From NCBI GenBank assembly GCA_947499145.1, contig CANMNB010000007.1:62001-126000 (forward strand): DNA of 64,000 bases. Direction: 5' to 3'. Positions 1 to 64,000 of this stretch are shown here, piece after piece (position 1 is the stretch's first letter; every line of letters begins with the position of its first letter). The stretch comes from an uncultured Arachnia sp. Lineage in GTDB: Bacteria; Actinomycetota; Actinomycetes; Propionibacteriales; Propionibacteriaceae. Position numbers and translations under genes: made by a program. The notes beneath the pieces are model-generated. The model was not told the origin of the DNA and did not search any database. It worked only from the letters and a program-made list of their open reading frames with translations.

Positions 1-714
1 TTCGACGAAACGGCGCACGATGGAGTGCACCGCCTCGTCCAAGTCGGCACTCAGGGCAGTTGCCGCCAGGTTCTCGGCCTCCGACGGAGGGAAGTACCCG
101 GCCTCGCGGTAGATCATGATCCGCTCGGCGAGCCCTTCGCCGTCGAGTTCCGGATGGAACTGGGTGACATAGCCGTTCGCCCCCACCCGGAACATCTGCA
201 CGGGGCAACGTTCGCCGGTGGCCAGCAACACCGCCGTCTCCGGCAGCACCCGCACCGCCTCCTTGTGACCCACGAAGGCGCGAAACGCTGCCGGGACCTC
301 GGCCAGGAGCGGATCCCGGCGTCCGCTGTCGGTGAGCGTCACGACGATCTCCCCGACGGCCTCGCCGTACGTTCGGTCGACGACCCCGCCGAGCAGGGAG
401 GTCACGGTCCCGACGCCGTAGCAGAGGCCGAGGAACGGGTAGTCGCGGGTGAGGACGCCGTCCAGGACGCGTCTGAGGTCGGCCTCCACCCGCAACTGCA
501 GTTGCGACTTCTCGGGGTCGCTCGAGTTGAAGGGTCCGCCGCCGAGCAGGACTCCCGACCAGTCGTCGAGGTCGATGGACGGCAGTGGGCGCTGTTCCGC
601 CCTGATCTGGACCAGCTCGGTGTCGGCGAGTCCCCCGAAGCGCAGGACGGATCGGCGCTCGCCCTCGGCCGCCGCGTCCTCTGGTCTGGTGCTGAGCAGG
701 AGGAACGGCTTCAT
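1..714 (-). CDS. Class-I glutamine amidotransferase-like protein (partial, runs off the left edge)
   Basis: Reverse-strand reading from ATG at 714: MKPFLLLSTRPEDAAAEGERRSVLRFGGLADTELVQIRAEQRPLPSIDLDDWSGVLLGGGPFNSSDPEK; GATase-1-like GGPxxxxD region; stop of the partner gene overlaps (711-713). Confidence 0.75.
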   Translation of the reverse strand, partial: MKPFLLLSTRPEDAAAEGERRSVLRFGGLADTELVQIRAEQRPLPSIDLDDWSGVLLGGGPFNSSDPEKSQLQLRVEADLRRVLDGVLTRDYPFLGLCYGVGTVTSLLGGVVDRTYGEAVGEIVVTLTDSGRRDPLLAEVPAAFRAFVGHKEAVRVLPETAVLLATGERCPVQMFRVGANGYVTQFHPELDGEGLAERIMIYREAGYFPPSEAENLAATALSADLDEAVHSIVRRFVE

Positions 715-1853
715 CGTGGCTCCTCGAACCGGGGTCGGCCCTGCATGGTCTCGGAGACCGACGCCCGGACGACGGCGGTGAGGTCGCCGTCCGTGGCTGC
801 GAAGACGCGTCGCTGCCGAACGTAGCTGGGGCCACGGTCGATCAGGTCCTGGCAGTGTTCGAGCTCCTCCCGGCAGCCGAGCTGCTCGGCGATGGGTGCC
901 AGTTCCACGATCCAACGCGTGAGGCCGGCCCTCAGCGCCATCGTGTGCTCCTCGGGCCGCGGGGTGATCACCTCCGCCTCCAACCCGTACCGCGCAGCCC
1001 GCCACTTGTTCTCGCGCATGAACCAGAACGGCAGCCGCTCGATGTCCCTGCCAGCGTCGAACAGCCGTGACATGTACTCGACGAGGCACTGGCTGAGCGC
1101 CGCGAGCGCTCCGATCTCGAAGACGGTCGGGACGCAGTCCATGGCCCGGTTCTCGACCGTGCCGAAGCTCGACGGGCGGATGTCCCACCGGATCTCGGAA
1201 GGATTCTGGATCATGCCGACCCCCTCCAGCTCCGACGCGTAGCGTTCGTACTCCTCCCACGACGTGAAGTGGTACGGCAGCCCGTTCGTCGGGAGCTGCT
1301 GGAAGACCATCGTGCGCTGCGACGCGAAGGCGGTGTCCGTCCCCTCCCAGTACGGCGACGAGGCGGACAGGGCGATGAAGTAGGGGATGAAGCGTGCCAC
1401 GCCGTAGGTCATGGGCAGGGCCTTGTCCCGGCCGTCGACGCCGGTGTGGATGTGGAGGCCGTTGACGGCCATCCGGCTGCCCCACCAGCCGTTGCGGTCC
1501 CGCACGCGGCGGTACTGGGCCTTGCGGACGAACGGCTGCGCGGCCGGATCCCCGAACGGGTGGGCGCCGATCGCCATCACGCCGAGTCCGTGGGGCTGCA
1601 GGACCTCCACAACCTGGGAGAGCAGTTGCTGCAACTCATCGAGGGCGCTGGCGACCGTCTCGTGGACCCCGCTGACCAATTCGAGCATGCTGGAGAGGTA
1701 CTCCCCCCGGATGGGGCCCGCCACGGGGTCCTCGACCTGCTCGAGGACCAGGTCGGCTGCAGGCACCTGCTCGGCCGTGGCGAGGTCCACGACGGCGATC
1801 TCCCACTCCACACCGAGGGTCGACTGCCTCGAGTGCTGGAAATCGATCTTCAT
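711..1853 (-). CDS. Glutamate--cysteine ligase family (GCS2/YbdK-type carboxylate-amine ligase)
   Basis: 380-aa ORF MKIDFQHSRQSTLGVEWEIAVVDLAT...NGLHIHTGVDGRDKALPMTYGVARFIPYFIALSASSPYW; typical GCS2 family sequence. Confidence 0.85.
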   Translation of the reverse strand: MKIDFQHSRQSTLGVEWEIAVVDLATAEQVPAADLVLEQVEDPVAGPIRGEYLSSMLELVSGVHETVASALDELQQLLSQVVEVLQPHGLGVMAIGAHPFGDPAAQPFVRKAQYRRVRDRNGWWGSRMAVNGLHIHTGVDGRDKALPMTYGVARFIPYFIALSASSPYWEGTDTAFASQRTMVFQQLPTNGLPYHFTSWEEYERYASELEGVGMIQNPSEIRWDIRPSSFGTVENRAMDCVPTVFEIGALAALSQCLVEYMSRLFDAGRDIERLPFWFMRENKWRAARYGLEAEVITPRPEEHTMALRAGLTRWIVELAPIAEQLGCREELEHCQDLIDRGPSYVRQRRVFAATDGDLTAVVRASVSETMQGRPRFEEPR

Positions 1854-1975
1854 GTGGTGCTCTTCCTGCCGCCTGTGCGCCGACGATAGTCCACCCGCGG
1901 ACCGGAACGGCGTCCCGCGGTGGGATCGTGGCTACGCTGGGACGAGCCAGCGTCCACGAGAGGCCCCACACCGCC

Positions 1976-3175
1976 ATGTCTGTCTTTGAGCACGTCACCC
2001 CCGCTCCCGCCGACCCGATCCTCGGGCTGACCGACGCGTTCGTCAAGGACGACCGCCCGGGCAAGGTCAACCTGGGCGTCGGTGTCTACCTGGACGAGGA
2101 TGGCCGCATCCCGCTGCTTGACTGCGTGCGGCGGGCGGAGCGGAGCATCACCGAGGCCGGGGGGCCCCACGGCTACCTGCCGATCGACGGGTTCGCCCAG
2201 TACGTCTCAGCCACCCGCGAGCTGGTCTTCGGCAGCGACAGCCCTGCCGTCTCCGAGGGGCGCGTGGTGACCGTCGAGACGCTCGGCGGCACCGGTGCCC
2301 TCAAGGTCGGGGGCGACTTCCTCCGACAGCTCGATCCGGGTGCCCGACTCCTGATCTCCTCGCCGAGCTGGGAGAACCATCGTGCGGTGTTCACGCGCGC
2401 GGGCTTCGAGGTGGGGGAGTACCGCTACTACTCCCGGGAGGCGCACGGCGTCGACGTCGACGGCATGCTGGAGGACCTGCGCGCCGCCGCGCCGGGCACC
2501 GTCGTGGTGCTGCACGCCTGCTGCCACAACCCCACCGGCTATGACCTCACCGACGAGCAGTGGGACCGCGTCGTCGAGGTGGTCGTCGAGCGGGGGCTGG
2601 TGGCGTTCGTGGACATGGCCTACCAGGGTTTCGGAGCCGGGTTGCAGGCCGACGGCGTCGTCATCGGCAAGCTCCTCGCCACGGGCCAGGAGTTCCTGGT
2701 GGCCACGTCGTTCTCCAAGTCCTTCAACCTCTACGGTCAGCGGATCGGGGCACTCCACCTCGTGACCGCCAGCGCGGAGCGGGCAGCCGCCGTCCTCTCG
2801 CAGGTGAAGGTGGTCATCCGTACCAACTACTCCAACCCTCCCCGGCACGGCGCCGAGATCGTGGCGCGGGTGCTGGGCGACGAGGAGTTGCGGGCGTTGT
2901 GGGAGGAGGAGCTCCGCGCCATGCGGGAGCGGATCGCCTCGCTGCGGGAGATGCTGGTGGCCGAGCTCCGGGCCCGTGGAGTCGAGGACATGGACTTCAT
3001 CGCCGCCCAGCGCGGCATGTTCAGTTACTCCGGCCTGTCCAAGGAGCAGATGCAGCGCCTCCGAGCCGACCATGCGGTCTACGGCACCGACGCGGGCCGG
3101 ATGTGCGTGGCAGCGCTCAACCAGGACAACGTCGCCCACGTGGCCGACGCCATCGCCGAGGTCCGTCAGGCCTGA
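1976..3175 (+). CDS. Aspartate/aromatic aminotransferase (class I, AspC/TyrB type)
   Basis: MSVFEHVTPAPADPILGLTDAFVKDDRPGKVNLGVGVYLDEDGRIPLLDCVRRAE...SFSKSFNLYGQRIGAL (PLP-lysine motif). Confidence 0.9.
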   Translation: MSVFEHVTPAPADPILGLTDAFVKDDRPGKVNLGVGVYLDEDGRIPLLDCVRRAERSITEAGGPHGYLPIDGFAQYVSATRELVFGSDSPAVSEGRVVTVETLGGTGALKVGGDFLRQLDPGARLLISSPSWENHRAVFTRAGFEVGEYRYYSREAHGVDVDGMLEDLRAAAPGTVVVLHACCHNPTGYDLTDEQWDRVVEVVVERGLVAFVDMAYQGFGAGLQADGVVIGKLLATGQEFLVATSFSKSFNLYGQRIGALHLVTASAERAAAVLSQVKVVIRTNYSNPPRHGAEIVARVLGDEELRALWEEELRAMRERIASLREMLVAELRARGVEDMDFIAAQRGMFSYSGLSKEQMQRLRADHAVYGTDAGRMCVAALNQDNVAHVADAIAEVRQA

Positions 3176-4953
3176 TCCTCAGGTGGGCGGCGCAGGCCGC
3201 TCGACCGGTGCGACGGCGTGGCGATCGCCTCGGCCAGGGCCTCCGCCGATCCGTACAGCCGGACGGAGGAGCGCGCGCGTGTGATGGCGGTGTAGAGCAG
3301 CTCGCGCGTCAGCAGAGGTGACCCGACGGGGGGGATCACGACGCTGACGGCGTCGAACTGGCTGCCCTGGGACTTGTGGATGGTCATGGCGTGCAGGTCG
3401 GCCGCCCCGTCCAGCACCGTCGGGTCCACCCGCAGCTCGCCAGAGGCCTGCTCCACGGCGGCCACCAGCCGGCTGCCCTCCCGGACGACAACGGCGGTGT
3501 CACCGTTGCTGAGGGTGCCGTTGTTGCGGGTGATGAGGAGTGGCTGGCCCACCCAGTGCGCGGCCCCGTCGCCGTAACCCGGGAGTTGGCCGGCGAGGAA
3601 GGAACGGACGAGGTCCGACCATCGACCCACCCCGAATGGGCCCTCCCGGTGCGCGCACAGCACGCGATGGAGTCCCAGCGCCGAGTTGGCGCCGACGCCG
3701 TCACCCCGGGCCGCGGCGTCGACCACAGCCGCCGCACAGCCGCGGAGGCTGTCGGTGAGGCGGCGGAAGCTTCCGAGCGTCTCCGTGCCCGTGAACGGCG
3801 TGAGCGTGCAGTCCCGGCCCTGCTCGAGGAGGGTGAGCGCCCGGGCCACGTCACCGGTGAGCACGGCGTCGGAGAGTTCGTTGATCTCGGTGTTGCTGCG
3901 CCAGTTCCGCCGCAGGGCGACGACGGCCGGCGTGCCGTCCTGGGAGGTGACGAGGTGGGGGGCGGCGGCGACGTCCGCGAGTACCGCACCGGCCTCGACC
4001 GACGTGAGCTGGTGGGGGTCGCCGACCAGCACCAGCCGGGTGCTGGGCGCGACGGCGTCGAGGAGCGTGGCCATCATGCTCAGGGAGACCATCGAGGTCT
4101 CGTCGACCACCACCACGTCGTGCGGCAGTGGATTGCCGGAATGGTAGGTGTTCTGGGCCCGGCCGGGGACGACCCCGAGCAGCTTGTGCAGCGTGGTGCT
4201 GGTGAGGCGGAGCCCACCTGAGTGGGCCAGGGCACCGAGCTGCTCGTGCACCGCCTGCTGGAGCCGGGCCGCCGCCTTCCCGGTGGGGGCTGCCAGGGCC
4301 ACCGTGTGCGTGGCGACCTGGTCCGACGCCGCGAGGCCGCGGAGGATCCGCGCCACCGTCGTGGTCTTGCCCGTTCCCGGGCCGCCGGTGATGACGGTGG
4401 TGGCGTGGGCAAGGGCGTGCCGGACTGCCCGTTGCTGTGCCTCGTCCGGCCCATGCCCGTCGACCTCCACCAGGGCGGCCTCGACGGCGTGGTCCGGTAG
4501 GGGACGGCCCGGGAGGGCGCTGCGTGACGCGAGCGCGCGGGCCACCTGCTGCTCCTCGCACCAGAATCTGTCGAGGTAGAGCAGCGTCTGGTCCAGGCGG
4601 AACGGCTGGTGGTCGTCGGACGGGCCCGCGACCGCCGGGGAGGAGGCGACGGCGTCGAGCCAGGCCTCGACGTCCGGCCACTCGAGGTCCGTGGTCCTGG
4701 TGGCCGAGCCGTCGTCGAGTTCGGTCTCCGGTGCCAGCAGGTGGGCTTCCCGCAGGTCCAGGCACACCGAGCCGAGGCGCAGTTCACGGGTTGCGAGCGC
4801 GAAGGCCAGAAGGACGTCGTCGCGGTCCTCGCCTCGCATGGCGCCCATTCGCCGGGCCATGTGGAAGTCGGCGGGCGCGATCATGGCGGCCGCGGCGAAG
4901 TGTCGCAGCACTCCGGTGGCCGCGACGGGGACCTCATGCCTGGTCATCGCCAC
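3166..4953 (-). CDS. recD: Exodeoxyribonuclease V subunit alpha (RecD helicase)
   Basis: ITGGPGTGKTTTVARIL Walker A, VVDETSMVSL, AMTIHKSQGSQFDAVSVV; adjacent to recB/recC. Confidence 0.92.
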   Translation of the reverse strand: MAMTRHEVPVAATGVLRHFAAAAMIAPADFHMARRMGAMRGEDRDDVLLAFALATRELRLGSVCLDLREAHLLAPETELDDGSATRTTDLEWPDVEAWLDAVASSPAVAGPSDDHQPFRLDQTLLYLDRFWCEEQQVARALASRSALPGRPLPDHAVEAALVEVDGHGPDEAQQRAVRHALAHATTVITGGPGTGKTTTVARILRGLAASDQVATHTVALAAPTGKAAARLQQAVHEQLGALAHSGGLRLTSTTLHKLLGVVPGRAQNTYHSGNPLPHDVVVVDETSMVSLSMMATLLDAVAPSTRLVLVGDPHQLTSVEAGAVLADVAAAPHLVTSQDGTPAVVALRRNWRSNTEINELSDAVLTGDVARALTLLEQGRDCTLTPFTGTETLGSFRRLTDSLRGCAAAVVDAAARGDGVGANSALGLHRVLCAHREGPFGVGRWSDLVRSFLAGQLPGYGDGAAHWVGQPLLITRNNGTLSNGDTAVVVREGSRLVAAVEQASGELRVDPTVLDGAADLHAMTIHKSQGSQFDAVSVVIPPVGSPLLTRELLYTAITRARSSVRLYGSAEALAEAIATPSHRSSGLRRPPEDQA

Positions 4954-7900
4954 CCCCTCCCGCGATGAGCTCCGATGCGGCGAGCACGAGCTCGGCCGGC
5001 GGGTACCACGTGAACACGCCGCAGGGAGACCCTGCGGTGGTGGGGGTCTCGGGGCCCGCCATGCCGCGCACGAAGAGGTAGCCGACGCCGGCCAGGTGTG
5101 TGGCGGGCTCGTAGCCGGGCAGGCGCCAGGCCAGGAAGCGGTGGAGCGCGATGCAGTACAGGAGCGCCTGGAGGGGGTAGTGCGACTCGATCATCGCCTG
5201 GGCCATGGCAGCGGGCCGGTAGTGACCGACCATGAGTTCTTCGTCCGGTCCGACCGGAAGGCGGTTGGTCTTGTAGTCGACCACCACGAACCCGCCGGCC
5301 GGCGTCCTCAGTACCGCGTCGATCGAGCCGGTGAGGAATCCGTTGAGGACGGCCTCGGCGGCGGGGGTGTCCAGCAGGTGCGCGGGGTAGCCGGCCAGTG
5401 GATCGCCGGGTGGCAGGTGGCGGCCCATGAGCTCGGCCAGGGCACCCAACAGGCGTGGGCGCCCGAACTGGGCCAGTGGCAGGTCGAAGTCGAGCTCCGG
5501 GAGTCTCTGTGCGATCGGCAGGTCGCGGAGCGCCGCCCCGGGCACGAGGGGACCGAGCGGTGTGGTGCAGACGGCGACCAGTGCGTCGGCGAGGGTGGTG
5601 GTCACCTCCTCGTCGAAGCCGAAGCGTGGGGCGAGGACGGATGTCACCTCGGCGGCGGCGACGTCCAGATCGGCTCGGGTCCAGTCGAGCTCCTCGAGGG
5701 CCGCGTGCACGACGGTGCCGAAGCGCGCCCCGCCCGGCAGCGTGGCCATGGGGGAGGGGCGGGCGAAGCTGCCCGTGGGGGTCTCCTGCACGACGGGGAT
5801 CTCCTCGGGCTCGTCCAGCCGGAGGGTCGCCAGGTCGTGGAGTCCGGCGGTCAGGGCCGAGTAGGAGGTGCGCCGCCAGGTGTGGTCGATCTGCCTGTCG
5901 AAGGCCACCAGTCGGAGAGGGATGTCCCGCGGGGGAGGTGGCGGCGAGGGGGTGGGGGTGGGCGAGTCGATCGCCCCGTCGAAGACCCTGTCACCCGGGG
6001 CGCGGAAGGAGGCACAGGACGGATAGCTCGACTTGAGGCCGGTGACACTGCGGTCCCGGGCGAGCAGTGCGGTGAGAGCGCCCTCGGCGGCGCTGCGGCC
6101 GTCGACGTGCCAGGCGACGGCGAGGTGCCGGGCGCGGGTGAGACCCACGTAGAACAGCCGCAGTTCTTCCTCACGCTGCTGCCGGATGAAGTCCTGGGCC
6201 AGCTCGTCCTGCTTCCGCGGTGGCTGCCCCACATAGAGGCGCCGTTCCCCGCCCGAGACGACCTGGAAGGGCTCCCGGAGCCGGTAGGTGAGCTTGCTCA
6301 CCTCGGGAAGCAGCACGACGGGGAACTCCAAACCCTTGGCGGAGTGGAGAGTCATGATGGACACGCTGGGGCGGTCGGAGTCGAGCCTCAGAGACTGGGA
6401 GTCCTCCGCATCGTCGGTGGAGTCGATCTGCCGACGCAGCCAGGCGATGAGTTCCTGCAGGTCGCCGTCGGGGCCGTCGGCCAGGAGTTCGGCGGCGAGC
6501 ATCAGGTCGCTCAGACGACGCGTGCCGTCCGGAAGGCTCGCGAGGCGGGCGTGCAGATCGGGAGTGCCCGTCACCGCCGCCACGACGCTGGCGATGCCGG
6601 ACTGCTCGAAAGTGCGGGCGAGCTCCAGCACCCAGCGGGTCACGCGCGGTCCAGTGTCCTTCGTGGTGTCGACGAGTTCCGCGGGGCCTGCGCCCACGAG
6701 GTCGGTGAGCGCAACGGACATCACCGCCGCCCGCGTGGTGTCGAGCATGGCCTCGAGGAGGGCGAGCCAGTCGGAGGCTGCGCTGGAGTGCCAGACGTTG
6801 CCGGCCCCGGTGAACGCGACGGGGATGCCCGCACCCCGGAGGCGCTCCGCCAGGGCCTTCCCGAACTGGGTGCTCCGGACGAGGATGGCCACGTCGTCGT
6901 GCCGGACGGGGCGGCCCTCGATGTCCGCGTGCGCGAGGAGCCCCTGGAGGATGTAGGCGACGTCGTTGGCGATCGTGACCGCCTGGTCGTCGACGAGGCT
7001 GTCCTCCGAGGCGCGCCGCAGCCACAGCCGGGCCGCGTTGCCCACGGCCAGCCGGGCCTCCCGGTGCTCGCAGTCCACCGGTTCCACCGTGATGCTCGGG
7101 TCGCCGAGGGCGACGTCGCCGAACAGCCACTCGACCGCGCGGACGAGCGGCTCGTCGGTGCGGTGGTTGCGGGTGAGCCGCTGGGTCTCCATGGCGGCGG
7201 CAGCCTCGAGGTAGGACTGGAGATCTGCGTTGCGGAAGCCGTAGATCGACTGCTTGGGGTCCCCGATGAGGATGGTGGGGTGGCCGTGCCGGACGAAGGC
7301 TGCCTCGATGATGGCCCACTGGAGCGGGTCCGTGTCCTGGAACTCGTCGACCATGACGAGCCCGTAGCGGTGGCGGAGGAGTTCGCCGACCTCGCCTCCC
7401 GTCGCAGGGTCGAGGAGGACGTCCCGCAGCCGGGTGACCGTGTCATCGAAGGTGACCAGCCCCAGCAGCCGCTTCCGGCGTGAGAAGCGCTCCCGGACGG
7501 CGTCCAGGTAGTCGCGCTGCGCCGCGGAGGCGGTCTGCGGGGGCAGCACGGACGTGCAGGCCTTGCGCGCCATCAGACGCGCGCGGCGGGGCTCGTACGG
7601 GGGATTCGGCTCGTCGACGTAGCGCTCGAGGTAGACGTCAGTGGCGCACTGGTCGATCAACGTGCGGGGGGTGGCGAGGGTGGTCTCTCCGGGATCCCAG
7701 TCGCCGAGCACGCCGAGCTCACGCAGCGCCCGGCCACAGAACTGGTGGATGGTTCCGATCATCGCCTCGTCGAAGTGCGCCAGGGCGGCGCGGACCCGGG
7801 ACAACCGTGCGTCGAGGTCAGAGCTGGCGACGAGGACCTCCACGGAGTCCGGCTCCCCGGGCTCGGCCCCGGCACGGCGCGCCTCGAGCACCCGCTCCGC

Positions 7901-8110
7901 CCGTTGGAGGCGTTCGAAGATGCGGGCGCGCAACTCACCGGCGGCCTTCCCCGTGAAGGTGATGCACAGTAGCTGGTCGATCGTGATGCGACCCTCGGCC
8001 AGGTACCGGAGGGCGAGCGCCGCGATGTTCCAGGTCTTCCCCGTCCCGGCGCTGGCCTCCAGCAACAGTGGGCGCTCGGGCAGCGGGGCATGGATGTCGA
8101 ACCTCGTCAC
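4934..8110 (-). CDS. recB: Exodeoxyribonuclease V subunit beta (RecB helicase-nuclease)
   Basis: LLLEASAGTGKTWNIAALALRYL..., VMVDEFQDTDPLQW, C-terminal nuclease motif GGFVVVDYKTNRLP; GTG start at 8110 overlapping the recC stop. Confidence 0.93.
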   Translation of the reverse strand: MTRFDIHAPLPERPLLLEASAGTGKTWNIAALALRYLAEGRITIDQLLCITFTGKAAGELRARIFERLQRAERVLEARRAGAEPGEPDSVEVLVASSDLDARLSRVRAALAHFDEAMIGTIHQFCGRALRELGVLGDWDPGETTLATPRTLIDQCATDVYLERYVDEPNPPYEPRRARLMARKACTSVLPPQTASAAQRDYLDAVRERFSRRKRLLGLVTFDDTVTRLRDVLLDPATGGEVGELLRHRYGLVMVDEFQDTDPLQWAIIEAAFVRHGHPTILIGDPKQSIYGFRNADLQSYLEAAAAMETQRLTRNHRTDEPLVRAVEWLFGDVALGDPSITVEPVDCEHREARLAVGNAARLWLRRASEDSLVDDQAVTIANDVAYILQGLLAHADIEGRPVRHDDVAILVRSTQFGKALAERLRGAGIPVAFTGAGNVWHSSAASDWLALLEAMLDTTRAAVMSVALTDLVGAGPAELVDTTKDTGPRVTRWVLELARTFEQSGIASVVAAVTGTPDLHARLASLPDGTRRLSDLMLAAELLADGPDGDLQELIAWLRRQIDSTDDAEDSQSLRLDSDRPSVSIMTLHSAKGLEFPVVLLPEVSKLTYRLREPFQVVSGGERRLYVGQPPRKQDELAQDFIRQQREEELRLFYVGLTRARHLAVAWHVDGRSAAEGALTALLARDRSVTGLKSSYPSCASFRAPGDRVFDGAIDSPTPTPSPPPPPRDIPLRLVAFDRQIDHTWRRTSYSALTAGLHDLATLRLDEPEEIPVVQETPTGSFARPSPMATLPGGARFGTVVHAALEELDWTRADLDVAAAEVTSVLAPRFGFDEEVTTTLADALVAVCTTPLGPLVPGAALRDLPIAQRLPELDFDLPLAQFGRPRLLGALAELMGRHLPPGDPLAGYPAHLLDTPAAEAVLNGFLTGSIDAVLRTPAGGFVVVDYKTNRLPVGPDEELMVGHYRPAAMAQAMIESHYPLQALLYCIALHRFLAWRLPGYEPATHLAGVGYLFVRGMAGPETPTTAGSPCGVFTWYPPAELVLAASELIAGGGGDDQA

Positions 8111-11097
8111 AGCTTGCCCCCCAGCATCGGCAGGTGGACCGCCTCGACCCAGGCGAGGAACGCGGCCTCGTGCTCGGAGGCGGGATCCGCGGCGGTCCGG
8201 CCGTCGGCGAAGAGCTCCTCGGCGCTGGCCGGGTAGAACAGCCGCCAGTGGGCAGCGGGATAGCTCCAGGGGCAGCCCCAGTCCGACGCGGGCAGCTGCC
8301 ACAGGGACCGGTTGATTCCCCCCGAGTGGAGCTGATCGGCGGCGGCCAGCGCCGCGTCGAGGGGCGCGGGGACGAGCCGGTGCCTGGCCTGGCGTGCCCC
8401 CGAGGCGGCGTGGCGCAGCAGCTCGAGGGCCCGGCCGGGCTCCGGCGGGCGCAGGCGGGTCTGGACCGGGAACAGCTCGCCGTAGTGTTTCCGCAGGTGG
8501 TGGACGACGGCGTCCGTGTTCCTCCCCGCGGCCGTCAGGGCCAGGGCCGGGAGCCAGGCGGGCAGCCAGACCTTGGCGCCGGTCCCGGCATCCACGGCGA
8601 CCACCTGGTCCCCCCGGGTCCGGATGGTGTCCCGGAGGACGAGGCCGTCACCCAGGTCGATCAGGATCGCGCGGTCCTCGAGCGGCGCCTCCCAGTCCTC
8701 CGCGGCGCGGCCGCGAAGTCGGGTGACCAGGTCCAGCGCTTCCCGCATCCGTGCCTGCCCGATGCTTCCGGGGGGCATCGTCTCGCGCCGACGCTCCTCC
8801 TCCAGTGCCTCGGCGTCCGAGAGACCGCGCTGCAGCGCCTCGAGCAGGCGGCTGCGCACCCCCCACATCACCAGGCCGTCCTCGATCCACGGCAGCTCGT
8901 CGTCCAGCTGGGGCGCCGAGAACAGCCGCATGCCGAGGCGTGAGGTGAGGAACTCCTTGGCGGGGTCCCGCCAGGTGCGCACGAGGTCCGCCACGGTGAG
9001 CTCGACGGGCTCCGCCGGCACCGGCAGGGCGAGCGCCTGCCGTCGCCGGGCGACGTGCGGTGCCTCGAGCCGAGGTTCGCGGAGGCCGGTGGCCGCGGCC
9101 AGGGCGGACGGGTCGAAGGTGCCGAGGGCGACGCTGTCGTCACTGTGCGCCAGCAGCGGGTGTGCATGGGTGGTGTGGTTGGTGCCGAGCTCCCGCAGCA
9201 GCCATGCGAGCGTGACCGGCTGGGTGGCGTGGACCCCCGTGCAGGGGTCGCGATCGCTGTGGAGCAGGAGGACGTCCTTGGCGCTGCGAGCCTGGTCGAG
9301 GAGGTGGCGGAGGGTCCGCTGCCGGGCGGAGGGCACGTCGGGACCCAGGGCGACGAGGTCGGCGTCATCCCCGGCACCGTCATCGGAGATGCCGAGGAGG
9401 CAGACCAGTTCCTTGGACACGTGCTGCAGTTCCGAGGGGGCCACAACCTGGAGTGACCCGTTGCCGAACATCGGGCGGGGCGGGAACTCCGACGTCGCCT
9501 GGTCGAACAGCACCCTGAACTCGCTGCGGGAGAGCCGCGCAGGGGAGTGTGCCAGCGAGGCTGCGAGGTCCGTCACGGCAGCGGCTGTCTCCACGAGCAT
9601 CCACTCGTCGTCGAACGAGGGCCCGACCAGTTCGTCCAGCAGCCTCAGGACGCGACTGGCCCAGTCGGCGACGGTGGCCGGTTCCCCGGCCTCGGCCGAG
9701 AAGCGGCGCAGGCGGGAGACGACCTCCGCGAGCGTGCCGATGAGTGCCAGGTCGGTGCTGGTCACCGCCGCCACGCCCGTGACCGGCAGGCTGTGGGCGT
9801 CCGGGGGCATGGCCAGACCGGTGAGCATCCGGTCAAGGCCACGAACCCAGGTGTTCTGTGAGAGTCCGGGCACCCCGTGCACCGTCCGGTGCCCGGCGTC
9901 CAGGCCCCAGCGGACCTGGGAGCGAGCGACCAGGTCCACGATGTCGTCGCGCCGGTCCGCGAGCCGCCACCGGTGGGCGACAGGACGCGTCATGAGGAGG
10001 TCCACGACCTCGGTGGCGGTGGCGCGGGACCGGTGCAGGTCCAGCGCCTGGCGTACCACGGCGGTGACCAGGTTGGGCTGGGTCAGGGAGGACACCTGGA
10101 GACGCAGGGAGCGTCCTGGATGGCTGGTGCCGCCACCTTCCGAGACCGGCTCGAACGCGGAGCGCAGGAGCGGGGCCCAGACCTCGGGCTGGGGGGTCAC
10201 GATGACGACGTCGCGGGGCTCCGCGCCGGGATTGCGGAGGAACCACGCCAGCAGCAACTCCCGCAGCACCTCCACCTGGCGCATGGCGCCGGCCGCGGAG
10301 TGCACCTCCACCCTGGACGGGGAGGTGCGACCGCTGGAGACTGGGAGGTCCTCGGGCTCCAGGGGGCCAACCCAGTCAGTGGCGGCCGCGCCGTCGAGGC
10401 TCCAGACGTCGAGCGGGGAGTCGTCGGCCATGGTGGCCAGGACTGCCGCGTGCGCGGCGCCGAGCTCCGACACCGCGAAGACGGCCAAGGGCTCGCGCGC
10501 CGCAGACGCGAGGGTGCCGCCGAGCTCTGCCAGCGCCCCGACCGGATCCACCTCCAGGCCCGCAGTCGCACGGCGGTGGACGGCTGCCTGCCAGGACTGG
10601 TGGAGGGGGAGTGGACGGCCCAGGGCATCCACGTCGTCGCCCGCATCCCAGGCTGACAGCAGCCCGGGTGCCTCGACCGCGTAGTGCCTGAGCATCCGGG
10701 CGGCCCGCTGGGCGAGGCGGCGGAGGCGGTCCGGGGACAGGTCGACGTCCAGGTACCTGGCCAGGTGGGGGTGCGACCCCGAGGCGGCGAGCTCCTCGAG
10801 CGCGTCCGCGCAGGCCATGTCCAGTGCCGCCGACCCCCACGTGCGCAGCTCCCCGTCCATGCCGTGCCGGCGAGCCCCGTCCAGCAGGAACTCGGGCACG
10901 GTGGCGAAGGCGACGCCGGCGCAGATGCCGGTGGGGAGGGCCAGGGCCAGCTGCTGGGGCAGGACCCGCGCCACCGATCGGGAGGAGACGACCACGGTGG
11001 GGCGCACGAACGGGTCGCGGGCCTCGCCGGTGAGCCACTCGGCCAGCGACGCGACCAGGTCATCCCAGCTGCTGCTGTGGTGTCTGCGGACTGGCAC
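8107..11097 (-). CDS. recC: Exodeoxyribonuclease V subunit gamma (RecC)
   Basis: 996-aa ORF directly upstream of recB; LEVDPVGALAELGG..., RSLRLQVSSLTQPNLV; RecC-like size and context. Confidence 0.85.
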   Translation of the reverse strand: MPVRRHHSSSWDDLVASLAEWLTGEARDPFVRPTVVVSSRSVARVLPQQLALALPTGICAGVAFATVPEFLLDGARRHGMDGELRTWGSAALDMACADALEELAASGSHPHLARYLDVDLSPDRLRRLAQRAARMLRHYAVEAPGLLSAWDAGDDVDALGRPLPLHQSWQAAVHRRATAGLEVDPVGALAELGGTLASAAREPLAVFAVSELGAAHAAVLATMADDSPLDVWSLDGAAATDWVGPLEPEDLPVSSGRTSPSRVEVHSAAGAMRQVEVLRELLLAWFLRNPGAEPRDVVIVTPQPEVWAPLLRSAFEPVSEGGGTSHPGRSLRLQVSSLTQPNLVTAVVRQALDLHRSRATATEVVDLLMTRPVAHRWRLADRRDDIVDLVARSQVRWGLDAGHRTVHGVPGLSQNTWVRGLDRMLTGLAMPPDAHSLPVTGVAAVTSTDLALIGTLAEVVSRLRRFSAEAGEPATVADWASRVLRLLDELVGPSFDDEWMLVETAAAVTDLAASLAHSPARLSRSEFRVLFDQATSEFPPRPMFGNGSLQVVAPSELQHVSKELVCLLGISDDGAGDDADLVALGPDVPSARQRTLRHLLDQARSAKDVLLLHSDRDPCTGVHATQPVTLAWLLRELGTNHTTHAHPLLAHSDDSVALGTFDPSALAAATGLREPRLEAPHVARRRQALALPVPAEPVELTVADLVRTWRDPAKEFLTSRLGMRLFSAPQLDDELPWIEDGLVMWGVRSRLLEALQRGLSDAEALEEERRRETMPPGSIGQARMREALDLVTRLRGRAAEDWEAPLEDRAILIDLGDGLVLRDTIRTRGDQVVAVDAGTGAKVWLPAWLPALALTAAGRNTDAVVHHLRKHYGELFPVQTRLRPPEPGRALELLRHAASGARQARHRLVPAPLDAALAAADQLHSGGINRSLWQLPASDWGCPWSYPAAHWRLFYPASAEELFADGRTAADPASEHEAAFLAWVEAVHLPMLGGKL

Positions 11098-11166
11098 GGC
11101 GAGGGATGCTCCTTGTCTGGCGCGGTGTGATCCACCCTAGCGAGGCTGTCTGACGAATCGGGAACA

Positions 11167-13194
11167 ATGGGGCCCGTGACCGACCCGATACTCGACGCCC
11201 TCGACCCCGAGCAGTCCCAGGTGGCCCAGTCGCTCGACCGTCCCCTGGTGGTCCTGGCCGGCGCGGGGACCGGCAAGACGCGGGCCATCACCCACCGGGT
11301 CGCCTGGGCCGTCAAGCAGGGTCGCTACGACCCGGCCGCCACGCTCGCCGTGACCTTCACCACGCGCGCCGCAGGGGAGATGAGATCGAGGCTCGCACGG
11401 CTGGGCGTACGACGCGCCCAGGCCCGGACCATCCATTCGGCGGCGCTCCGGCAGTGCCAGTACTTCTGGCCACAGGTCTTCGACTCCCCGTTCCCCGCCG
11501 TCATGGACAACGGCTTCCAGGCGGTGGCCCGGGCCGCGTCGGCCGTCCTCGGCTCCTCCGACGTGGCCCTGGTCCGGGACCTGGAGACCGAGATCTCCTG
11601 GGCCAAGTCGAGCAACGTGGCTCCGGAGGCCTACGTCGAGCTCGCGGGGCGGGCGGACCGGGAGGTCTCGGGGGCCTCGGCCGCACAGGTCGCCTCCGTG
11701 CTGGTCCACTACGAGAAGATCAAGTCCGCGCAGGGCGTCGTCGACTTCCACGACATCCTTCTGTGCGCCGCCTCGCTCCTGGCCGAACACCCCACGGTGG
11801 CGGAGCAGATTCGCGACACCTACCGACACTTCGTCGTGGACGAGTACCAGGACGTCTCCGCCCTCCAGCACCGTCTGGTCCAGCTGTGGGTCGCGGACCG
11901 GTCGGACGTCTGCGTCGTGGGGGACCCCAACCAGGCCATCCACGCATTCGCTGGAGCCGACGCCTCCCACCTCACCGGCTTTGCGCGGGAGTTCGACGCC
12001 GACGTCGTGAGGCTGGTGCGCAACTACCGGTCCACACCCGAGATCCTGGGCGCGGCGGGCTCCGTGCTCCGCGTGCGTCCCCATGACCCGGGTGCCCTCC
12101 GTGCCACCCAGCCCTCCGGCCCGGCGCCGGAGCTGCACGGGGAGCGCTCGGATGCCGCGGAGGCCGAGGCCGTGGCGGAGTGGCTCCGTGAGCGGCACGG
12201 GGAAGGGACCCCGTGGCGCGAGCTCGCCGTGCTGTACCGGATCAACGCCCAGTCACCCCCACTGGAAGCGGCGCTCTCCGAGGCGGGGGTCCCCTACACC
12301 GTGCGTGGGGCGGAGCGGTTCTACGAGCGTGGCGAGGTGCGCCAGGCGATGCTGGCGATCGACCGCGCAGCCCAGCAGGGCCCGCAGGCTCCCGCCACCG
12401 ACGTGCTCGCCGCTGTCCTCCACGAACTGTCCTGGACTGAGCAGGCGCCGAGCGGCATGGGTCGGCAGCGCGAGCGCTGGGAGTCGCTCGCCGCGCTGCG
12501 GGAGATGGTGCTCTCGGAGGCCGCGGCCGCCGGTCAATGGGACGCCGGCCAGCTGGCGGCCTGGCTCCGGGAGCGTGCCTCGTGGCAGAGCGCACCGGTG
12601 GCTGACGCCGTGACACTCAGCACGATGCACGCGGCGAAGGGTCTCGAGTGGGACGGCGTCGCGGTGGTCGGGGTCAAGGAAGGGCTGATGCCGTTCGTGC
12701 TGGCCCAGGAGGAGCCGGCGCTGGGGGAGGAACGCCGTCTGCTGCACGTGGCGCTGACCCGGGCGAGGAGGCACCTGCGGATCAGCTGGCCGGAGACCAG
12801 CCGGTCCTCTCGTTCGCGGTTCCTGGCGGGACTCGCCACCACGTCCACGGTCAAGCGCAGCGCCCCGGACTCGCGGCGTCGTCGCTCCACCACGTGCCGG
12901 GTGTGCGGGGGAGTGCTCGTCTCAGCGGAGGAACGCAAGCTGCGCCGGCACCCCGACTGCGAGGTTTCCTACGACGAGGCACTCCTTGAGGCGCTCCGCG
13001 CCTGGCGTCGCGAGGTGGCGGAGACCGCCAAGGTTCCGGCTTATGTGGTCTTCACCGATGCGACCCTGCAGGCAATCGCGGAGTCGCGGCCGGGCACCGA
13101 GCGGGAACTGTTGCGCCTGCCCGGCATCGGCCGGGTGAAGGTGGACCGTTACGGCGCGGACTGCCTCGGGGTCGTCGCCCGCCACACCACATGA
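11167..13194 (+). CDS. uvrD2: UvrD/PcrA-family ATP-dependent helicase with C-terminal zinc-binding and HRDC domains (UvrD2-like)
   Basis: VVLAGAGTGKTRAITHRVAWAV, VDEYQDVSALQHRLVQLW, STMHAAKGLEWDGVAVVG, then CRVCGGVLVSAEERKLRRHPDC, then HRDC-like VPAYVVFTDATLQAIAESRPGTERELLRLPGIG. Confidence 0.9.
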   Translation: MGPVTDPILDALDPEQSQVAQSLDRPLVVLAGAGTGKTRAITHRVAWAVKQGRYDPAATLAVTFTTRAAGEMRSRLARLGVRRAQARTIHSAALRQCQYFWPQVFDSPFPAVMDNGFQAVARAASAVLGSSDVALVRDLETEISWAKSSNVAPEAYVELAGRADREVSGASAAQVASVLVHYEKIKSAQGVVDFHDILLCAASLLAEHPTVAEQIRDTYRHFVVDEYQDVSALQHRLVQLWVADRSDVCVVGDPNQAIHAFAGADASHLTGFAREFDADVVRLVRNYRSTPEILGAAGSVLRVRPHDPGALRATQPSGPAPELHGERSDAAEAEAVAEWLRERHGEGTPWRELAVLYRINAQSPPLEAALSEAGVPYTVRGAERFYERGEVRQAMLAIDRAAQQGPQAPATDVLAAVLHELSWTEQAPSGMGRQRERWESLAALREMVLSEAAAAGQWDAGQLAAWLRERASWQSAPVADAVTLSTMHAAKGLEWDGVAVVGVKEGLMPFVLAQEEPALGEERRLLHVALTRARRHLRISWPETSRSSRSRFLAGLATTSTVKRSAPDSRRRRSTTCRVCGGVLVSAEERKLRRHPDCEVSYDEALLEALRAWRREVAETAKVPAYVVFTDATLQAIAESRPGTERELLRLPGIGRVKVDRYGADCLGVVARHTT

Positions 13195-13197
13195 CGC

Positions 13198-13230
13198 GGG
13201 GGCGCCCCCGCTCCGTGCGGTGGCGCCCCC
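13198..13230. terminator. GC-rich hairpin between convergent uvrD2 and DUF5679 genes
   Basis: Inverted repeat GGGGGCGCC (13198-13206) / GGCGCCCCC (13222-13230); no clear U-tract. Confidence 0.55.
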
Positions 13231-13244
13231 CGAGTCGGGACGGT

Positions 13245-13406
13245 TCAGGCCTTGCCCAGGATGCGGTTGAGGTTCGTGCCGCACTCGGGGCACTTGCCCT
13301 TGGCCATCTTGGTGCCCTTGGCGTTCACCACGACCTCGCCGGTGGCCTCGCGCTTCTCCTTGCACTTGACGCAGTAGAACGAGCCCTCGTAGGTCTCCGT
13401 TGCCAT
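13245..13406 (-). CDS. Small zinc-ribbon protein, DUF5679-like (53 aa)
   Basis: MATETYEGSFYCVKCKEKREATGEVVVNAKGTKMAKGKCPECGTNLNRILGKA; CxxC...CxxC; ATG at 13406. Confidence 0.88.
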   Translation of the reverse strand: MATETYEGSFYCVKCKEKREATGEVVVNAKGTKMAKGKCPECGTNLNRILGKA

Positions 13407-13593
13407 GGTGGATCCTCCCTCGTGTCGCTGCCGCCAGCACTGGCGGCCTGGGATCACTGTATCGCCGGGGGGAGCATCCACCCCGGACGTGAGTGATCCC
13501 GCCGGAGTGCTCGCCTTCCCCTGCGCGCATCCGACGGGATCTGGGTCATGAGTCAATCGTGTCCGAGGGGTTTCGTCAAGCCCTCGCGTCGCG

Positions 13594-14952
13594 TCAGTCC
13601 GTCTGGTTGCCCTCGTCGAGGATCCTCTGGAGTTCACGGTCGAGGTCATCTGGTTCCGGAGCGCCCGGCTCGCCACGGTAGGACAGCGGGTCTTCGAGGT
13701 GGGTCGCGGTCGGCAGGAGGTCGGGGTGGCGCCAGACATCGTCGCGTCCCGAGGCGCCCCTGGCGTGCTCGATGGCGGCCCAGAGGTTCTCGGCGTCACG
13801 CACCAGCCGCGGCCGCAGGTGCAGTCCGAGAAGGTCCCCGAACACCTCCTGGGTGGGACCACCGGAAGCGCGGCGTCGGCGGACGACCTCCACGAGCTGC
13901 GACGTGGTGGGCAGCCAGGCACCCGAGGCCCGGGCGCTGACGTGGTCCACCCACCCCTCGATGAGGGCGAGCAGCACCTCGAGGCGGCCGAGGATCTCCA
14001 ACTGGGCCGGGGTGGACGCCGGCTTGAAGAAGGATCCGCGGACCTGTTCGCCCACCGCCATGACGTCCTCGAAGCTCATCCCCTCCAGCGACTCGGGATC
14101 GAAGTGCTGGGAGAGGGACTCGAAGTCGATGCTGATCTCGCGGGCGTAGTGGGCCAGCAGCGCCGTCAGCTGCGGACTCAGCCATCCCACGTGGTGGAAC
14201 AGGCGCTGTCTGGCGGCCTCCCTGACGAGCAGGTGGATCATGACGTCGGACTCGGGTAGTTCGAGGTCGCGCGTGAAGTCGGCGACGTTGCTCGGAAGCA
14301 CGGCGACCGTGGCCCGTGGCAGCAGGTTGATCCCGATCTCGGTGCCGGTGAGGGTGGAGGTGGCGACGTCGGAGAGCACGCGCTTCAGGCGGTCCCGGTA
14401 GACGAGCGATGCCGAGGTTCGCATCATGGGCGCCAGCATGGCGGAGAGGGCCGCGAGCTCGTCCTCCTGCTCCTGTCCCGCCCCGCGTTCCAGGGCGGAC
14501 GCCAGCCCGTCGATGATCGGTTCGACGATGGCGCGCCAGCCGGAGGCCGTCTGCTCCAGCCACTGCCCGCGACGCAGGGCCTCGACCGGTATGCCCGTCT
14601 CCGGGAAGGATGTGTGGTCGCCGAGCCAGGACTGGGCCAGCCGCTCCGCGTCGACGATGCTCGAGCGCTCGAAGCTCTCGAGGGCCGGGTCCGGACCCTT
14701 CTCCTCGGCGAGCGAGCGCGCCGCGGTCATGGTGGTGCGCCATGCCGCGTCCGGATCCAGGTCAGCATTCGTGACGCCGAACCCGAACGCCCCACCAGCG
14801 CCGGACTGCTGCCAGCGGGCCAGTTGGCCCATGAGCTGTTCGAAGTCGACCTGACCGGCCCCGCCGAGCCCCATCTGCTCCATCAGCTTGCGCAGTTGTT
14901 CGAAATCGAATCCTCCCGGACCGAAGGGACCCGGGTTGTTCTCGCTCGGCAT
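13594..14952 (-). CDS. Zincin-like / DUF2342 family protein (putative metallohydrolase)
   Basis: MPSENNPGPFGPGGFDFEQLRKLMEQMGLGG...; family-typical SSMLAPMMRTSASLVYRDRLKRVLSDVA-like and FEDVMAVGEQVRGSFF segments; conserved synteny beside PDZ-Lon and UPF0182. Confidence 0.82.
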   Translation of the reverse strand: MPSENNPGPFGPGGFDFEQLRKLMEQMGLGGAGQVDFEQLMGQLARWQQSGAGGAFGFGVTNADLDPDAAWRTTMTAARSLAEEKGPDPALESFERSSIVDAERLAQSWLGDHTSFPETGIPVEALRRGQWLEQTASGWRAIVEPIIDGLASALERGAGQEQEDELAALSAMLAPMMRTSASLVYRDRLKRVLSDVATSTLTGTEIGINLLPRATVAVLPSNVADFTRDLELPESDVMIHLLVREAARQRLFHHVGWLSPQLTALLAHYAREISIDFESLSQHFDPESLEGMSFEDVMAVGEQVRGSFFKPASTPAQLEILGRLEVLLALIEGWVDHVSARASGAWLPTTSQLVEVVRRRRASGGPTQEVFGDLLGLHLRPRLVRDAENLWAAIEHARGASGRDDVWRHPDLLPTATHLEDPLSYRGEPGAPEPDDLDRELQRILDEGNQTD

Positions 14953-15068
14953 CAGACTGGTTCCTTCCCGTCGTCACCTCCATTGAACCGCACCGCGCAA
15001 GGGCGGGCCAGCGCCTTGGGCGCCGTTGGTAGGCTGGCCCCGATCCGACAGTGCGGCGAGGAGGGTGT

Positions 15069-16109
15069 GTGTCACGCAACGTGGTGGCCGTCGTGTCCTC
15101 CGTCGTGTTCGTCCTCCTGGCGGCCGCGCTGGTCGTCGTCCCCGTTCCCTACGTGACGTGGCGGCCGGGGCAGGTCGTGGACGTGCTGGCCTCGAACGGT
15201 GACGGTCCCCTGGTGGAGGTCCGGGGGCTCGAGAACTACGACACGCCGGGTCAATTGCTGATGACGACGGTGTCGACGTCGCGCGTGGACACCACCGTGA
15301 GCCTGCCGGAGGCGCTGCTCGCGCACTTCTCGGCTGACTCCGACGCCATGCCGCGTGACGTCATCTACCCGCCCGGCAAGTCGGAGGACCAGGTTCGTGA
15401 GGAGGCGGTCGCACTGATGGACACCTCGCGCACCAGCGCTTCGGTCGCGGCACTCAGAGCGGCCGGTCAGTCGGTCACGGAGATGCCGATGGTCGTCGGC
15501 GTCGTCCTGAGTGGACCGGCCAAGGACAAGCTCGTGCCGGGTGACCTGATCGAATCCGTGGACGGGGAGGCGGTGACGCAGCGCGACGACGTCGCGCGCC
15601 TCGTCCGGGCGAGGACCGTCGGAGATCCCGTCGTGTTCAAGGTGCTCCGCGATGACGTCTCCCACACCGTCAGCGTGGTCACGGAGGCGGGCAACAACGG
15701 AGACCCCATGGTCGGGATCAATGTCGGCACCGGCTACCGCTACGCGCCCGAGGTGGTGTACCGCATCGATGACAACGTCGTCGGTCCCAGCGCCGGTCTG
15801 GTCTTCGCCCTGGCCATCTACGACAAGATCTCCGAGGGTGACCTGGTGGGCGACAACGTGGTCGCCGGGACAGGATCACTCGATCCTGCGGGCAAGGTCC
15901 TGAGCATCGGCGGAGTCCGCGAGAAGATCAAGGGCGCCGAACGAACCGGCGCCACGACGTTCGTCCTGCCCCTGGACAACTGCGACGACGTCGGCGAGCT
16001 GGACACGGACATGCGCCTGGTCCCCGTCAGCACCCTCAAGGACGCGATCGCCGCGCTCCAGCGACTCAACGAAGGCAACTCGGACTCGGAGGTCCCGTCC
16101 TGTGACTGA
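15069..16109 (+). CDS. PDZ domain-containing Lon-like (S16-type) membrane protease
   Basis: N-terminal TM (NVVAVVSSVVFVLLAAALVVVPVPYVTWRPG), PDZ (VPGDLIESVDGEAV), Lon-like Ser in GPSAGL and Lys in VREKIKGAE. Confidence 0.9.
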   Translation: MSRNVVAVVSSVVFVLLAAALVVVPVPYVTWRPGQVVDVLASNGDGPLVEVRGLENYDTPGQLLMTTVSTSRVDTTVSLPEALLAHFSADSDAMPRDVIYPPGKSEDQVREEAVALMDTSRTSASVAALRAAGQSVTEMPMVVGVVLSGPAKDKLVPGDLIESVDGEAVTQRDDVARLVRARTVGDPVVFKVLRDDVSHTVSVVTEAGNNGDPMVGINVGTGYRYAPEVVYRIDDNVVGPSAGLVFALAIYDKISEGDLVGDNVVAGTGSLDPAGKVLSIGGVREKIKGAERTGATTFVLPLDNCDDVGELDTDMRLVPVSTLKDAIAALQRLNEGNSDSEVPSCD

Positions 16110-16626
16110 GCCAGACACCACGCGGCTGGTGGCCGCCCTCGCCGACATCGAACGGCACGTCTCCGCCCAGGGCTGGGACCAACCGGCGCGCCTCTTCGCC
16201 CTCGTGACCACGAGCGACCTGCTCACCCTGGAGCCGCAGCTGCGCGACCGCGTGCCGCACGGCACACCGGACGCCCTGACCGCGATCGAGCAGGACGACT
16301 TCGCCGCCGGCACCGACCTGTTCGAGCGACTGGCGTCCATCTACTGGCCACCCAGCGTCGAGGGCTGTGCCATTGCCCTTGAACGCGCCTTCCTTCCCCC
16401 ACGGCTGGACTCCGAGATCCCGGAGGACCCGGAGAAGGCGCTGGAGTTCGTGATGGCCCACCCTGAGCGCACCGACGTGCGTGTCGTCGTCGGCGTGCTT
16501 CGGGACGGGGCGCAGCACGGCGTGGCGCGCCTGGTCAGCAATCCCGAGGACCTGTTGGGAGCCCCGGACCTCGTGCCGGGCCTCGCCGACGCCCTGCGTA
16601 CCACCCTGGAGGACACCCCCGCATGA
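16102..16626 (+). CDS. PPA1309-family protein of unknown function
   Basis: VTEPDTTRLVAALADIERHVSAQGWDQPARLFALVTTSDLL...; lies between the PDZ-Lon and UPF0182 genes with overlapping ends. Confidence 0.8.
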   Translation: MTEPDTTRLVAALADIERHVSAQGWDQPARLFALVTTSDLLTLEPQLRDRVPHGTPDALTAIEQDDFAAGTDLFERLASIYWPPSVEGCAIALERAFLPPRLDSEIPEDPEKALEFVMAHPERTDVRVVVGVLRDGAQHGVARLVSNPEDLLGAPDLVPGLADALRTTLEDTPA

Positions 16627-19502
16627 GTTTCACCGCAGACAAGGACCTGGACGACGAGCCCCGCCGCAGCGCGCTCCTGCCGTCGATCGTGATCCTGGGG
16701 CTCCTGATCGCCGGCGTCACCATCTTCGCCCGGACGTGGACGGACTTCCTGTGGTTCCGCAGTATCGACATGGCCACGGTGTTCACCACCCAGCTGGCTG
16801 CCAAGCTCGGGTTGTTCGTCGTGTTCGCGATCGTGGTGGGTGGCCTGGTGTACGCGAGCCTGGCCATCGCCTACCGACTGCGGCCGCGCGTGCGCCACGC
16901 CAACCTCGACTCGGAGCTGCTCGTGCAGTTGCGCGACGTGCTGGACAAGCGCTCCCGCTTCGCCATGCTGATACCGGCGGCGGCCATCGCGCTCATGGCG
17001 GGCGTGATCGCGGCCAGCCAGTCCGAGGTCTTCCTGGCGTGGATCCGGGCCACGGACTTCGGCATCAGCGACGAGCACTTCGGCCACGACGCGGCCTTCT
17101 ACGTCTTCCACCTGCCGTGGTGGCGCTTCGTGCTGGCCCAGGTCTCGTTCGCTGCGGTCCTGTCGCTCGTCGGGGCGCTCATGGTGCACTTCCTCACCGG
17201 CGCCATGAACTCCAAGGCCCTGCGGGGGCTGGGCAACGTCGCACCGGCGTCCCAGTCGCTCGCGGCGCAGCGACAGGTGTCCATCCTGCTCGGCGTGGTG
17301 CTGCTGCTCTACGCCGTCTCCCAGTTCCTGGATCGCTACGACTACCTCACCACCACCAACCACCTGTTCACCGGCGTCACCTACACCGACGCGGCCTCGA
17401 GGATCCCGGTCCACCTCATCATCGCGGGCATCGCCGTGATCGTCGCGCTGCTGTGCTTCTGGAACGCGTACCGCGTGCGGTGGAGCGTGCCCGGGGTGGG
17501 GATCGCCCTGCTGGTCGTGTCCTCGCTCATCCTCGGCATCGGCTACCCCTGGTTCATCCAGAGCTTCCAGGTGGACCCGGACGAGCCGGACAGGGAGCGC
17601 CCGTACATCGCCGCCAACCTGAAAGCGACGCGGCAGGCGTTCGGCATCGATGACGTCGACATCGATGACTACGAGGCCACGACGACGGCGAGCGCCGGCC
17701 AGCTGCGAGCGGACGCCGAGGCGCTTCCCGCCATCCGGCTCATGGATCCCTCGGTCATCCCGCCCACCTTCGAGCAACTCCAGCAGGTCCGCGGCTACTA
17801 CACGTTCCCCTCGACCCTCGACGTCGATCGCTACGACATCGACGGCCGTAGCGTGGACTCCGTCGTCGCCGTGCGGGAACTGGACCTGGCCTCAGTCGAG
17901 TCCGGCGACACGTGGAACAACATGCGCACCGTCTACACCCATGGTCACGGCATGGTCGCCGCGTTCGGGAACCAGCGCTTGTCCAACGGCGAGCCGGTCT
18001 TCTTCTCCGGCGGCATCCCCACCGTCGGGGTCCTCCCCGAGCACGAGCCGCGCATCTACTTCGGGGAGGAGACCTCCCACTGGGTGGTCGCCGGTGCCCC
18101 GGAGGGCGCCGATCCGGTGGAGCTGGACACCCCCGGCGGCGGCGAGGGGGGCGCCGAGACCAAGAACACCTACGACGGCACGGGTGGCGTTCCCGTGGGA
18201 GACTTCCTCACCCGGGCCCTGTTTGCGATCCGCATGGGTGACGTCAACCTGATGCTGTCCGATCGCGTGAACGAGGAGTCACGTCTCCTGCACAACCGGA
18301 TCCCGGTCGAGCGGGTCCAGGAGGCGGCTCCCTGGTTGACCGTCGACTCGGATCCCTACCCGAGCGTGGTCGACGGCCGCATCGTCTGGATCATCGACGG
18401 CTACACCTCCACCGCGCAGTACCCGAACTCCACTCGCGTGGACTGGACGCGCGCCACGATGGACACCCGCACCCAGGCCGACCAGCTGCTGATCGGCCAG
18501 CAGGTCAACTACGTGCGCAACTCCGTGAAGGCCGTGGTGGATGCCTACGACGGGTCGGTGACGCTCTACGAGTGGGACGAGGAGGACCCGATCCTCAAGA
18601 CCTGGTCCAAGGTCTACCCGGGGGTCATCACGGACAAGTCCGAGATCTCCCCGGACCTCATGGCGCACCTGCGCTACCCGCAGGACCTGTTCAAGATCCA
18701 GCGCCAGGTCATGGGCCGCTACCACACCACGAACACCAACACGTGGTACCAGGAGTCGGACATCTGGCAGATCCCGAACGATCCGGTCCGTGGTACCCAG
18801 GACACCGCGCCGCAGCCGCCCTACTTCCTGACGATCCGGTGGCCCGGGGACGACGATCCGCAGTACTCGAACACCACGGTCTTCGTCCCGCGCGGTCGCG
18901 AGAACCTGACGGTGTACATGGCCGCCAATGCCGACGCGCGCAGCGACGACTACGGCCAGATCCGGGTGCTGAAGCTCTCCGACACGGAGCAGATCGCGGG
19001 GCCGGGACAGACGTACAACGCCATCACGACGAACGAGGCGGTCGCCGACCGGCTGCTCCCGTTCAACCGCACCGGCAACGCCACGGCGATCTACGGCAAC
19101 CTGTTGACCCTCCCCGTCGGGGGCGGACTGCTCTACGTCCAGCCGATCTACACCCAGACGTCCTCGACGTCCGGCGCCTACCCGGCACTGCGGTTCGTGG
19201 TCGTGCGCTTCGGTGAGAACGTCGGCATCGGCGAGACCCTGCAGGCCGCGTTGGACCAGGTGTTCCAGGGTGATGCCGGCGCGGAGACCGGTGAGGAGAT
19301 CCCGGACGACCCGGCGGACCCGAATCAGCCGACCTCCGAGCTGATGGGCAACGAGCGCGCGAGGGAACTGCTCGCGGAGGCCATGGACCTGTTCACGCAG
19401 GCCGACGAGGCCCTGCGTTCGGGCGATCTGGCGACCTACCAGGCACGCAACGAGCAGGCACAGTCGCGGATGGAGCAGGCCCTCGAGTTCCTCGAGGAGT
19501 GA
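16623..19502 (+). CDS. UPF0182 family large multi-pass membrane protein
   Basis: 959 aa; N-terminal TM helices, FLWFRSIDMATVFTTQLAAKLGLFVVFAIVVGGLVYASL..., long extracytoplasmic region with YPSVVDGRIVWIIDGYTSTAQYPNS. Confidence 0.93.
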   Translation: MSFTADKDLDDEPRRSALLPSIVILGLLIAGVTIFARTWTDFLWFRSIDMATVFTTQLAAKLGLFVVFAIVVGGLVYASLAIAYRLRPRVRHANLDSELLVQLRDVLDKRSRFAMLIPAAAIALMAGVIAASQSEVFLAWIRATDFGISDEHFGHDAAFYVFHLPWWRFVLAQVSFAAVLSLVGALMVHFLTGAMNSKALRGLGNVAPASQSLAAQRQVSILLGVVLLLYAVSQFLDRYDYLTTTNHLFTGVTYTDAASRIPVHLIIAGIAVIVALLCFWNAYRVRWSVPGVGIALLVVSSLILGIGYPWFIQSFQVDPDEPDRERPYIAANLKATRQAFGIDDVDIDDYEATTTASAGQLRADAEALPAIRLMDPSVIPPTFEQLQQVRGYYTFPSTLDVDRYDIDGRSVDSVVAVRELDLASVESGDTWNNMRTVYTHGHGMVAAFGNQRLSNGEPVFFSGGIPTVGVLPEHEPRIYFGEETSHWVVAGAPEGADPVELDTPGGGEGGAETKNTYDGTGGVPVGDFLTRALFAIRMGDVNLMLSDRVNEESRLLHNRIPVERVQEAAPWLTVDSDPYPSVVDGRIVWIIDGYTSTAQYPNSTRVDWTRATMDTRTQADQLLIGQQVNYVRNSVKAVVDAYDGSVTLYEWDEEDPILKTWSKVYPGVITDKSEISPDLMAHLRYPQDLFKIQRQVMGRYHTTNTNTWYQESDIWQIPNDPVRGTQDTAPQPPYFLTIRWPGDDDPQYSNTTVFVPRGRENLTVYMAANADARSDDYGQIRVLKLSDTEQIAGPGQTYNAITTNEAVADRLLPFNRTGNATAIYGNLLTLPVGGGLLYVQPIYTQTSSTSGAYPALRFVVVRFGENVGIGETLQAALDQVFQGDAGAETGEEIPDDPADPNQPTSELMGNERARELLAEAMDLFTQADEALRSGDLATYQARNEQAQSRMEQALEFLEE

Positions 19503-19514
19503 TCCCCTGGGGTC

Positions 19515-20837
19515 TCAGTCGTCCGCGATGGCGGGGTCCAGGCCGAGGGCGGTGAGCGCGGGTACCAATTCCGCCGCGTCGCCGCCCACCGTGATCGTCA
19601 GGCGCTCCGGGTCCACGTGACGACGGAAGGCCGCCGTCGCCAGGTCCGCGGTCACCGCGGCCATGGCGTCGAAGTGGCGGTTGACGAAGTCGACGTCCTC
19701 GCCCGCAGCCACCAGGGCGGTGGCCTGTCGGGCGATGTCGCCCGCTGTCTCGTTCGCGAGGGGCGCGATGCCGATGAGGTGGGCCTGGGCGTCCGCGACC
19801 TCGGCCTCGGTGAAGGCGTCGCCCAGTGACAGGCCGCCGAGTATCCGGCGGAGCGCGTCGGCCGCCACTTCGGTGCGGGTGCTGCCCGCCACCTGGAAGA
19901 GCCCGTCGGCCTGTCGAGCGGTGAAGCCGCCCTGGATTCCGTAGGTGTAGCCCAACCGCTCGCGGAGTTCGACGTTCAAGCGGCTGGAGAACGCGCCCGC
20001 CATGGCGTGCCCGCCGAGCTTCAGCGCAGCCCAGTCGGGGTCGGACCGGCCCGCGGTGACGGTACCGACGACGATGGTCGCCTGGACCGCGCCGGGCATC
20101 GGCACCACCACGGTGCGCGGAGGGGCCGGAGTGGGTCTGGGGTAGGGGGTCGGGCGACCCTCCCGCCGCCAGTGGCGCAGCGAGCCGAGCAGCTCGTCGG
20201 GCCCCAGCGTGGACAGGTCACCGGCGACGACGAGGGTGGCGTCCGTGGTGGTCCAGTGGCGGTGGTGCCACTCGTTCACCAGCTCCGGGGAGACGGCCTG
20301 CAGCGTCGCCGGAGTGCCGGGGGCGGGACGTCCCTCGCGATTGCCGCGTCCGAACAGGGCGGCTCGGAAGGCCTGTCGGGTCGCCGACGTCGGGGACGCC
20401 GTCCGCGACTCGTGGGCGGCCACTTGGGCCTCCACGTGGTGGGCCACGTCGTCCGGGTGGTACTGGGGTTCCTGCAGGATCTCGGCGAACAGGCGCAGCA
20501 CCTCGGGCATCCGGTGGGCCGGCGCGTCCCCGCCCAGCCGCGTGAACCCCATCGACGCTGTGCCGTGGAGGGCAGCGCCCTGCAACTCCAGCAGCTCGGT
20601 GATGCGTCCGTCCGGGTGCGTGTGGGTGCCCTCGTCGACGGCGTGGAGCGCGACGGTGGCGACACCCTCCGCCTCCTCGGGCTCGAGCGCCAGGGGACGC
20701 CGCAGGATGAGGTCGAACGCGGCCACGTGCTGACCGGGGAGGTCGAAGAGCAGCAGCTCGGGACAACCCGGAGCGCGCAGTGACAGCGGAGTGGGGAACA
20801 CCCAACGCCTGGTCAGATCGACAGGGGGTCTGGTCAC
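19515..20837 (-). CDS. M16 family peptidase-like subunit lacking HxxEH but carrying an R/Y-type motif
   Basis: No HxxEH in the N-terminal domain; ...LRERLGYTYGIQGGFTARQADGLFQVAG typical of the M16 C-terminal-like subunit. Confidence 0.82.
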   Translation of the reverse strand: MTRPPVDLTRRWVFPTPLSLRAPGCPELLLFDLPGQHVAAFDLILRRPLALEPEEAEGVATVALHAVDEGTHTHPDGRITELLELQGAALHGTASMGFTRLGGDAPAHRMPEVLRLFAEILQEPQYHPDDVAHHVEAQVAAHESRTASPTSATRQAFRAALFGRGNREGRPAPGTPATLQAVSPELVNEWHHRHWTTTDATLVVAGDLSTLGPDELLGSLRHWRREGRPTPYPRPTPAPPRTVVVPMPGAVQATIVVGTVTAGRSDPDWAALKLGGHAMAGAFSSRLNVELRERLGYTYGIQGGFTARQADGLFQVAGSTRTEVAADALRRILGGLSLGDAFTEAEVADAQAHLIGIAPLANETAGDIARQATALVAAGEDVDFVNRHFDAMAAVTADLATAAFRRHVDPERLTITVGGDAAELVPALTALGLDPAIADD

Positions 20838-22090
20838 GAGTCGGCCTCCGCCACGTAGTGGAGCTCGGCGGCGGGGGAGGCGAGTCGCGCCGCGGCCCGT
20901 TGCAGGTCCTCCGGAGTGAGGGCCGAGACCCTGGCGAGCCGATCATTCACCGCCGCGGGATCGCCCTGTTGGAGCCAGGCTTCGTTCAATGCGTCGGCGC
21001 GGCCCTCCACGGTGGCGAGGTCGAGCAACCATTCGCGCTCGAACTGCGCCAGGGCCCGTGCATGCTCCTCCTCGGTGGGACCCTCCTCGGCGAAGCGCGC
21101 CAACTCGTCGGCAAGTGCTCTGCCGGCTGTGTCGGTGCCCGCCTCGTCCGTGGGCCTCACGGAGATCGCCGCGATCGAGTGGTCGCGCAGGTGGCCCAGG
21201 ACGACTGCATGGACGTCGAGGGCGACCCGGTCGCGCTTCACCAGAGCACGGTGGAGCCGGGAGGCCGCGCCGTCGGTGAGGATCCCCAGGGCGAGATCGA
21301 GTGCGTCGCCGGGATCGTCCTGGAGCGCGGGGGCGGTCCAGGAGGAGTACAGGACCGAGTGGGGGACGTCACGGGTCACCCGGACGGTGGCGGGGTTACG
21401 GAGGGGCACATGGGTGGGGAGGTGCTCCGGGCGGGGACGGCCCGGCAGGCGCGACAGGTCTCGCTCGACCGCCTCGCGCGCCTGCTCGATCCCGACCGCG
21501 CCGGCGAGCACGAGCGTCGCGTTGCCCGGCCCGTACCAGGTGTCGAAGAAGGCGACGACGTCGTCGGTGGTCGCTGCGTCGAGGTCCACCATGGACCCGA
21601 TCGGCAGGTGCCCGTAGGGGTGGTGCGTGGGGAAGTGCTGCGAGGTCAAGAGCTCCAGGAGGTCTCCGTAGGGCTGGTTGTCGTAGCGCTGGCGCTTCTC
21701 CTCCTTGACGACCTGCCGTTGCGACTCGAAGTTCTCCTGCGTGAGCGCAAGCGCTCCCATCCGGTCGGCCTCCAGCCAGAGGGCCAGCTGCAGCGCCCCG
21801 GCGGGGACGGTCTCGAAGTAGTTCGTGCGGTCGGTGGACGTGGTGGCGTTCACCGATCCACCGTGGGCCTCGATGAGCGCCATGTGCTCACCGCTCGCCA
21901 CTCCCGCCGAGCCTTGGAACATGAGGTGTTCGAAGAGGTGCGCGAACCCCGTCCGGCCCGCCACCTCGTCGTAGGAGCCCACTTCGTACCACAGGTTCAC
22001 CGCGACGCCGGGGGCTGCGGGATCGGGCTGGACGCACACCCGGAGACCGTTGGGCAGGGAGAAGGTGTGCAGCGGGTAGTGGACCTCCAC
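20834..22090 (-). CDS. M16 family zinc protease (pitrilysin-like, HxxEH subunit)
   Basis: VEVHYPLHTFSLPNGLRVCVQPDPAAPGVAVNLWYEVGSYDEVAGRTGFAHLFEHLMFQGS; HLFEH zinc motif; GTG start at 22090. Confidence 0.88.
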   Translation of the reverse strand: MEVHYPLHTFSLPNGLRVCVQPDPAAPGVAVNLWYEVGSYDEVAGRTGFAHLFEHLMFQGSAGVASGEHMALIEAHGGSVNATTSTDRTNYFETVPAGALQLALWLEADRMGALALTQENFESQRQVVKEEKRQRYDNQPYGDLLELLTSQHFPTHHPYGHLPIGSMVDLDAATTDDVVAFFDTWYGPGNATLVLAGAVGIEQAREAVERDLSRLPGRPRPEHLPTHVPLRNPATVRVTRDVPHSVLYSSWTAPALQDDPGDALDLALGILTDGAASRLHRALVKRDRVALDVHAVVLGHLRDHSIAAISVRPTDEAGTDTAGRALADELARFAEEGPTEEEHARALAQFEREWLLDLATVEGRADALNEAWLQQGDPAAVNDRLARVSALTPEDLQRAAARLASPAAELHYVAEADS

Positions 22091-22098
22091 TTCGGCTC

Positions 22099-23214
22099 CT
22101 AGCGGGGGACGGCCGGTGCCGGGAAGGGGGCATGGACGCTCAGGACCTCCGGATTGCGTCCGGACTCGCCGAGAACGCCGGACTCGCGCGTGGTGCCGGA
22201 CAGGAGGAAGTCCCCGACCTCGTGTGGCATCACGTAGAGCCAGTCGATCCGCCGGGTGACCTGCCACACCGCGGTCATGAGGCCCACGGCCGCCACGAGC
22301 GTCACGCCGGGGACGACATACTGCATGACCGGGGTCGACGGTGGGTCGATCCGCAGCCAAGCCCCGGCAATGGCGGAGACGGCCAGCCAGTTCATCAGGT
22401 ACAGCGGGAGCGTGCGACGCCCCAGGAGCAGCAACCACGGCCGCAGCCGCGTCGCGGTGAGCAGGGAGGCGGCGGCGAACAGCGCCGGCACGGCCAACAA
22501 CGGGGTCAGCCTGCCCTCGGGCACGAACCCCCAGTAGGCCACCCAAGCGCCCAGCACGGCGAGCGCTGACAGCGGCCGCAGGCGTGAGACAGCGGCGCGC
22601 ACCGAAGTGCTGAGGCGGGCTCCGACCATGAAGAAGAACGCGAACTGCACCATGCCCCGCAGGCCGGTGGAGTTCCAGAGGCCGGGCAGCTCGAGCCAAC
22701 CGAGGTCGATGGCCAGCCAGGCGACGCCGGTGGCGGCCAGCGGCACAGCGGCCGGTAGCCTCCGGGTGCCCCACCACAGGAGGTGGAAGGCCGGCAGTGC
22801 CACGAGGTACCACAGGGGTGTCTCGAGCCGGAGGAAATGGATGCCGAGGTCTGAGCGCGCGACCGTGGCCGCCTCATCGGCACCGAGCCAGAAGGGCCAG
22901 AGTCGTTCGACGGCCAGTGTGATGGCCGCCCACACCCCGAACAGGTAGAGGAACGAGAGCACTCGCTTGCGCTGGAAGGTCTCGCTCGGTGTGGAGAGGA
23001 AACGGTGCACGAAGAGCCCGGAGATCAGGAAGAACCCGGGCATGCGCATCGGCGACGTGGCGTCGAGCAGCGTCCAGTAGGTGCTGGACGTGGGGAGGTC
23101 GAGCAGCGACAGGATGTACTGCACGTGCACCAGCACCACCAAGGCGATCGCGATCCCCTTGGCGCCGTCGATCCAGTCCAGGCGGGTCCCGGCCCTGGTG
23201 TCGATCTGCTGCAT
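22099..23214 (-). CDS. Acyltransferase 3 family membrane protein
   Basis: RLDWIDGAKGIAIALVVLVHVQYILSLLD...MPGFFLISGLFVHRFL and multiple TM helices. Confidence 0.82.
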   Translation of the reverse strand: MQQIDTRAGTRLDWIDGAKGIAIALVVLVHVQYILSLLDLPTSSTYWTLLDATSPMRMPGFFLISGLFVHRFLSTPSETFQRKRVLSFLYLFGVWAAITLAVERLWPFWLGADEAATVARSDLGIHFLRLETPLWYLVALPAFHLLWWGTRRLPAAVPLAATGVAWLAIDLGWLELPGLWNSTGLRGMVQFAFFFMVGARLSTSVRAAVSRLRPLSALAVLGAWVAYWGFVPEGRLTPLLAVPALFAAASLLTATRLRPWLLLLGRRTLPLYLMNWLAVSAIAGAWLRIDPPSTPVMQYVVPGVTLVAAVGLMTAVWQVTRRIDWLYVMPHEVGDFLLSGTTRESGVLGESGRNPEVLSVHAPFPAPAVPR

Positions 23215-23234
23215 GTGCCTCCTCGTGACAAGGA

Positions 23235-23268
23235 AACAGGCCCGGATCGTTGGGGATCCGGGCCTGTT
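23235..23268 (-). terminator. Intrinsic-terminator-like hairpin downstream of tRNA-fMet
   Basis: Perfect 14-bp stem AACAGGCCCGGATC / GATCCGGGCCTGTT with 6-nt loop GTTGGG; short T-rich stretch on the minus-strand 3' side. Confidence 0.75.
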
Positions 23269-23275
23269 ACCTCAG

Positions 23276-23349
23276 TAGCGGGGGCAGGATTTGAACCTGC
23301 GGCCTCTGGGTTATGAGCCCAGCGAGCTACCGAGCTGCTCCACCCCGCG
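23276..23349 (-). tRNA. Initiator tRNA-Met (CAT)
   Basis: Reverse complement CGCGGGGTGGAGCAGCTCGGTAGCTCGCTGGGCTCATAACCCAGAGGCCGCAGGTTCAAATCCTGCCCCCGCTA; CAT anticodon, GGG/CCC anticodon-stem signature and unpaired position 1-72. Confidence 0.97.
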
Positions 23350-23462
23350 TTGCGATAACCAACTATAGACGTCCCGGGGTCACAACCCAAATCGATGCCG
23401 CCGGTCACGTCGACACCACTGGGTGGGAGGAGTCGTCGCGAGGATGCCACCACCGCTCCCAG

Positions 23463-24632
23463 TCAGTCGAGGTCGGGCACGCGATCGCGGGCGTCGGTGT
23501 AGGACAACCCGCACAGCTCGAGCAGGTCCACGAGCATGGAACGCACTTGGGCGAGGATCACCGTCGGGGACAAGAAGCGCCCCAGGGGGGTGCCCGTGGA
23601 GCGGCGTGCCACTGCCTCGATGTCGGGGATCCGGGCACTCGGGACACGTCCGGCGTAGAGTTCGGAAGCGCACTCATCGGTCACCTGCGCGAGGTCGCGG
23701 AGCAACGCCAGATGGTCGGAGGTGACCTCCTCGCCGCGGTGGACGGCGACGACGGCGCGGCGGGCCAGGACACGCAGGTTCCGGGTGAACCGGTCCAGGG
23801 GCACGGTGAGGTCCTGGACCTGGAGCACGGCCTCGCGTCGGTGGCGCAGGAACGGCGAGGTGCGCACGACGGCCACGCCCTCGTTCACCGCGGTGGTGAG
23901 GTCGGCCAGCAGCGTCTCGGTGTCGCGGGCACGGTCCAGTACCTCCTCCGCGGCCTCCTCGTCGTGCCCCTCGAGGGCCTTGACGATCGCTCGCAGCGTC
24001 CAGGACGTCTCGTGGAGCACGCTCGCCGCCTGCAGCCGGGGCCGGTGGATCGGGCCGGTGGGGGCGATGGTGGCGAACCCCAGACCGACGAGGCAGCCGA
24101 CGAGGGCGTCGGACCACCGGGAGAAGCCGGCGTCGACGATGGGAGGAATGGTGAGCACGACCGCCGCCTGGACGGCCGCCTGAGTGACCATCAGCGTCCG
24201 CGCGCCGAGCCACGTCGTGATCGACATCGCCACGGCGATCACCAGCATGATCTGCCACACGCCGGTGCCGAACCACCACCAGAACAGGTCGCCGAGCGCG
24301 ACGCCCACGGTCACGCCGACGGCCACCTCGACAGCGCGGCTGAGACGCTGCCCGAAGCTGAAGCCGAGGCAGATGATCGCGGCAACCACGGCGAGGAATG
24401 GGGCGCGGTGGTCCAGGAGGTCCCGCGCGATCCACCACGAGAGTCCGGCGGCCAGGGAGATCTGGACGATCATGAACAGGCGCGAGCGCCATCTGGTCAC
24501 GCGCCGCTGCTGCGACCGCCAGCCACGGCGGGCTGCGCGCTCACTGAGGTCGAAGGCTCGCAGCGACGTGCTGTGCAGGCTCTGGCTGGCGTTGCGCCAT
24601 GCGGCCCGCCTCGACCATCCGCCCACGTCCAC
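23463..24632 (-). CDS. FUSC/aromatic-acid-exporter-like integral membrane protein
   Basis: RLFMIVQISLAAGLSWWIARDLLDHRAPFLAVVAAIICLGFSFGQRLSRAVEVAVGVTVGVALGDLFWWWFGTGVWQ..., typical FUSC N-terminal helices; start (GTG 24632) uncertain. Confidence 0.8.
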   Translation of the reverse strand: MDVGGWSRRAAWRNASQSLHSTSLRAFDLSERAARRGWRSQQRRVTRWRSRLFMIVQISLAAGLSWWIARDLLDHRAPFLAVVAAIICLGFSFGQRLSRAVEVAVGVTVGVALGDLFWWWFGTGVWQIMLVIAVAMSITTWLGARTLMVTQAAVQAAVVLTIPPIVDAGFSRWSDALVGCLVGLGFATIAPTGPIHRPRLQAASVLHETSWTLRAIVKALEGHDEEAAEEVLDRARDTETLLADLTTAVNEGVAVVRTSPFLRHRREAVLQVQDLTVPLDRFTRNLRVLARRAVVAVHRGEEVTSDHLALLRDLAQVTDECASELYAGRVPSARIPDIEAVARRSTGTPLGRFLSPTVILAQVRSMLVDLLELCGLSYTDARDRVPDLD

Positions 24633-24773
24633 TCCGTCGTTCTCCTCGACCGGCCAGTTCCTCCCGCAGCGTAACCGCGGTCCAGCGCCACGCCTGAGCC
24701 TAGGTGGCCCGACGCCCGCGGCACTAGACTTGCCGGGAGTTCGTCCGTCGAAGCAGAGGAAGAGACCACACGC

Positions 24774-26288
24774 ATGGTTCCACGTCGAACGCCCGGGGCG
24801 ACCCTGGGCCTCCTGACAGCGGTTGCCCTCCTGCTCGTCGGATGTTCCCAGCCCGCACCGAGTGAGGAGCAGGAGCCCGTCGTCCTCGAGGTCGGCGCCA
24901 CTGCGGAACCGGTGGGGCTCGACCCGTCCACGGTCAGCGGCGCGGGGACGCCGTTCGTCTTGCTCTACAACGTCTACGAGACCCTGGTCCGCCTCGACGC
25001 CGAGGGCGCGATCCGCCCCTTGCTGGCCCTGGACTGGACCGTCTCGCCCGACAACACCACCTACACCTTCAACCTGGACCCCCAGGCGGCGTTCGCCAGC
25101 GGCGCGCCGGTCACGGCCGAGGCCGTCGTCACCTCCTACGAGCGCGTGATGGCCGATGAGGCCATCACGGACCAGATCAGCTCCAAGATGGGCCCGGTGG
25201 AGTCGATCGAGGCACTCGACGAGGACACGGTCGAGATCACCTTGTCCCGGCCGAGCAACCAGTGGCTCTACGACATGACGGGTCCCACGGGGATCGTCTA
25301 CGACCCCGAGGGGCTTGAGACCCTGAACGAGCAGCCGGCCGGCTCCGGCCCCTTCACCTTCGCCGAGTGGGACCAGGGGTCGCACCTCAAGCTCGACCGC
25401 AACCCCGACTACTGGGGCACCGACTCGCGCGTCGACGAAGTGTGGTTCCGCTACTACGCCGACCCGAACGCCATGAACACCGCGATGCTCTCGGGGCAGC
25501 TCGACGTCATCTCGAACCTCACGACTCCGCAGTCCGTCGACCAGTTCGCCGACGAGGAGCGGTTCACCATCCTCGAGGGCGTCACCGACGGTGAGGTCGT
25601 GCTCGGGTTCAACCACCGGACTGAGGCGCTGTCGGACCTCAAGGTCCGCCAGGCCATCATGCATGCCATCGACCGGGAGGCACTGCTGGACACCGTTTGG
25701 GGCGGGAAGGGCACGCTCATCGGGTCGATGGTCCCGCCCACGGACCCTTGGTACGAGGACCTCTCCGACGCCTACCCCTACGATCCCGAACGAGCCCGCG
25801 AGCTGCTGGCGGAGGCGGGCTACGAGACCGGGCCGACACTTCGGCTCCGGGTCCCCAACCTGCCCTACGGCCCCACCTCCGGCCGGTTCGTCGCCGAGCA
25901 GCTCCGCGCCGTCGGGATGGACATCCAGCTCGATGAGCTGGAGTTCCCCGCGCGGTGGCTGGACCTCGTCTACACCAAGGGCGACTACGACATGACCATC
26001 GTCGCTCACGTGGAGCCCCGGGACATCGACAACTTCGCCAACCCGGACTACTACTGGGGCTACGACAACCCGCAGTTCGCGAGCCTGCTGGAGGAGGCCG
26101 ACGCCGGCACGCCGGAGGAGCAGGTGGAGCTGATGGAGGAGGCGGCGCGCATGCTCAGCGAGGATGCGGCCGCGAACTGGCTGTTCCTGTTGCCGAACCT
26201 CATCATCACCACCACGGACGTGACGGGGATCGCGGCCAACGCCACGGGACTGTCGTTCGACCTCACCAGCGTCGCGACCAGCGACTGA
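24774..26288 (+). CDS. ABC transporter substrate-binding lipoprotein (family 5, oligo/dipeptide type)
   Basis: Lipobox LLLVGC; EPVGLDPSTVSGAGTPFVLLYNVYETLVRLDAEGAIRPLLA; followed by permeases and ATPases. Confidence 0.92.
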   Translation: MVPRRTPGATLGLLTAVALLLVGCSQPAPSEEQEPVVLEVGATAEPVGLDPSTVSGAGTPFVLLYNVYETLVRLDAEGAIRPLLALDWTVSPDNTTYTFNLDPQAAFASGAPVTAEAVVTSYERVMADEAITDQISSKMGPVESIEALDEDTVEITLSRPSNQWLYDMTGPTGIVYDPEGLETLNEQPAGSGPFTFAEWDQGSHLKLDRNPDYWGTDSRVDEVWFRYYADPNAMNTAMLSGQLDVISNLTTPQSVDQFADEERFTILEGVTDGEVVLGFNHRTEALSDLKVRQAIMHAIDREALLDTVWGGKGTLIGSMVPPTDPWYEDLSDAYPYDPERARELLAEAGYETGPTLRLRVPNLPYGPTSGRFVAEQLRAVGMDIQLDELEFPARWLDLVYTKGDYDMTIVAHVEPRDIDNFANPDYYWGYDNPQFASLLEEADAGTPEEQVELMEEAARMLSEDAAANWLFLLPNLIITTTDVTGIAANATGLSFDLTSVATSD

Positions 26289-26297
26289 GCCCGTCCC

Positions 26298-27260
26298 GTG
26301 GGCACCCGCGCGATCCTCGTCCGGCTCGCTGGTCTCGTCACCAGCCTGCTCGTGGCGTCGGTGCTCATCTTCCTGGCCACCAATGCCCTGCCGGGGGACA
26401 TCGCCCAGATTCTGCTCGGCACCACCGCGTCCCCGGGTGAGGCGGCCGAACTCCGGGAGCGTCTTGGGCTGAACCGACCCCTGCCCGTGCGCTACCTGGA
26501 CTGGGTGGGGGGAGCGCTCGTCGGCGACTTCGGCCAGTCGTTCATCACCCCCGGACGAGAGGTCTGGACGCAGATCGCGCCCCGGCTCGGCGTGTCGGTG
26601 TCGCTGACACTCGCCTCCATGGTCCTCGCCATCGTCCTGGCGGTGCCCATGGGAGCCTTCGCGGCCGTCCGGCGCCGGCACACCAGCGGCTTCGTGATGT
26701 CGGCCGTCTCGCAGATAGGGCTGTCCATCCCCGCTTTCTGGGCGGGAATCTGGCTCGTCGTGATCTTCGCCGTGACCCTGCGCTGGCTGCCGGCCGGCGG
26801 CTACGTCCCCTTCACGGAATCCCCGATCCGGTGGGCGGAGCACATGGTGCTCCCGGTGACTTCGCTCGGGATCGTGCAGGCCAGTGTCCTGGCGCGCTAC
26901 GTCCGGAGTGCCGTCATCGAGGTCCTCGGCGAGGACTGGTTCCGGACCGCACGCTCGGTCGGCTGGTCCACCACCGGAGCCCTGCTCCGGCACGGCTCAC
27001 GCAACATCGCGATCTCCCTGCTGACGGTCATTGGACTCCAGCTGGCCACGGTCCTGGTCGGCGCCATCATCATCGAGCACGTGTTCGCGCTGCCGGGGCT
27101 CGGATCCCGGCTGCTGATGGCCGTCTCGCAGCGCGACCTGGCGCTCGTCCAGGCGATTGTCCTGCTGCTGGTGTGGGCGGTGCTGGTCATCAACTTCGTC
27201 GTCGACCTCACCTATCACCTCGTGGACCCGCGGCTGCGGCGTTCGGGGGAGGCGGCATGA
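26298..27260 (+). CDS. ABC transporter permease (DppB/OppB-like)
   Basis: ATNALPGDIAQILLG...LGLNRPLPVRYLDWVGGALVGDFGQSF; EAA-type segment ARYVRSAVIEVLGEDWFRTARSVG. Confidence 0.92.
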   Translation: MGTRAILVRLAGLVTSLLVASVLIFLATNALPGDIAQILLGTTASPGEAAELRERLGLNRPLPVRYLDWVGGALVGDFGQSFITPGREVWTQIAPRLGVSVSLTLASMVLAIVLAVPMGAFAAVRRRHTSGFVMSAVSQIGLSIPAFWAGIWLVVIFAVTLRWLPAGGYVPFTESPIRWAEHMVLPVTSLGIVQASVLARYVRSAVIEVLGEDWFRTARSVGWSTTGALLRHGSRNIAISLLTVIGLQLATVLVGAIIIEHVFALPGLGSRLLMAVSQRDLALVQAIVLLLVWAVLVINFVVDLTYHLVDPRLRRSGEAA

Positions 27261-28069
27261 GGCGCGCGAACCTCGTCCTGGGCGGTGGACTGATCGCCCT
27301 CATCCTGGTCCTGGCCCTCGTCGGTCTTTTCTGGACGCCCTTCCCGCCCACCGCCATCGGCGTCGGTGAGCGGCTTGCCGGACCGGGCTGGCCCCACCTC
27401 CTCGGCACGGACGGTTTCGGCAGCGACGTCGCCTCACGGATCATGGCCGGTGCACAGCTGGTGCTCCTGGTCGGCGTCGTGGCTGTACTGATCGCCGCCG
27501 CCGTCGGCATTCCGGTCGGGATCGTCTCGGGCATGTCCGACGGCTGGTTCAGCGCCGTCCTGGCCAGGAGCGCGGACATCCTCTACGGCTTCCCGGCACT
27601 CCTCCTGGCCATCCTCTTCGCCGCGGCGGTGGGCGGCTCGACGTGGACCGCCACCTTCGCCATCGCCATCTCCACGATCCCGGCGTTCGTTCGAATCGCG
27701 CGCGCGGCGACGCTCCAGGTGATGAGCCTGGGCTTCGTCGAGGCGGCACGGCTCTCCGGCACGCCGAGGCTCCAGATCGCCCTGCGTCACGTGCTGCCCA
27801 ACATCGCCCCGGTGCTGGGTGTGCAGGCGTCGGTGAGCATCGGCATCGCGATCCTCGCCGAGGCCGGACTGTCCTATCTGGGACTGGGGTCCGGACCGGA
27901 GACCCCGACGTGGGGCCGCATGCTGCGCGAGGCGCAGGACCACTTGTTCAACGCACCGATCGTGGCCCTGTGGCCAGGCCTGGCTGTGGCGCTGGCGACG
28001 CTCGGGTTCAACCTGCTCGGGGATGGGCTGCGGGACCTCCTCGACCCCAAGCTGCGGGAGCTCGCATGA
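27257..28069 (+). CDS. ABC transporter permease (DppC/OppC-like)
   Basis: HLLGTDGFGSDVASRIMAGAQLVLLVGVVAVLIAAAVGIPVG; ATG at 27257 overlaps the upstream stop. Confidence 0.92.
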   Translation: MRRANLVLGGGLIALILVLALVGLFWTPFPPTAIGVGERLAGPGWPHLLGTDGFGSDVASRIMAGAQLVLLVGVVAVLIAAAVGIPVGIVSGMSDGWFSAVLARSADILYGFPALLLAILFAAAVGGSTWTATFAIAISTIPAFVRIARAATLQVMSLGFVEAARLSGTPRLQIALRHVLPNIAPVLGVQASVSIGIAILAEAGLSYLGLGSGPETPTWGRMLREAQDHLFNAPIVALWPGLAVALATLGFNLLGDGLRDLLDPKLRELA

Positions 28070-28893
28070 GCAGGCTCGAAGTACGCGACCTGCGCATCGC
28101 CTTCGGCCGTCGCCAGCGCGTCGCCGTCGACGGCATCTCCTTCAGCATCGACGAGGGGGAGCGGCTCGGCATCATCGGGCAGTCCGGGTCCGGCAAGTCG
28201 GTCACGGCCCTGGCCGTCATCGGCCTGCTGCCGGAGACGGCCCACGTGTCGGGCTCCATCCAACTCGACGGGCGGGAACTGGTCGGGATGCGCGAGGGGG
28301 ACCTGCAGGACCTGCGTGGCGAGGACGTCTCGATGGTCTTCCAGGAACCCATGACCGCGCTCGACCCGACGATGCGGGTGGGTCGCCAGATCGGCGAGGC
28401 CGTCGCGCTGCACCATCGCGACCGCCACGGCTCCATCCGCGACGAGGTGCTCAGCTGGCTCGGCCGAGTGGGGTTGCCCGACGCGGAGCGCATTGCGGAT
28501 TCCTACCCGCACCAGCTGTCGGGCGGGCAGCGGCAACGGGTCCTCATCGCGATGGCGCTCGCGAACCGCCCTGGTCTGGTGCTCTGCGACGAACCGACGA
28601 CGGCGCTCGACGTGCTGGTGCAGCGCCAGATCCTCGACCTCCTCGACGTGGAGCTCGCCGGACGCTCGGCGCTCTTCGTCTCCCACGACCTGGCCGTTGT
28701 CGCCCAGGTGTGCCAACGCGTCGCCGTGATGCTCGACGGCCGGATCGTCGAGACCGGCCCGATCCGCGAGGTGATCGAGGATCCCCGCCATCCCTACACC
28801 AAGGGGCTCATCGCCTCGGCGAGGGTGGGCGACGTGCCCGTCGGGCAGCGGCTGCCCACCGTCGCCGACTACTACGACGAGGCGGCGCCGTGA
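28066..28893 (+). CDS. ABC transporter ATP-binding protein (DppD/OppD-like)
   Basis: GQSGSGKSVTALAVIG Walker A, LSGGQRQRVLIAMAL signature, DEPTTALD Walker B. Confidence 0.92.
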   Translation: MSRLEVRDLRIAFGRRQRVAVDGISFSIDEGERLGIIGQSGSGKSVTALAVIGLLPETAHVSGSIQLDGRELVGMREGDLQDLRGEDVSMVFQEPMTALDPTMRVGRQIGEAVALHHRDRHGSIRDEVLSWLGRVGLPDAERIADSYPHQLSGGQRQRVLIAMALANRPGLVLCDEPTTALDVLVQRQILDLLDVELAGRSALFVSHDLAVVAQVCQRVAVMLDGRIVETGPIREVIEDPRHPYTKGLIASARVGDVPVGQRLPTVADYYDEAAP

Positions 28894-29666
28894 GTGGGGC
28901 GTTGTTGGAGATGCGCGGCGTCGAGGTCACCTACCGTCGCGCCGGACAGTCGTTCGTGGCGCTGCGCGACGTGGACTTCGCTCTGCGCCGCGGAGAGCGG
29001 GTGGGTGTCGTCGGGGGTTCCGGATCCGGCAAGACCACACTGGCGCGCACCCTGCTGGGGCTGGTTCGGCCGAGTGCGGGAGAGGTCCGCTTCCGGGACG
29101 AGCGCGTCGACCACGTGCCCGAGAAGCACCTCGCTGCCCTGCGACACGCCGTGACACTGGTGTTCCAGGACCCCAACTCGTCGCTCAACCCCCGGATGCG
29201 CCTGGGTGACATCATCGCCGAGCCGCTGCGCTCCCCGCGGATCTCGGACCGCCCGCGGACCAGGGAGGCCCGGCGCGCCGTGGCCGATGTCCTGGAGTCC
29301 GTGGGACTGGAGGCCGACGTCGTCGACCGCTTCCCGCACCAGCTCTCCGGTGGCCAGCGCCAGCGCATCGCCATCGCCCGGGCTCTGGTGTCGAATCCCG
29401 AGGCGATCATCGCCGACGAGCCGGTCTCGGCCCTCGACGTCTCCGTGCGTGCCCAAGTGTTGAACCTCCTCGCCGACGCCGTCGCCACTCGAGGCATCGG
29501 CCTGTTGTTCGTCTCACACGACCTGGGTGTGGTCCGCCACCTCTGCGACCGTGTCGTCGTCATGGCCGAGGGGCGCGTCGTGGAGGAGGGCCCTGTCGCG
29601 GCCGTCTTCGAACAACCGCAGCACCCCTACACCCGCGAGCTCCTGGCCGCCAGCCTGTCGCTCTGA
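28890..29666 (+). CDS. ABC transporter ATP-binding protein (DppF/OppF-like)
   Basis: GGSGSGKTTLARTLLGL, LSGGQRQRIAIARAL, ADEPVSALD; GTG start at 28890 overlaps the upstream TGA. Confidence 0.92.
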   Translation: MSGALLEMRGVEVTYRRAGQSFVALRDVDFALRRGERVGVVGGSGSGKTTLARTLLGLVRPSAGEVRFRDERVDHVPEKHLAALRHAVTLVFQDPNSSLNPRMRLGDIIAEPLRSPRISDRPRTREARRAVADVLESVGLEADVVDRFPHQLSGGQRQRIAIARALVSNPEAIIADEPVSALDVSVRAQVLNLLADAVATRGIGLLFVSHDLGVVRHLCDRVVVMAEGRVVEEGPVAAVFEQPQHPYTRELLAASLSL

Positions 29667-29724
29667 CGTCCATGCCGGCCGAGACGGTGAACGGCCCGGA
29701 GGGCGGCCGGTATTGTGGCTGCTC

Positions 29725-30915
29725 GTGAAGGTGCTGCTGCTTGAGAACATCCACTCCGAGGCCCATCGCGTGCTCACCAGCCGCGGGTACGACGTGACCA
29801 ACGTCGGCAGCGCGCTGGCCGAGGACGAACTCATCGAGGCGCTCGACGGGGTCGATTTCCTGGGCATCCGGTCGCGGACCTACATCACTCGCCGCGTGCT
29901 CGAGTCGGCACCGCAGCTCAGCGCCATCGGCGCCTTCTGCATCGGCACCAACCAGATCGACCTCGGCGCGGCCGCGGACCGCGGCGTCGCGGTGTTCAAT
30001 GCGCCGTATTCCAACACCCGCTCCGTGGTGGAACTTGCCATCGCGGAGATCATTTCGATGGCTCGCCACCTGACCGATCGCAACGCCGACATGCACGCGG
30101 GTGTCTGGGACAAGACGGCCATCGGCTCGCACGAGGTGCGTGGCCGGACGCTGGGCATCGTCGGATACGGCAACATCGGCTCCCAGTTGTCGGTGATGGC
30201 CGAGGCCCTCGGGATGCACGTGTACTTCTACGACCTCGTCGATCGACTGGCGCTCGGCAACGCGCGCCGCGTCAACTCTCTCGAGGAGTTGCTGGAGGTC
30301 TCCGAGACCATCTCGCTGCACGTCGACGGCCGCGCGAGCAACGCCGGCCTGTTCGGTGCGGAGCAGTTCGCCCAGATGCGTCCCCGGTCGCTGTTCCTCA
30401 ACCTGTGCCGCGGCAACGTCGTCGACCACGACGCCCTCCACGACAACCTGGTCAGCGGACACATCGCTGGTGCCGCGATCGACGTGTTCCCGACCGAGCC
30501 CAAGGCGAAGGGCGAGGAATTCGTCTCCAAGCTCCGAGGGCTGCCCAACGTCATCCTCACCCCGCACATCGGCGGCTCCACCCAGGAGGCCCAGGTCGAC
30601 ATCGGTCGTTACGTCGCGGGCAAGTTGGCCGACTACGACGCGCACGGGACGACGTCGATGTGCGTCAACCTGCCCGAGGTCGCGGCCCCGGCCCCGGCCG
30701 AGCAGCGAGTCGTGCACCTGCACCACAACGTGCCCGGCGTCATGGCGCGCCTGAACCAGGCACTCGCCAACCACGACATGAACATCGGCGCCCAGACACT
30801 GGCAACGCGCGGACTGCTCGGTTACGCGGTGACCGACATCGCGGGGGAGCACTACGACGGTCTGATGGCTGAGCTGGAGGGGCTCGACGAGACCATCCGC
30901 GTGCGCGTCATCTGA
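29725..30915 (+). CDS. serA: D-3-phosphoglycerate dehydrogenase (short, E. coli-type with C-terminal ACT domain)
   Basis: KVLLLENIHSEAHRVLTSRGYDVTNV...GAFCIGTNQIDLGAAADRGVAVFNAPYSNTRSVVELAIAEI...LTPHIGGSTQEAQVDIGRYVAGKL...ACT-like VVHLHHNVPGVMARLNQALANHDMNI. Confidence 0.93.
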   Translation: MKVLLLENIHSEAHRVLTSRGYDVTNVGSALAEDELIEALDGVDFLGIRSRTYITRRVLESAPQLSAIGAFCIGTNQIDLGAAADRGVAVFNAPYSNTRSVVELAIAEIISMARHLTDRNADMHAGVWDKTAIGSHEVRGRTLGIVGYGNIGSQLSVMAEALGMHVYFYDLVDRLALGNARRVNSLEELLEVSETISLHVDGRASNAGLFGAEQFAQMRPRSLFLNLCRGNVVDHDALHDNLVSGHIAGAAIDVFPTEPKAKGEEFVSKLRGLPNVILTPHIGGSTQEAQVDIGRYVAGKLADYDAHGTTSMCVNLPEVAAPAPAEQRVVHLHHNVPGVMARLNQALANHDMNIGAQTLATRGLLGYAVTDIAGEHYDGLMAELEGLDETIRVRVI

Positions 30916-30987
30916 GCCACCGAGGCGCCCTCCCGCCGGGCCTCACTCGGCCGTGCATCCGCGCCGCCCCTCGCATCGAGCCTCTCA

Positions 30988-31163
30988 CGAAAATCGATCA
31001 CTGATCGATTCTCCCCCGTGTGCCCGCGACAATCGATCACTGATCCCTCTCGAGACGCCCGGGTAGGTACCGTCGCCGTCGTCGAGGTCACCGTCGAAAC
31101 CCCGCACTCTCCGTTCACTTTTTTGAGGTGGACGGGGGAAGATCGATCAGTGATCGATTTTCG
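30988..31163. repeat. Intergenic inverted-repeat element with three copies of a palindromic motif
   Basis: Left arm 30988-31019 CGAAAATCGATCACTGATCGATTCTCCCCCGT; right arm 31132-31163 is its reverse complement with 2 mismatches; additional copy AATCGATCACTGATC at 31031-31045. Confidence 0.9.
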
Positions 31164-31191
31164 GAAGCGGGGTGAAGCCCGACGGCGGGGT

Positions 31192-31215
31192 GCGTCGGCG
31201 GAGCCCAGCCGACGC
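31192..31215 (-). terminator. Hairpin downstream of hisN
   Basis: GCGTCGGC (31192-31199) / GCCGACGC (31208-31215) with 8-nt loop, immediately 3' of the hisN stop on the minus strand. Confidence 0.5.
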
Positions 31216-31217
31216 GG

Positions 31218-32015
31218 TCAGCGGCTGGCTCGGAGGGCGTCCAGTACCACCGGGTGGAGCGCGCCGTTGGTGGCGACGGCACCAGGGCCCCACGGGCCGT
31301 CCTGGCCCTCGAGGTTGGTGAACGTCCCGCCGGCCTCGCGCACGATGATGTCGAGGGCTGCCATGTCGTAGAGCTCGAGGTCGGGCTCGCAGGCGATGTC
31401 CACGGACCCCTCGGCAACGAGCATGTAGCTCCAGAAGTCTCCATAGGCGCGGCTGCGCCAGCACTCCCGCATCAGGTCGACGAAGCCCTGGCCGCGCCCG
31501 GAGTCCACCCACTCGCCGACGTCCGAGTACGACATCGACGCGTCCTGCAGCGAACCCACCTTGCTGACCCGGATCTCGCTCGCGTTGAGGATGGAGCGCC
31601 CGGTGAACGCGCCGTCCCCGCTGCTGGCCCACCACCGGCGGCCGAGCGACGGTGCGGAGACCACGGCAGCGGCGATCTCATCCTCCACCTGGAGGGCGAT
31701 CAGGGTGGCCCAGACGGGCACGCCGCGCAGGTAGTTCTTGGTGCCGTCGATGGGGTCGATGATCCAGCGTCGGTCGCTCTGGCCGGTGTCGTCGAACTCC
31801 TCGCCGTGGACCGCGTCGCGCGGGCGGGTCCGTGAGAGCGTGCGCCGGATGGCCTCCTCGATGGCCGTGTCGGTCTCCGTGACCGGCGTGGCGTCGGGCT
31901 TCGTGTTCACCTGCAGGTCGAGGGCCTTGAACCTGTTCATGGACAACGAGTCGGCGTCGTCGGCCATGAGGTGCATCAGCCGGAGATCATCTGTGAGCGC
32001 TTTGGAGCGGGCCAT
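31218..32015 (-). CDS. hisN: Histidinol-phosphatase, inositol monophosphatase family
   Basis: MARSKALTDDLRLMHLMADDADSLSMNRFKALDLQVNTKPDATPVTETDTAIEEAIR...RWIIDPIDGTKNYLRGVPVWATLIAL (IMPase motif DPIDGT). Confidence 0.88.
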   Translation of the reverse strand: MARSKALTDDLRLMHLMADDADSLSMNRFKALDLQVNTKPDATPVTETDTAIEEAIRRTLSRTRPRDAVHGEEFDDTGQSDRRWIIDPIDGTKNYLRGVPVWATLIALQVEDEIAAAVVSAPSLGRRWWASSGDGAFTGRSILNASEIRVSKVGSLQDASMSYSDVGEWVDSGRGQGFVDLMRECWRSRAYGDFWSYMLVAEGSVDIACEPDLELYDMAALDIIVREAGGTFTNLEGQDGPWGPGAVATNGALHPVVLDALRASR

Positions 32016-32047
32016 GCGGACCAACCTATCGAACCGGCGCCGCAAAC

Positions 32048-33031
32048 TCAGGCGAAGGCGCGCTCCATGCGGCGGAAAGATGCCAGTCGTTCCAGGGCGA
32101 GACGGCCCTCCTCGACCGCCGCGTCCAGGGCGCACTCCGGCTCCGTGGACGTGTGGCGGCACCCGCGCGGACAGTCCTGGGTGATCTCTGCCAAGTCGTG
32201 GAATGCGCCGACGATCGAGGCCGGGTCGACGTGGCTGATACCGAAGCTCCGCACGCCGGGGGTGTCGACGATCCAGCCTCCGTCGGGGAGCTCGATGGCC
32301 ATCGCGGAGGTCGACGTGTGGCGCCCCTTGCCCGTCAGCTCGCTGACGATGCCGGTGGCGCGGTGCTGGCCGGGGACCAGCGCGTTGACGAGCGTGGACT
32401 TGCCGACCCCGGAGTGCCCCACGAGCACCGTGACGCGGTCCGCCAGCACGTCGCGCACTTCCGCGAGGTCCGCCCCCGGCTGGGTGACGACGATCGGGAC
32501 GTCGAGCGGTTCGTACGCGGCCTGCAGGGCCTCGGGGCTCGCCAGGTCCGCCTTGGTCAGGCAGAGGATGGGGCTGACTCCTGCGTCGAAGGCGGCCACC
32601 AGGATGCGGTCGATCATCCCCATGCGCGGCTCCGGATCGGCAAGGGCGGTGACAATCATGAGCTGGTCGGCGTTGGCGACGATGGGACGTTCGAAGGTGT
32701 CGGCGTCGTCGGCGCTCCGCCGCAGCATGGTGCGCCGCTCGCACACCTCGACGATGCGCGCGAGGGTGCCCTCGGCGCCGGTGACGTCGCCGTCGAGCTT
32801 GACGAGGTCACCGACGATGACGCCCTTGCGGCCGATGACCCGCGCCTTCGTGGCCGTCACCGCCCTGCCGTCGTCCAGCAACTGGCAGCGGTAGCGTCCT
32901 CGGTCCACGGTGACCACCCGGGCGGTCGGGGCATCGCGGTAGTCGGGTCGCTCCTTGGTGCGCGGCCGGGATCGGCGTCGGGGGCGTTCGAAGGCGCGGT
33001 GGTCGTCGTCGAACATCCCGGCGCGTGCCAT
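32048..33031 (-). CDS. rsgA: Ribosome small-subunit-dependent GTPase A
   Basis: GHSGVGKSTLVNALVP after NADQLMIVTAL/CLTKADLA (circularly permuted GTPase); C-terminal Zn motif CPRGCRHTSTEPECAL. Confidence 0.93.
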   Translation of the reverse strand: MARAGMFDDDHRAFERPRRRSRPRTKERPDYRDAPTARVVTVDRGRYRCQLLDDGRAVTATKARVIGRKGVIVGDLVKLDGDVTGAEGTLARIVEVCERRTMLRRSADDADTFERPIVANADQLMIVTALADPEPRMGMIDRILVAAFDAGVSPILCLTKADLASPEALQAAYEPLDVPIVVTQPGADLAEVRDVLADRVTVLVGHSGVGKSTLVNALVPGQHRATGIVSELTGKGRHTSTSAMAIELPDGGWIVDTPGVRSFGISHVDPASIVGAFHDLAEITQDCPRGCRHTSTEPECALDAAVEEGRLALERLASFRRMERAFA

Positions 33032-34299
33032 CAGGCGGCCTCCACCAGGGCCCGCCAGCGGTCGCCGAAGTCGGGCATGGTCTTCGACACGCAGTCGAAG
33101 TCATCGACGTGGAGGCCGGGCTGGCGAAGCGCCAGGAGCGCCGCCGCGTGGACCAGGCGATGATCGGCGTAGGTCTGGAACTCCGTGGCGACGTTGTCGC
33201 CGGGCAGCCCGCCGGTGATCGTCAGGCCGTCGTCGGTCTCGTGGGCGTCGATCCCGAGTCGCTCGAACTCGCGGGTGAGCGCGGCGAGCCTGTCGGTCTC
33301 GTGACCCCGGATGTGCGCGACGCCGCGGATGGTGGTGGTGCCGTCGGCGAGCGCCCCGAGGGCGGCGACGACGGGGGTCAGTTCGCTGGCGTCGTGCAGG
33401 TCGACGTCGACGCCGTGGAGTCGTGCCGACCCGGTGACGCGCACACCATCGGCCAAGGTGTCCACCTCGGCGCCCATCCGACGCACGACGTCGAGGAACA
33501 GGCCCCCGGGCTGGATGCTGTCCTCGGGCCAGTGCGCGACGGTGACACTCCCCGCGGTGGCGGCGGCCGCCGCGAGGAAGACCGAGGCGTTGGTGAGGTC
33601 CGGCTCGATCGTCTGGTCCCGGGCGCCGATCGGTCCCTCGCGGACCTCCCAGGAGGTGAGATCGGGCTGGTCGAGCACCACCCCGCGGTCCCGCAGCATC
33701 TTGATGGTCATCCGGATGTGGGGGAGTGACGGGAGCGTCGCTCCCCGGTGCCGCAGTCTCAGCCCGCCGGGGAGTCGCGCGCCGACCAGCAGGAGGCCGG
33801 AGACGAACTGGCTCGAGTCGCCCGCGTCGATGGTGACCCAGGCATCGGAGCCGGTGTCGCCCCCGGGCGAGACCGTGAACGGCAGACGGTCGCCGTCGAC
33901 GTCCCCACCGAGCTGGCGGATGCCGTCGAGGAGGCCTGCCATCGGTCGCTCACTGGCGTGGCTGTCGCCGCGGAAGGAGACGGGCCCGTCGGCGAGCAGC
34001 GCCAGGGGCGGGACGAAGCGCATGACGGTGCCCGCGAGTCCGCACTCGATCGTCGTGGTCCCCCGGAACGCGGGAGCGGGGGAGACCATCCACTGGGCGT
34101 CCGTGACGTCGATCGTGCAGCCGAGAGAACGCAGGGCGTCGACCATCAGGTCACAGTCCCGTGAGCGCAGCCCTCCGGTGATGGAACTCGGGGCGTCGGA
34201 CAACGCGGCCAGGACCAGCGCGCGGTTGGTCTCGGACTTCGAACCGGGGACGACGACGCGTCCACGGACCGGGGCCTGCGCGTGCGGCAGAGGGATCAA
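33031..34299 (-). CDS. aroA: 3-phosphoshikimate 1-carboxyvinyltransferase (EPSP synthase)
   Basis: VRGRVVVPGSKSETNRALVLAALSDAPSSI...GLAGTVMRFVPPLALLADGPVSFRGDSHASERPM; TTG start at 34299 inferred, overlapping the DoxX stop. Confidence 0.92.
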   Translation of the reverse strand: MIPLPHAQAPVRGRVVVPGSKSETNRALVLAALSDAPSSITGGLRSRDCDLMVDALRSLGCTIDVTDAQWMVSPAPAFRGTTTIECGLAGTVMRFVPPLALLADGPVSFRGDSHASERPMAGLLDGIRQLGGDVDGDRLPFTVSPGGDTGSDAWVTIDAGDSSQFVSGLLLVGARLPGGLRLRHRGATLPSLPHIRMTIKMLRDRGVVLDQPDLTSWEVREGPIGARDQTIEPDLTNASVFLAAAAATAGSVTVAHWPEDSIQPGGLFLDVVRRMGAEVDTLADGVRVTGSARLHGVDVDLHDASELTPVVAALGALADGTTTIRGVAHIRGHETDRLAALTREFERLGIDAHETDDGLTITGGLPGDNVATEFQTYADHRLVHAAALLALRQPGLHVDDFDCVSKTMPDFGDRWRALVEAA

Positions 34300-34901
34300 C
34301 GCTCGAGCTTCTTGGCCACCTTGCGGGCCTCCTTGCGCGCCTGCGATGCCAGCTTCTGGGCCTTCTTCTCGGCCTTGGTGGCAGCCTTGCGGGCCCTCTT
34401 CGACAGGTCTTCGGTGGTCTCGGTGATCTCCTTGCCCGCCCGCTCGGCGCCGTGGGAGGCGCGCCACGCCAGCGAGGGGCGCCCCTGCAGGTCCTGGGAG
34501 GCGAGGATGGTGGCACCGAGCAGGGCCAGGTGGTGGAAGAGCTCGGGACGTGCCGCCTTCTTGTCGTCGGCGGACGAATCCTTGCCGGGGTAGGCAATCG
34601 CGACGTTGAGGACGCTCGCCTTGGCGAGGAGCAGTGCCCCGATGCGGCGACCCAGACCCGTCGCGAACATGAGACCGCCGATGATTTCGGCGATCCCGCC
34701 GTAACGGACCCAGGTCCGGGCGTCCTCGGGGACATGGCTCGAGTAGCCCGCCGGTGCAACGCGCTGGACCAGCGGAGCGACGGCGCTCGTGAAGGCCTCG
34801 GCCTCCGGTGCGGACTCGTCGGGTGAGGTGGCCTTCTTGATGCCGTCGGAGATGAAGGCGCCGGCCACCAGGCTGCGGGCAAGGAAACGCACAAGACTCA
34901 T
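34296..34901 (-). CDS. DoxX family membrane protein with Lys/Ala/Arg-rich C-terminal tail
   Basis: SLVRFLARSLVAGAFISDGIKK...GGIAEIIGGLMFATGLGRRIGALLLA then KRARKAATKAEKKAQKLASQARKEARKVAKKLER. Confidence 0.82.
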   Translation of the reverse strand: MSLVRFLARSLVAGAFISDGIKKATSPDESAPEAEAFTSAVAPLVQRVAPAGYSSHVPEDARTWVRYGGIAEIIGGLMFATGLGRRIGALLLAKASVLNVAIAYPGKDSSADDKKAARPELFHHLALLGATILASQDLQGRPSLAWRASHGAERAGKEITETTEDLSKRARKAATKAEKKAQKLASQARKEARKVAKKLER

Positions 34902-34958
34902 GGTCCAAACATACCCATCGGCGGGGCCGTGGCCGGTCGTGGTGGTGAGATTGGATGC

Positions 34959-35660
34959 ATGTGCGGAAGGTTTGCGTCCTCGGCGACGCCCGACGAGGTC
35001 GTCGAGCGCTTCGCGGTCCACGAGGTCACCGAGGACGGGCGTGCCGCCTGCGTCCCGCGGTACAACATCGCGCCGACTGATCCCGTGGCCGCCGTGGTGG
35101 AGCGCCTGGATGGCGAGGAGTCCGTGACCAGGAAGCTGGTGGGCCTGCGGTGGGGTCTCGTCCCGAGCTGGTCGAGGGATGCCGCCGGAGCGGCCCGTCT
35201 CATCAACGCGCGGGCGGAGACCGTCGCGGAGAAGCCCTCCTTCCGGAAGGCCTTCGCGACGCGACGCTGCCTGGTCCCCGCGGACGGCTACTACGAGTGG
35301 CGGCCCGAGACGCTCGACGGCCGCCCGGTGAAGCAGCCGTACTTCCTGCGACCTGGGGGTGGCGGGGGACTGGCGCTCGCCGGGATCTATGAGTTCTGGA
35401 GGGGACCCGATGGGTGGCACAGCACCCTGGCCATCATCACCACGACGGCGAGCGACGAGGTCGGCTGGGTGCATGACCGCATGCCGATGACGGTCACCGA
35501 CACCGACGCCTGGCTCGACCCGGTGCTGGAGGACCCACGCTCGGCGCACTCGCTCCTGGTCCCCCTGCCGGGGCTGGAACCCGTCCGGGTCTCGCGGGCG
35601 GTGAACCAGGTGGGCCACGACGGGCCGGAGCTCGTCGTGCCAGTGCCCGACGGGGAATAA
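34959..35660 (+). CDS. SOS response-associated peptidase (SRAP/YedK, HMCES family)
   Basis: [18 protein letters not shown] (catalytic Cys2), [41 protein letters not shown]. Confidence 0.93.
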
Positions 35661-35679
35661 CCGTGCGCCCCCCGGCGTT
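35654..35679 (+). promoter_or_regulatory. Predicted SigH/SigR-type promoter (GGAAT-N18-GTT) upstream of sigH
   Basis: GGAAT at 35654-35658, 18-nt spacer, GTT at 35677-35679; ~80 nt upstream of the ATG at 35758. Confidence 0.7.
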
Positions 35680-35757
35680 GCCCCGGACATGGTCGCAACT
35701 CTCGTCGCAACGGACGCGGCACAGGCGTTCGCCTGGTCGGCGGTATCGTCCTACCTG

Positions 35758-36390
35758 ATGGACATCGAGGCGCCCACCCAGAGCGAGGCGGTCGACGGCA
35801 CTGCCGCCGGCCGGGACGTCGACGCCTTCGAGGCCGACGCCCTGGAGCACCTCGACCGCCTCTACGCCGCCGCGCTGCGGATGACAAGGAACCCCGCGGA
35901 CGCCGAGGACGTCGTCCAGGAGACGTATGCCAAGGCGTTCTCCGCCGCGGACACGTTCACGCCCGGCACCAACCTCCGCGCCTGGCTGTACCGGATCCTC
36001 ACCAACACCTACATCAACTCCTACCGCAAGGCTCAGCGCTCTCCTCAGATCTCGGGGGACGCCGACGTGGAGGACTGGCAGCTCGCCCGGGCCGCGTCCC
36101 ACCACAGCAGCGGGCTCAGGTCGGCTGAAATGGAAGCACTGGACCGAACGCCGGACCAGGTGGTCGCCGACGCCATGGCAGAGCTACCGGAGAACTTCCG
36201 GCAAGCCGTCTACCTCTCCGACGTCGAGGGCTTCTCGTACAAGGAGATCGCCGAGATCATGGGCACCCCGATCGGGACCGTCATGAGTCGGTTGAACCGG
36301 GGCCGGGCCCAACTGCGGGCGGCCCTGGCGGACTATGCCGCCGCCCAGGGGATCGGACGTCGGGACCGCGAGGTGGCCGGTGATGCCTGA
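35758..36390 (+). CDS. sigH: RNA polymerase ECF sigma factor SigH/SigR (redox/heat stress)
   Basis: [60 protein letters not shown]...[37 protein letters not shown]; followed by a ZAS anti-sigma. Confidence 0.93.
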
Positions 36391-36664
36391 CAGTGACATG
36401 TGGGGTCATGACCACGACGACATGGACGAGTGCGTCCGCGCCCTGGAGGCGGTCCACGCGTTCCTCCACAACGAGCTCCTGGAGGCGGATGCCGACGTCA
36501 TTCGCCACCACCTCCACGCCTGCGAACGATGTATGGAGAACTTCGAGATCGAGTCGACGATCACCGAGATGATCCAGCGCGGGAACAGTCCGCTACAGGC
36601 GCCCAGCACCCTGGCAGCACGGATCTCGACGTTGTCGGTCACTCGGAGACGCCAGCAGGGATGA
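36383..36664 (+). CDS. rshA: Zinc-binding anti-sigma factor (RshA/RsrA family)
   Basis: [44 protein letters not shown]; HxxxCxxC ZAS motif; overlaps the sigH stop. Confidence 0.9.
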
Positions 36665-36668
36665 GAGA

Positions 36669-36700
36669 AGCCCCCGCTCCCGTGGGAGCGAGGGCTTTGT
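36669..36700. terminator. Strong hairpin terminator between rshA and bL37 (possibly bidirectional)
   Basis: AGCCCCCGCTCCC-GT-GGGAGCGAGGGCT followed by TTTGTT. Confidence 0.8.
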
Positions 36701-36716
36701 TGTGCCCGCAGGCGCC

Positions 36717-36791
36717 TCAGGAGTTGGGGCGCTTGCCGTGATTGGCCTTGTTCTTGCGGCGCGCGCGGCGCTTGCGTCCGGTCTTGCCCAT
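36717..36791 (-). CDS. Ribosomal mini-protein, bL37-like (24 aa)
   Basis: ATG at 36791: MGKTGRKRRARRKNKANHGKRPNS-stop; highly basic with KANHGKRPN tail characteristic of actinobacterial bL37; between rshA and pdtaS. Confidence 0.8.
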   Translation of the reverse strand: MGKTGRKRRARRKNKANHGKRPNS

Positions 36792-36897
36792 GATTGCTCC
36801 TCGGGGTGTGTGTCGTTTCGTCGGCCGTCCCATTGTGCCAGAGGGCACTGCCGCAGCTGAAACGCGCGCCGGGGCCCGGACGTGGCACAGTAGGCGC

Positions 36898-38346
36898 ATG
36901 CCGAACCGGGACCCCGCCAGCCTGACCGATCTCGAGTGGCTGGAGGCCTTCATCGGCCAGTGGCACCTGCTAGCGGACCTCAGCTTCTCGGACCTGCTCC
37001 TCTGGCTGCCGGACGAGGACGGCGATGTCTTCACGTGCGTGGCGCAGATCCGTCCCGTGACGGGCCCCACAGCGCTGGAGGACGACGTCACCGGTGAGGT
37101 CATCGGGCATGAACCGGACCACCAGGTCGTGGTGGCGTACCTGACCGGCGAGATCGCCGAGACCAGCGACAACCAGCTGGGGGCGGGGATCCCCGTCGAC
37201 GTCTGGGCCGTCCCCGTGATCCGCGACGGTCGCTGCATCGCCGTGCTCGAACGGCACACCAACCAGATGGGGATGCGCGCCACGGGGGCTCTCGAGGAGA
37301 ACTACCTCGAGGCGGCGGACGTCCTGACCTCGATGCTCCTCGAGGGCAACTTCCCGCTGGCACCCTGGACGGACAAGGCGCTGGCGCCCAAGGTGGGGGA
37401 CGGCGTCGTTCGGGTGCAGCCGGGCGGCGTCGTCACGTACGCCTCGCCGAACGCCATCACGGGGTTCAGGCGGCTCGGTGCGCAGGGCGACGTCGAGGGT
37501 GAGGATTTCGAACAGCTGATCCGCACCCTGTGGCGAGGCGTCGAGGAGGTGGGGCAGACCGTCCAGTCGGACCTCAAGCAGCAGCGCAGTGTGGAGTTCG
37601 ACGTGGAGCACCAGCGGGCGTCGATGCGGTTTGTCCTGTTGCCGCTGCACGTCCACGGTGAGTCGCTCGGGATGCTGGTGCTGTGCCGGGACACCACTGA
37701 CATCCGACGCCGCGACCGCATGCTGGTGACCAAGGACGCGACGATCCGCGAGATCCACCACCGCGTCAAGAACAACCTGCAGACCGTTGCAGCCCTGCTG
37801 CGGATGCAATCCCGCCGCCTGACGTCGGAGGAGGGCAGGGAGGCCCTGCGCGACGCCACGCGACGTGTCTCCTCGATCGCGGTCGTGCACGACACCCTCA
37901 GCCACAGCTTCGACGAGGACCTTGCGTTCGACGCCGTCTGCGACCGCATCCTGCGCATGGTCGGTGATCTGGCGTCGGCGTCGGGCCAGGTGGATGCCCA
38001 GCGGGTCGGCAGCTTCGGGGTGATACCGGCGGATGCCGCCACCTCGTTGGCCATGGTGATCACGGAGCTCTGCCAGAACGCCATCGAGCACGGGCTCGGC
38101 AGCGGATCGGGGTGCATCGAGGTGAGGCCTCGTCGGGACGCGGGGGAGCTCGTCATCGACGTCGTGGATGACGGTGTGGGTCTCCCGGGGGATTTCGTCC
38201 TGGGGAACCAGACCAGCCTGGGTCTGGCGATCATCTCCACCCTGGTCTCCGACCTGGGCGGGACCATCGCCATGTCCCGGCGCGACGACGGCCCCGGTAC
38301 CCTGGCCCGTGTGGCGTTGCCGCTCGGCCGTCCGAGCCGCGCCTGA
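36898..38346 (+). CDS. pdtaS: Sensor histidine kinase PdtaS (HisKA_2/HWE-like)
   Basis: MPNRDPASLTDLEWLEAFIGQWHLLADLSFSDLLLWLP..., DATIREIHHRVKNNLQTVAALLRMQSRR, ATPase VITELCQNAIEHGLG. Confidence 0.92.
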   Translation: MPNRDPASLTDLEWLEAFIGQWHLLADLSFSDLLLWLPDEDGDVFTCVAQIRPVTGPTALEDDVTGEVIGHEPDHQVVVAYLTGEIAETSDNQLGAGIPVDVWAVPVIRDGRCIAVLERHTNQMGMRATGALEENYLEAADVLTSMLLEGNFPLAPWTDKALAPKVGDGVVRVQPGGVVTYASPNAITGFRRLGAQGDVEGEDFEQLIRTLWRGVEEVGQTVQSDLKQQRSVEFDVEHQRASMRFVLLPLHVHGESLGMLVLCRDTTDIRRRDRMLVTKDATIREIHHRVKNNLQTVAALLRMQSRRLTSEEGREALRDATRRVSSIAVVHDTLSHSFDEDLAFDAVCDRILRMVGDLASASGQVDAQRVGSFGVIPADAATSLAMVITELCQNAIEHGLGSGSGCIEVRPRRDAGELVIDVVDDGVGLPGDFVLGNQTSLGLAIISTLVSDLGGTIAMSRRDDGPGTLARVALPLGRPSRA

Positions 38347-38598
38347 TCAGCTGTTGCGCAGGCGATTCCGGGCGTTGCGACGCTTGATGGCGCGACGTTC
38401 GTCCTCGCTCATGCCGCCCCAGACACCATGGTCCTGGCCTGCCTCGAGGGCCCAGGCGAGACACTGCTCCCGTACCTCGCACCGCTGACAGATCTTTTTC
38501 GCGTCCTCGATCTGCTGGAGTGCGGGGCCCGTGTTGCCCACCGGGAAGAACAGCTCGGGATCTTCCGTGAGGCAGGCCGCCCTGTGGCGCCAATCCAT
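38347..38598 (-). CDS. whiB1: WhiB-family transcriptional regulator (WhiB1-like)
   Basis: MDWRHRAACLTEDPELFFPVGNTGPALQQIEDAKKICQRCEVREQCLAWALEAGQDHGVWGGMSEDERR; Fe-S cysteines and G[V/I]WGG turn. Confidence 0.93.
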   Translation of the reverse strand: MDWRHRAACLTEDPELFFPVGNTGPALQQIEDAKKICQRCEVREQCLAWALEAGQDHGVWGGMSEDERRAIKRRNARNRLRNS

Positions 38599-38775
38599 GT
38601 ACTCGGCACTCCTTCTGAAGTGGTGGGCTCGGTGTAGCAGTCGCGAGAGGACAAACTGCGAGCGAAGTGAACTTACCCTCCGGCACAACGATAGACAAGT
38701 GTGGGATCGCGAGGGCGTGTTGCCGCAACATCGGCCGGTTTGCCCAGCACCGGCCGCCATTGGCACGATGCCACC

Positions 38776-39171
38776 ATGAACCCCCGAGCCCGGGACCCGC
38801 TCCCGGCGAGCCTGCTCATCGCCGTCCTCGGTAGTGCCTTGAGCGCCGCTGCACTGGTGGGGATCGCCGTGGCCGTGCTCGCCGCACGGATGGCGATCTT
38901 CAGTGCAGGGATTGCCGTGGTGCTGCTGGTCTACGGCGCGCTCGTCGGTCTGGGGGCGTGGCTCGGCTGGCGTCGCCAACCGTTGGCCCGGGGACTCATC
39001 GTGGCGCCGGCGCTCCTGCATCTCGCGACCGCCGTGAGCCTCGCCCAGGGCAGTGACCCGGTGCAGCGTGGTTGGGCCGTCGCCGCAGCGGTCGCTTTCG
39101 CGGGCATCGTCGTGGCGGCGGTGCTGCCCGCCACCCGACGCGCCCTCGACACGGGGCCGGGGACGGCCTAG
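38776..39171 (+). CDS. Small integral membrane protein, unknown function
   Basis: 131 aa, four predicted TM helices (LLIAVLGSALSAAALVGIAVAVL..., AGIAVVLLVYGALVGLGAWLGW..., GWAVAAAVAFAGIVVAAVL). Confidence 0.65.
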   Translation: MNPRARDPLPASLLIAVLGSALSAAALVGIAVAVLAARMAIFSAGIAVVLLVYGALVGLGAWLGWRRQPLARGLIVAPALLHLATAVSLAQGSDPVQRGWAVAAAVAFAGIVVAAVLPATRRALDTGPGTA

Positions 39172-40307
39172 CGGAGTCGTCCCGCGCCGGGAGCCGGAGT
39201 GGCGATGAACCACTGGGGCGCGCCGTATCCGGCCGCTGCGTACGCTTCCGACACCCGTTGGCCGATTCCGTCTCCGCTTCCCGCCTCGCACAGGGCGATG
39301 ATGCAGCCCCCGAAACCGCCCCCGGTCATGCGTGCGCCGAGCGCCCCGGCCTCCCGGGCAACGGCCACGGCCAGGTCGACCGTGGGGACCGTGATCTCGT
39401 AGTCGTCCCTCATGGAGGCATGGGAGGCGTCCAGGAGGGGGCCCAGGTCACGGAGGGACCCGGAGCGTGCCACCTCGTATGCCTCGACCGTCCGGGAGTT
39501 CTCGGTCACGACGTGACGCACTCTCTTGCGCATCGTCTCGTCCGGCAGTTGGGCGAGGGCGGCGTCGAGGTCGGTGACGTCGCGCAGCGCCGGGACACCC
39601 AGGATGGCGGCTGCCTCCTCGCAGGTGCGCCGCCGTGCCCCGTACTCCCCGTCGACATGGCTGTGGGGTGTCTTCGTGTCGAGGACGAGGATCTCCAGTC
39701 CGGCCTCGGCCATGGGCAGCGGGACCTGGGCCGTCTCGAACGATCGGCAGTCCAGGAACAGGCCGAAGTCCTCCCGGCACAGCGTGCTTGCGGCCTGGTC
39801 GAGCAGCCCGGTGGGGGCCCCGACGTAGGCGTTCTCCGCCAATTGGGCCACGCGGGCGCGTTCCATGGGGTCGATGTCGAGTCCGAAGACGTCGCACAGC
39901 GCGGCGACCACCGCGCACTCGATGGCGGCCGACGACGACAGCCCGGCACCCAGGGGTACATCCGAGGTCAGGGTGATGGTGACCCCCGAGACCTCCTGCC
40001 CCGACTGCCTGAGGGCCCACACCACACCGGCCAGGTAGGAGGACCAGCCCTCGGTGCCCGGTTCCAGGTCGGCGATCGCCACGTCCACCTGCTCGTCGAG
40101 TTCCTCCGAGCGCATGGAGACCACACCGTCGTCCCGACGGGAGACGGCGACGACGGCCTTCTTCTCCAGCGCGAAGGGCAGCACGAAGCCGTCGTTGTAG
40201 TCGGTGTGCTCACCGATCAGGTTGACGCGACCGGGAGCGAACCACACGCCCTCCGGTTCGCGTCCCGCCTGCGTGCGGTGGTCACTACTCAGTTGTTGAA
40301 TGTCCAT
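39168..40307 (-). CDS. galK: Galactokinase
   Basis: WFAPGRVNLIGEHTDYNDGFVLPFALEKK (galactokinase signature), PLGAGLSSSAAIECAV, GARMTGGGFGGCIIAL. Confidence 0.95.
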   Translation of the reverse strand: MDIQQLSSDHRTQAGREPEGVWFAPGRVNLIGEHTDYNDGFVLPFALEKKAVVAVSRRDDGVVSMRSEELDEQVDVAIADLEPGTEGWSSYLAGVVWALRQSGQEVSGVTITLTSDVPLGAGLSSSAAIECAVVAALCDVFGLDIDPMERARVAQLAENAYVGAPTGLLDQAASTLCREDFGLFLDCRSFETAQVPLPMAEAGLEILVLDTKTPHSHVDGEYGARRRTCEEAAAILGVPALRDVTDLDAALAQLPDETMRKRVRHVVTENSRTVEAYEVARSGSLRDLGPLLDASHASMRDDYEITVPTVDLAVAVAREAGALGARMTGGGFGGCIIALCEAGSGDGIGQRVSEAYAAAGYGAPQWFIATPAPGAGRLR

Positions 40308-40489
40308 CAGGCGTCCTCGTCGTCGTCATCCAGTCGGGCCAGCCACGATCCCAGGCGATCGATCGGTGTCTCGAAGTCCGGGTTCAGGTCCACGAAGGTG
40401 CGCAGCCGTTCGGCGAGCCATTCGAAGCTGACCTGCTCCTCCCCACGTCGCGAGACGAGCTCCTCCAGCCCGCGGTCGGTGAAATACAT
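40307..40489 (-). CDS. DUF6104-like small acidic protein (60 aa)
   Basis: MYFTDRGLEELVSRRGEEQVSFEWLAERLRTFVDLNPDFETPIDRLGSWLARLDDDDEDA; TGATG overlaps with kgd (upstream) and galK (downstream). Confidence 0.83.
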   Translation of the reverse strand: MYFTDRGLEELVSRRGEEQVSFEWLAERLRTFVDLNPDFETPIDRLGSWLARLDDDDEDA

Positions 40490-43400
40490 CAGAGGTCCGC
40501 GAAGGCGCGCTGCAGCAGTTCCTCGGTCTGCTGCAGGTGAACCTTGTGGGAGCCGACGGAGGGAGCCGACGACCAGGCGCGCGCGATCCGCTGCATCTCG
40601 AGGTCGTAGTCCGAGTGCATCCGGATGGCGTTCGGGAGGTGGACGGAGATGAACGGCCACGGGCCCTGGTTGGCGGGCTCGTCCTGCACGAAGCGGACGT
40701 CGGTGACGTGACGGTAGCGGTCCATGATCTCGGCCATCTCCTCGCCCGGCAGCGGGTAGAGCCGCTCCAGGGCGACGATGGCGACCTTCCCATCCAGTCC
40801 GAGCTTCTCGCGACGGCTGACCAGCTCCCACCGGATCTTGCCCGAGCACACCAGGACGCGCTCGACCTGCAAGGCGTCCTCGACCGTCGGGTCGTCCAGC
40901 GCCGGCCGCCACTTGCCGGAGGTGAACTCCTCGGGCATTGACGCAGCCTGCTTGCTGCGCAGCATCGACTTGGGCGTGGCGATCACGACGGGCCGGTGCC
41001 AGTTGACGTAGGCGTGCTGGCGCAGCAGGTGGAAGTAGCTGGCGGCGGTCGAGGGCTGGCAGACCGCAAGCGCGTTTTCTGCACACAGCTGGAGCCAGCG
41101 CTCGATGCGCGCGGAACTGTGGTCCGGGCCCTGTCCCTCGTAGCCGTGGGGGAGCAGCAGGACCACGCCCGACTTCTGCGTCCACTTGGCCTGGCCGGAG
41201 GCGACGAATTCGTCGGCGATGATCTGCGCGCCGTTGACGAAGTCCCCGAACTGCGCCTCCCAGAGCACGAGAGCGTCGGGCCGGGCCACGGAGTAGCCGT
41301 ACTCGAACCCGAGCGCCGCGTACTCGCTCAACAGGGAGTCGAAGACGTCGAACGTGGCCTGGTCGTCCGTCAGGTGCTTCAGTGGGACCCAGGCCTCGTT
41401 CGTGACGCGATCCACGATGGCGGCGAAGCGCTGGGAGAACGTGCCACGCCGGGAGTCCTGGCCAGCGAGGCGGACCGGGCGCTGCTCCATCAGCAGGGAT
41501 CCGAATGCGATGATCTCGGCCGTCGCCCAGTCGATGGGACCGTTCTTGATGGCCTCCGCGCGGCGCTCCAGTTGCGGCAGCACCTTCGGGTGCGGCGTGA
41601 AGCCCTCGGGGAGGTCGACGTGGACCTGGGAGACGAGGTCGAGCTCCTCCCGGGTGATCTCGGTGAGCCGCTGGTCGGGTTTGGTGGGGTAGTAGGGCAC
41701 GCGCGAGTACTCATCGTCCAGCTCCGCCTGGTTCTTGGCCTCGCGCACCTCCTTGAACACGTTCTCCAGACGAGAGCGGAAGCGGTTCATGACGTCCTCG
41801 GCGTCCGCCATCGAGATGTCGCCACGGCCGATCAGAGACTCGGTGTAGAGGCGGCGCACGGAGCGCTTCTGCTCGATCAGGTCGTACATGCGCGGCTGGG
41901 TGAAGCTCGGGTCGTCGCCCTCGTTGTGCCCTCGCCGGCGGTAGCTGATCAAGTCGATGACGACGTCCTTGTTGAACCGCTGCCGGTATTCGAAGGCGAG
42001 CCGCGCGGCGCGGACGCAGGAGTCCGGGTCGTCGCCGTTGACGTGCAGGACCGGCGCGGAGATCGACTTGGCGACGTCGGTGCTGTACGTGGACGAGCGG
42101 GACTCCGTCGGGGCCGTGGTGAAGCCCACCTGGTTGTTGACCACGACGTGGATGGTCCCGCCCACCTTGTACCCGCGGAGCTGGCTCATCTGGAGCGTCT
42201 CGAAGACCACGCCCTGGCCGGCGAAGGAGGCATCGCCGTGAAGCAGGATGGGCAGCACCGGGAAGTCGTCGGCCTCCAGCATGTCCTGCTTGGCGCGCGT
42301 GATTCCCATGAGGACCGGGTTCACGGCCTCGAGGTGCGAGGGGTTCGCGGCGACGGACGTCTTGATGGTGGTGCCGTTGCTGGCGACGAACTCGCCCTCC
42401 GAGCCGAGGTGGTACTTGACGTCGCCGGTGCCGCTCGCGGGGTCGAGCGAGCCGTCGAACTCACGGAAGATCTGGGCGTACTTCTTGCCCACGATGTTGG
42501 CGAGCACGTTGAGCCGGCCGCGGTGCGGCATGCCGATGCAGACCTCGTCGAGGGAGTCGTTGGCGGCCTGCTGGCACACCTCGTCCAGCAGCACGATGAG
42601 CGACTCGCTGCCCTCGAGGGAGAATCGCTTCTGGCCGACGAACTTGGTCTGCAGGAAGGTCTCGAAGACCTCGGCCTCGTTGAGCTTGTCCAGCGCGTGC
42701 ATGTGCTCGTCGTGGGCGAGCGGCTTGCGGGGAACCTCCATGCGCTCCTGGAACCATTGGCGCTGCACGGGGTCGGAGATGTGCATGTACTCGACGGCGG
42801 TGGTGCGGCAGTAGCTGTCCTGCAGGATCCGCAGGATCTCGCGGAGGGTCAGGTAGGCGCGCTCCTGCTCGCCGAAGGTGCCGACGGCGAACTCGCGGTC
42901 CAGGTCCCAGATGGACAGGCCGTGGGTCTCGAGCCGCAGGTCCGGGTGCGAACGCTGCCGGTACTCGAGCGGGTCGGTGTCGGCGATCAGGTGACCGAGG
43001 GAGCGGTAGGCGTTGATGAGCTCCAGCACGCGGGCGTGCTTGGTCACCTGGCTGGCCCGGTGGGCGGAGACGTCGTTGGACCACCTCAGCGGCTCGTACG
43101 GGATGCGCAGGGCCTCGAAGACGTCGTCGTAGAAGCCGTCCTTGCCGAGCAGCAGCTCGTGCATCTCCTTCAGGAACTCGCCGGACTGCGCGCCCTGGAT
43201 CACCCGGTGGTCATAGGTGGAGGTCAGCGTCGTGGTCTTGGAGACGCCCAGGTCGGTGATGCGCGACAGGGACATGCCCTGGAACTCCGCCGGGTAGTCG
43301 ATGGCGCCGACGCCCAGGATGAGTCCTTGGCCGGTCATGAGGCGGGGGACCGAGTGGTTGGTGCCGATGCCGCCGGGGTTGGTGATCGTGGCGGTGGTGC

Positions 43401-44349
43401 CGGCGAAGTCGGAAACCGTCAGCTCACCCTTGCGGGCGCGGGCGACGACCCCCTCGTAGGCCGCCCAGAACTGCGCGAAGTTGAGGTTCTCGCAACCCTT
43501 GACGTTGGGGACCAGCAACTGGCGGGTGCCGTCGGGCTTCTGGAGGTCGATGGCGATGCCGAGATTGATCGACGGATTGCGCACCAGGGTGGGTTTGCCG
43601 TCGACGACGTCGTAGGCGTCGTTCATGCCCGAGACGGTCTTCAGCGCCCGGATCATCGCGTAGGCGACCAGGTGGGTGAAGCTGACCTTGCCGCCCTTGG
43701 AGGTGCGGAGGAAGTCGTTGATGACGGTGCGCTGGTCGATGACGAGCTTCATCGGCACCGACCGCACGGACGTCGCCGTTGGCACCGTGAGCGAGGCGTC
43801 CATGTTCTTGGCGGTGCGCATGGGTGCGCCGCGGAGGGTCTGCAGCACGGGCTCGGCGGCGCTCGGCTCCGGGCGGACGGTCGGGTTGGGGGCGTTGGCG
43901 GACAGGCCTGCCCCCGTGCCGGGTGCCGCGGGCGTCTCGCTGGTGGTGGCGGCTGCGGACTCCACCTTGGCCGGGTTCCCAGCGGCCTTGGGTTCTGCTG
44001 GCTTCGACTCCTCTGTGGCCCTGCCACGTGGGGCTTGGGACTGCTCCTTGGTCGACGAGCCGTCCTTCTTGGGGGCTCCAGCCCGCGGGGTCTTCTTGGC
44101 GGAGTCCTTCGCGGTGCTGCTCTGGCCCCGCGAGGTCTGGGCGGAGGAGGGGGACGCGGCCGCCTCGCGCGGCTGGGAATCGGTAGTCCCCCCGGAGCCG
44201 TTCTCCCGTGCGAAGTAGTCCCGCCACGTCTGGTCAACCGACGACGGATCTTCTGAGTAGGCCTCCCGCATCTCGTCGATCAACCAGCTGTTGGCTCCGA
44301 ATGCGTCTGCTGTCTCCGGTGTTGACATGTGCGCTAGTGGCTGGGCCAC
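40489..44349 (-). CDS. kgd: Multifunctional 2-oxoglutarate decarboxylase/dehydrogenase E1 with E2-like domain (Kgd/OdhA type)
   Basis: N-terminal STPETADAFGANSWLIDEMREAYSEDPSSVDQTWRDYF; E2-like catalytic segment TTTLTSTYDHRVIQGAQSGEFL; E1 ThDP region IGMPHRGRLNVLANIVGKKY. Confidence 0.95.
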   Translation of the reverse strand: MAQPLAHMSTPETADAFGANSWLIDEMREAYSEDPSSVDQTWRDYFARENGSGGTTDSQPREAAASPSSAQTSRGQSSTAKDSAKKTPRAGAPKKDGSSTKEQSQAPRGRATEESKPAEPKAAGNPAKVESAAATTSETPAAPGTGAGLSANAPNPTVRPEPSAAEPVLQTLRGAPMRTAKNMDASLTVPTATSVRSVPMKLVIDQRTVINDFLRTSKGGKVSFTHLVAYAMIRALKTVSGMNDAYDVVDGKPTLVRNPSINLGIAIDLQKPDGTRQLLVPNVKGCENLNFAQFWAAYEGVVARARKGELTVSDFAGTTATITNPGGIGTNHSVPRLMTGQGLILGVGAIDYPAEFQGMSLSRITDLGVSKTTTLTSTYDHRVIQGAQSGEFLKEMHELLLGKDGFYDDVFEALRIPYEPLRWSNDVSAHRASQVTKHARVLELINAYRSLGHLIADTDPLEYRQRSHPDLRLETHGLSIWDLDREFAVGTFGEQERAYLTLREILRILQDSYCRTTAVEYMHISDPVQRQWFQERMEVPRKPLAHDEHMHALDKLNEAEVFETFLQTKFVGQKRFSLEGSESLIVLLDEVCQQAANDSLDEVCIGMPHRGRLNVLANIVGKKYAQIFREFDGSLDPASGTGDVKYHLGSEGEFVASNGTTIKTSVAANPSHLEAVNPVLMGITRAKQDMLEADDFPVLPILLHGDASFAGQGVVFETLQMSQLRGYKVGGTIHVVVNNQVGFTTAPTESRSSTYSTDVAKSISAPVLHVNGDDPDSCVRAARLAFEYRQRFNKDVVIDLISYRRRGHNEGDDPSFTQPRMYDLIEQKRSVRRLYTESLIGRGDISMADAEDVMNRFRSRLENVFKEVREAKNQAELDDEYSRVPYYPTKPDQRLTEITREELDLVSQVHVDLPEGFTPHPKVLPQLERRAEAIKNGPIDWATAEIIAFGSLLMEQRPVRLAGQDSRRGTFSQRFAAIVDRVTNEAWVPLKHLTDDQATFDVFDSLLSEYAALGFEYGYSVARPDALVLWEAQFGDFVNGAQIIADEFVASGQAKWTQKSGVVLLLPHGYEGQGPDHSSARIERWLQLCAENALAVCQPSTAASYFHLLRQHAYVNWHRPVVIATPKSMLRSKQAASMPEEFTSGKWRPALDDPTVEDALQVERVLVCSGKIRWELVSRREKLGLDGKVAIVALERLYPLPGEEMAEIMDRYRHVTDVRFVQDEPANQGPWPFISVHLPNAIRMHSDYDLEMQRIARAWSSAPSVGSHKVHLQQTEELLQRAFADL

Positions 44350-44397
44350 GATCCCCTCTGTGTGTTCTCGTCACGGCGGCTGTGCCTGTGTGGAAGC

Positions 44398-45693
44398 TTA
44401 CCCAATCGGTCGGCGAGCGGTGACCTGCCAGACGAGCCGCGTGGAGTACCACGTCAGGGCCACCAGCAGCACATTGCGCAGCAGGAGGACGGAGGTCTCC
44501 CAGCCGGAGCCGTTGGGTGTGCCCATGATGCCGTAAGTGCCCCACGGGTAGGTGTAGTGCGTGAGTCCCGCGACGAGGACGAGGGCGACGGCCAGCACCC
44601 GTACCGGACGCTGGAGCCCGGGACTCCTGGGGACCAGGAGGAGCGCCGCGAGGGGCCCGCCGAGCCAGGTGACGTACTGGGGGGACAGCGTCTTGTTGGC
44701 CACCACGAGTGCCAGGACGATGGCGAGGACGGCCAGCAGGAGTGCCTCCCGGGCGAGCGGACCCTCGTCCCGGAGACTGCGCAACAACCGCATGCTGAGT
44801 ACCGCGGCCAGGACCAGGGCACTCACGGTCAGGCCCGAGGACAGGTGGAGGAGCAGGGCGACGCCTGGCCCCTGCAGTTCGATGGCGTTGTACTCGGAGA
44901 GGAACACGGGCCACGTGCCGGCGGTCGTGAACGTCCGAAGGAACATCAGGGGCGTCGCCGGGACGGACTCGATCTGCAGCCCCCGATCCGCCTGCCACGC
45001 CAGGGGTGAGGCGGAGCGCGCCCACCCCGTCGCGACCAGCGAGGCCATCCCGAACAGGAAACCGGCGGTGAGGAAGGCCAGCAGTCGTTGACGCCCGCCC
45101 CCGTGCCGTCGTGGGTCGGGTGCGGCGAAGGGCAGTGCGAGCAGGGCGGGCCAGAGCTTGAGCGCGGCGCCCGCGGCGACGAGGACGCCTGCGACACGTG
45201 GCCTGCTGGTCGACCAGAGGCACGCCCAGGCGACCAGGGCCGCCGGGAGGAGGTCGAAGCGGAACCACACGATGGGGCCCAGGGCGCCCGTGAACAGGAT
45301 CCACCACACGGATGCCGACGGACGGCGCAGCCGGAACAGCGACAGGGCAACGAGTGCGTCGAGGAACAGCATGGTGGTGGCGAACCACGGGAACCACGTC
45401 TGCCACCCGCCACCGAGCGTGTACAGCGCCTGCAGGAACCAGACCGCGGGGACGGGGTACTCGAGCATGACGCCGGGCTCGCCCTGCTCCAGCATGCGCC
45501 ACAGGTGGTAGCCGTAGTAGTAGACGTCGTTGGCGACGAAGTTGGCCGACGGGTGTTGCCAGGCGATGAAGAGCAGGAGCCGTGTGGTGGCGAAGAGGGC
45601 GATGACACCGAGCGCGACGGGGATGCGCGCCCCTCGGGCGGTGCTGGCGATCTCCCGGAGGTCGGGCACGGCCACGGCGCTCGCCCCCTTCAT
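44398..45693 (-). CDS. Glycosyltransferase 87 (DUF2029)-like multi-pass membrane protein
   Basis: ~10 TM helices; GVMLEYPVPAVWFLQALYTLGG, VAAGAALKLWPALLALPFA, VANKTLSPQYVTWLGGPLAAL typical of GT-C/GT87. Confidence 0.78.
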   Translation of the reverse strand: MKGASAVAVPDLREIASTARGARIPVALGVIALFATTRLLLFIAWQHPSANFVANDVYYYGYHLWRMLEQGEPGVMLEYPVPAVWFLQALYTLGGGWQTWFPWFATTMLFLDALVALSLFRLRRPSASVWWILFTGALGPIVWFRFDLLPAALVAWACLWSTSRPRVAGVLVAAGAALKLWPALLALPFAAPDPRRHGGGRQRLLAFLTAGFLFGMASLVATGWARSASPLAWQADRGLQIESVPATPLMFLRTFTTAGTWPVFLSEYNAIELQGPGVALLLHLSSGLTVSALVLAAVLSMRLLRSLRDEGPLAREALLLAVLAIVLALVVANKTLSPQYVTWLGGPLAALLLVPRSPGLQRPVRVLAVALVLVAGLTHYTYPWGTYGIMGTPNGSGWETSVLLLRNVLLVALTWYSTRLVWQVTARRPIG

Positions 45694-45738
45694 GGCTGCA
45701 GAATCCGGGCCCGTGGGCCGGGCCCAGCACTGTCGGGG

Positions 45739-45810
45739 CGCCCCCGCGAGGATTCGAACCTCGGCTCCCGCCTCCGGAGGGCGGTGCTCTATCCCCTGAG
45801 CTACGGGGGC
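45739..45810 (-). tRNA. tRNA-Arg (CCG)
   Basis: Reverse complement GCCCCCGTAGCTCAGGGGATAGAGCACCGCCCTCCGGAGGCGGGAGCCGAGGTTCGAATCCTCGCGGGGGCG; anticodon loop CTCCGGA. Confidence 0.96.
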
Positions 45811-45909
45811 CCGACGCCCGGCAGCGCGGGCGACGAGGAAAGGTTAGCAAACAATTGCCGTGGCTCCTGACGCCCGGTTCGGGGCGGGGGCTCGGGTACC
45901 GTGGCTGCC

Positions 45910-46413
45910 GTGCGGACGACGAGGGTGCTGGGGGCGCTGGGGGCGCTGCTGGCGCTGGCGAGCTGCGTCTCGCGACCGGAACCGGATCCGGCGAGCTTCA
46001 CCACCGCACCGCCGCCGTGGCCGGCGCCCCGGGACGCCATCAGCCACATCCGGGCGGCCGGCCTGGAGGAGCAGCCGCTCGACACCGATGACGATCCGTG
46101 GATCGTCGCGCTCGAGGTCGAGGTCGGCGGCACCACCGTCGACATCCCGCCCTACATCGGCGTCGACCGGCTGCGGGCGGTCCAGGCGCCCGTCCACACG
46201 CATGATGCGGGAGGCGACGTGTGGCTCGAGGGGCCCGGCACCGACGCCATCACGCTGGGCGACTTCTTCATGCTCTGGGGGGTGAGCTTCGACGGCGAGT
46301 GCCTGGCGTCGACGTGTGGCGTCGAGGTCACCGCTGACGGTGAGGCCGTCGATGACCCGGCGGGTCTCGTGTTGCGCGGGGTCGAGCGCGTCGTCGTGCG
46401 TGCGGGGGACTGA
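45910..46413 (+). CDS. Putative small lipoprotein, unknown function
   Basis: VRTTRVLGALGALLALASCVSRPEPDPASF (lipobox LASC); start could also be GTG 45901. Confidence 0.65.
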   Translation: MRTTRVLGALGALLALASCVSRPEPDPASFTTAPPPWPAPRDAISHIRAAGLEEQPLDTDDDPWIVALEVEVGGTTVDIPPYIGVDRLRAVQAPVHTHDAGGDVWLEGPGTDAITLGDFFMLWGVSFDGECLASTCGVEVTADGEAVDDPAGLVLRGVERVVVRAGD

Positions 46414-46452
46414 GCCGGTCCGCAGACCTTTGGCTGCGCCGATGGATCCCGT

Positions 46453-46487
46453 TCGCCAGCGCTACTGACGTGTCGCCAGCGCAACTG
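46453..46487. repeat. Tandem direct repeat TCGCCAGCGC(T/A)ACTG, 20-bp period, upstream of lysA
   Basis: 46453-46467 TCGCCAGCGCTACTG and 46473-46487 TCGCCAGCGCAACTG. Confidence 0.75.
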
Positions 46488-46608
46488 CTCTTGGCCAGCC
46501 AAGGATCACTGGCAACGTGGAGTAGGGCTGGCGTAGCCGGGCCGAGCCCCCGTCCGCGCCGGGCGCCGGTGCCGTGCTCATGCGTCGACTCTGGCAGGCT
46601 TGGGGACC

Positions 46609-48012
46609 ATGACCCACACGCACATCGCGGGCTCCATCCACGCCGACGCCGCGCAGGCCGGTCCCCAGTGGCTCGCTGTGCCGGAGGACCTGAACGCCAT
46701 CGACGCCGCCCTGTGGCCCCGGGGGACGACGCGTGACGAGCAGGGACGGATCGTCGTCGGCGGCTGCGCCCTCACCGACGTCGCCGCGGAGCATGGCACG
46801 CCGACCTACCTGATCGACGAGGCGGACTTCCGAGCACGCGCCGCCGAGTTCCGTGACTCCTTCGCCGGCTGGGGGGTCTACTACGCGGGCAAGGCGCTCC
46901 TGACCCGCACGATCGCACGCTGGGTGGCCGAGGAGGGCCTCGGGCTGGACGTCACCACGATGGGGGAGATGCGGCTCGCGCTGGCCGGCGGCATGCCCGC
47001 CGCGCGGCTCGGGTTCCACGGGAACAACAAATCGCGCGAGGAGATCCGTTTCGCGCTGGAGCAGGGCGTGGGGCGGATCATCGTCGACTCGTTCGACGAG
47101 ATCGCGCGGATCGAGGAGGCCTGCCGTGACCTCGACACCACGGCGCGCGTCCTCGTGCGGGTGACGACGGGAGTCGAGGCTCACACCCACGAGTACATCG
47201 CGACGGCGCACGAGGACCAGAAGTTCGGCCTCTCGATCCAGGGGGGCCATGCCCTGGCCGCGTTGGTGCGCTGCCACGCCTCGCCCGTGATGGAGTTGAT
47301 GGGGATCCACAGCCACATCGGCTCGCAGATCTTCGAGACCCATGGCTTCGAGGTCGCGATCCGGCGCACGCTGCGCCTGGCGCACCAGTTCCGCACCGCG
47401 ACCGGCAGCGAACTGCCCGAGCTCGACCTCGGTGGCGGCTTCGGCATCGCCTACACCCCGGCCGACTCGCCGATGGCGACGGCGGAGCTCGCTGCCGCCT
47501 TCGAGGACATGGTGGACCACGAGTGCCGAGGTTTCGGCCTGACCCGGCCGCGCATGTCGATCGAGCCGGGGCGCGCGATCTGCGGGCCGGCCGGCGTCGC
47601 CATCTACGAGGTCGGCACCGTCAAGGTGGTCGAGCTCGAGGGCAACAAGGCCCGCGTCTACGTCTCCGTCGACGGCGGCATGAGCGACAACATCAGGCCC
47701 GCCCTGTACGCCGCCGAGTACTCCGCTGTGATCGCGAATCGCGCCTCGGTGGCGGAGCCCGTGCTGAGCCGCGTGGTCGGCAAGCACTGCGAAGGAGGCG
47801 ACATCCTCATCCGAGACGTCTTCCTGCCGCATGACGTCGCCCCCGGGGACCTCATCGCCGTCCCCGGATCGGGCGCCTACGCCCGATCGATGGCCAGCAA
47901 CTACAATCAGGTCCCGAAGCCGCCACTCGTGGGCGTGCGCGACGGCGACACGAGCATCCTGCTCCGCCGCGAGACTCTGGACGACCTGATGCGATTGGAC
48001 GTGGGGCAGTGA
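46609..48012 (+). CDS. lysA: Diaminopimelate decarboxylase
   Basis: YYAGKALLTRTIARWVAEEGLGLDVTTMGEM (PLP lysine), HSHIGSQIF, ELDLGGGFGIAYTP, VDGGMSDNIRPALY. Confidence 0.95.
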   Translation: MTHTHIAGSIHADAAQAGPQWLAVPEDLNAIDAALWPRGTTRDEQGRIVVGGCALTDVAAEHGTPTYLIDEADFRARAAEFRDSFAGWGVYYAGKALLTRTIARWVAEEGLGLDVTTMGEMRLALAGGMPAARLGFHGNNKSREEIRFALEQGVGRIIVDSFDEIARIEEACRDLDTTARVLVRVTTGVEAHTHEYIATAHEDQKFGLSIQGGHALAALVRCHASPVMELMGIHSHIGSQIFETHGFEVAIRRTLRLAHQFRTATGSELPELDLGGGFGIAYTPADSPMATAELAAAFEDMVDHECRGFGLTRPRMSIEPGRAICGPAGVAIYEVGTVKVVELEGNKARVYVSVDGGMSDNIRPALYAAEYSAVIANRASVAEPVLSRVVGKHCEGGDILIRDVFLPHDVAPGDLIAVPGSGAYARSMASNYNQVPKPPLVGVRDGDTSILLRRETLDDLMRLDVGQ

Positions 48013-49340
48013 GCGAGATGGAGCTTTCGAGTCCTCAACCCCTCAAGGTGGCCCTCCTGGGCGCCGGCGTGGTTGGGTCCCAGGTGGCGCGGATCCTCAC
48101 CCACGAGGCGGCCACGCTGGAGAGCCGCATCGGACGGCCGCTCGAGCTCGTGGGAATTGGCGTGCGCCGGCCGGACGTGCAGCGCCCGGGAATCGACCCG
48201 GCCCTGTTCACCACCGACGTGGAGGGCCTGGTCGCGCGGGGCGACATCGACGTGGTGGTCGAGGTCATCGGCGGCATCGAGCCCGCTCGCAGCCTCCTGC
48301 TCCAGGCCATGCAGCACGGCGCGTCCGTCGTGACGGCCAACAAGGCGCTGCTCGCCCGCGACATGGCGCTGCTGTCCCAGACCGCCTCCGACAACCAGGT
48401 CGACCTCTACTACGAGGCCGCGGTGGCGGGCGCGATCCCGATCATCCGGCCGCTGCGCGAGTCGCTCGTGGGCGACGAGATCCGCGCCGTCATGGGCATC
48501 GTCAACGGCACCACCAACTACATCCTCGACAAGATGACCACGGCAGGACTGTCGTTCGACGAGGCGCTGCGACAGGCGCAGGAACTTGGCTTCGCCGAGG
48601 CCGACCCGACCGCCGACGTCGAGGGCCACGACGCGGCCGCCAAGGCAGCGATCCTCGCCGGGCTTGCGTTCCACACCGACATCCGCGGGGAGGAGGTCTT
48701 CTGCCAGGGGATCTCGTCCGTCACGCCCGCTGACATCAAAGCGGCCGACCAGATGGGCTGCGTCGTCAAGCTGCTGGCGATCGCGCGGCTCACCGACGAC
48801 GCCGATCCCCGCGTGATCGTCAAGGTGCACCCGACGATGGTGCCGAAGACCCATCCGCTGGCGTCGGTGTCCGGCGCCTACAACGCCATCTTCGTCGACT
48901 CCCGCGAGGCGGGGCAGTTGATGTTCCTCGGCCAGGGGGCGGGAGGGGCACCGACGGCGAGCGCCGTGATGGGCGACGTGGTCACGGTGGCGCGCAACCG
49001 CGTCCGAGGGTCGGCCGTGCGCCTGCAGACCGGCTACAGCCACCTCGACGTCGCGCCCATCGCTGATGCCAGGGCCCGTTACTACATCTCCTTCGACGTG
49101 GAGGACCGCCCCGGCGTGCTGGCAGCCTGCGCGGCACTGTTCGGGAAGCACAACGTGTCCCTGCAGACCGTGCAGCAGTCCTACCTCGAGGGACTGGAGC
49201 GGCAGGACGGGTTCGCAGCCCGGCTGGGCGTCATGACCCACGAGGCGAGCGAGAGCGACCTGGCCGGTGTCCTGGCCGAGCTGGGCGATGCGCCGTTCGT
49301 GGGGGCTGACATCGACTACATGCGGGTCGAGGGCTCCTGA
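48009..49340 (+). CDS. hom: Homoserine dehydrogenase (with C-terminal ACT domain)
   Basis: LKVALLGAGVVGSQVARIL, YYEAAVAGAIPIIRPLRESLVGDEIRAVMGIVNGTTNYIL; C-terminal ACT VEDRPGVLAACAALF. Confidence 0.95.
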   Translation: MSEMELSSPQPLKVALLGAGVVGSQVARILTHEAATLESRIGRPLELVGIGVRRPDVQRPGIDPALFTTDVEGLVARGDIDVVVEVIGGIEPARSLLLQAMQHGASVVTANKALLARDMALLSQTASDNQVDLYYEAAVAGAIPIIRPLRESLVGDEIRAVMGIVNGTTNYILDKMTTAGLSFDEALRQAQELGFAEADPTADVEGHDAAAKAAILAGLAFHTDIRGEEVFCQGISSVTPADIKAADQMGCVVKLLAIARLTDDADPRVIVKVHPTMVPKTHPLASVSGAYNAIFVDSREAGQLMFLGQGAGGAPTASAVMGDVVTVARNRVRGSAVRLQTGYSHLDVAPIADARARYYISFDVEDRPGVLAACAALFGKHNVSLQTVQQSYLEGLERQDGFAARLGVMTHEASESDLAGVLAELGDAPFVGADIDYMRVEGS

Positions 49341-49342
49341 GC

Positions 49343-50242
49343 ATGGCGGCGACGCTCCACGTTCGGGTGCCCGCCACCACCGCAAACCTCGGCTCCGGTT
49401 TCGACTGCGTGGGAATCGCTTTCGACATCCTCGACGACTACCGCCTCGAGCCCCGGCAGGACGCGGCCGTCCGGGTCACCGTGGAGGGTGAGGGCGCGGA
49501 TCGCGTGCCGCTCGACGAGACCCATCTCGTCGTCTCCTCCCTCCGGGAGGGACTGCGGCACTGGGGAGGTTCCCTGCGTGGCTTCGACCTCCACTGCACG
49601 AACCGGATCCCGCACTCCCGGGGACTCGGCAGCTCGGCTGCCGCCATCGTCGGGGGGCTGGCGCTGGCCTGGGGAATCGCCCACCCCCATGCGGAGCTGG
49701 ACCGGTGCGAGATCGCGCGCGTGGCGAGCCTGTTGGAGGGACACCCCGACAACGCGGGCGCGGCGGCGCTCGGCGGTGCCGTCCTGGGCTGGATCGAGGG
49801 GGAGCAGGTCACCACCGTGGGCCTGGACCTGCACCGGGGGTTCCGGGCCCTCGCCTGGGTTCCGGAGTTCCACGTGCCCACCGCAGGCGCCCGACACGTC
49901 CTGCCCGACAGCGTCCCGCGTCTCGACGCCGTGTCCCAGGCCGTCAGTGCCGCCACGCTTCCCATCGCCCTCCACCGCAGGCCTGACCTGCTCCTGGCCG
50001 CCACGGCGGATCGGCTGCACCAGCGTTACCGGGCCGGACTCATGGCACCCTCGTACGCCCTGATGGAGTCGTTGCGCACCGCTGGCGTCCCGGCCGCCAT
50101 CTCGGGGGCCGGACCCACCGTGATCGCCGTCGGGACCGACGTCGAGCTGGCGGGAGCCGACGTTGTGCCGGCCCCGGGCTTCGAACTTCACCACCTGGCG
50201 GTCGGAGGCGGCGTGGAGCTCGGTGCTTCGCACGCCCGGTGA
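49343..50242 (+). CDS. thrB: Homoserine kinase
   Basis: LHVRVPATTANLGSGFDCVGIAFDI, IPHSRGLGSSAAAIVGGLALA (GHMP kinase). Confidence 0.95.
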   Translation: MAATLHVRVPATTANLGSGFDCVGIAFDILDDYRLEPRQDAAVRVTVEGEGADRVPLDETHLVVSSLREGLRHWGGSLRGFDLHCTNRIPHSRGLGSSAAAIVGGLALAWGIAHPHAELDRCEIARVASLLEGHPDNAGAAALGGAVLGWIEGEQVTTVGLDLHRGFRALAWVPEFHVPTAGARHVLPDSVPRLDAVSQAVSAATLPIALHRRPDLLLAATADRLHQRYRAGLMAPSYALMESLRTAGVPAAISGAGPTVIAVGTDVELAGADVVPAPGFELHHLAVGGGVELGASHAR

Positions 50243-50245
50243 CGT

Positions 50246-50274
50246 TTGGCCAGCGGACTCGCCGGTGCTAGCCT
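50246..50274 (+). promoter_or_regulatory. Putative housekeeping promoter for rho (TTGGCC-N17-TAGCCT)
   Basis: Located just after the thrB stop, ~135 nt upstream of the GTG start of rho; leaves a long 5' leader. Confidence 0.45.
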
Positions 50275-50409
50275 TGATGGAGTCCGCTGAATCGAGGACG
50301 TGTCCAACTCCCTCGAACAGTGCTCGCTGAGCCAGCGCCGGCGGACGAATCCTGACCCGGAGGCCCCGTGAAGCGTGCGCCGTCGGGCGAATTCCCTGGA
50401 AGGACATCC

Positions 50410-52173
50410 GTGACCGAATCCGGCACCCCGCTCGCCAGCATGAAGCTGGTCGAGCTCAAGTCGATGGCGTCCAGCCTCGGCATCAAGGGCACCTCGGCGA
50501 TGCGCAAGGGCGACCTCGTCAACGCCATCTCGTCGGCCCGAAGCTCCGAGCCACTGGTGCGCACCGAGGCGCCCCAGCAGGCCCGATCCTCCCGTCCTGC
50601 CCGCACCCCGGCCGCTGAGGACGAGCAGGGTGCCAGCGGCGAGGTCCCTGCCGCCAGCGGGGACGACGATTCCGAGAACCGCGGGGAGCAGCGCCGAGCG
50701 GAGCAGACGCGCTCGGACCAGCAGCCGGGCCGCCGTCGCCGTGAGCGCAACAAGGGTGGCGACCGTGCCGCCCAGGAACAGGTCAACGAGGAGGTCGGCG
50801 AGCGACTCGCCGCCGCCATGGGAACCAATGCCACCCAGCCCCAAGTGGCCGCAGCGCCCCGTCCAGAGTCATCGAGCAGCCAGAGCAGCAGCCAGGGCGG
50901 TCCCCGCTACGACGACGACAACGGCTCCCGTCGCAACCGCCGCCGCCGCAACCGCGACCGCGGCAACCGTCGCTCGGGTCGTGGTGGCCAGCCGATGGAG
51001 CGCTTCGAGAACGAGCCGCAGGTCAGCGACGACGATGTGCTCGTGCCGGTCTCGGGCATCGTCGACATCCTCGACAACTACGCCTTCCTGCGCACCAGCG
51101 GTTACCTGCCGGGGCCGGGTGATGCCTACCTGCCGATGTCGACGGTCCGCAAGGCGGGTCTGCGCCGCGGTGACGTCGTCGCCGGCGCCATCAAGCAGCC
51201 CAAGGAGAGCGAGCGCAGCCGGGAGAAGTACAGCCCGCTCGTACGCATCGACTCGGTCAATGGTGCGGATCCGGAGAAGGCCAAGAACCGCCCCGAGTTC
51301 AACAAGCTCACCCCGTTGTACCCGCAGTCGCGGCTGAAGCTCGAGACGCCCTCGACCACCAACCTCACCGGGCGGGTCATCGACCTCGTCTCGCCGATCG
51401 GCAAGGGGCAGCGCGGACTGATCGTCTCCCCGCCGAAGGCAGGCAAGACGATGGTGATGCAGGCGATCGCCAACGCGATCGCCGCGAACAACCCCGAGGT
51501 CCACCTCATGATCGTCCTGGTGGACGAGCGGCCCGAGGAGGTCACCGACTTCCAGCGGACCACGTCCGGGGAGGTCATCGCCTCCACGTTCGACCGTCCC
51601 GCCGAGGACCACACGATGATCTCCGAGCTGGCCATCGAGCGTGCGAAGCGCCTCGTCGAGCTCGGGCACGACGTCGTGGTGCTCCTCGACGGGATCACCC
51701 GCCTGGGCCGTGCCTACAACCTCGCCGCCCCGGCGTCGGGACGCATCCTCTCCGGTGGCGTCGATTCCGCGGCGCTGTACCCGCCCAAGAAGTTCTTCGG
51801 CGCGGCCCGCAACATCGAGAACGGCGGCTCGCTCACCATCCTCGCCACGGCCCTCATCGAGACCGGTTCGAAGATGGACGAGGTGATCTTCGAGGAGTTC
51901 AAGGGCACCGGCAACATGGAGCTCCGGCTGCGCCGCGAACTGGCGGACAAGCGCATCTTCCCCGCGATCGACGTCGATGCCTCGGGCACGCGTCGCGAGG
52001 AACTCCTCATGGGTCGCGACGAACTGGGGATCATCTGGAAGCTCCGCCGGGCGCTGTCCGGGCTGGACGACCAGGCGGCCCTCGAGATGCTGCTGTCGCG
52101 GATGCGCAAGACGACGGACAACCACGAGTTCCTCCTCAGCGTCTTGAAGACCACCCCCGCCCAGGACGGCTGA
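50410..52173 (+). CDS. rho: Transcription termination factor Rho, with long Arg/Ser/Gly-rich N-terminal insertion
   Basis: Rho N-domain [33 protein letters not shown]; low-complexity [51 protein letters not shown]. Confidence 0.96.
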
Positions 52174-52289
52174 GCGTTTCCGGCTTGGTCAAACGCCGCC
52201 TCGGTGGCAGAATGGACAGCCGTGCCGGTTCACGCGCCGTCTCTTCGACACCAGCGACCCGGCACCTCGACACCCCAAGGAGCACAGAC

Positions 52290-52496
52290 ATGAAGCAGGG
52301 CATCCACCCCGACTACGTTGAGACCTCGGTGCAGTGCACCTGTGGCAACACGTTCACCACCCGCAGCACCTCCACCAAGGGCGAGCTGCACGCCGACGTG
52401 TGCGCCGAGTGCCACCCGTTCTACACCGGCAAGCAGAAGATCCTCGACACGGGCGGCCGCGTTGCCCGCTTCGAGAAGCGCTACGCCAAGAAGTAG
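52290..52496 (+). CDS. rpmE: 50S ribosomal protein L31 (bL31, zinc-type C+)
   Basis: [68 protein letters not shown]. Confidence 0.97.
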
Positions 52497-52509
52497 TCAC
52501 ACCACCGGG

Positions 52510-52550
52510 ACCGGACGCCGGGCGACACGTCGCCCCCGGCGTCCGGTTTT
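52510..52550 (+). terminator. Terminator downstream of rpmE
   Basis: ACCGGACGCCGGG...CCCCGGCGTCCGGTTTT long GC stem followed by TTTT. Confidence 0.85.
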
Positions 52551-52586
52551 GTGGTTCCGCAGCCGGACGTCCCAAGAGGAGAACCC

Positions 52587-53654
52587 GTGTTCGAGGCCGC
52601 CGCCCCCCTGGTTGACGAGTACCGCTCGCTGGAGGCGGAGCTCGCCGACCCGGCACTGCACGCGGACCCGGTCCGGTCGCGCCGCGTCGGCCGCCGGTAC
52701 GCGACGCTGCGCCCCCTCGTCGAGGCCTACGAACGGTACGTGGCGCTGGCGCAGGACCTGACGGCGGCCCGGGAGCTCGCCCGGGAATCGAGTGACTTCG
52801 CCGACGAGGCCGCCCAGATCGAGCACTCGCTGGAGGCGCTCACCGAGAGGCTCGCGCGCCTGCTGGCTCCCCGTGACCCCAATGACGACGCCGACGCCCT
52901 GGTGGAGATCAAATCGGGAGAGGGCGGCGACGAGTCCGCGCTGTTCGCCGGTGACCTCTTCCGCATGTACTCGCGACACGCCGAACAGGTCGGGTGGAGC
53001 ATCGAGGTCCTCGACCAGCAGACCACCGACCTCGGGGGATTCAAGTCCGTGACGGCAGCAGTCAAGGGTCCGGCCGTGGACGGCGTGGGACCCTACGGCC
53101 GCTTGAAGTTCGAGGGTGGCGTGCACCGCGTGCAGCGCGTCCCCGTCACGGAGTCGCAGGGCAGGATCCACACGTCGGCCGCGGGGGTGCTGGTCATGCC
53201 CGATGTCGAGGCGGACGAGGTCGAGATCAATCCCGACGACCTGCGCATCGACGTCTACCGCTCCTCCGGCCCCGGCGGCCAGGGGGTCAACACCACCGAC
53301 TCGGCGGTACGCATCACGCACCTGCCCTCCGGAGTGGTGGTCAGCTGCCAGAACGAACGCTCCCAGCTGCAGAACCGCGAGTCGGCCATGCGCATGCTGC
53401 GTGCGCGACTGATCGCGCTCGCGGAGACCGAGGCTGCCGAAGCCGCGTCGCAGGCACGCAAGTCCCAGGTGCGCACCGTGGACCGCTCCGAGCGGATCCG
53501 TACCTACAACTACCCCGAGAACCGCATCGCCGACCATCGCATCGGCTTCAAGGCACACAACCTGGATGCCGTGCTCGACGGGGCACTGGGGCCGGTGCTC
53601 GACGCACTGGCCGAGCAGGACCTGGCCGAGAGACTGGGGGACAGCAGACCGTGA
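52587..53654 (+). CDS. prfA: Peptide chain release factor 1
   Basis: [27 protein letters not shown] (PxT), [26 protein letters not shown] (GGQ). Confidence 0.96.
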
Positions 53655-54514
53655 ACCGGCCCGTCGAGGTGACCCACCGGGCCGCCACGCGGTTGGCGGA
53701 GGCCGGCCTGCCCTCACCCGGGGCGGATGCGCGTCACCTCGTCGCCCACGCGATGGGGATGGAGGTCTCGCGGATGCTCATGGCCGATGAGGTGACCGAG
53801 GCGCAGCGCGTGGAGCTCGAGGCCATCCTCCGTCGTCGCCTGGCGGGAGAGCCCGTGCAGCACATCGTCGGGAGGGCCGCGTTCCGCTACACCGAGGTCG
53901 CCGTCGGCCCCGGTGTCTTCATCCCACGTCCCGAGACCGAGCTCCTGGTCGACCTGGCCCTCCAACTGCTGGCACGCCGGCCCGCGGGCCGACGTCGGGT
54001 GGTGGAACTCTGTGCCGGCTCCGGCGCCATCACGCGCTCCCTCGCCACTGAACTGGGAGGACTCGAACTGCACGCCATCGAGCTGTCCCCTCGGGCCCAT
54101 GCCTACTTGGAGACCAACCTCGAGGGCCTCGGGGTGGACATCAGGCTGGGGGACATGGCCGACGCCTTCGGTGACCTCGACGCGGCGGTGGACCTCGTCG
54201 TGGTCAACCCGCCCTACGTCCCCGACGTCCTGCGCGGCTCCCTGCCCCTTGACGTGTCCCACGACCCCGAGGAGGCGCTCTTCTCGGGCGCTGATGGCCT
54301 GGACGCCCTGCGCGTCGTCTCCGGTGTGGCGCGCAGGCTCCTGGTCCCCGGGGGCTGGCTGCTCTCCGAGCACGACGAGACCCAGCGCGACGCGGTGCTC
54401 GACCTCTTCACGGAGGCGGGCTTCGTCGACGTGACCGACGTGGACGACCTCACCGGCCGGCCCCGCTACGTCCGAGCCAGGCAACCGGACGTGGCAGGAT
54501 TGCCTCGTGAGTGA
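53651..54514 (+). CDS. prmC: Release factor glutamine N5-methyltransferase
   Basis: [31 protein letters not shown] (NPPY); overlaps the prfA stop. Confidence 0.94.
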
Positions 54515-55169
54515 GACCCCCGCGACGCCGATCATCGACGCCCTCGCCGACCAGGAGGGCGCCCTCGCCGCCGCCACCGAGGCCGTTCGGGCCGGGGCCT
54601 GCGTCGTGCTGCCCACCGACACCGTCTACGGGATCGGTGCCGACGCCTTCTCCGCCGCCGCCGTCCAGGCGTTGCTGGACGCCAAGGGCCGGGGGCGGGA
54701 CATGCCTCCGCCGGTGCTCATTGCGGAGCCGTCCATGCTGCGGGCGCTGACCTCGGACGTGCCGCCTGCCGCGGCTGCGCTCGCGAAGCGATTCTGGCCC
54801 GGTGCCCTGACACTCGTGCTCAAGGTCCAGAAGGCGCTCAACCTCGACCTGGGGGAGACCGCCGGCACGGTGGCCGTACGCGTCCCGGACCACGACGTGG
54901 CCCGGGCGCTGCTGCGCCGGACGGGCCCCCTCGCGGTGAGCTCCGCGAACACCTCCGGCGCTCCCGCCGCGGTCACCGCTTCGCAGGCCGCGGAGCAGCT
55001 CGGCGCTGCCGTTGCCGTGTACCTCGACGCCGGGTCCGCGCCCGGCCAGGTGGCCTCGACGATCGTCGACTTCTCCCGAACGACGCAGGGCAGGGTCCTG
55101 CGGCTCGGAGCACTCAGCCTCGACGACCTGCGCGAGGTGGCCCCCGACTTCGAAGGCCCCGATGCGTGA
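54507..55169 (+). CDS. L-threonylcarbamoyladenylate synthase (Sua5/YrdC)
   Basis: GACVVLPTDTVYGIGADAFSAAAVQALLDAKGRGRDMPPPVLI; KRFWPGALTLVL; SSANTSGAPA. Confidence 0.93.
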   Translation: MSETPATPIIDALADQEGALAAATEAVRAGACVVLPTDTVYGIGADAFSAAAVQALLDAKGRGRDMPPPVLIAEPSMLRALTSDVPPAAAALAKRFWPGALTLVLKVQKALNLDLGETAGTVAVRVPDHDVARALLRRTGPLAVSSANTSGAPAAVTASQAAEQLGAAVAVYLDAGSAPGQVASTIVDFSRTTQGRVLRLGALSLDDLREVAPDFEGPDA

Positions 55170-56295
55170 GTACCTCCTGGTGCTCGCCGTCGCGGCCGCC
55201 GTCACCTACCTGAGCGCTGGACTCTTCAGAAGCGTCGCCATCCGGTTCGGCATCATGGCCCCGGTGCGCTCCCGCGACGTCCACACCCTGCCCGTGCCCT
55301 ACCTGGGTGGGATGGCGATGCTGGCGGGCGTGGGAGCGGCGTTCCTCCTGGCCCTGCAGATGCCGTTCCTGGGCCGCTATCCCATCGTCGGCCACGACGC
55401 CTCCGCAGTGCTCTGGGCAGGCCTCGTGATCTGCGTGATCGGCGTCCTCGACGACAAGTACGACCTGCCGGCTCTGGTGAAGCTGGGCGGGCAGGTACTC
55501 GCGGCCGGCGTGGCCGTGCTGCAGGGCGTGCGCATCTACTGGATCCCCCTGCCCGACTCGATCATCGCCCTCGACGACGCCACCAGCCTCCTCCTCACCG
55601 TGTTCTTCATCGCGCTGTGCGTCAACGCCATCAACTTCGTGGACGGCCTCGACGGGCTCGCCGCCGGCATCGTCGCCATCGGCTCGGGCGCCTTCTTCAG
55701 CTACTCCTACGTGCTGGCCTACGAGCAGGAACTCGTGCGTGCCAGCACCGCGAGCCTGATCACCGTGGTGACCACGGGCGTGTGCCTGGGTTTCCTCGCG
55801 CACAACTTCCACCCCGCCAAGATGTTCATGGGAGACTCCGGGGCCATGCTGTTGGGGCTTCTCATGGCCATGAGCACGATCTCGTTCACAGGGCAGATCG
55901 ACCCGAGCGTGTTGGCAGGTGGGGGCGGGAACGTCCTGCCAGCGCTGCTGCCGATCCTCCTGCCGTTGGCGGCCCTCGCCCTGCCGTTCCTCGACCTGGC
56001 GCTCGCCTATGTCCGACGCACCCGCGCGGGCCAGTACTGGTTCGTCGCTGACCGGCAGCACCTCCACCACAGGCTCGTTGCCCGCGGCCACTCCCACCGG
56101 GGAGCAGTGCTGCTGATGTACGGCTGGACCGCCGTCGTCTCGGTCGGGCTCGTGGTGATCGCCCTGACCGGCCACTCCACCGCCTGGTGGGCCGTGGGGG
56201 TAGCGCTCGTGCTCGTGGTGGTCCTCACGGCCTTCCCCGTCCAGCGCGGCACGGACGCCCCGGAGACGGTGGACGTGATGGACTCCGGTGGCTGA
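55162..56295 (+). CDS. Undecaprenyl-phosphate GlcNAc-1-phosphate transferase (WecA/MraY family)
   Basis: RDVHTLPVPYLGGMAML, INFVDGLDGLAAGIVAIGSGAFF, FHPAKMFMGDSGAMLLGLLMA. Confidence 0.93.
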   Translation: MREYLLVLAVAAAVTYLSAGLFRSVAIRFGIMAPVRSRDVHTLPVPYLGGMAMLAGVGAAFLLALQMPFLGRYPIVGHDASAVLWAGLVICVIGVLDDKYDLPALVKLGGQVLAAGVAVLQGVRIYWIPLPDSIIALDDATSLLLTVFFIALCVNAINFVDGLDGLAAGIVAIGSGAFFSYSYVLAYEQELVRASTASLITVVTTGVCLGFLAHNFHPAKMFMGDSGAMLLGLLMAMSTISFTGQIDPSVLAGGGGNVLPALLPILLPLAALALPFLDLALAYVRRTRAGQYWFVADRQHLHHRLVARGHSHRGAVLLMYGWTAVVSVGLVVIALTGHSTAWWAVGVALVLVVVLTAFPVQRGTDAPETVDVMDSGG

Positions 56296-56725
56296 GCGGC
56301 GCACCACCGGGGCGACCCGGCGCGCCCGCCAGATGATGCTCGGCGGTGTGGCGGCGGGGCACGCGGCAGGCCTGGTCGTCCTCGGTCTCGCCGCCGCCAC
56401 TGGGACGGACGCCCTCCTGACCGCAGCCCTCGGCTTCGCCGCGGTCGTCCTGTTCTTCTCCATCGGTCAGGCGATCGAGGTCGTGGCCTGCGAGCTCGAT
56501 CCCGTCCAGGGAATGGGACTCGCGCTGGCCTCCTACGCGTTGCGGGTCGTCGGGATCGCTGCCGGGCTCTGGGCCATCCTCTCCCTGCCCGCCCTCGAGG
56601 GACGCGTCAGCGACGGCTGGCTCCTGGCCTCCGTCACGGTGACCGTCCTCGCATGGATCACCGGCGTCGTGCTGGTCGCCTCCCGGCAGCGCGTACCCAT
56701 CTACGACCACGACGAGGACCCGTGA
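56288..56725 (+). CDS. Small membrane protein preceding the ATP synthase operon, unknown function
   Basis: 145 aa, several TM helices; overlaps the upstream and downstream genes. Confidence 0.65.
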   Translation: MAERRTTGATRRARQMMLGGVAAGHAAGLVVLGLAAATGTDALLTAALGFAAVVLFFSIGQAIEVVACELDPVQGMGLALASYALRVVGIAAGLWAILSLPALEGRVSDGWLLASVTVTVLAWITGVVLVASRQRVPIYDHDEDP

Positions 56726-56778
56726 GCGGCGGCACGGAGGTGAACGCGGCGACGATTTCCGCTAGGCTCACTCCAGTC

Positions 56779-57009
56779 ATGGGCACGAAGAGGTCGTCTG
56801 AGGAGTCCGCCGGCGCCCAGCGTTCCGGCAACACCGACGACGGCATGGTCGCGCTCAGCTACATCCTGGCCGGTCTCATCCTCTACGGGGGGCTCGGTTG
56901 GCTGGGTGACCACTTCCTGCACACGTCGTGGATGCTGCCGGTGGGCCTCATCGTCGGACTCGCGACCAGCGTCTACGTGATCATCAAGAGATACGGGAGA
57001 GTTGAGTGA
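56779..57009 (+). CDS. AtpZ/AtpI-like membrane protein
   Basis: MGTKRSSEESAGAQRSGNTDDGMVALSYILAGLILYGGLGWLGDHFLHTSWMLPVGLIVGLATSVYVIIKRY; directly upstream of atpB. Confidence 0.75.
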   Translation: MGTKRSSEESAGAQRSGNTDDGMVALSYILAGLILYGGLGWLGDHFLHTSWMLPVGLIVGLATSVYVIIKRYGRVE

Positions 57010-57800
57010 AGCCAGGACTTCTTCCCCTCGAGAGTGGGGACGGTTACACCCCACCGGGCGTCGACGACTTCAAGTGGGGCGCCATCGTCGAAGGGGCCCC
57101 CGACTGGTTCAACAAGCCCCTCCTGCAGGCCATCATCGGAGCCCTGCTCGTCATCCTGCTGTGGTGGTGGGCATCGCGGAACCTCAAGGTCAAGCCGTCC
57201 AAGGGCCAGTTCTTCGCGGAGTACGTCTACGAGTTCGTCCGCAACGGCATCGCCCGCGACATCCTGCACCACGACTACAAGAAGTTCCTGCCCTACCTGC
57301 TCGGGCTCTTCTCGTTCCTGCTGGTCAACAACTGGTTCGGCGAGTTCTTCTACTTCATGTACCCGACGTTCTCCAACGTCGGCTACGCCTACGGGCTGGC
57401 CATCCTGTCGTGGTGCGTCTACGTCGGCGCCGGGTTCACGAAGTTCGGCATGGGATTCCTCAAACGATCCCTCGTTCCCGAGGGTGTGCCCGGCTACCTG
57501 CTCCCGCTCGTCATCCCGCTGGAGTTCCTGGCGACGTTCGTCACCCGCCCCGTCACCCTGGCCCTGCGTCTCTTCGCGAACCTGTTCGCGGGACACCTCG
57601 TGGTGCTGGTCTTCGTGGTCGGCGGCGGCTACCTGCTCAGCGTCTCCGACAACCTGTTCTACAACGTCGCCGGCGGGGTGTCGTTCCTCTTCAGCATCAT
57701 CATCCTCCTGCTGGAGCTGTTCATCGGCGCCCTGCAGGCCTACATCTTCACCGTGCTCACCGCCCAGTACGTGTCGACCTCGATCTCCGAGGCGCACTGA
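57006..57800 (+). CDS. atpB: F0F1 ATP synthase subunit A
   Basis: TRPVTLALRLFANLFAGHLVVLVF (conserved Arg helix). Confidence 0.95.
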   Translation: MKPGLLPLESGDGYTPPGVDDFKWGAIVEGAPDWFNKPLLQAIIGALLVILLWWWASRNLKVKPSKGQFFAEYVYEFVRNGIARDILHHDYKKFLPYLLGLFSFLLVNNWFGEFFYFMYPTFSNVGYAYGLAILSWCVYVGAGFTKFGMGFLKRSLVPEGVPGYLLPLVIPLEFLATFVTRPVTLALRLFANLFAGHLVVLVFVVGGGYLLSVSDNLFYNVAGGVSFLFSIIILLLELFIGALQAYIFTVLTAQYVSTSISEAH

Positions 57801-57844
57801 TCCACCCCGACTTCCCGTCCGGGAAGCCATCCGAAAGGTAAGAG

Positions 57845-58063
57845 ATGTCCCTTCTGGAAATCGACGGCTCGCTGAACATGATCGGCTACGCCATCGCCAC
57901 CATCGCCCCGGCCCTCGGCGTCGCCTGGATCTTCGCCTCGGTGATCAATGGCACCGCCCGGCAGCCTGAGGCCCGTGGCGCCATGATGAGCACCGCGTTC
58001 ATCGGCTTCGCCGTGGTCGAGGCGCTGGCCATCATCGCCATCGCCCTCGCGTTCGTCCTCTGA
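57845..58063 (+). CDS. atpE: F0F1 ATP synthase subunit C
   Basis: GYAIATIAPALGVAWIFASVINGTARQPEARG...GFAVVEALAIIAIALAFVL. Confidence 0.95.
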   Translation: MSLLEIDGSLNMIGYAIATIAPALGVAWIFASVINGTARQPEARGAMMSTAFIGFAVVEALAIIAIALAFVL

Positions 58064-58071
58064 GCAGCATC

Positions 58072-58617
58072 GTGGTCCCCGCGATCGGGGCGTTGCAAGA
58101 GATCAACCTAGGGCCTCTTGCGCCCCACTACCTGTCCGAGGTCATAGCGGGCATCGTCCTGATGCTCGTGATCTTCCAGATCATGTGGAAGGTCGTCGTC
58201 CCCGCCTTCGAGAAGATGTACGAGGAGCGCTCGGCAAAGATCGAGGGTGGCATGCAGCGCGCGGCCGCGGCCGAGGCGAAGGCCCAGGCTGCACTGGCCG
58301 AGTACAACGAGAAGCTGGCATCGGCACGCGAGGAGGCGGCGCGCATCCGCGAGGACGCGAAGAACACCGCCGCACAGCTCGTGGCCGAGGGCCGTGACCA
58401 GGCCGCCAAGGAGTCCCAGCGCATTGTGGACTCCGGCCGGGCCCAGCTGGCGGCCGAGCGTGCCCAACTGATCGGCGAGCTCCGGGGAGAGGTGGGCGGT
58501 CTCGCCACCCAGCTCGCGGAGAAGATCGTCGGTGAGACGCTCAGCGACGACGCCCGCGCCCAGCGCACCGTGGACCGCTTTCTGGCCGAGCTCGAGTCGG
58601 CAGGGTCTGCACGATGA
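58072..58617 (+). CDS. atpF: F0F1 ATP synthase subunit B
   Basis: Single N-terminal TM, then long coiled coil MYEERSAKIEGGMQRAAAAEAKAQAALAEYNEKLASAREEAARI. Confidence 0.94.
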   Translation: MVPAIGALQEINLGPLAPHYLSEVIAGIVLMLVIFQIMWKVVVPAFEKMYEERSAKIEGGMQRAAAAEAKAQAALAEYNEKLASAREEAARIREDAKNTAAQLVAEGRDQAAKESQRIVDSGRAQLAAERAQLIGELRGEVGGLATQLAEKIVGETLSDDARAQRTVDRFLAELESAGSAR

Positions 58618-59438
58618 AGGCCCGCGACGCGGCGCAGCTGCGCCTGGACACCGAGGTCGACGCCTGCGAGGTGGACGACCAAGCGGCCGACGAGCTCTTC
58701 GCGGTCGTCGATGTGCTGGACGCGCAGCCCCCGCTGCGTCGCTCCCTGTCGGATCCCTCCGCGCAGGCCGCCGACAAGGAGGCCCTGGCCGAGCGCCTCT
58801 TCTCCTCCAGGATCTCCGCGCCGGCCATGGACACCATCCGTTCCGTGGTCCGGCAGCCATGGCCCAGTGGACGCAGTCTGGCCGAGGCACTGGAACGCCT
58901 CGGGGTGCGTGCCCTCCTCTCCCAGGCCTCCAAGCAGGGAGTCCTGGGACGGGTCCAGGAGGAACTGCACGACGTCGCACGAGTCGTCCTCGGCACCCCC
59001 GAGCTCGACGACGCCCTCCGGAACCGGCGGTTCTCCCTCGAGGGTCGACGCGAACTGGTGTCCTCCCTGGTCGCTGAACGGGTCCACCCCATCAGCGCCC
59101 GCCTCCTGTCCCGTGCCGTGGCGGCCCGTGCCCGCACACTGCCACTGACCGTCCAGAGCTACCTGGACATGGCTGCCCAGGTGGGTGGCCAGCAGATCGC
59201 ACGCGTCACGGTCGCCCGGCCCCTGGACGACGAGCGGCGCGCGCGCCTGCAGGCGGCGCTCGAGCGCCAGGTGTCCGGGCCGGTCGTCATCCAGGAGGTC
59301 GTCGACCCCGACGTCCTCGGGGGGCTCAACGTCCAGCTGGGCGACCACATCATTGAATCCACCGTGGCAGGACGGCTCGACGAAGCCCGTCGGCTCCTGA
59401 CCACCACCAACTTCTCGAAAGTAGGACGCAATGGCTGA
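58614..59438 (+). CDS. atpH: F0F1 ATP synthase subunit delta
   Basis: 274 aa between atpF and atpA; C-terminal [40 protein letters not shown]. Confidence 0.93.
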
Positions 59439-61068
59439 ACTCACCATCAGTCCGGATGAGATCCGTCAGGCACTGGACAACTTCGTCAAGTCGTACCAGC
59501 CCGAGGCGGCCACCGCCACCGAGATCGGCACCGTCATCTCCTCCGGTGACGGCATCGCCCGCGTGGAGGGTCTCCCGTCCGCCATGGCCAACGAGCTGTT
59601 GCGCTTCGAGAACGGGACCATGGGCATCGCCCTGAACCTCGACGAGCGCGAGATCGGCGTCGTCGTGCTCGGCAACTCCGAGGGCATCGACGAGGGCTCC
59701 GTGGTACACGGGACCGGCGAGGTCCTGTCTGTGCCCGTGGGTGACGGCTACCTGGGCCGCGTCGTCGACGCCATCGGTCGACCGATCGACGGTCTCGGCG
59801 AGATCACCGACATCGACGAGCGCCGAGCCCTCGAGCTGCAGGCCGCCGGCGTCATGGACCGGCAGGAGGTCCGGGAACCGCTGCAGACCGGCATCAAGGC
59901 GATCGACGCCATGACCCCCATCGGCCGGGGCCAGCGCCAGCTGATCATCGGCGACCGCAAGACCGGCAAGACCGCCATCGCGATCGACACGATCATCAAC
60001 CAGAAGGCCAACTGGGAGACGGGCGACCCGAAGCAGCAGGTGCGCTGCATCTATGTCGCCATCGGCCAGAAGGGTTCCACGATCGCCGAGGTCCGTTCCA
60101 CGCTGGAGAAGGCCGGCGCGATGGACTACACGACGATCGTGCACGCGCCGGCCTCGGACCCGGCGGGGTACAAGTACATCGCCCCCTACACGGGGTCCGC
60201 GATCGGCCAGCACTGGATGTACCAGGGCCAGCACGTCCTCATCGTGTTCGACGACCTCACCAAGCAGGCCGAGGCCTACCGCGCGATGTCGCTGCTGCTC
60301 CGCCGCCCGCCGGGCCGCGAGGCCTACCCCGGTGACGTGTTCTACCTCCACTCCCGCCTGCTCGAGCGCTGCGCCAAGCTCTCGGACGAGCTGGGTGCGG
60401 GGTCGATGACCGGCCTGCCGATCATCGAGACCAAGGCGAACGACGTCTCGGCCTACATCCCGACCAACGTCATCTCCATCACCGATGGCCAGATCTTCCT
60501 GCAGTCGGACCTCTTCAACGCCAACCAGCGCCCGGCCATCGACGTCGGCATCTCCGTGTCCCGCGTCGGCGGCGCCGCCCAGATCAAGGCGATGAAGTCG
60601 GTTTCGGGCTCGCTGAAGATCAACCTCGCGCAGTACCGCGACATGCAGGCGTTCGCGATGTTCGCGTCGGACCTCGACGCGACCTCGAGGCGCCAGCTCG
60701 AACGCGGGTCGCGCCTGACCGAGCTCCTGCGCCAGGGCCAGTACGCCCCGTACCCGGTGGAGGACCAGGTCGTCAGCGTGTGGGCCGGCACGGAGGGCCA
60801 CTTCGACGACGTCCCCGTCGACGACGTCCTGCGCTTCGAGCAGGAGTTCCTGGAGTACCTGCGCCACAACAGCGACGTGCTGCAGTCCATCGCCGAGACG
60901 AAGCAGTTCCCCGACGACGCCAAGGACTCGACGCTCTCCGCCCTGAAGGACTTCAAGCAGACCTTCCGGACCTCCGAGGGCAAGCTCCTGGTCGGACACG
61001 AGGAGCACCAGCCGATGGAGGACAGTGAGATCGGCCAGGAGACGATCGTCGTCAAGAAGCGGAGCTGA
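59431..61068 (+). CDS. atpA: F0F1 ATP synthase subunit alpha
   Basis: [50 protein letters not shown]. Confidence 0.97.
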
Positions 61069-61071
61069 GCA

Positions 61072-63440
<2,369 letters not shown>

Positions 63441-63441
63441 C

Positions 63442-63858
63442 GTGGACCGCGAACCGCTGAAGGTGGAGGTCGTCGCGGCCGACCGCCAGGTGTGGGCGGG
63501 CGACGTGGTCAACATCATCGCCCGCACCACCGAGGGTGACATCGGCATCCTGCCGGGACACGAACCCCTGATGGCGGCACTGGTTCCATGCGTCGTGCAA
63601 ATCGTGACCGCCGACGGCCGCGGCGAGACCTTGGCCATTGACGGGGGGTTCATCTCCGTGGCGAACGACCACGTGTGGATCCTCAGCCAGGAGGCCGTGA
63701 TGGGAGACGAGGTCACCATGGAGCGCGCCCACAGGGAGGCCGCCGAGCTTCGTCGCCTCCGTGATGACGGCGAAATCTCCGATGAGCAGGAACACCGGCT
63801 CCACATCCTGCACGCCCAGATCAGGGCCGGCGAGCGGGTCCAGTCCTCGTCACACTGA
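63442..63858 (+). CDS. atpC: F0F1 ATP synthase subunit epsilon
   Basis: LKVEVVAADRQVWAGDVVNIIARTTEGDIGILPGHEPLMAAL. Confidence 0.95.
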   Translation: MDREPLKVEVVAADRQVWAGDVVNIIARTTEGDIGILPGHEPLMAALVPCVVQIVTADGRGETLAIDGGFISVANDHVWILSQEAVMGDEVTMERAHREAAELRRLRDDGEISDEQEHRLHILHAQIRAGERVQSSSH

Positions 63859-63868
63859 TCCAGAGCTG

Positions 63869-63900
63869 AGCGGCCCCTTCGGGGGCCGCTTTGGTCTTTT
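63869..63900 (+). terminator. Intrinsic terminator after the atp operon
   Basis: GCGGCCCC-TTCG-GGGGCCGC followed by TTTGGTCTTTT. Confidence 0.92.
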
Positions 63901-63927
63901 CAGGAGACCCTCCGGTATCTTTCCCCC

Positions 63928-64000
63928 ATGGAGTGGGGGAGCGTCCTCGTCGTGGTGTGCGTGATCGCCGCGCTCGCGCTGCCCTTCATCGGCCTCTACG
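63928..64000 (+). CDS. DUF2550-like membrane protein (partial, runs off the right edge)
   Basis: MEWGSVLVVVCVIAALALPFIGLY...; downstream of atpC as in other actinobacteria. Confidence 0.6.
   Translation, partial: MEWGSVLVVVCVIAALALPFIGLY

Follow-up and report, generated by a model that had tools for sequence, protein, structure and literature searches.

An intergenic, REP-like palindromic repeat family in some Tessaracoccus genomes and the insertion sequences at its palindrome centers

INTRODUCTION

Repetitive extragenic palindromes (REPs) and their targeting by insertion sequences have mostly been described from Proteobacteria, where they are tied to RAYT transposases. In the 64,000-nucleotide stretch of actinobacterial DNA analyzed here (the window), the gap between the convergent genes serA and hisN contains several copies of a palindromic sequence in direct and inverted orientation. 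An earlier note on this DNA proposed a lineage-specific REP- or MITE-like element, a chromosome-organization site, or a set of operators. We asked what these palindromes are.

RESULTS

Two repeat units face each other between serA and hisN. The 19-bp dyad reported at 30992 to 31010 and its inverted copy at 31142 to 31158 proved to be exact palindromes at these positions. The shortened copy at 31031 to 31045 is also present, starting at 31031 to 31032 with 2 mismatches in the 17-mer motif, and the 32-bp arms (30988 to 31019 and 31132 to 31163) are mutual reverse complements save for two adjacent positions. The background had rightly been called very GC rich (window GC content, 0.70). Allowing up to 3 mismatches, the 17-mer matched the window 3 times versus 0.10 times expected, a number reached by 0 of 100 shuffles. 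The features of the junction are as follows.

29713 to 30915, plus strand: serA, D-3-phosphoglycerate dehydrogenase, convergent with hisN (gene call)
30988 to 31043, plus strand: unit 1, with the 25-bp palindrome GAAAATCGATCACTGATCGATTCTC at 30989 to 31013, the spacer, and the start of the half-site (nhmmer with the family profile, 55 bits)
31028 to 31052, plus strand: second, partial copy in unit 1, the half-site at 39-nt spacing with its right arm decayed (repeat family D1)
31112 to 31164, minus strand: unit 2, with the palindrome at 31138 to 31162 and a decayed half-site (nhmmer, 47 bits)
30989 to 31162, no strand: head-to-head unit pair of about 174 bp (inverted repeat I1 and fold)
31218 to 32015, minus strand: hisN, histidinol-phosphatase-like (gene call; syntenic partner of serA in most relatives)

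Unit 1 lies 73 bp from the end of serA. Inverted repeat I1 of the pair has 39-nt arms that are 87% complementary, and the region is predicted to fold into a long hairpin (z = -5.08). The earlier note did not recognize that the unit is directional, with a third half-site at 39 nt, or that the palindrome serves as an insertion sequence target.

The palindromes form a multicopy intergenic family. A motif unique to this locus would have pointed to chance or a decayed sequence, and one of the window copies, the partial second one, is indeed degraded. However, a search of the window's own genome (G000; 2.88 Mb in 26 contigs) returned many copies, with 52 sites for the 17-mer at 1 mismatch or fewer and 71 at 3 or fewer, versus 0 for the reversed control pattern. 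Chance or decay at one locus is refuted by this difference, and its probability is practically nil.

A profile search over motif-carrying loci resolved 62 palindromes in this genome, mostly inside a directional unit of about 80 nt that comprises a 25-bp palindrome, a spacer of about 14 nt, and a third half-site. The palindrome itself consists of two facing half-sites around a one-base center, with a stem of 11 to 12 bp, and the third half-site lies 39 nt from it, center to center. The unit consensus is CCCCTTCC-GAAAATCGATCASTGRTCGATYTTC-CCCCGTCCGCTTCC-GAGAATnnnnCACTGACCCCC..TTTTGCCACC, of which the first conserved block is the palindrome and the last is the third half-site. Many units are single; where they are paired, they are nearly always arranged head to head, spanning about 110 to 175 bp in total. 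Such pairs were found in the window, at about ten further loci of the same genome, and in the related genome G034, and with their inverted arrangement and short spacing they qualify as REPINs or BIMEs.

The intergenic bias that the earlier note had suggested looking for is pronounced, as 61 of the 62 palindromes lie between genes predicted by a codon-usage script. Flanking genes are in tandem at 26 palindromes, divergent at 16, and convergent at 13; six palindromes at contig ends or without a called neighbor were left unclassed, and the single intragenic one is in a called gene whose start is possibly misplaced. Being short, palindromic, multicopy, and extragenic, these sequences are REPs in the broad sense. 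The same placements bear on whether the units act as bidirectional transcription terminators or mRNA 3'-end stabilizers. A hairpin between A/T tracts and the location of the window copy between convergent genes would suit such a role, but 16 of the 55 classified sites separate divergent genes, where no neighboring transcript ends, and the stems are AT rich. The divergent-gene sites disfavor a terminator function, as intrinsic terminators would be placed at transcript 3' ends. A terminator role is unlikely, and we give the reading as a whole very little credence.

The family is patchily distributed in Tessaracoccus. Of 40 Tessaracoccus genomes, 7 matched the relaxed pattern AATCGNNCANTGNNCGATT (control, 0), with 100 exact palindromes in T. 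bendigoensis (G010), 45 in G011, 36 in the window's own genome, 26 in G034, 17 in G020, 6 in G007, and 2 in G015; the remaining 33 contained none. In other genera of the same bacterial family a related pattern was almost absent (0 to 1 per genome). A 24-mer scan of 84,980 species, from which the window's own genome was possibly left out, matched five contigs of T. bendigoensis and, once each, three unrelated genomes, and a plasmid collection searched with the unit gave no match. Within the collections scanned, the family is essentially confined to some Tessaracoccus. Its occurrence in 7 of 40 genomes, together with 61 intergenic palindromes out of 62, supports the proposal of a lineage-specific, REP- or MITE-like dispersed element. 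Our literature search found no relevant description of REPs in Tessaracoccus.

The palindrome arms differ by species (GATCA/TGATC, GACCA/TGGTC, or GGCCA/TGGCC), and the 39-nt half-site spacing is constant. Four carriers were included in a serA+hisN tree and require three changes on it, so the carriers are not one clade; G019 and G028, the sisters of T. bendigoensis on this tree, have zero copies. Unit arrangement also varies, since T. bendigoensis has direct tandem arrays with a period of 83 to 94 bp (loci L206, L208, L210, and L211), where the window genome has head-to-head pairs. Sequences that are likewise repeated and look palindromic, GACCCTTCGAGACGGCC... and TTGAGCCTGTCGAAACGCCCTGAGCG..., were seen in the serA-hisN gap of G030 (L238) and near position 2,940,000 of G020 (L290); they have the look of additional dispersed repeat families within Tessaracoccus.

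Half-site conservation suggests recognition by a protein. Among the units of the window's own genome, the center base is associated with the intact arm (23:2 versus 0:9; Fisher p about 1e-6 over copies that are not independent). When one palindrome arm varies, the center base usually makes the other arm read AATCGATCAGTG. In the third half-site, GARAAT and CACTG are kept and the four bases between them vary. From these patterns we infer that the half-sites are, or were, recognized by a protein, which may be a past mobilizer, a current transposase, or a host protein; the association of center base and arm could also be produced by family history.

The units might accordingly be read as binding sites for a nucleoid-associated or regulatory host protein, in which case a dimer would occupy the palindrome and a third subunit the 39-nt half-site. 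Three half-sites at fixed spacing in the carrier species, the conserved half-site flanks around four variable bases, the link between center base and intact arm, and arms that change together between species all speak for such sites. Against this, the repeat is missing from 33 of 40 congeners and the carriers are not one clade, copy number ranges from 2 to 100, and units are found in all gene arrangements without following an orientation rule. We consider host-protein sites rather unlikely. The chromosome-organization and operator candidates of the earlier note are weakened by the same patchy distribution and retain only a part of their plausibility. A parS-like chromosome-organization site, for which genus-wide conservation would be expected, was rejected with 33 of 40 genomes lacking the repeat, and a universal role of this type is unlikely.

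Most units stay in place between sister genomes. In most relatives serA and hisN are convergent neighbors separated by a gap of mostly 6 to 80 bp without a unit; here the gap is 309 bp with two units, and in T. bendigoensis it is 159 bp with one. The automatic parse failed to yield a usable gap in G019, G021, and G024, and in G011 and G014 no serA was detected beside hisN. Gap length alone is no proof of unit gain, since G028, G030, G022, and G029 have long gaps filled with other sequence. The simplest reading is that units were added at this junction, with loss elsewhere as the possible alternative.

The sister genomes G020 and G034, which are about 96% identical, have most units in common and in place, so unit movement (or loss) is slow at present. 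A head-to-head pair at 2149783 to 2149914 of G020 is missing from G034, with ambiguous edges, and one array in G034 has an extra 85-bp tandem unit. The comparison did not reveal a clean target duplication for the unit itself. Between 96%-identical genomes (L285, 2552127 to 2552228, versus L293, 525903 to 526005), units are kept in position and sequence amid intergenic DNA that has strongly diverged, both on their flanks and in the stretches from one unit to the next.

These data also bear on the idea that the family is a MITE, moved by a DDE transposase that reads the units as terminal inverted repeats. The nearly invariable head-to-head orientation of pairs of about 110 to 175 bp resembles inverted repeats, and the distribution is patchy and amplified. 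However, many units are single, and a clear target duplication is lacking at the one pair that differs in presence between the sister genomes. Transposase genes with matching ends do not recur beside the units, and the ends of both insertion sequences described below are unlike the unit. A MITE is, in our assessment, decidedly unlikely.

Searches for a mobilizer returned no candidate. RAYT (Y1_Tnp, PF01797) was detected in 0 of 37 Tessaracoccus genomes, with E. coli and four other controls positive; in the window's own genome, five small contigs that read N were outside the search. All-against-all BLASTP of genes near units yielded only ordinary genes and the IS481-like transposase described below as recurrent neighbors, and neither a candidate mobilizer nor a transposase with matching ends recurred beside units.

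An IS3-like element occupies the palindrome center. Three contigs of the window's own genome end within a palindrome. An unbiased whole-genome search with both ends of the element responsible identified 12 places, six per end, all at or near contig ends.

Contig ends with the element: C3, C4, C12, C18, C21, C22 and C2, C8 (both ends), C10, C11, C19

All 12 junctions coincide with the exact palindrome center, reading ...CGG or ...CCG followed by A[C/G]TGNTCGAT. The insertion sequence thus sits at a fixed point of the palindrome, as is typical of IS1397-type targeting. Three copies are inserted in each orientation relative to the unit. The junctions imply a 3-bp target duplication, ACT or AGT; the center bases on both sides can be matched for five of the six copies, and the one mismatched copy could derive from recombination.

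A C-terminal peptide at one element end aligned over 41 amino acids (aa) with 41.5% identity (E = 0.06) to an rve-type transposase of Kocuria, which carries rve and rve_3 domains; the peptide alone had no match in Pfam. On the moderate evidence of this peptide and the implied 3-bp duplication, we named the element, a multicopy DDE insertion sequence, IS3-like. Its copies break the G000 assembly. The full sequence is absent from the readable contigs, that is, all but the five small contigs that read N, and the recovered ends stop at contig ends. A 77-nt sequence shared by C10, C22, and C1 (positions 1 to 77 of each) is also found at contig ends and in many Tessaracoccus genomes; it is probably the end of another mobile element and interrupts the IS3-like end in C10.

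An IS481-like element uses the same point in G034. Units of this genome contain a gene for a 430-aa transposase (rve and rve_3 domains) in three copies, a biased sample because they were drawn from loci chosen for having units. Based on its ends and the duplication length, we take the element to be IS481-like.

2312.7 kb: IS481-like insertion (L136, L300)
1948.6 kb: IS481-like insertion (L299)
2734.5 kb: IS481-like insertion (L302)

The copies are flanked by 14-bp target duplications (GGGGAGAATCGACC, TGGTCGATTCTCCT, and GGGAGAATCGATCA), each bounded by the palindrome center to within 1 bp on either side. Sister genome G020 has units at the corresponding places without the element.

DISCUSSION

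The repeat family is dispersed, intergenic, patchy, and homogenized within each species, and the IS3-like element sits at the palindrome center in every copy found. We consider it likely that the pair in the window belongs to a noncoding, REP-like family that is mainly selfish or neutral, is not mobilized by RAYT, and offers its palindromes as landing sites to insertion sequences. The units would be tolerated as DNA between genes; transposases may recognize the palindrome, or a cruciform or hairpin formed by it, which would make it a preferred and harmless landing site, as E. coli REPs are for IS1397. The mobilizer of the units, if any is still active, could be lost. Counting against this explanation, most units are common to G020 and G034 and no clean unit target duplication was found. 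Furthermore, the link between center base and arm and the kept half-site flanks also fit a specific DNA-binding protein that is not necessarily a transposase.

A more far-reaching version is that a RAYT-less actinobacterial family is spread by an enzyme reading three half-sites at fixed spacing and provides IS3-like and IS481-like elements with shared, safe landing sites that spare genes. This is possible but doubtful. A RAYT-less family with 100 copies in one species that is undetected in its sisters is a clean case for studying how repeats spread, and for asking whether repeats shelter genes from insertion sequences. It also brings to light two candidate site-specific DDE transposases with a common target.

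Like the REPs or palindromic units of Proteobacteria (including REPINs and BIMEs), these repeats are short, extragenic, present in tens to hundreds of copies, single or head to head, homogenized within a genome, and targeted by insertion sequences. Unlike them, they have a longer palindrome with a one-base center, an extra half-site at 39 nt, no GTAG, and no RAYT found in the genus. The consensus of 49 units reads CCCCTTCC before and CCCCCGTCC after the palindrome, without the unpaired GTAG at the stem end that defines the GTAG super-family, and a GTAG/RAYT-type REP was rejected with RAYT in none of the 37 genomes. Rfam covariance models gave no match at E values up to 1.

CGTC-tagged REPs are defined by a CGTC that is unpaired and directly adjoins one end of an 8- to 9-bp stem, and the phyla listed for them do not include actinobacteria (Di Nocera 2013, PMC3733652). 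The present family is similar in being REP-like, without a dedicated transposase, and mostly in head-to-head dimers. However, its CGTC is set off from the palindrome by about 5 nt and is on the opposite side, the stem differs in sequence and length (11 to 12 bp), and other carrier species have GGTCC or TGTCT at this position, so membership in the CGTC super-family was rejected.

Specific insertion into palindromes is known for IS1397 and ISKpn1 (IS3 family), which insert into REPs of Enterobacteriaceae, and further REP-targeting insertion sequences are ISPsy8, ISPpu9, ISPpu10, and ISRm22 (PMC1525189). The palindrome described here serves as a specific insertion target in the same manner, in a different host phylum and with a different sequence. 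Two different DDE elements in two species use the same central point, and IS481 is not among the five families named in PMC1525189. Untagged REP-like sequences have been mentioned for M. tuberculosis and D. radiodurans (PMC3733652); going by their description, they are likewise REP-like without conserved end motifs. The repeats described here are best classified as a REP-like family that is new, untagged, and RAYT-less.
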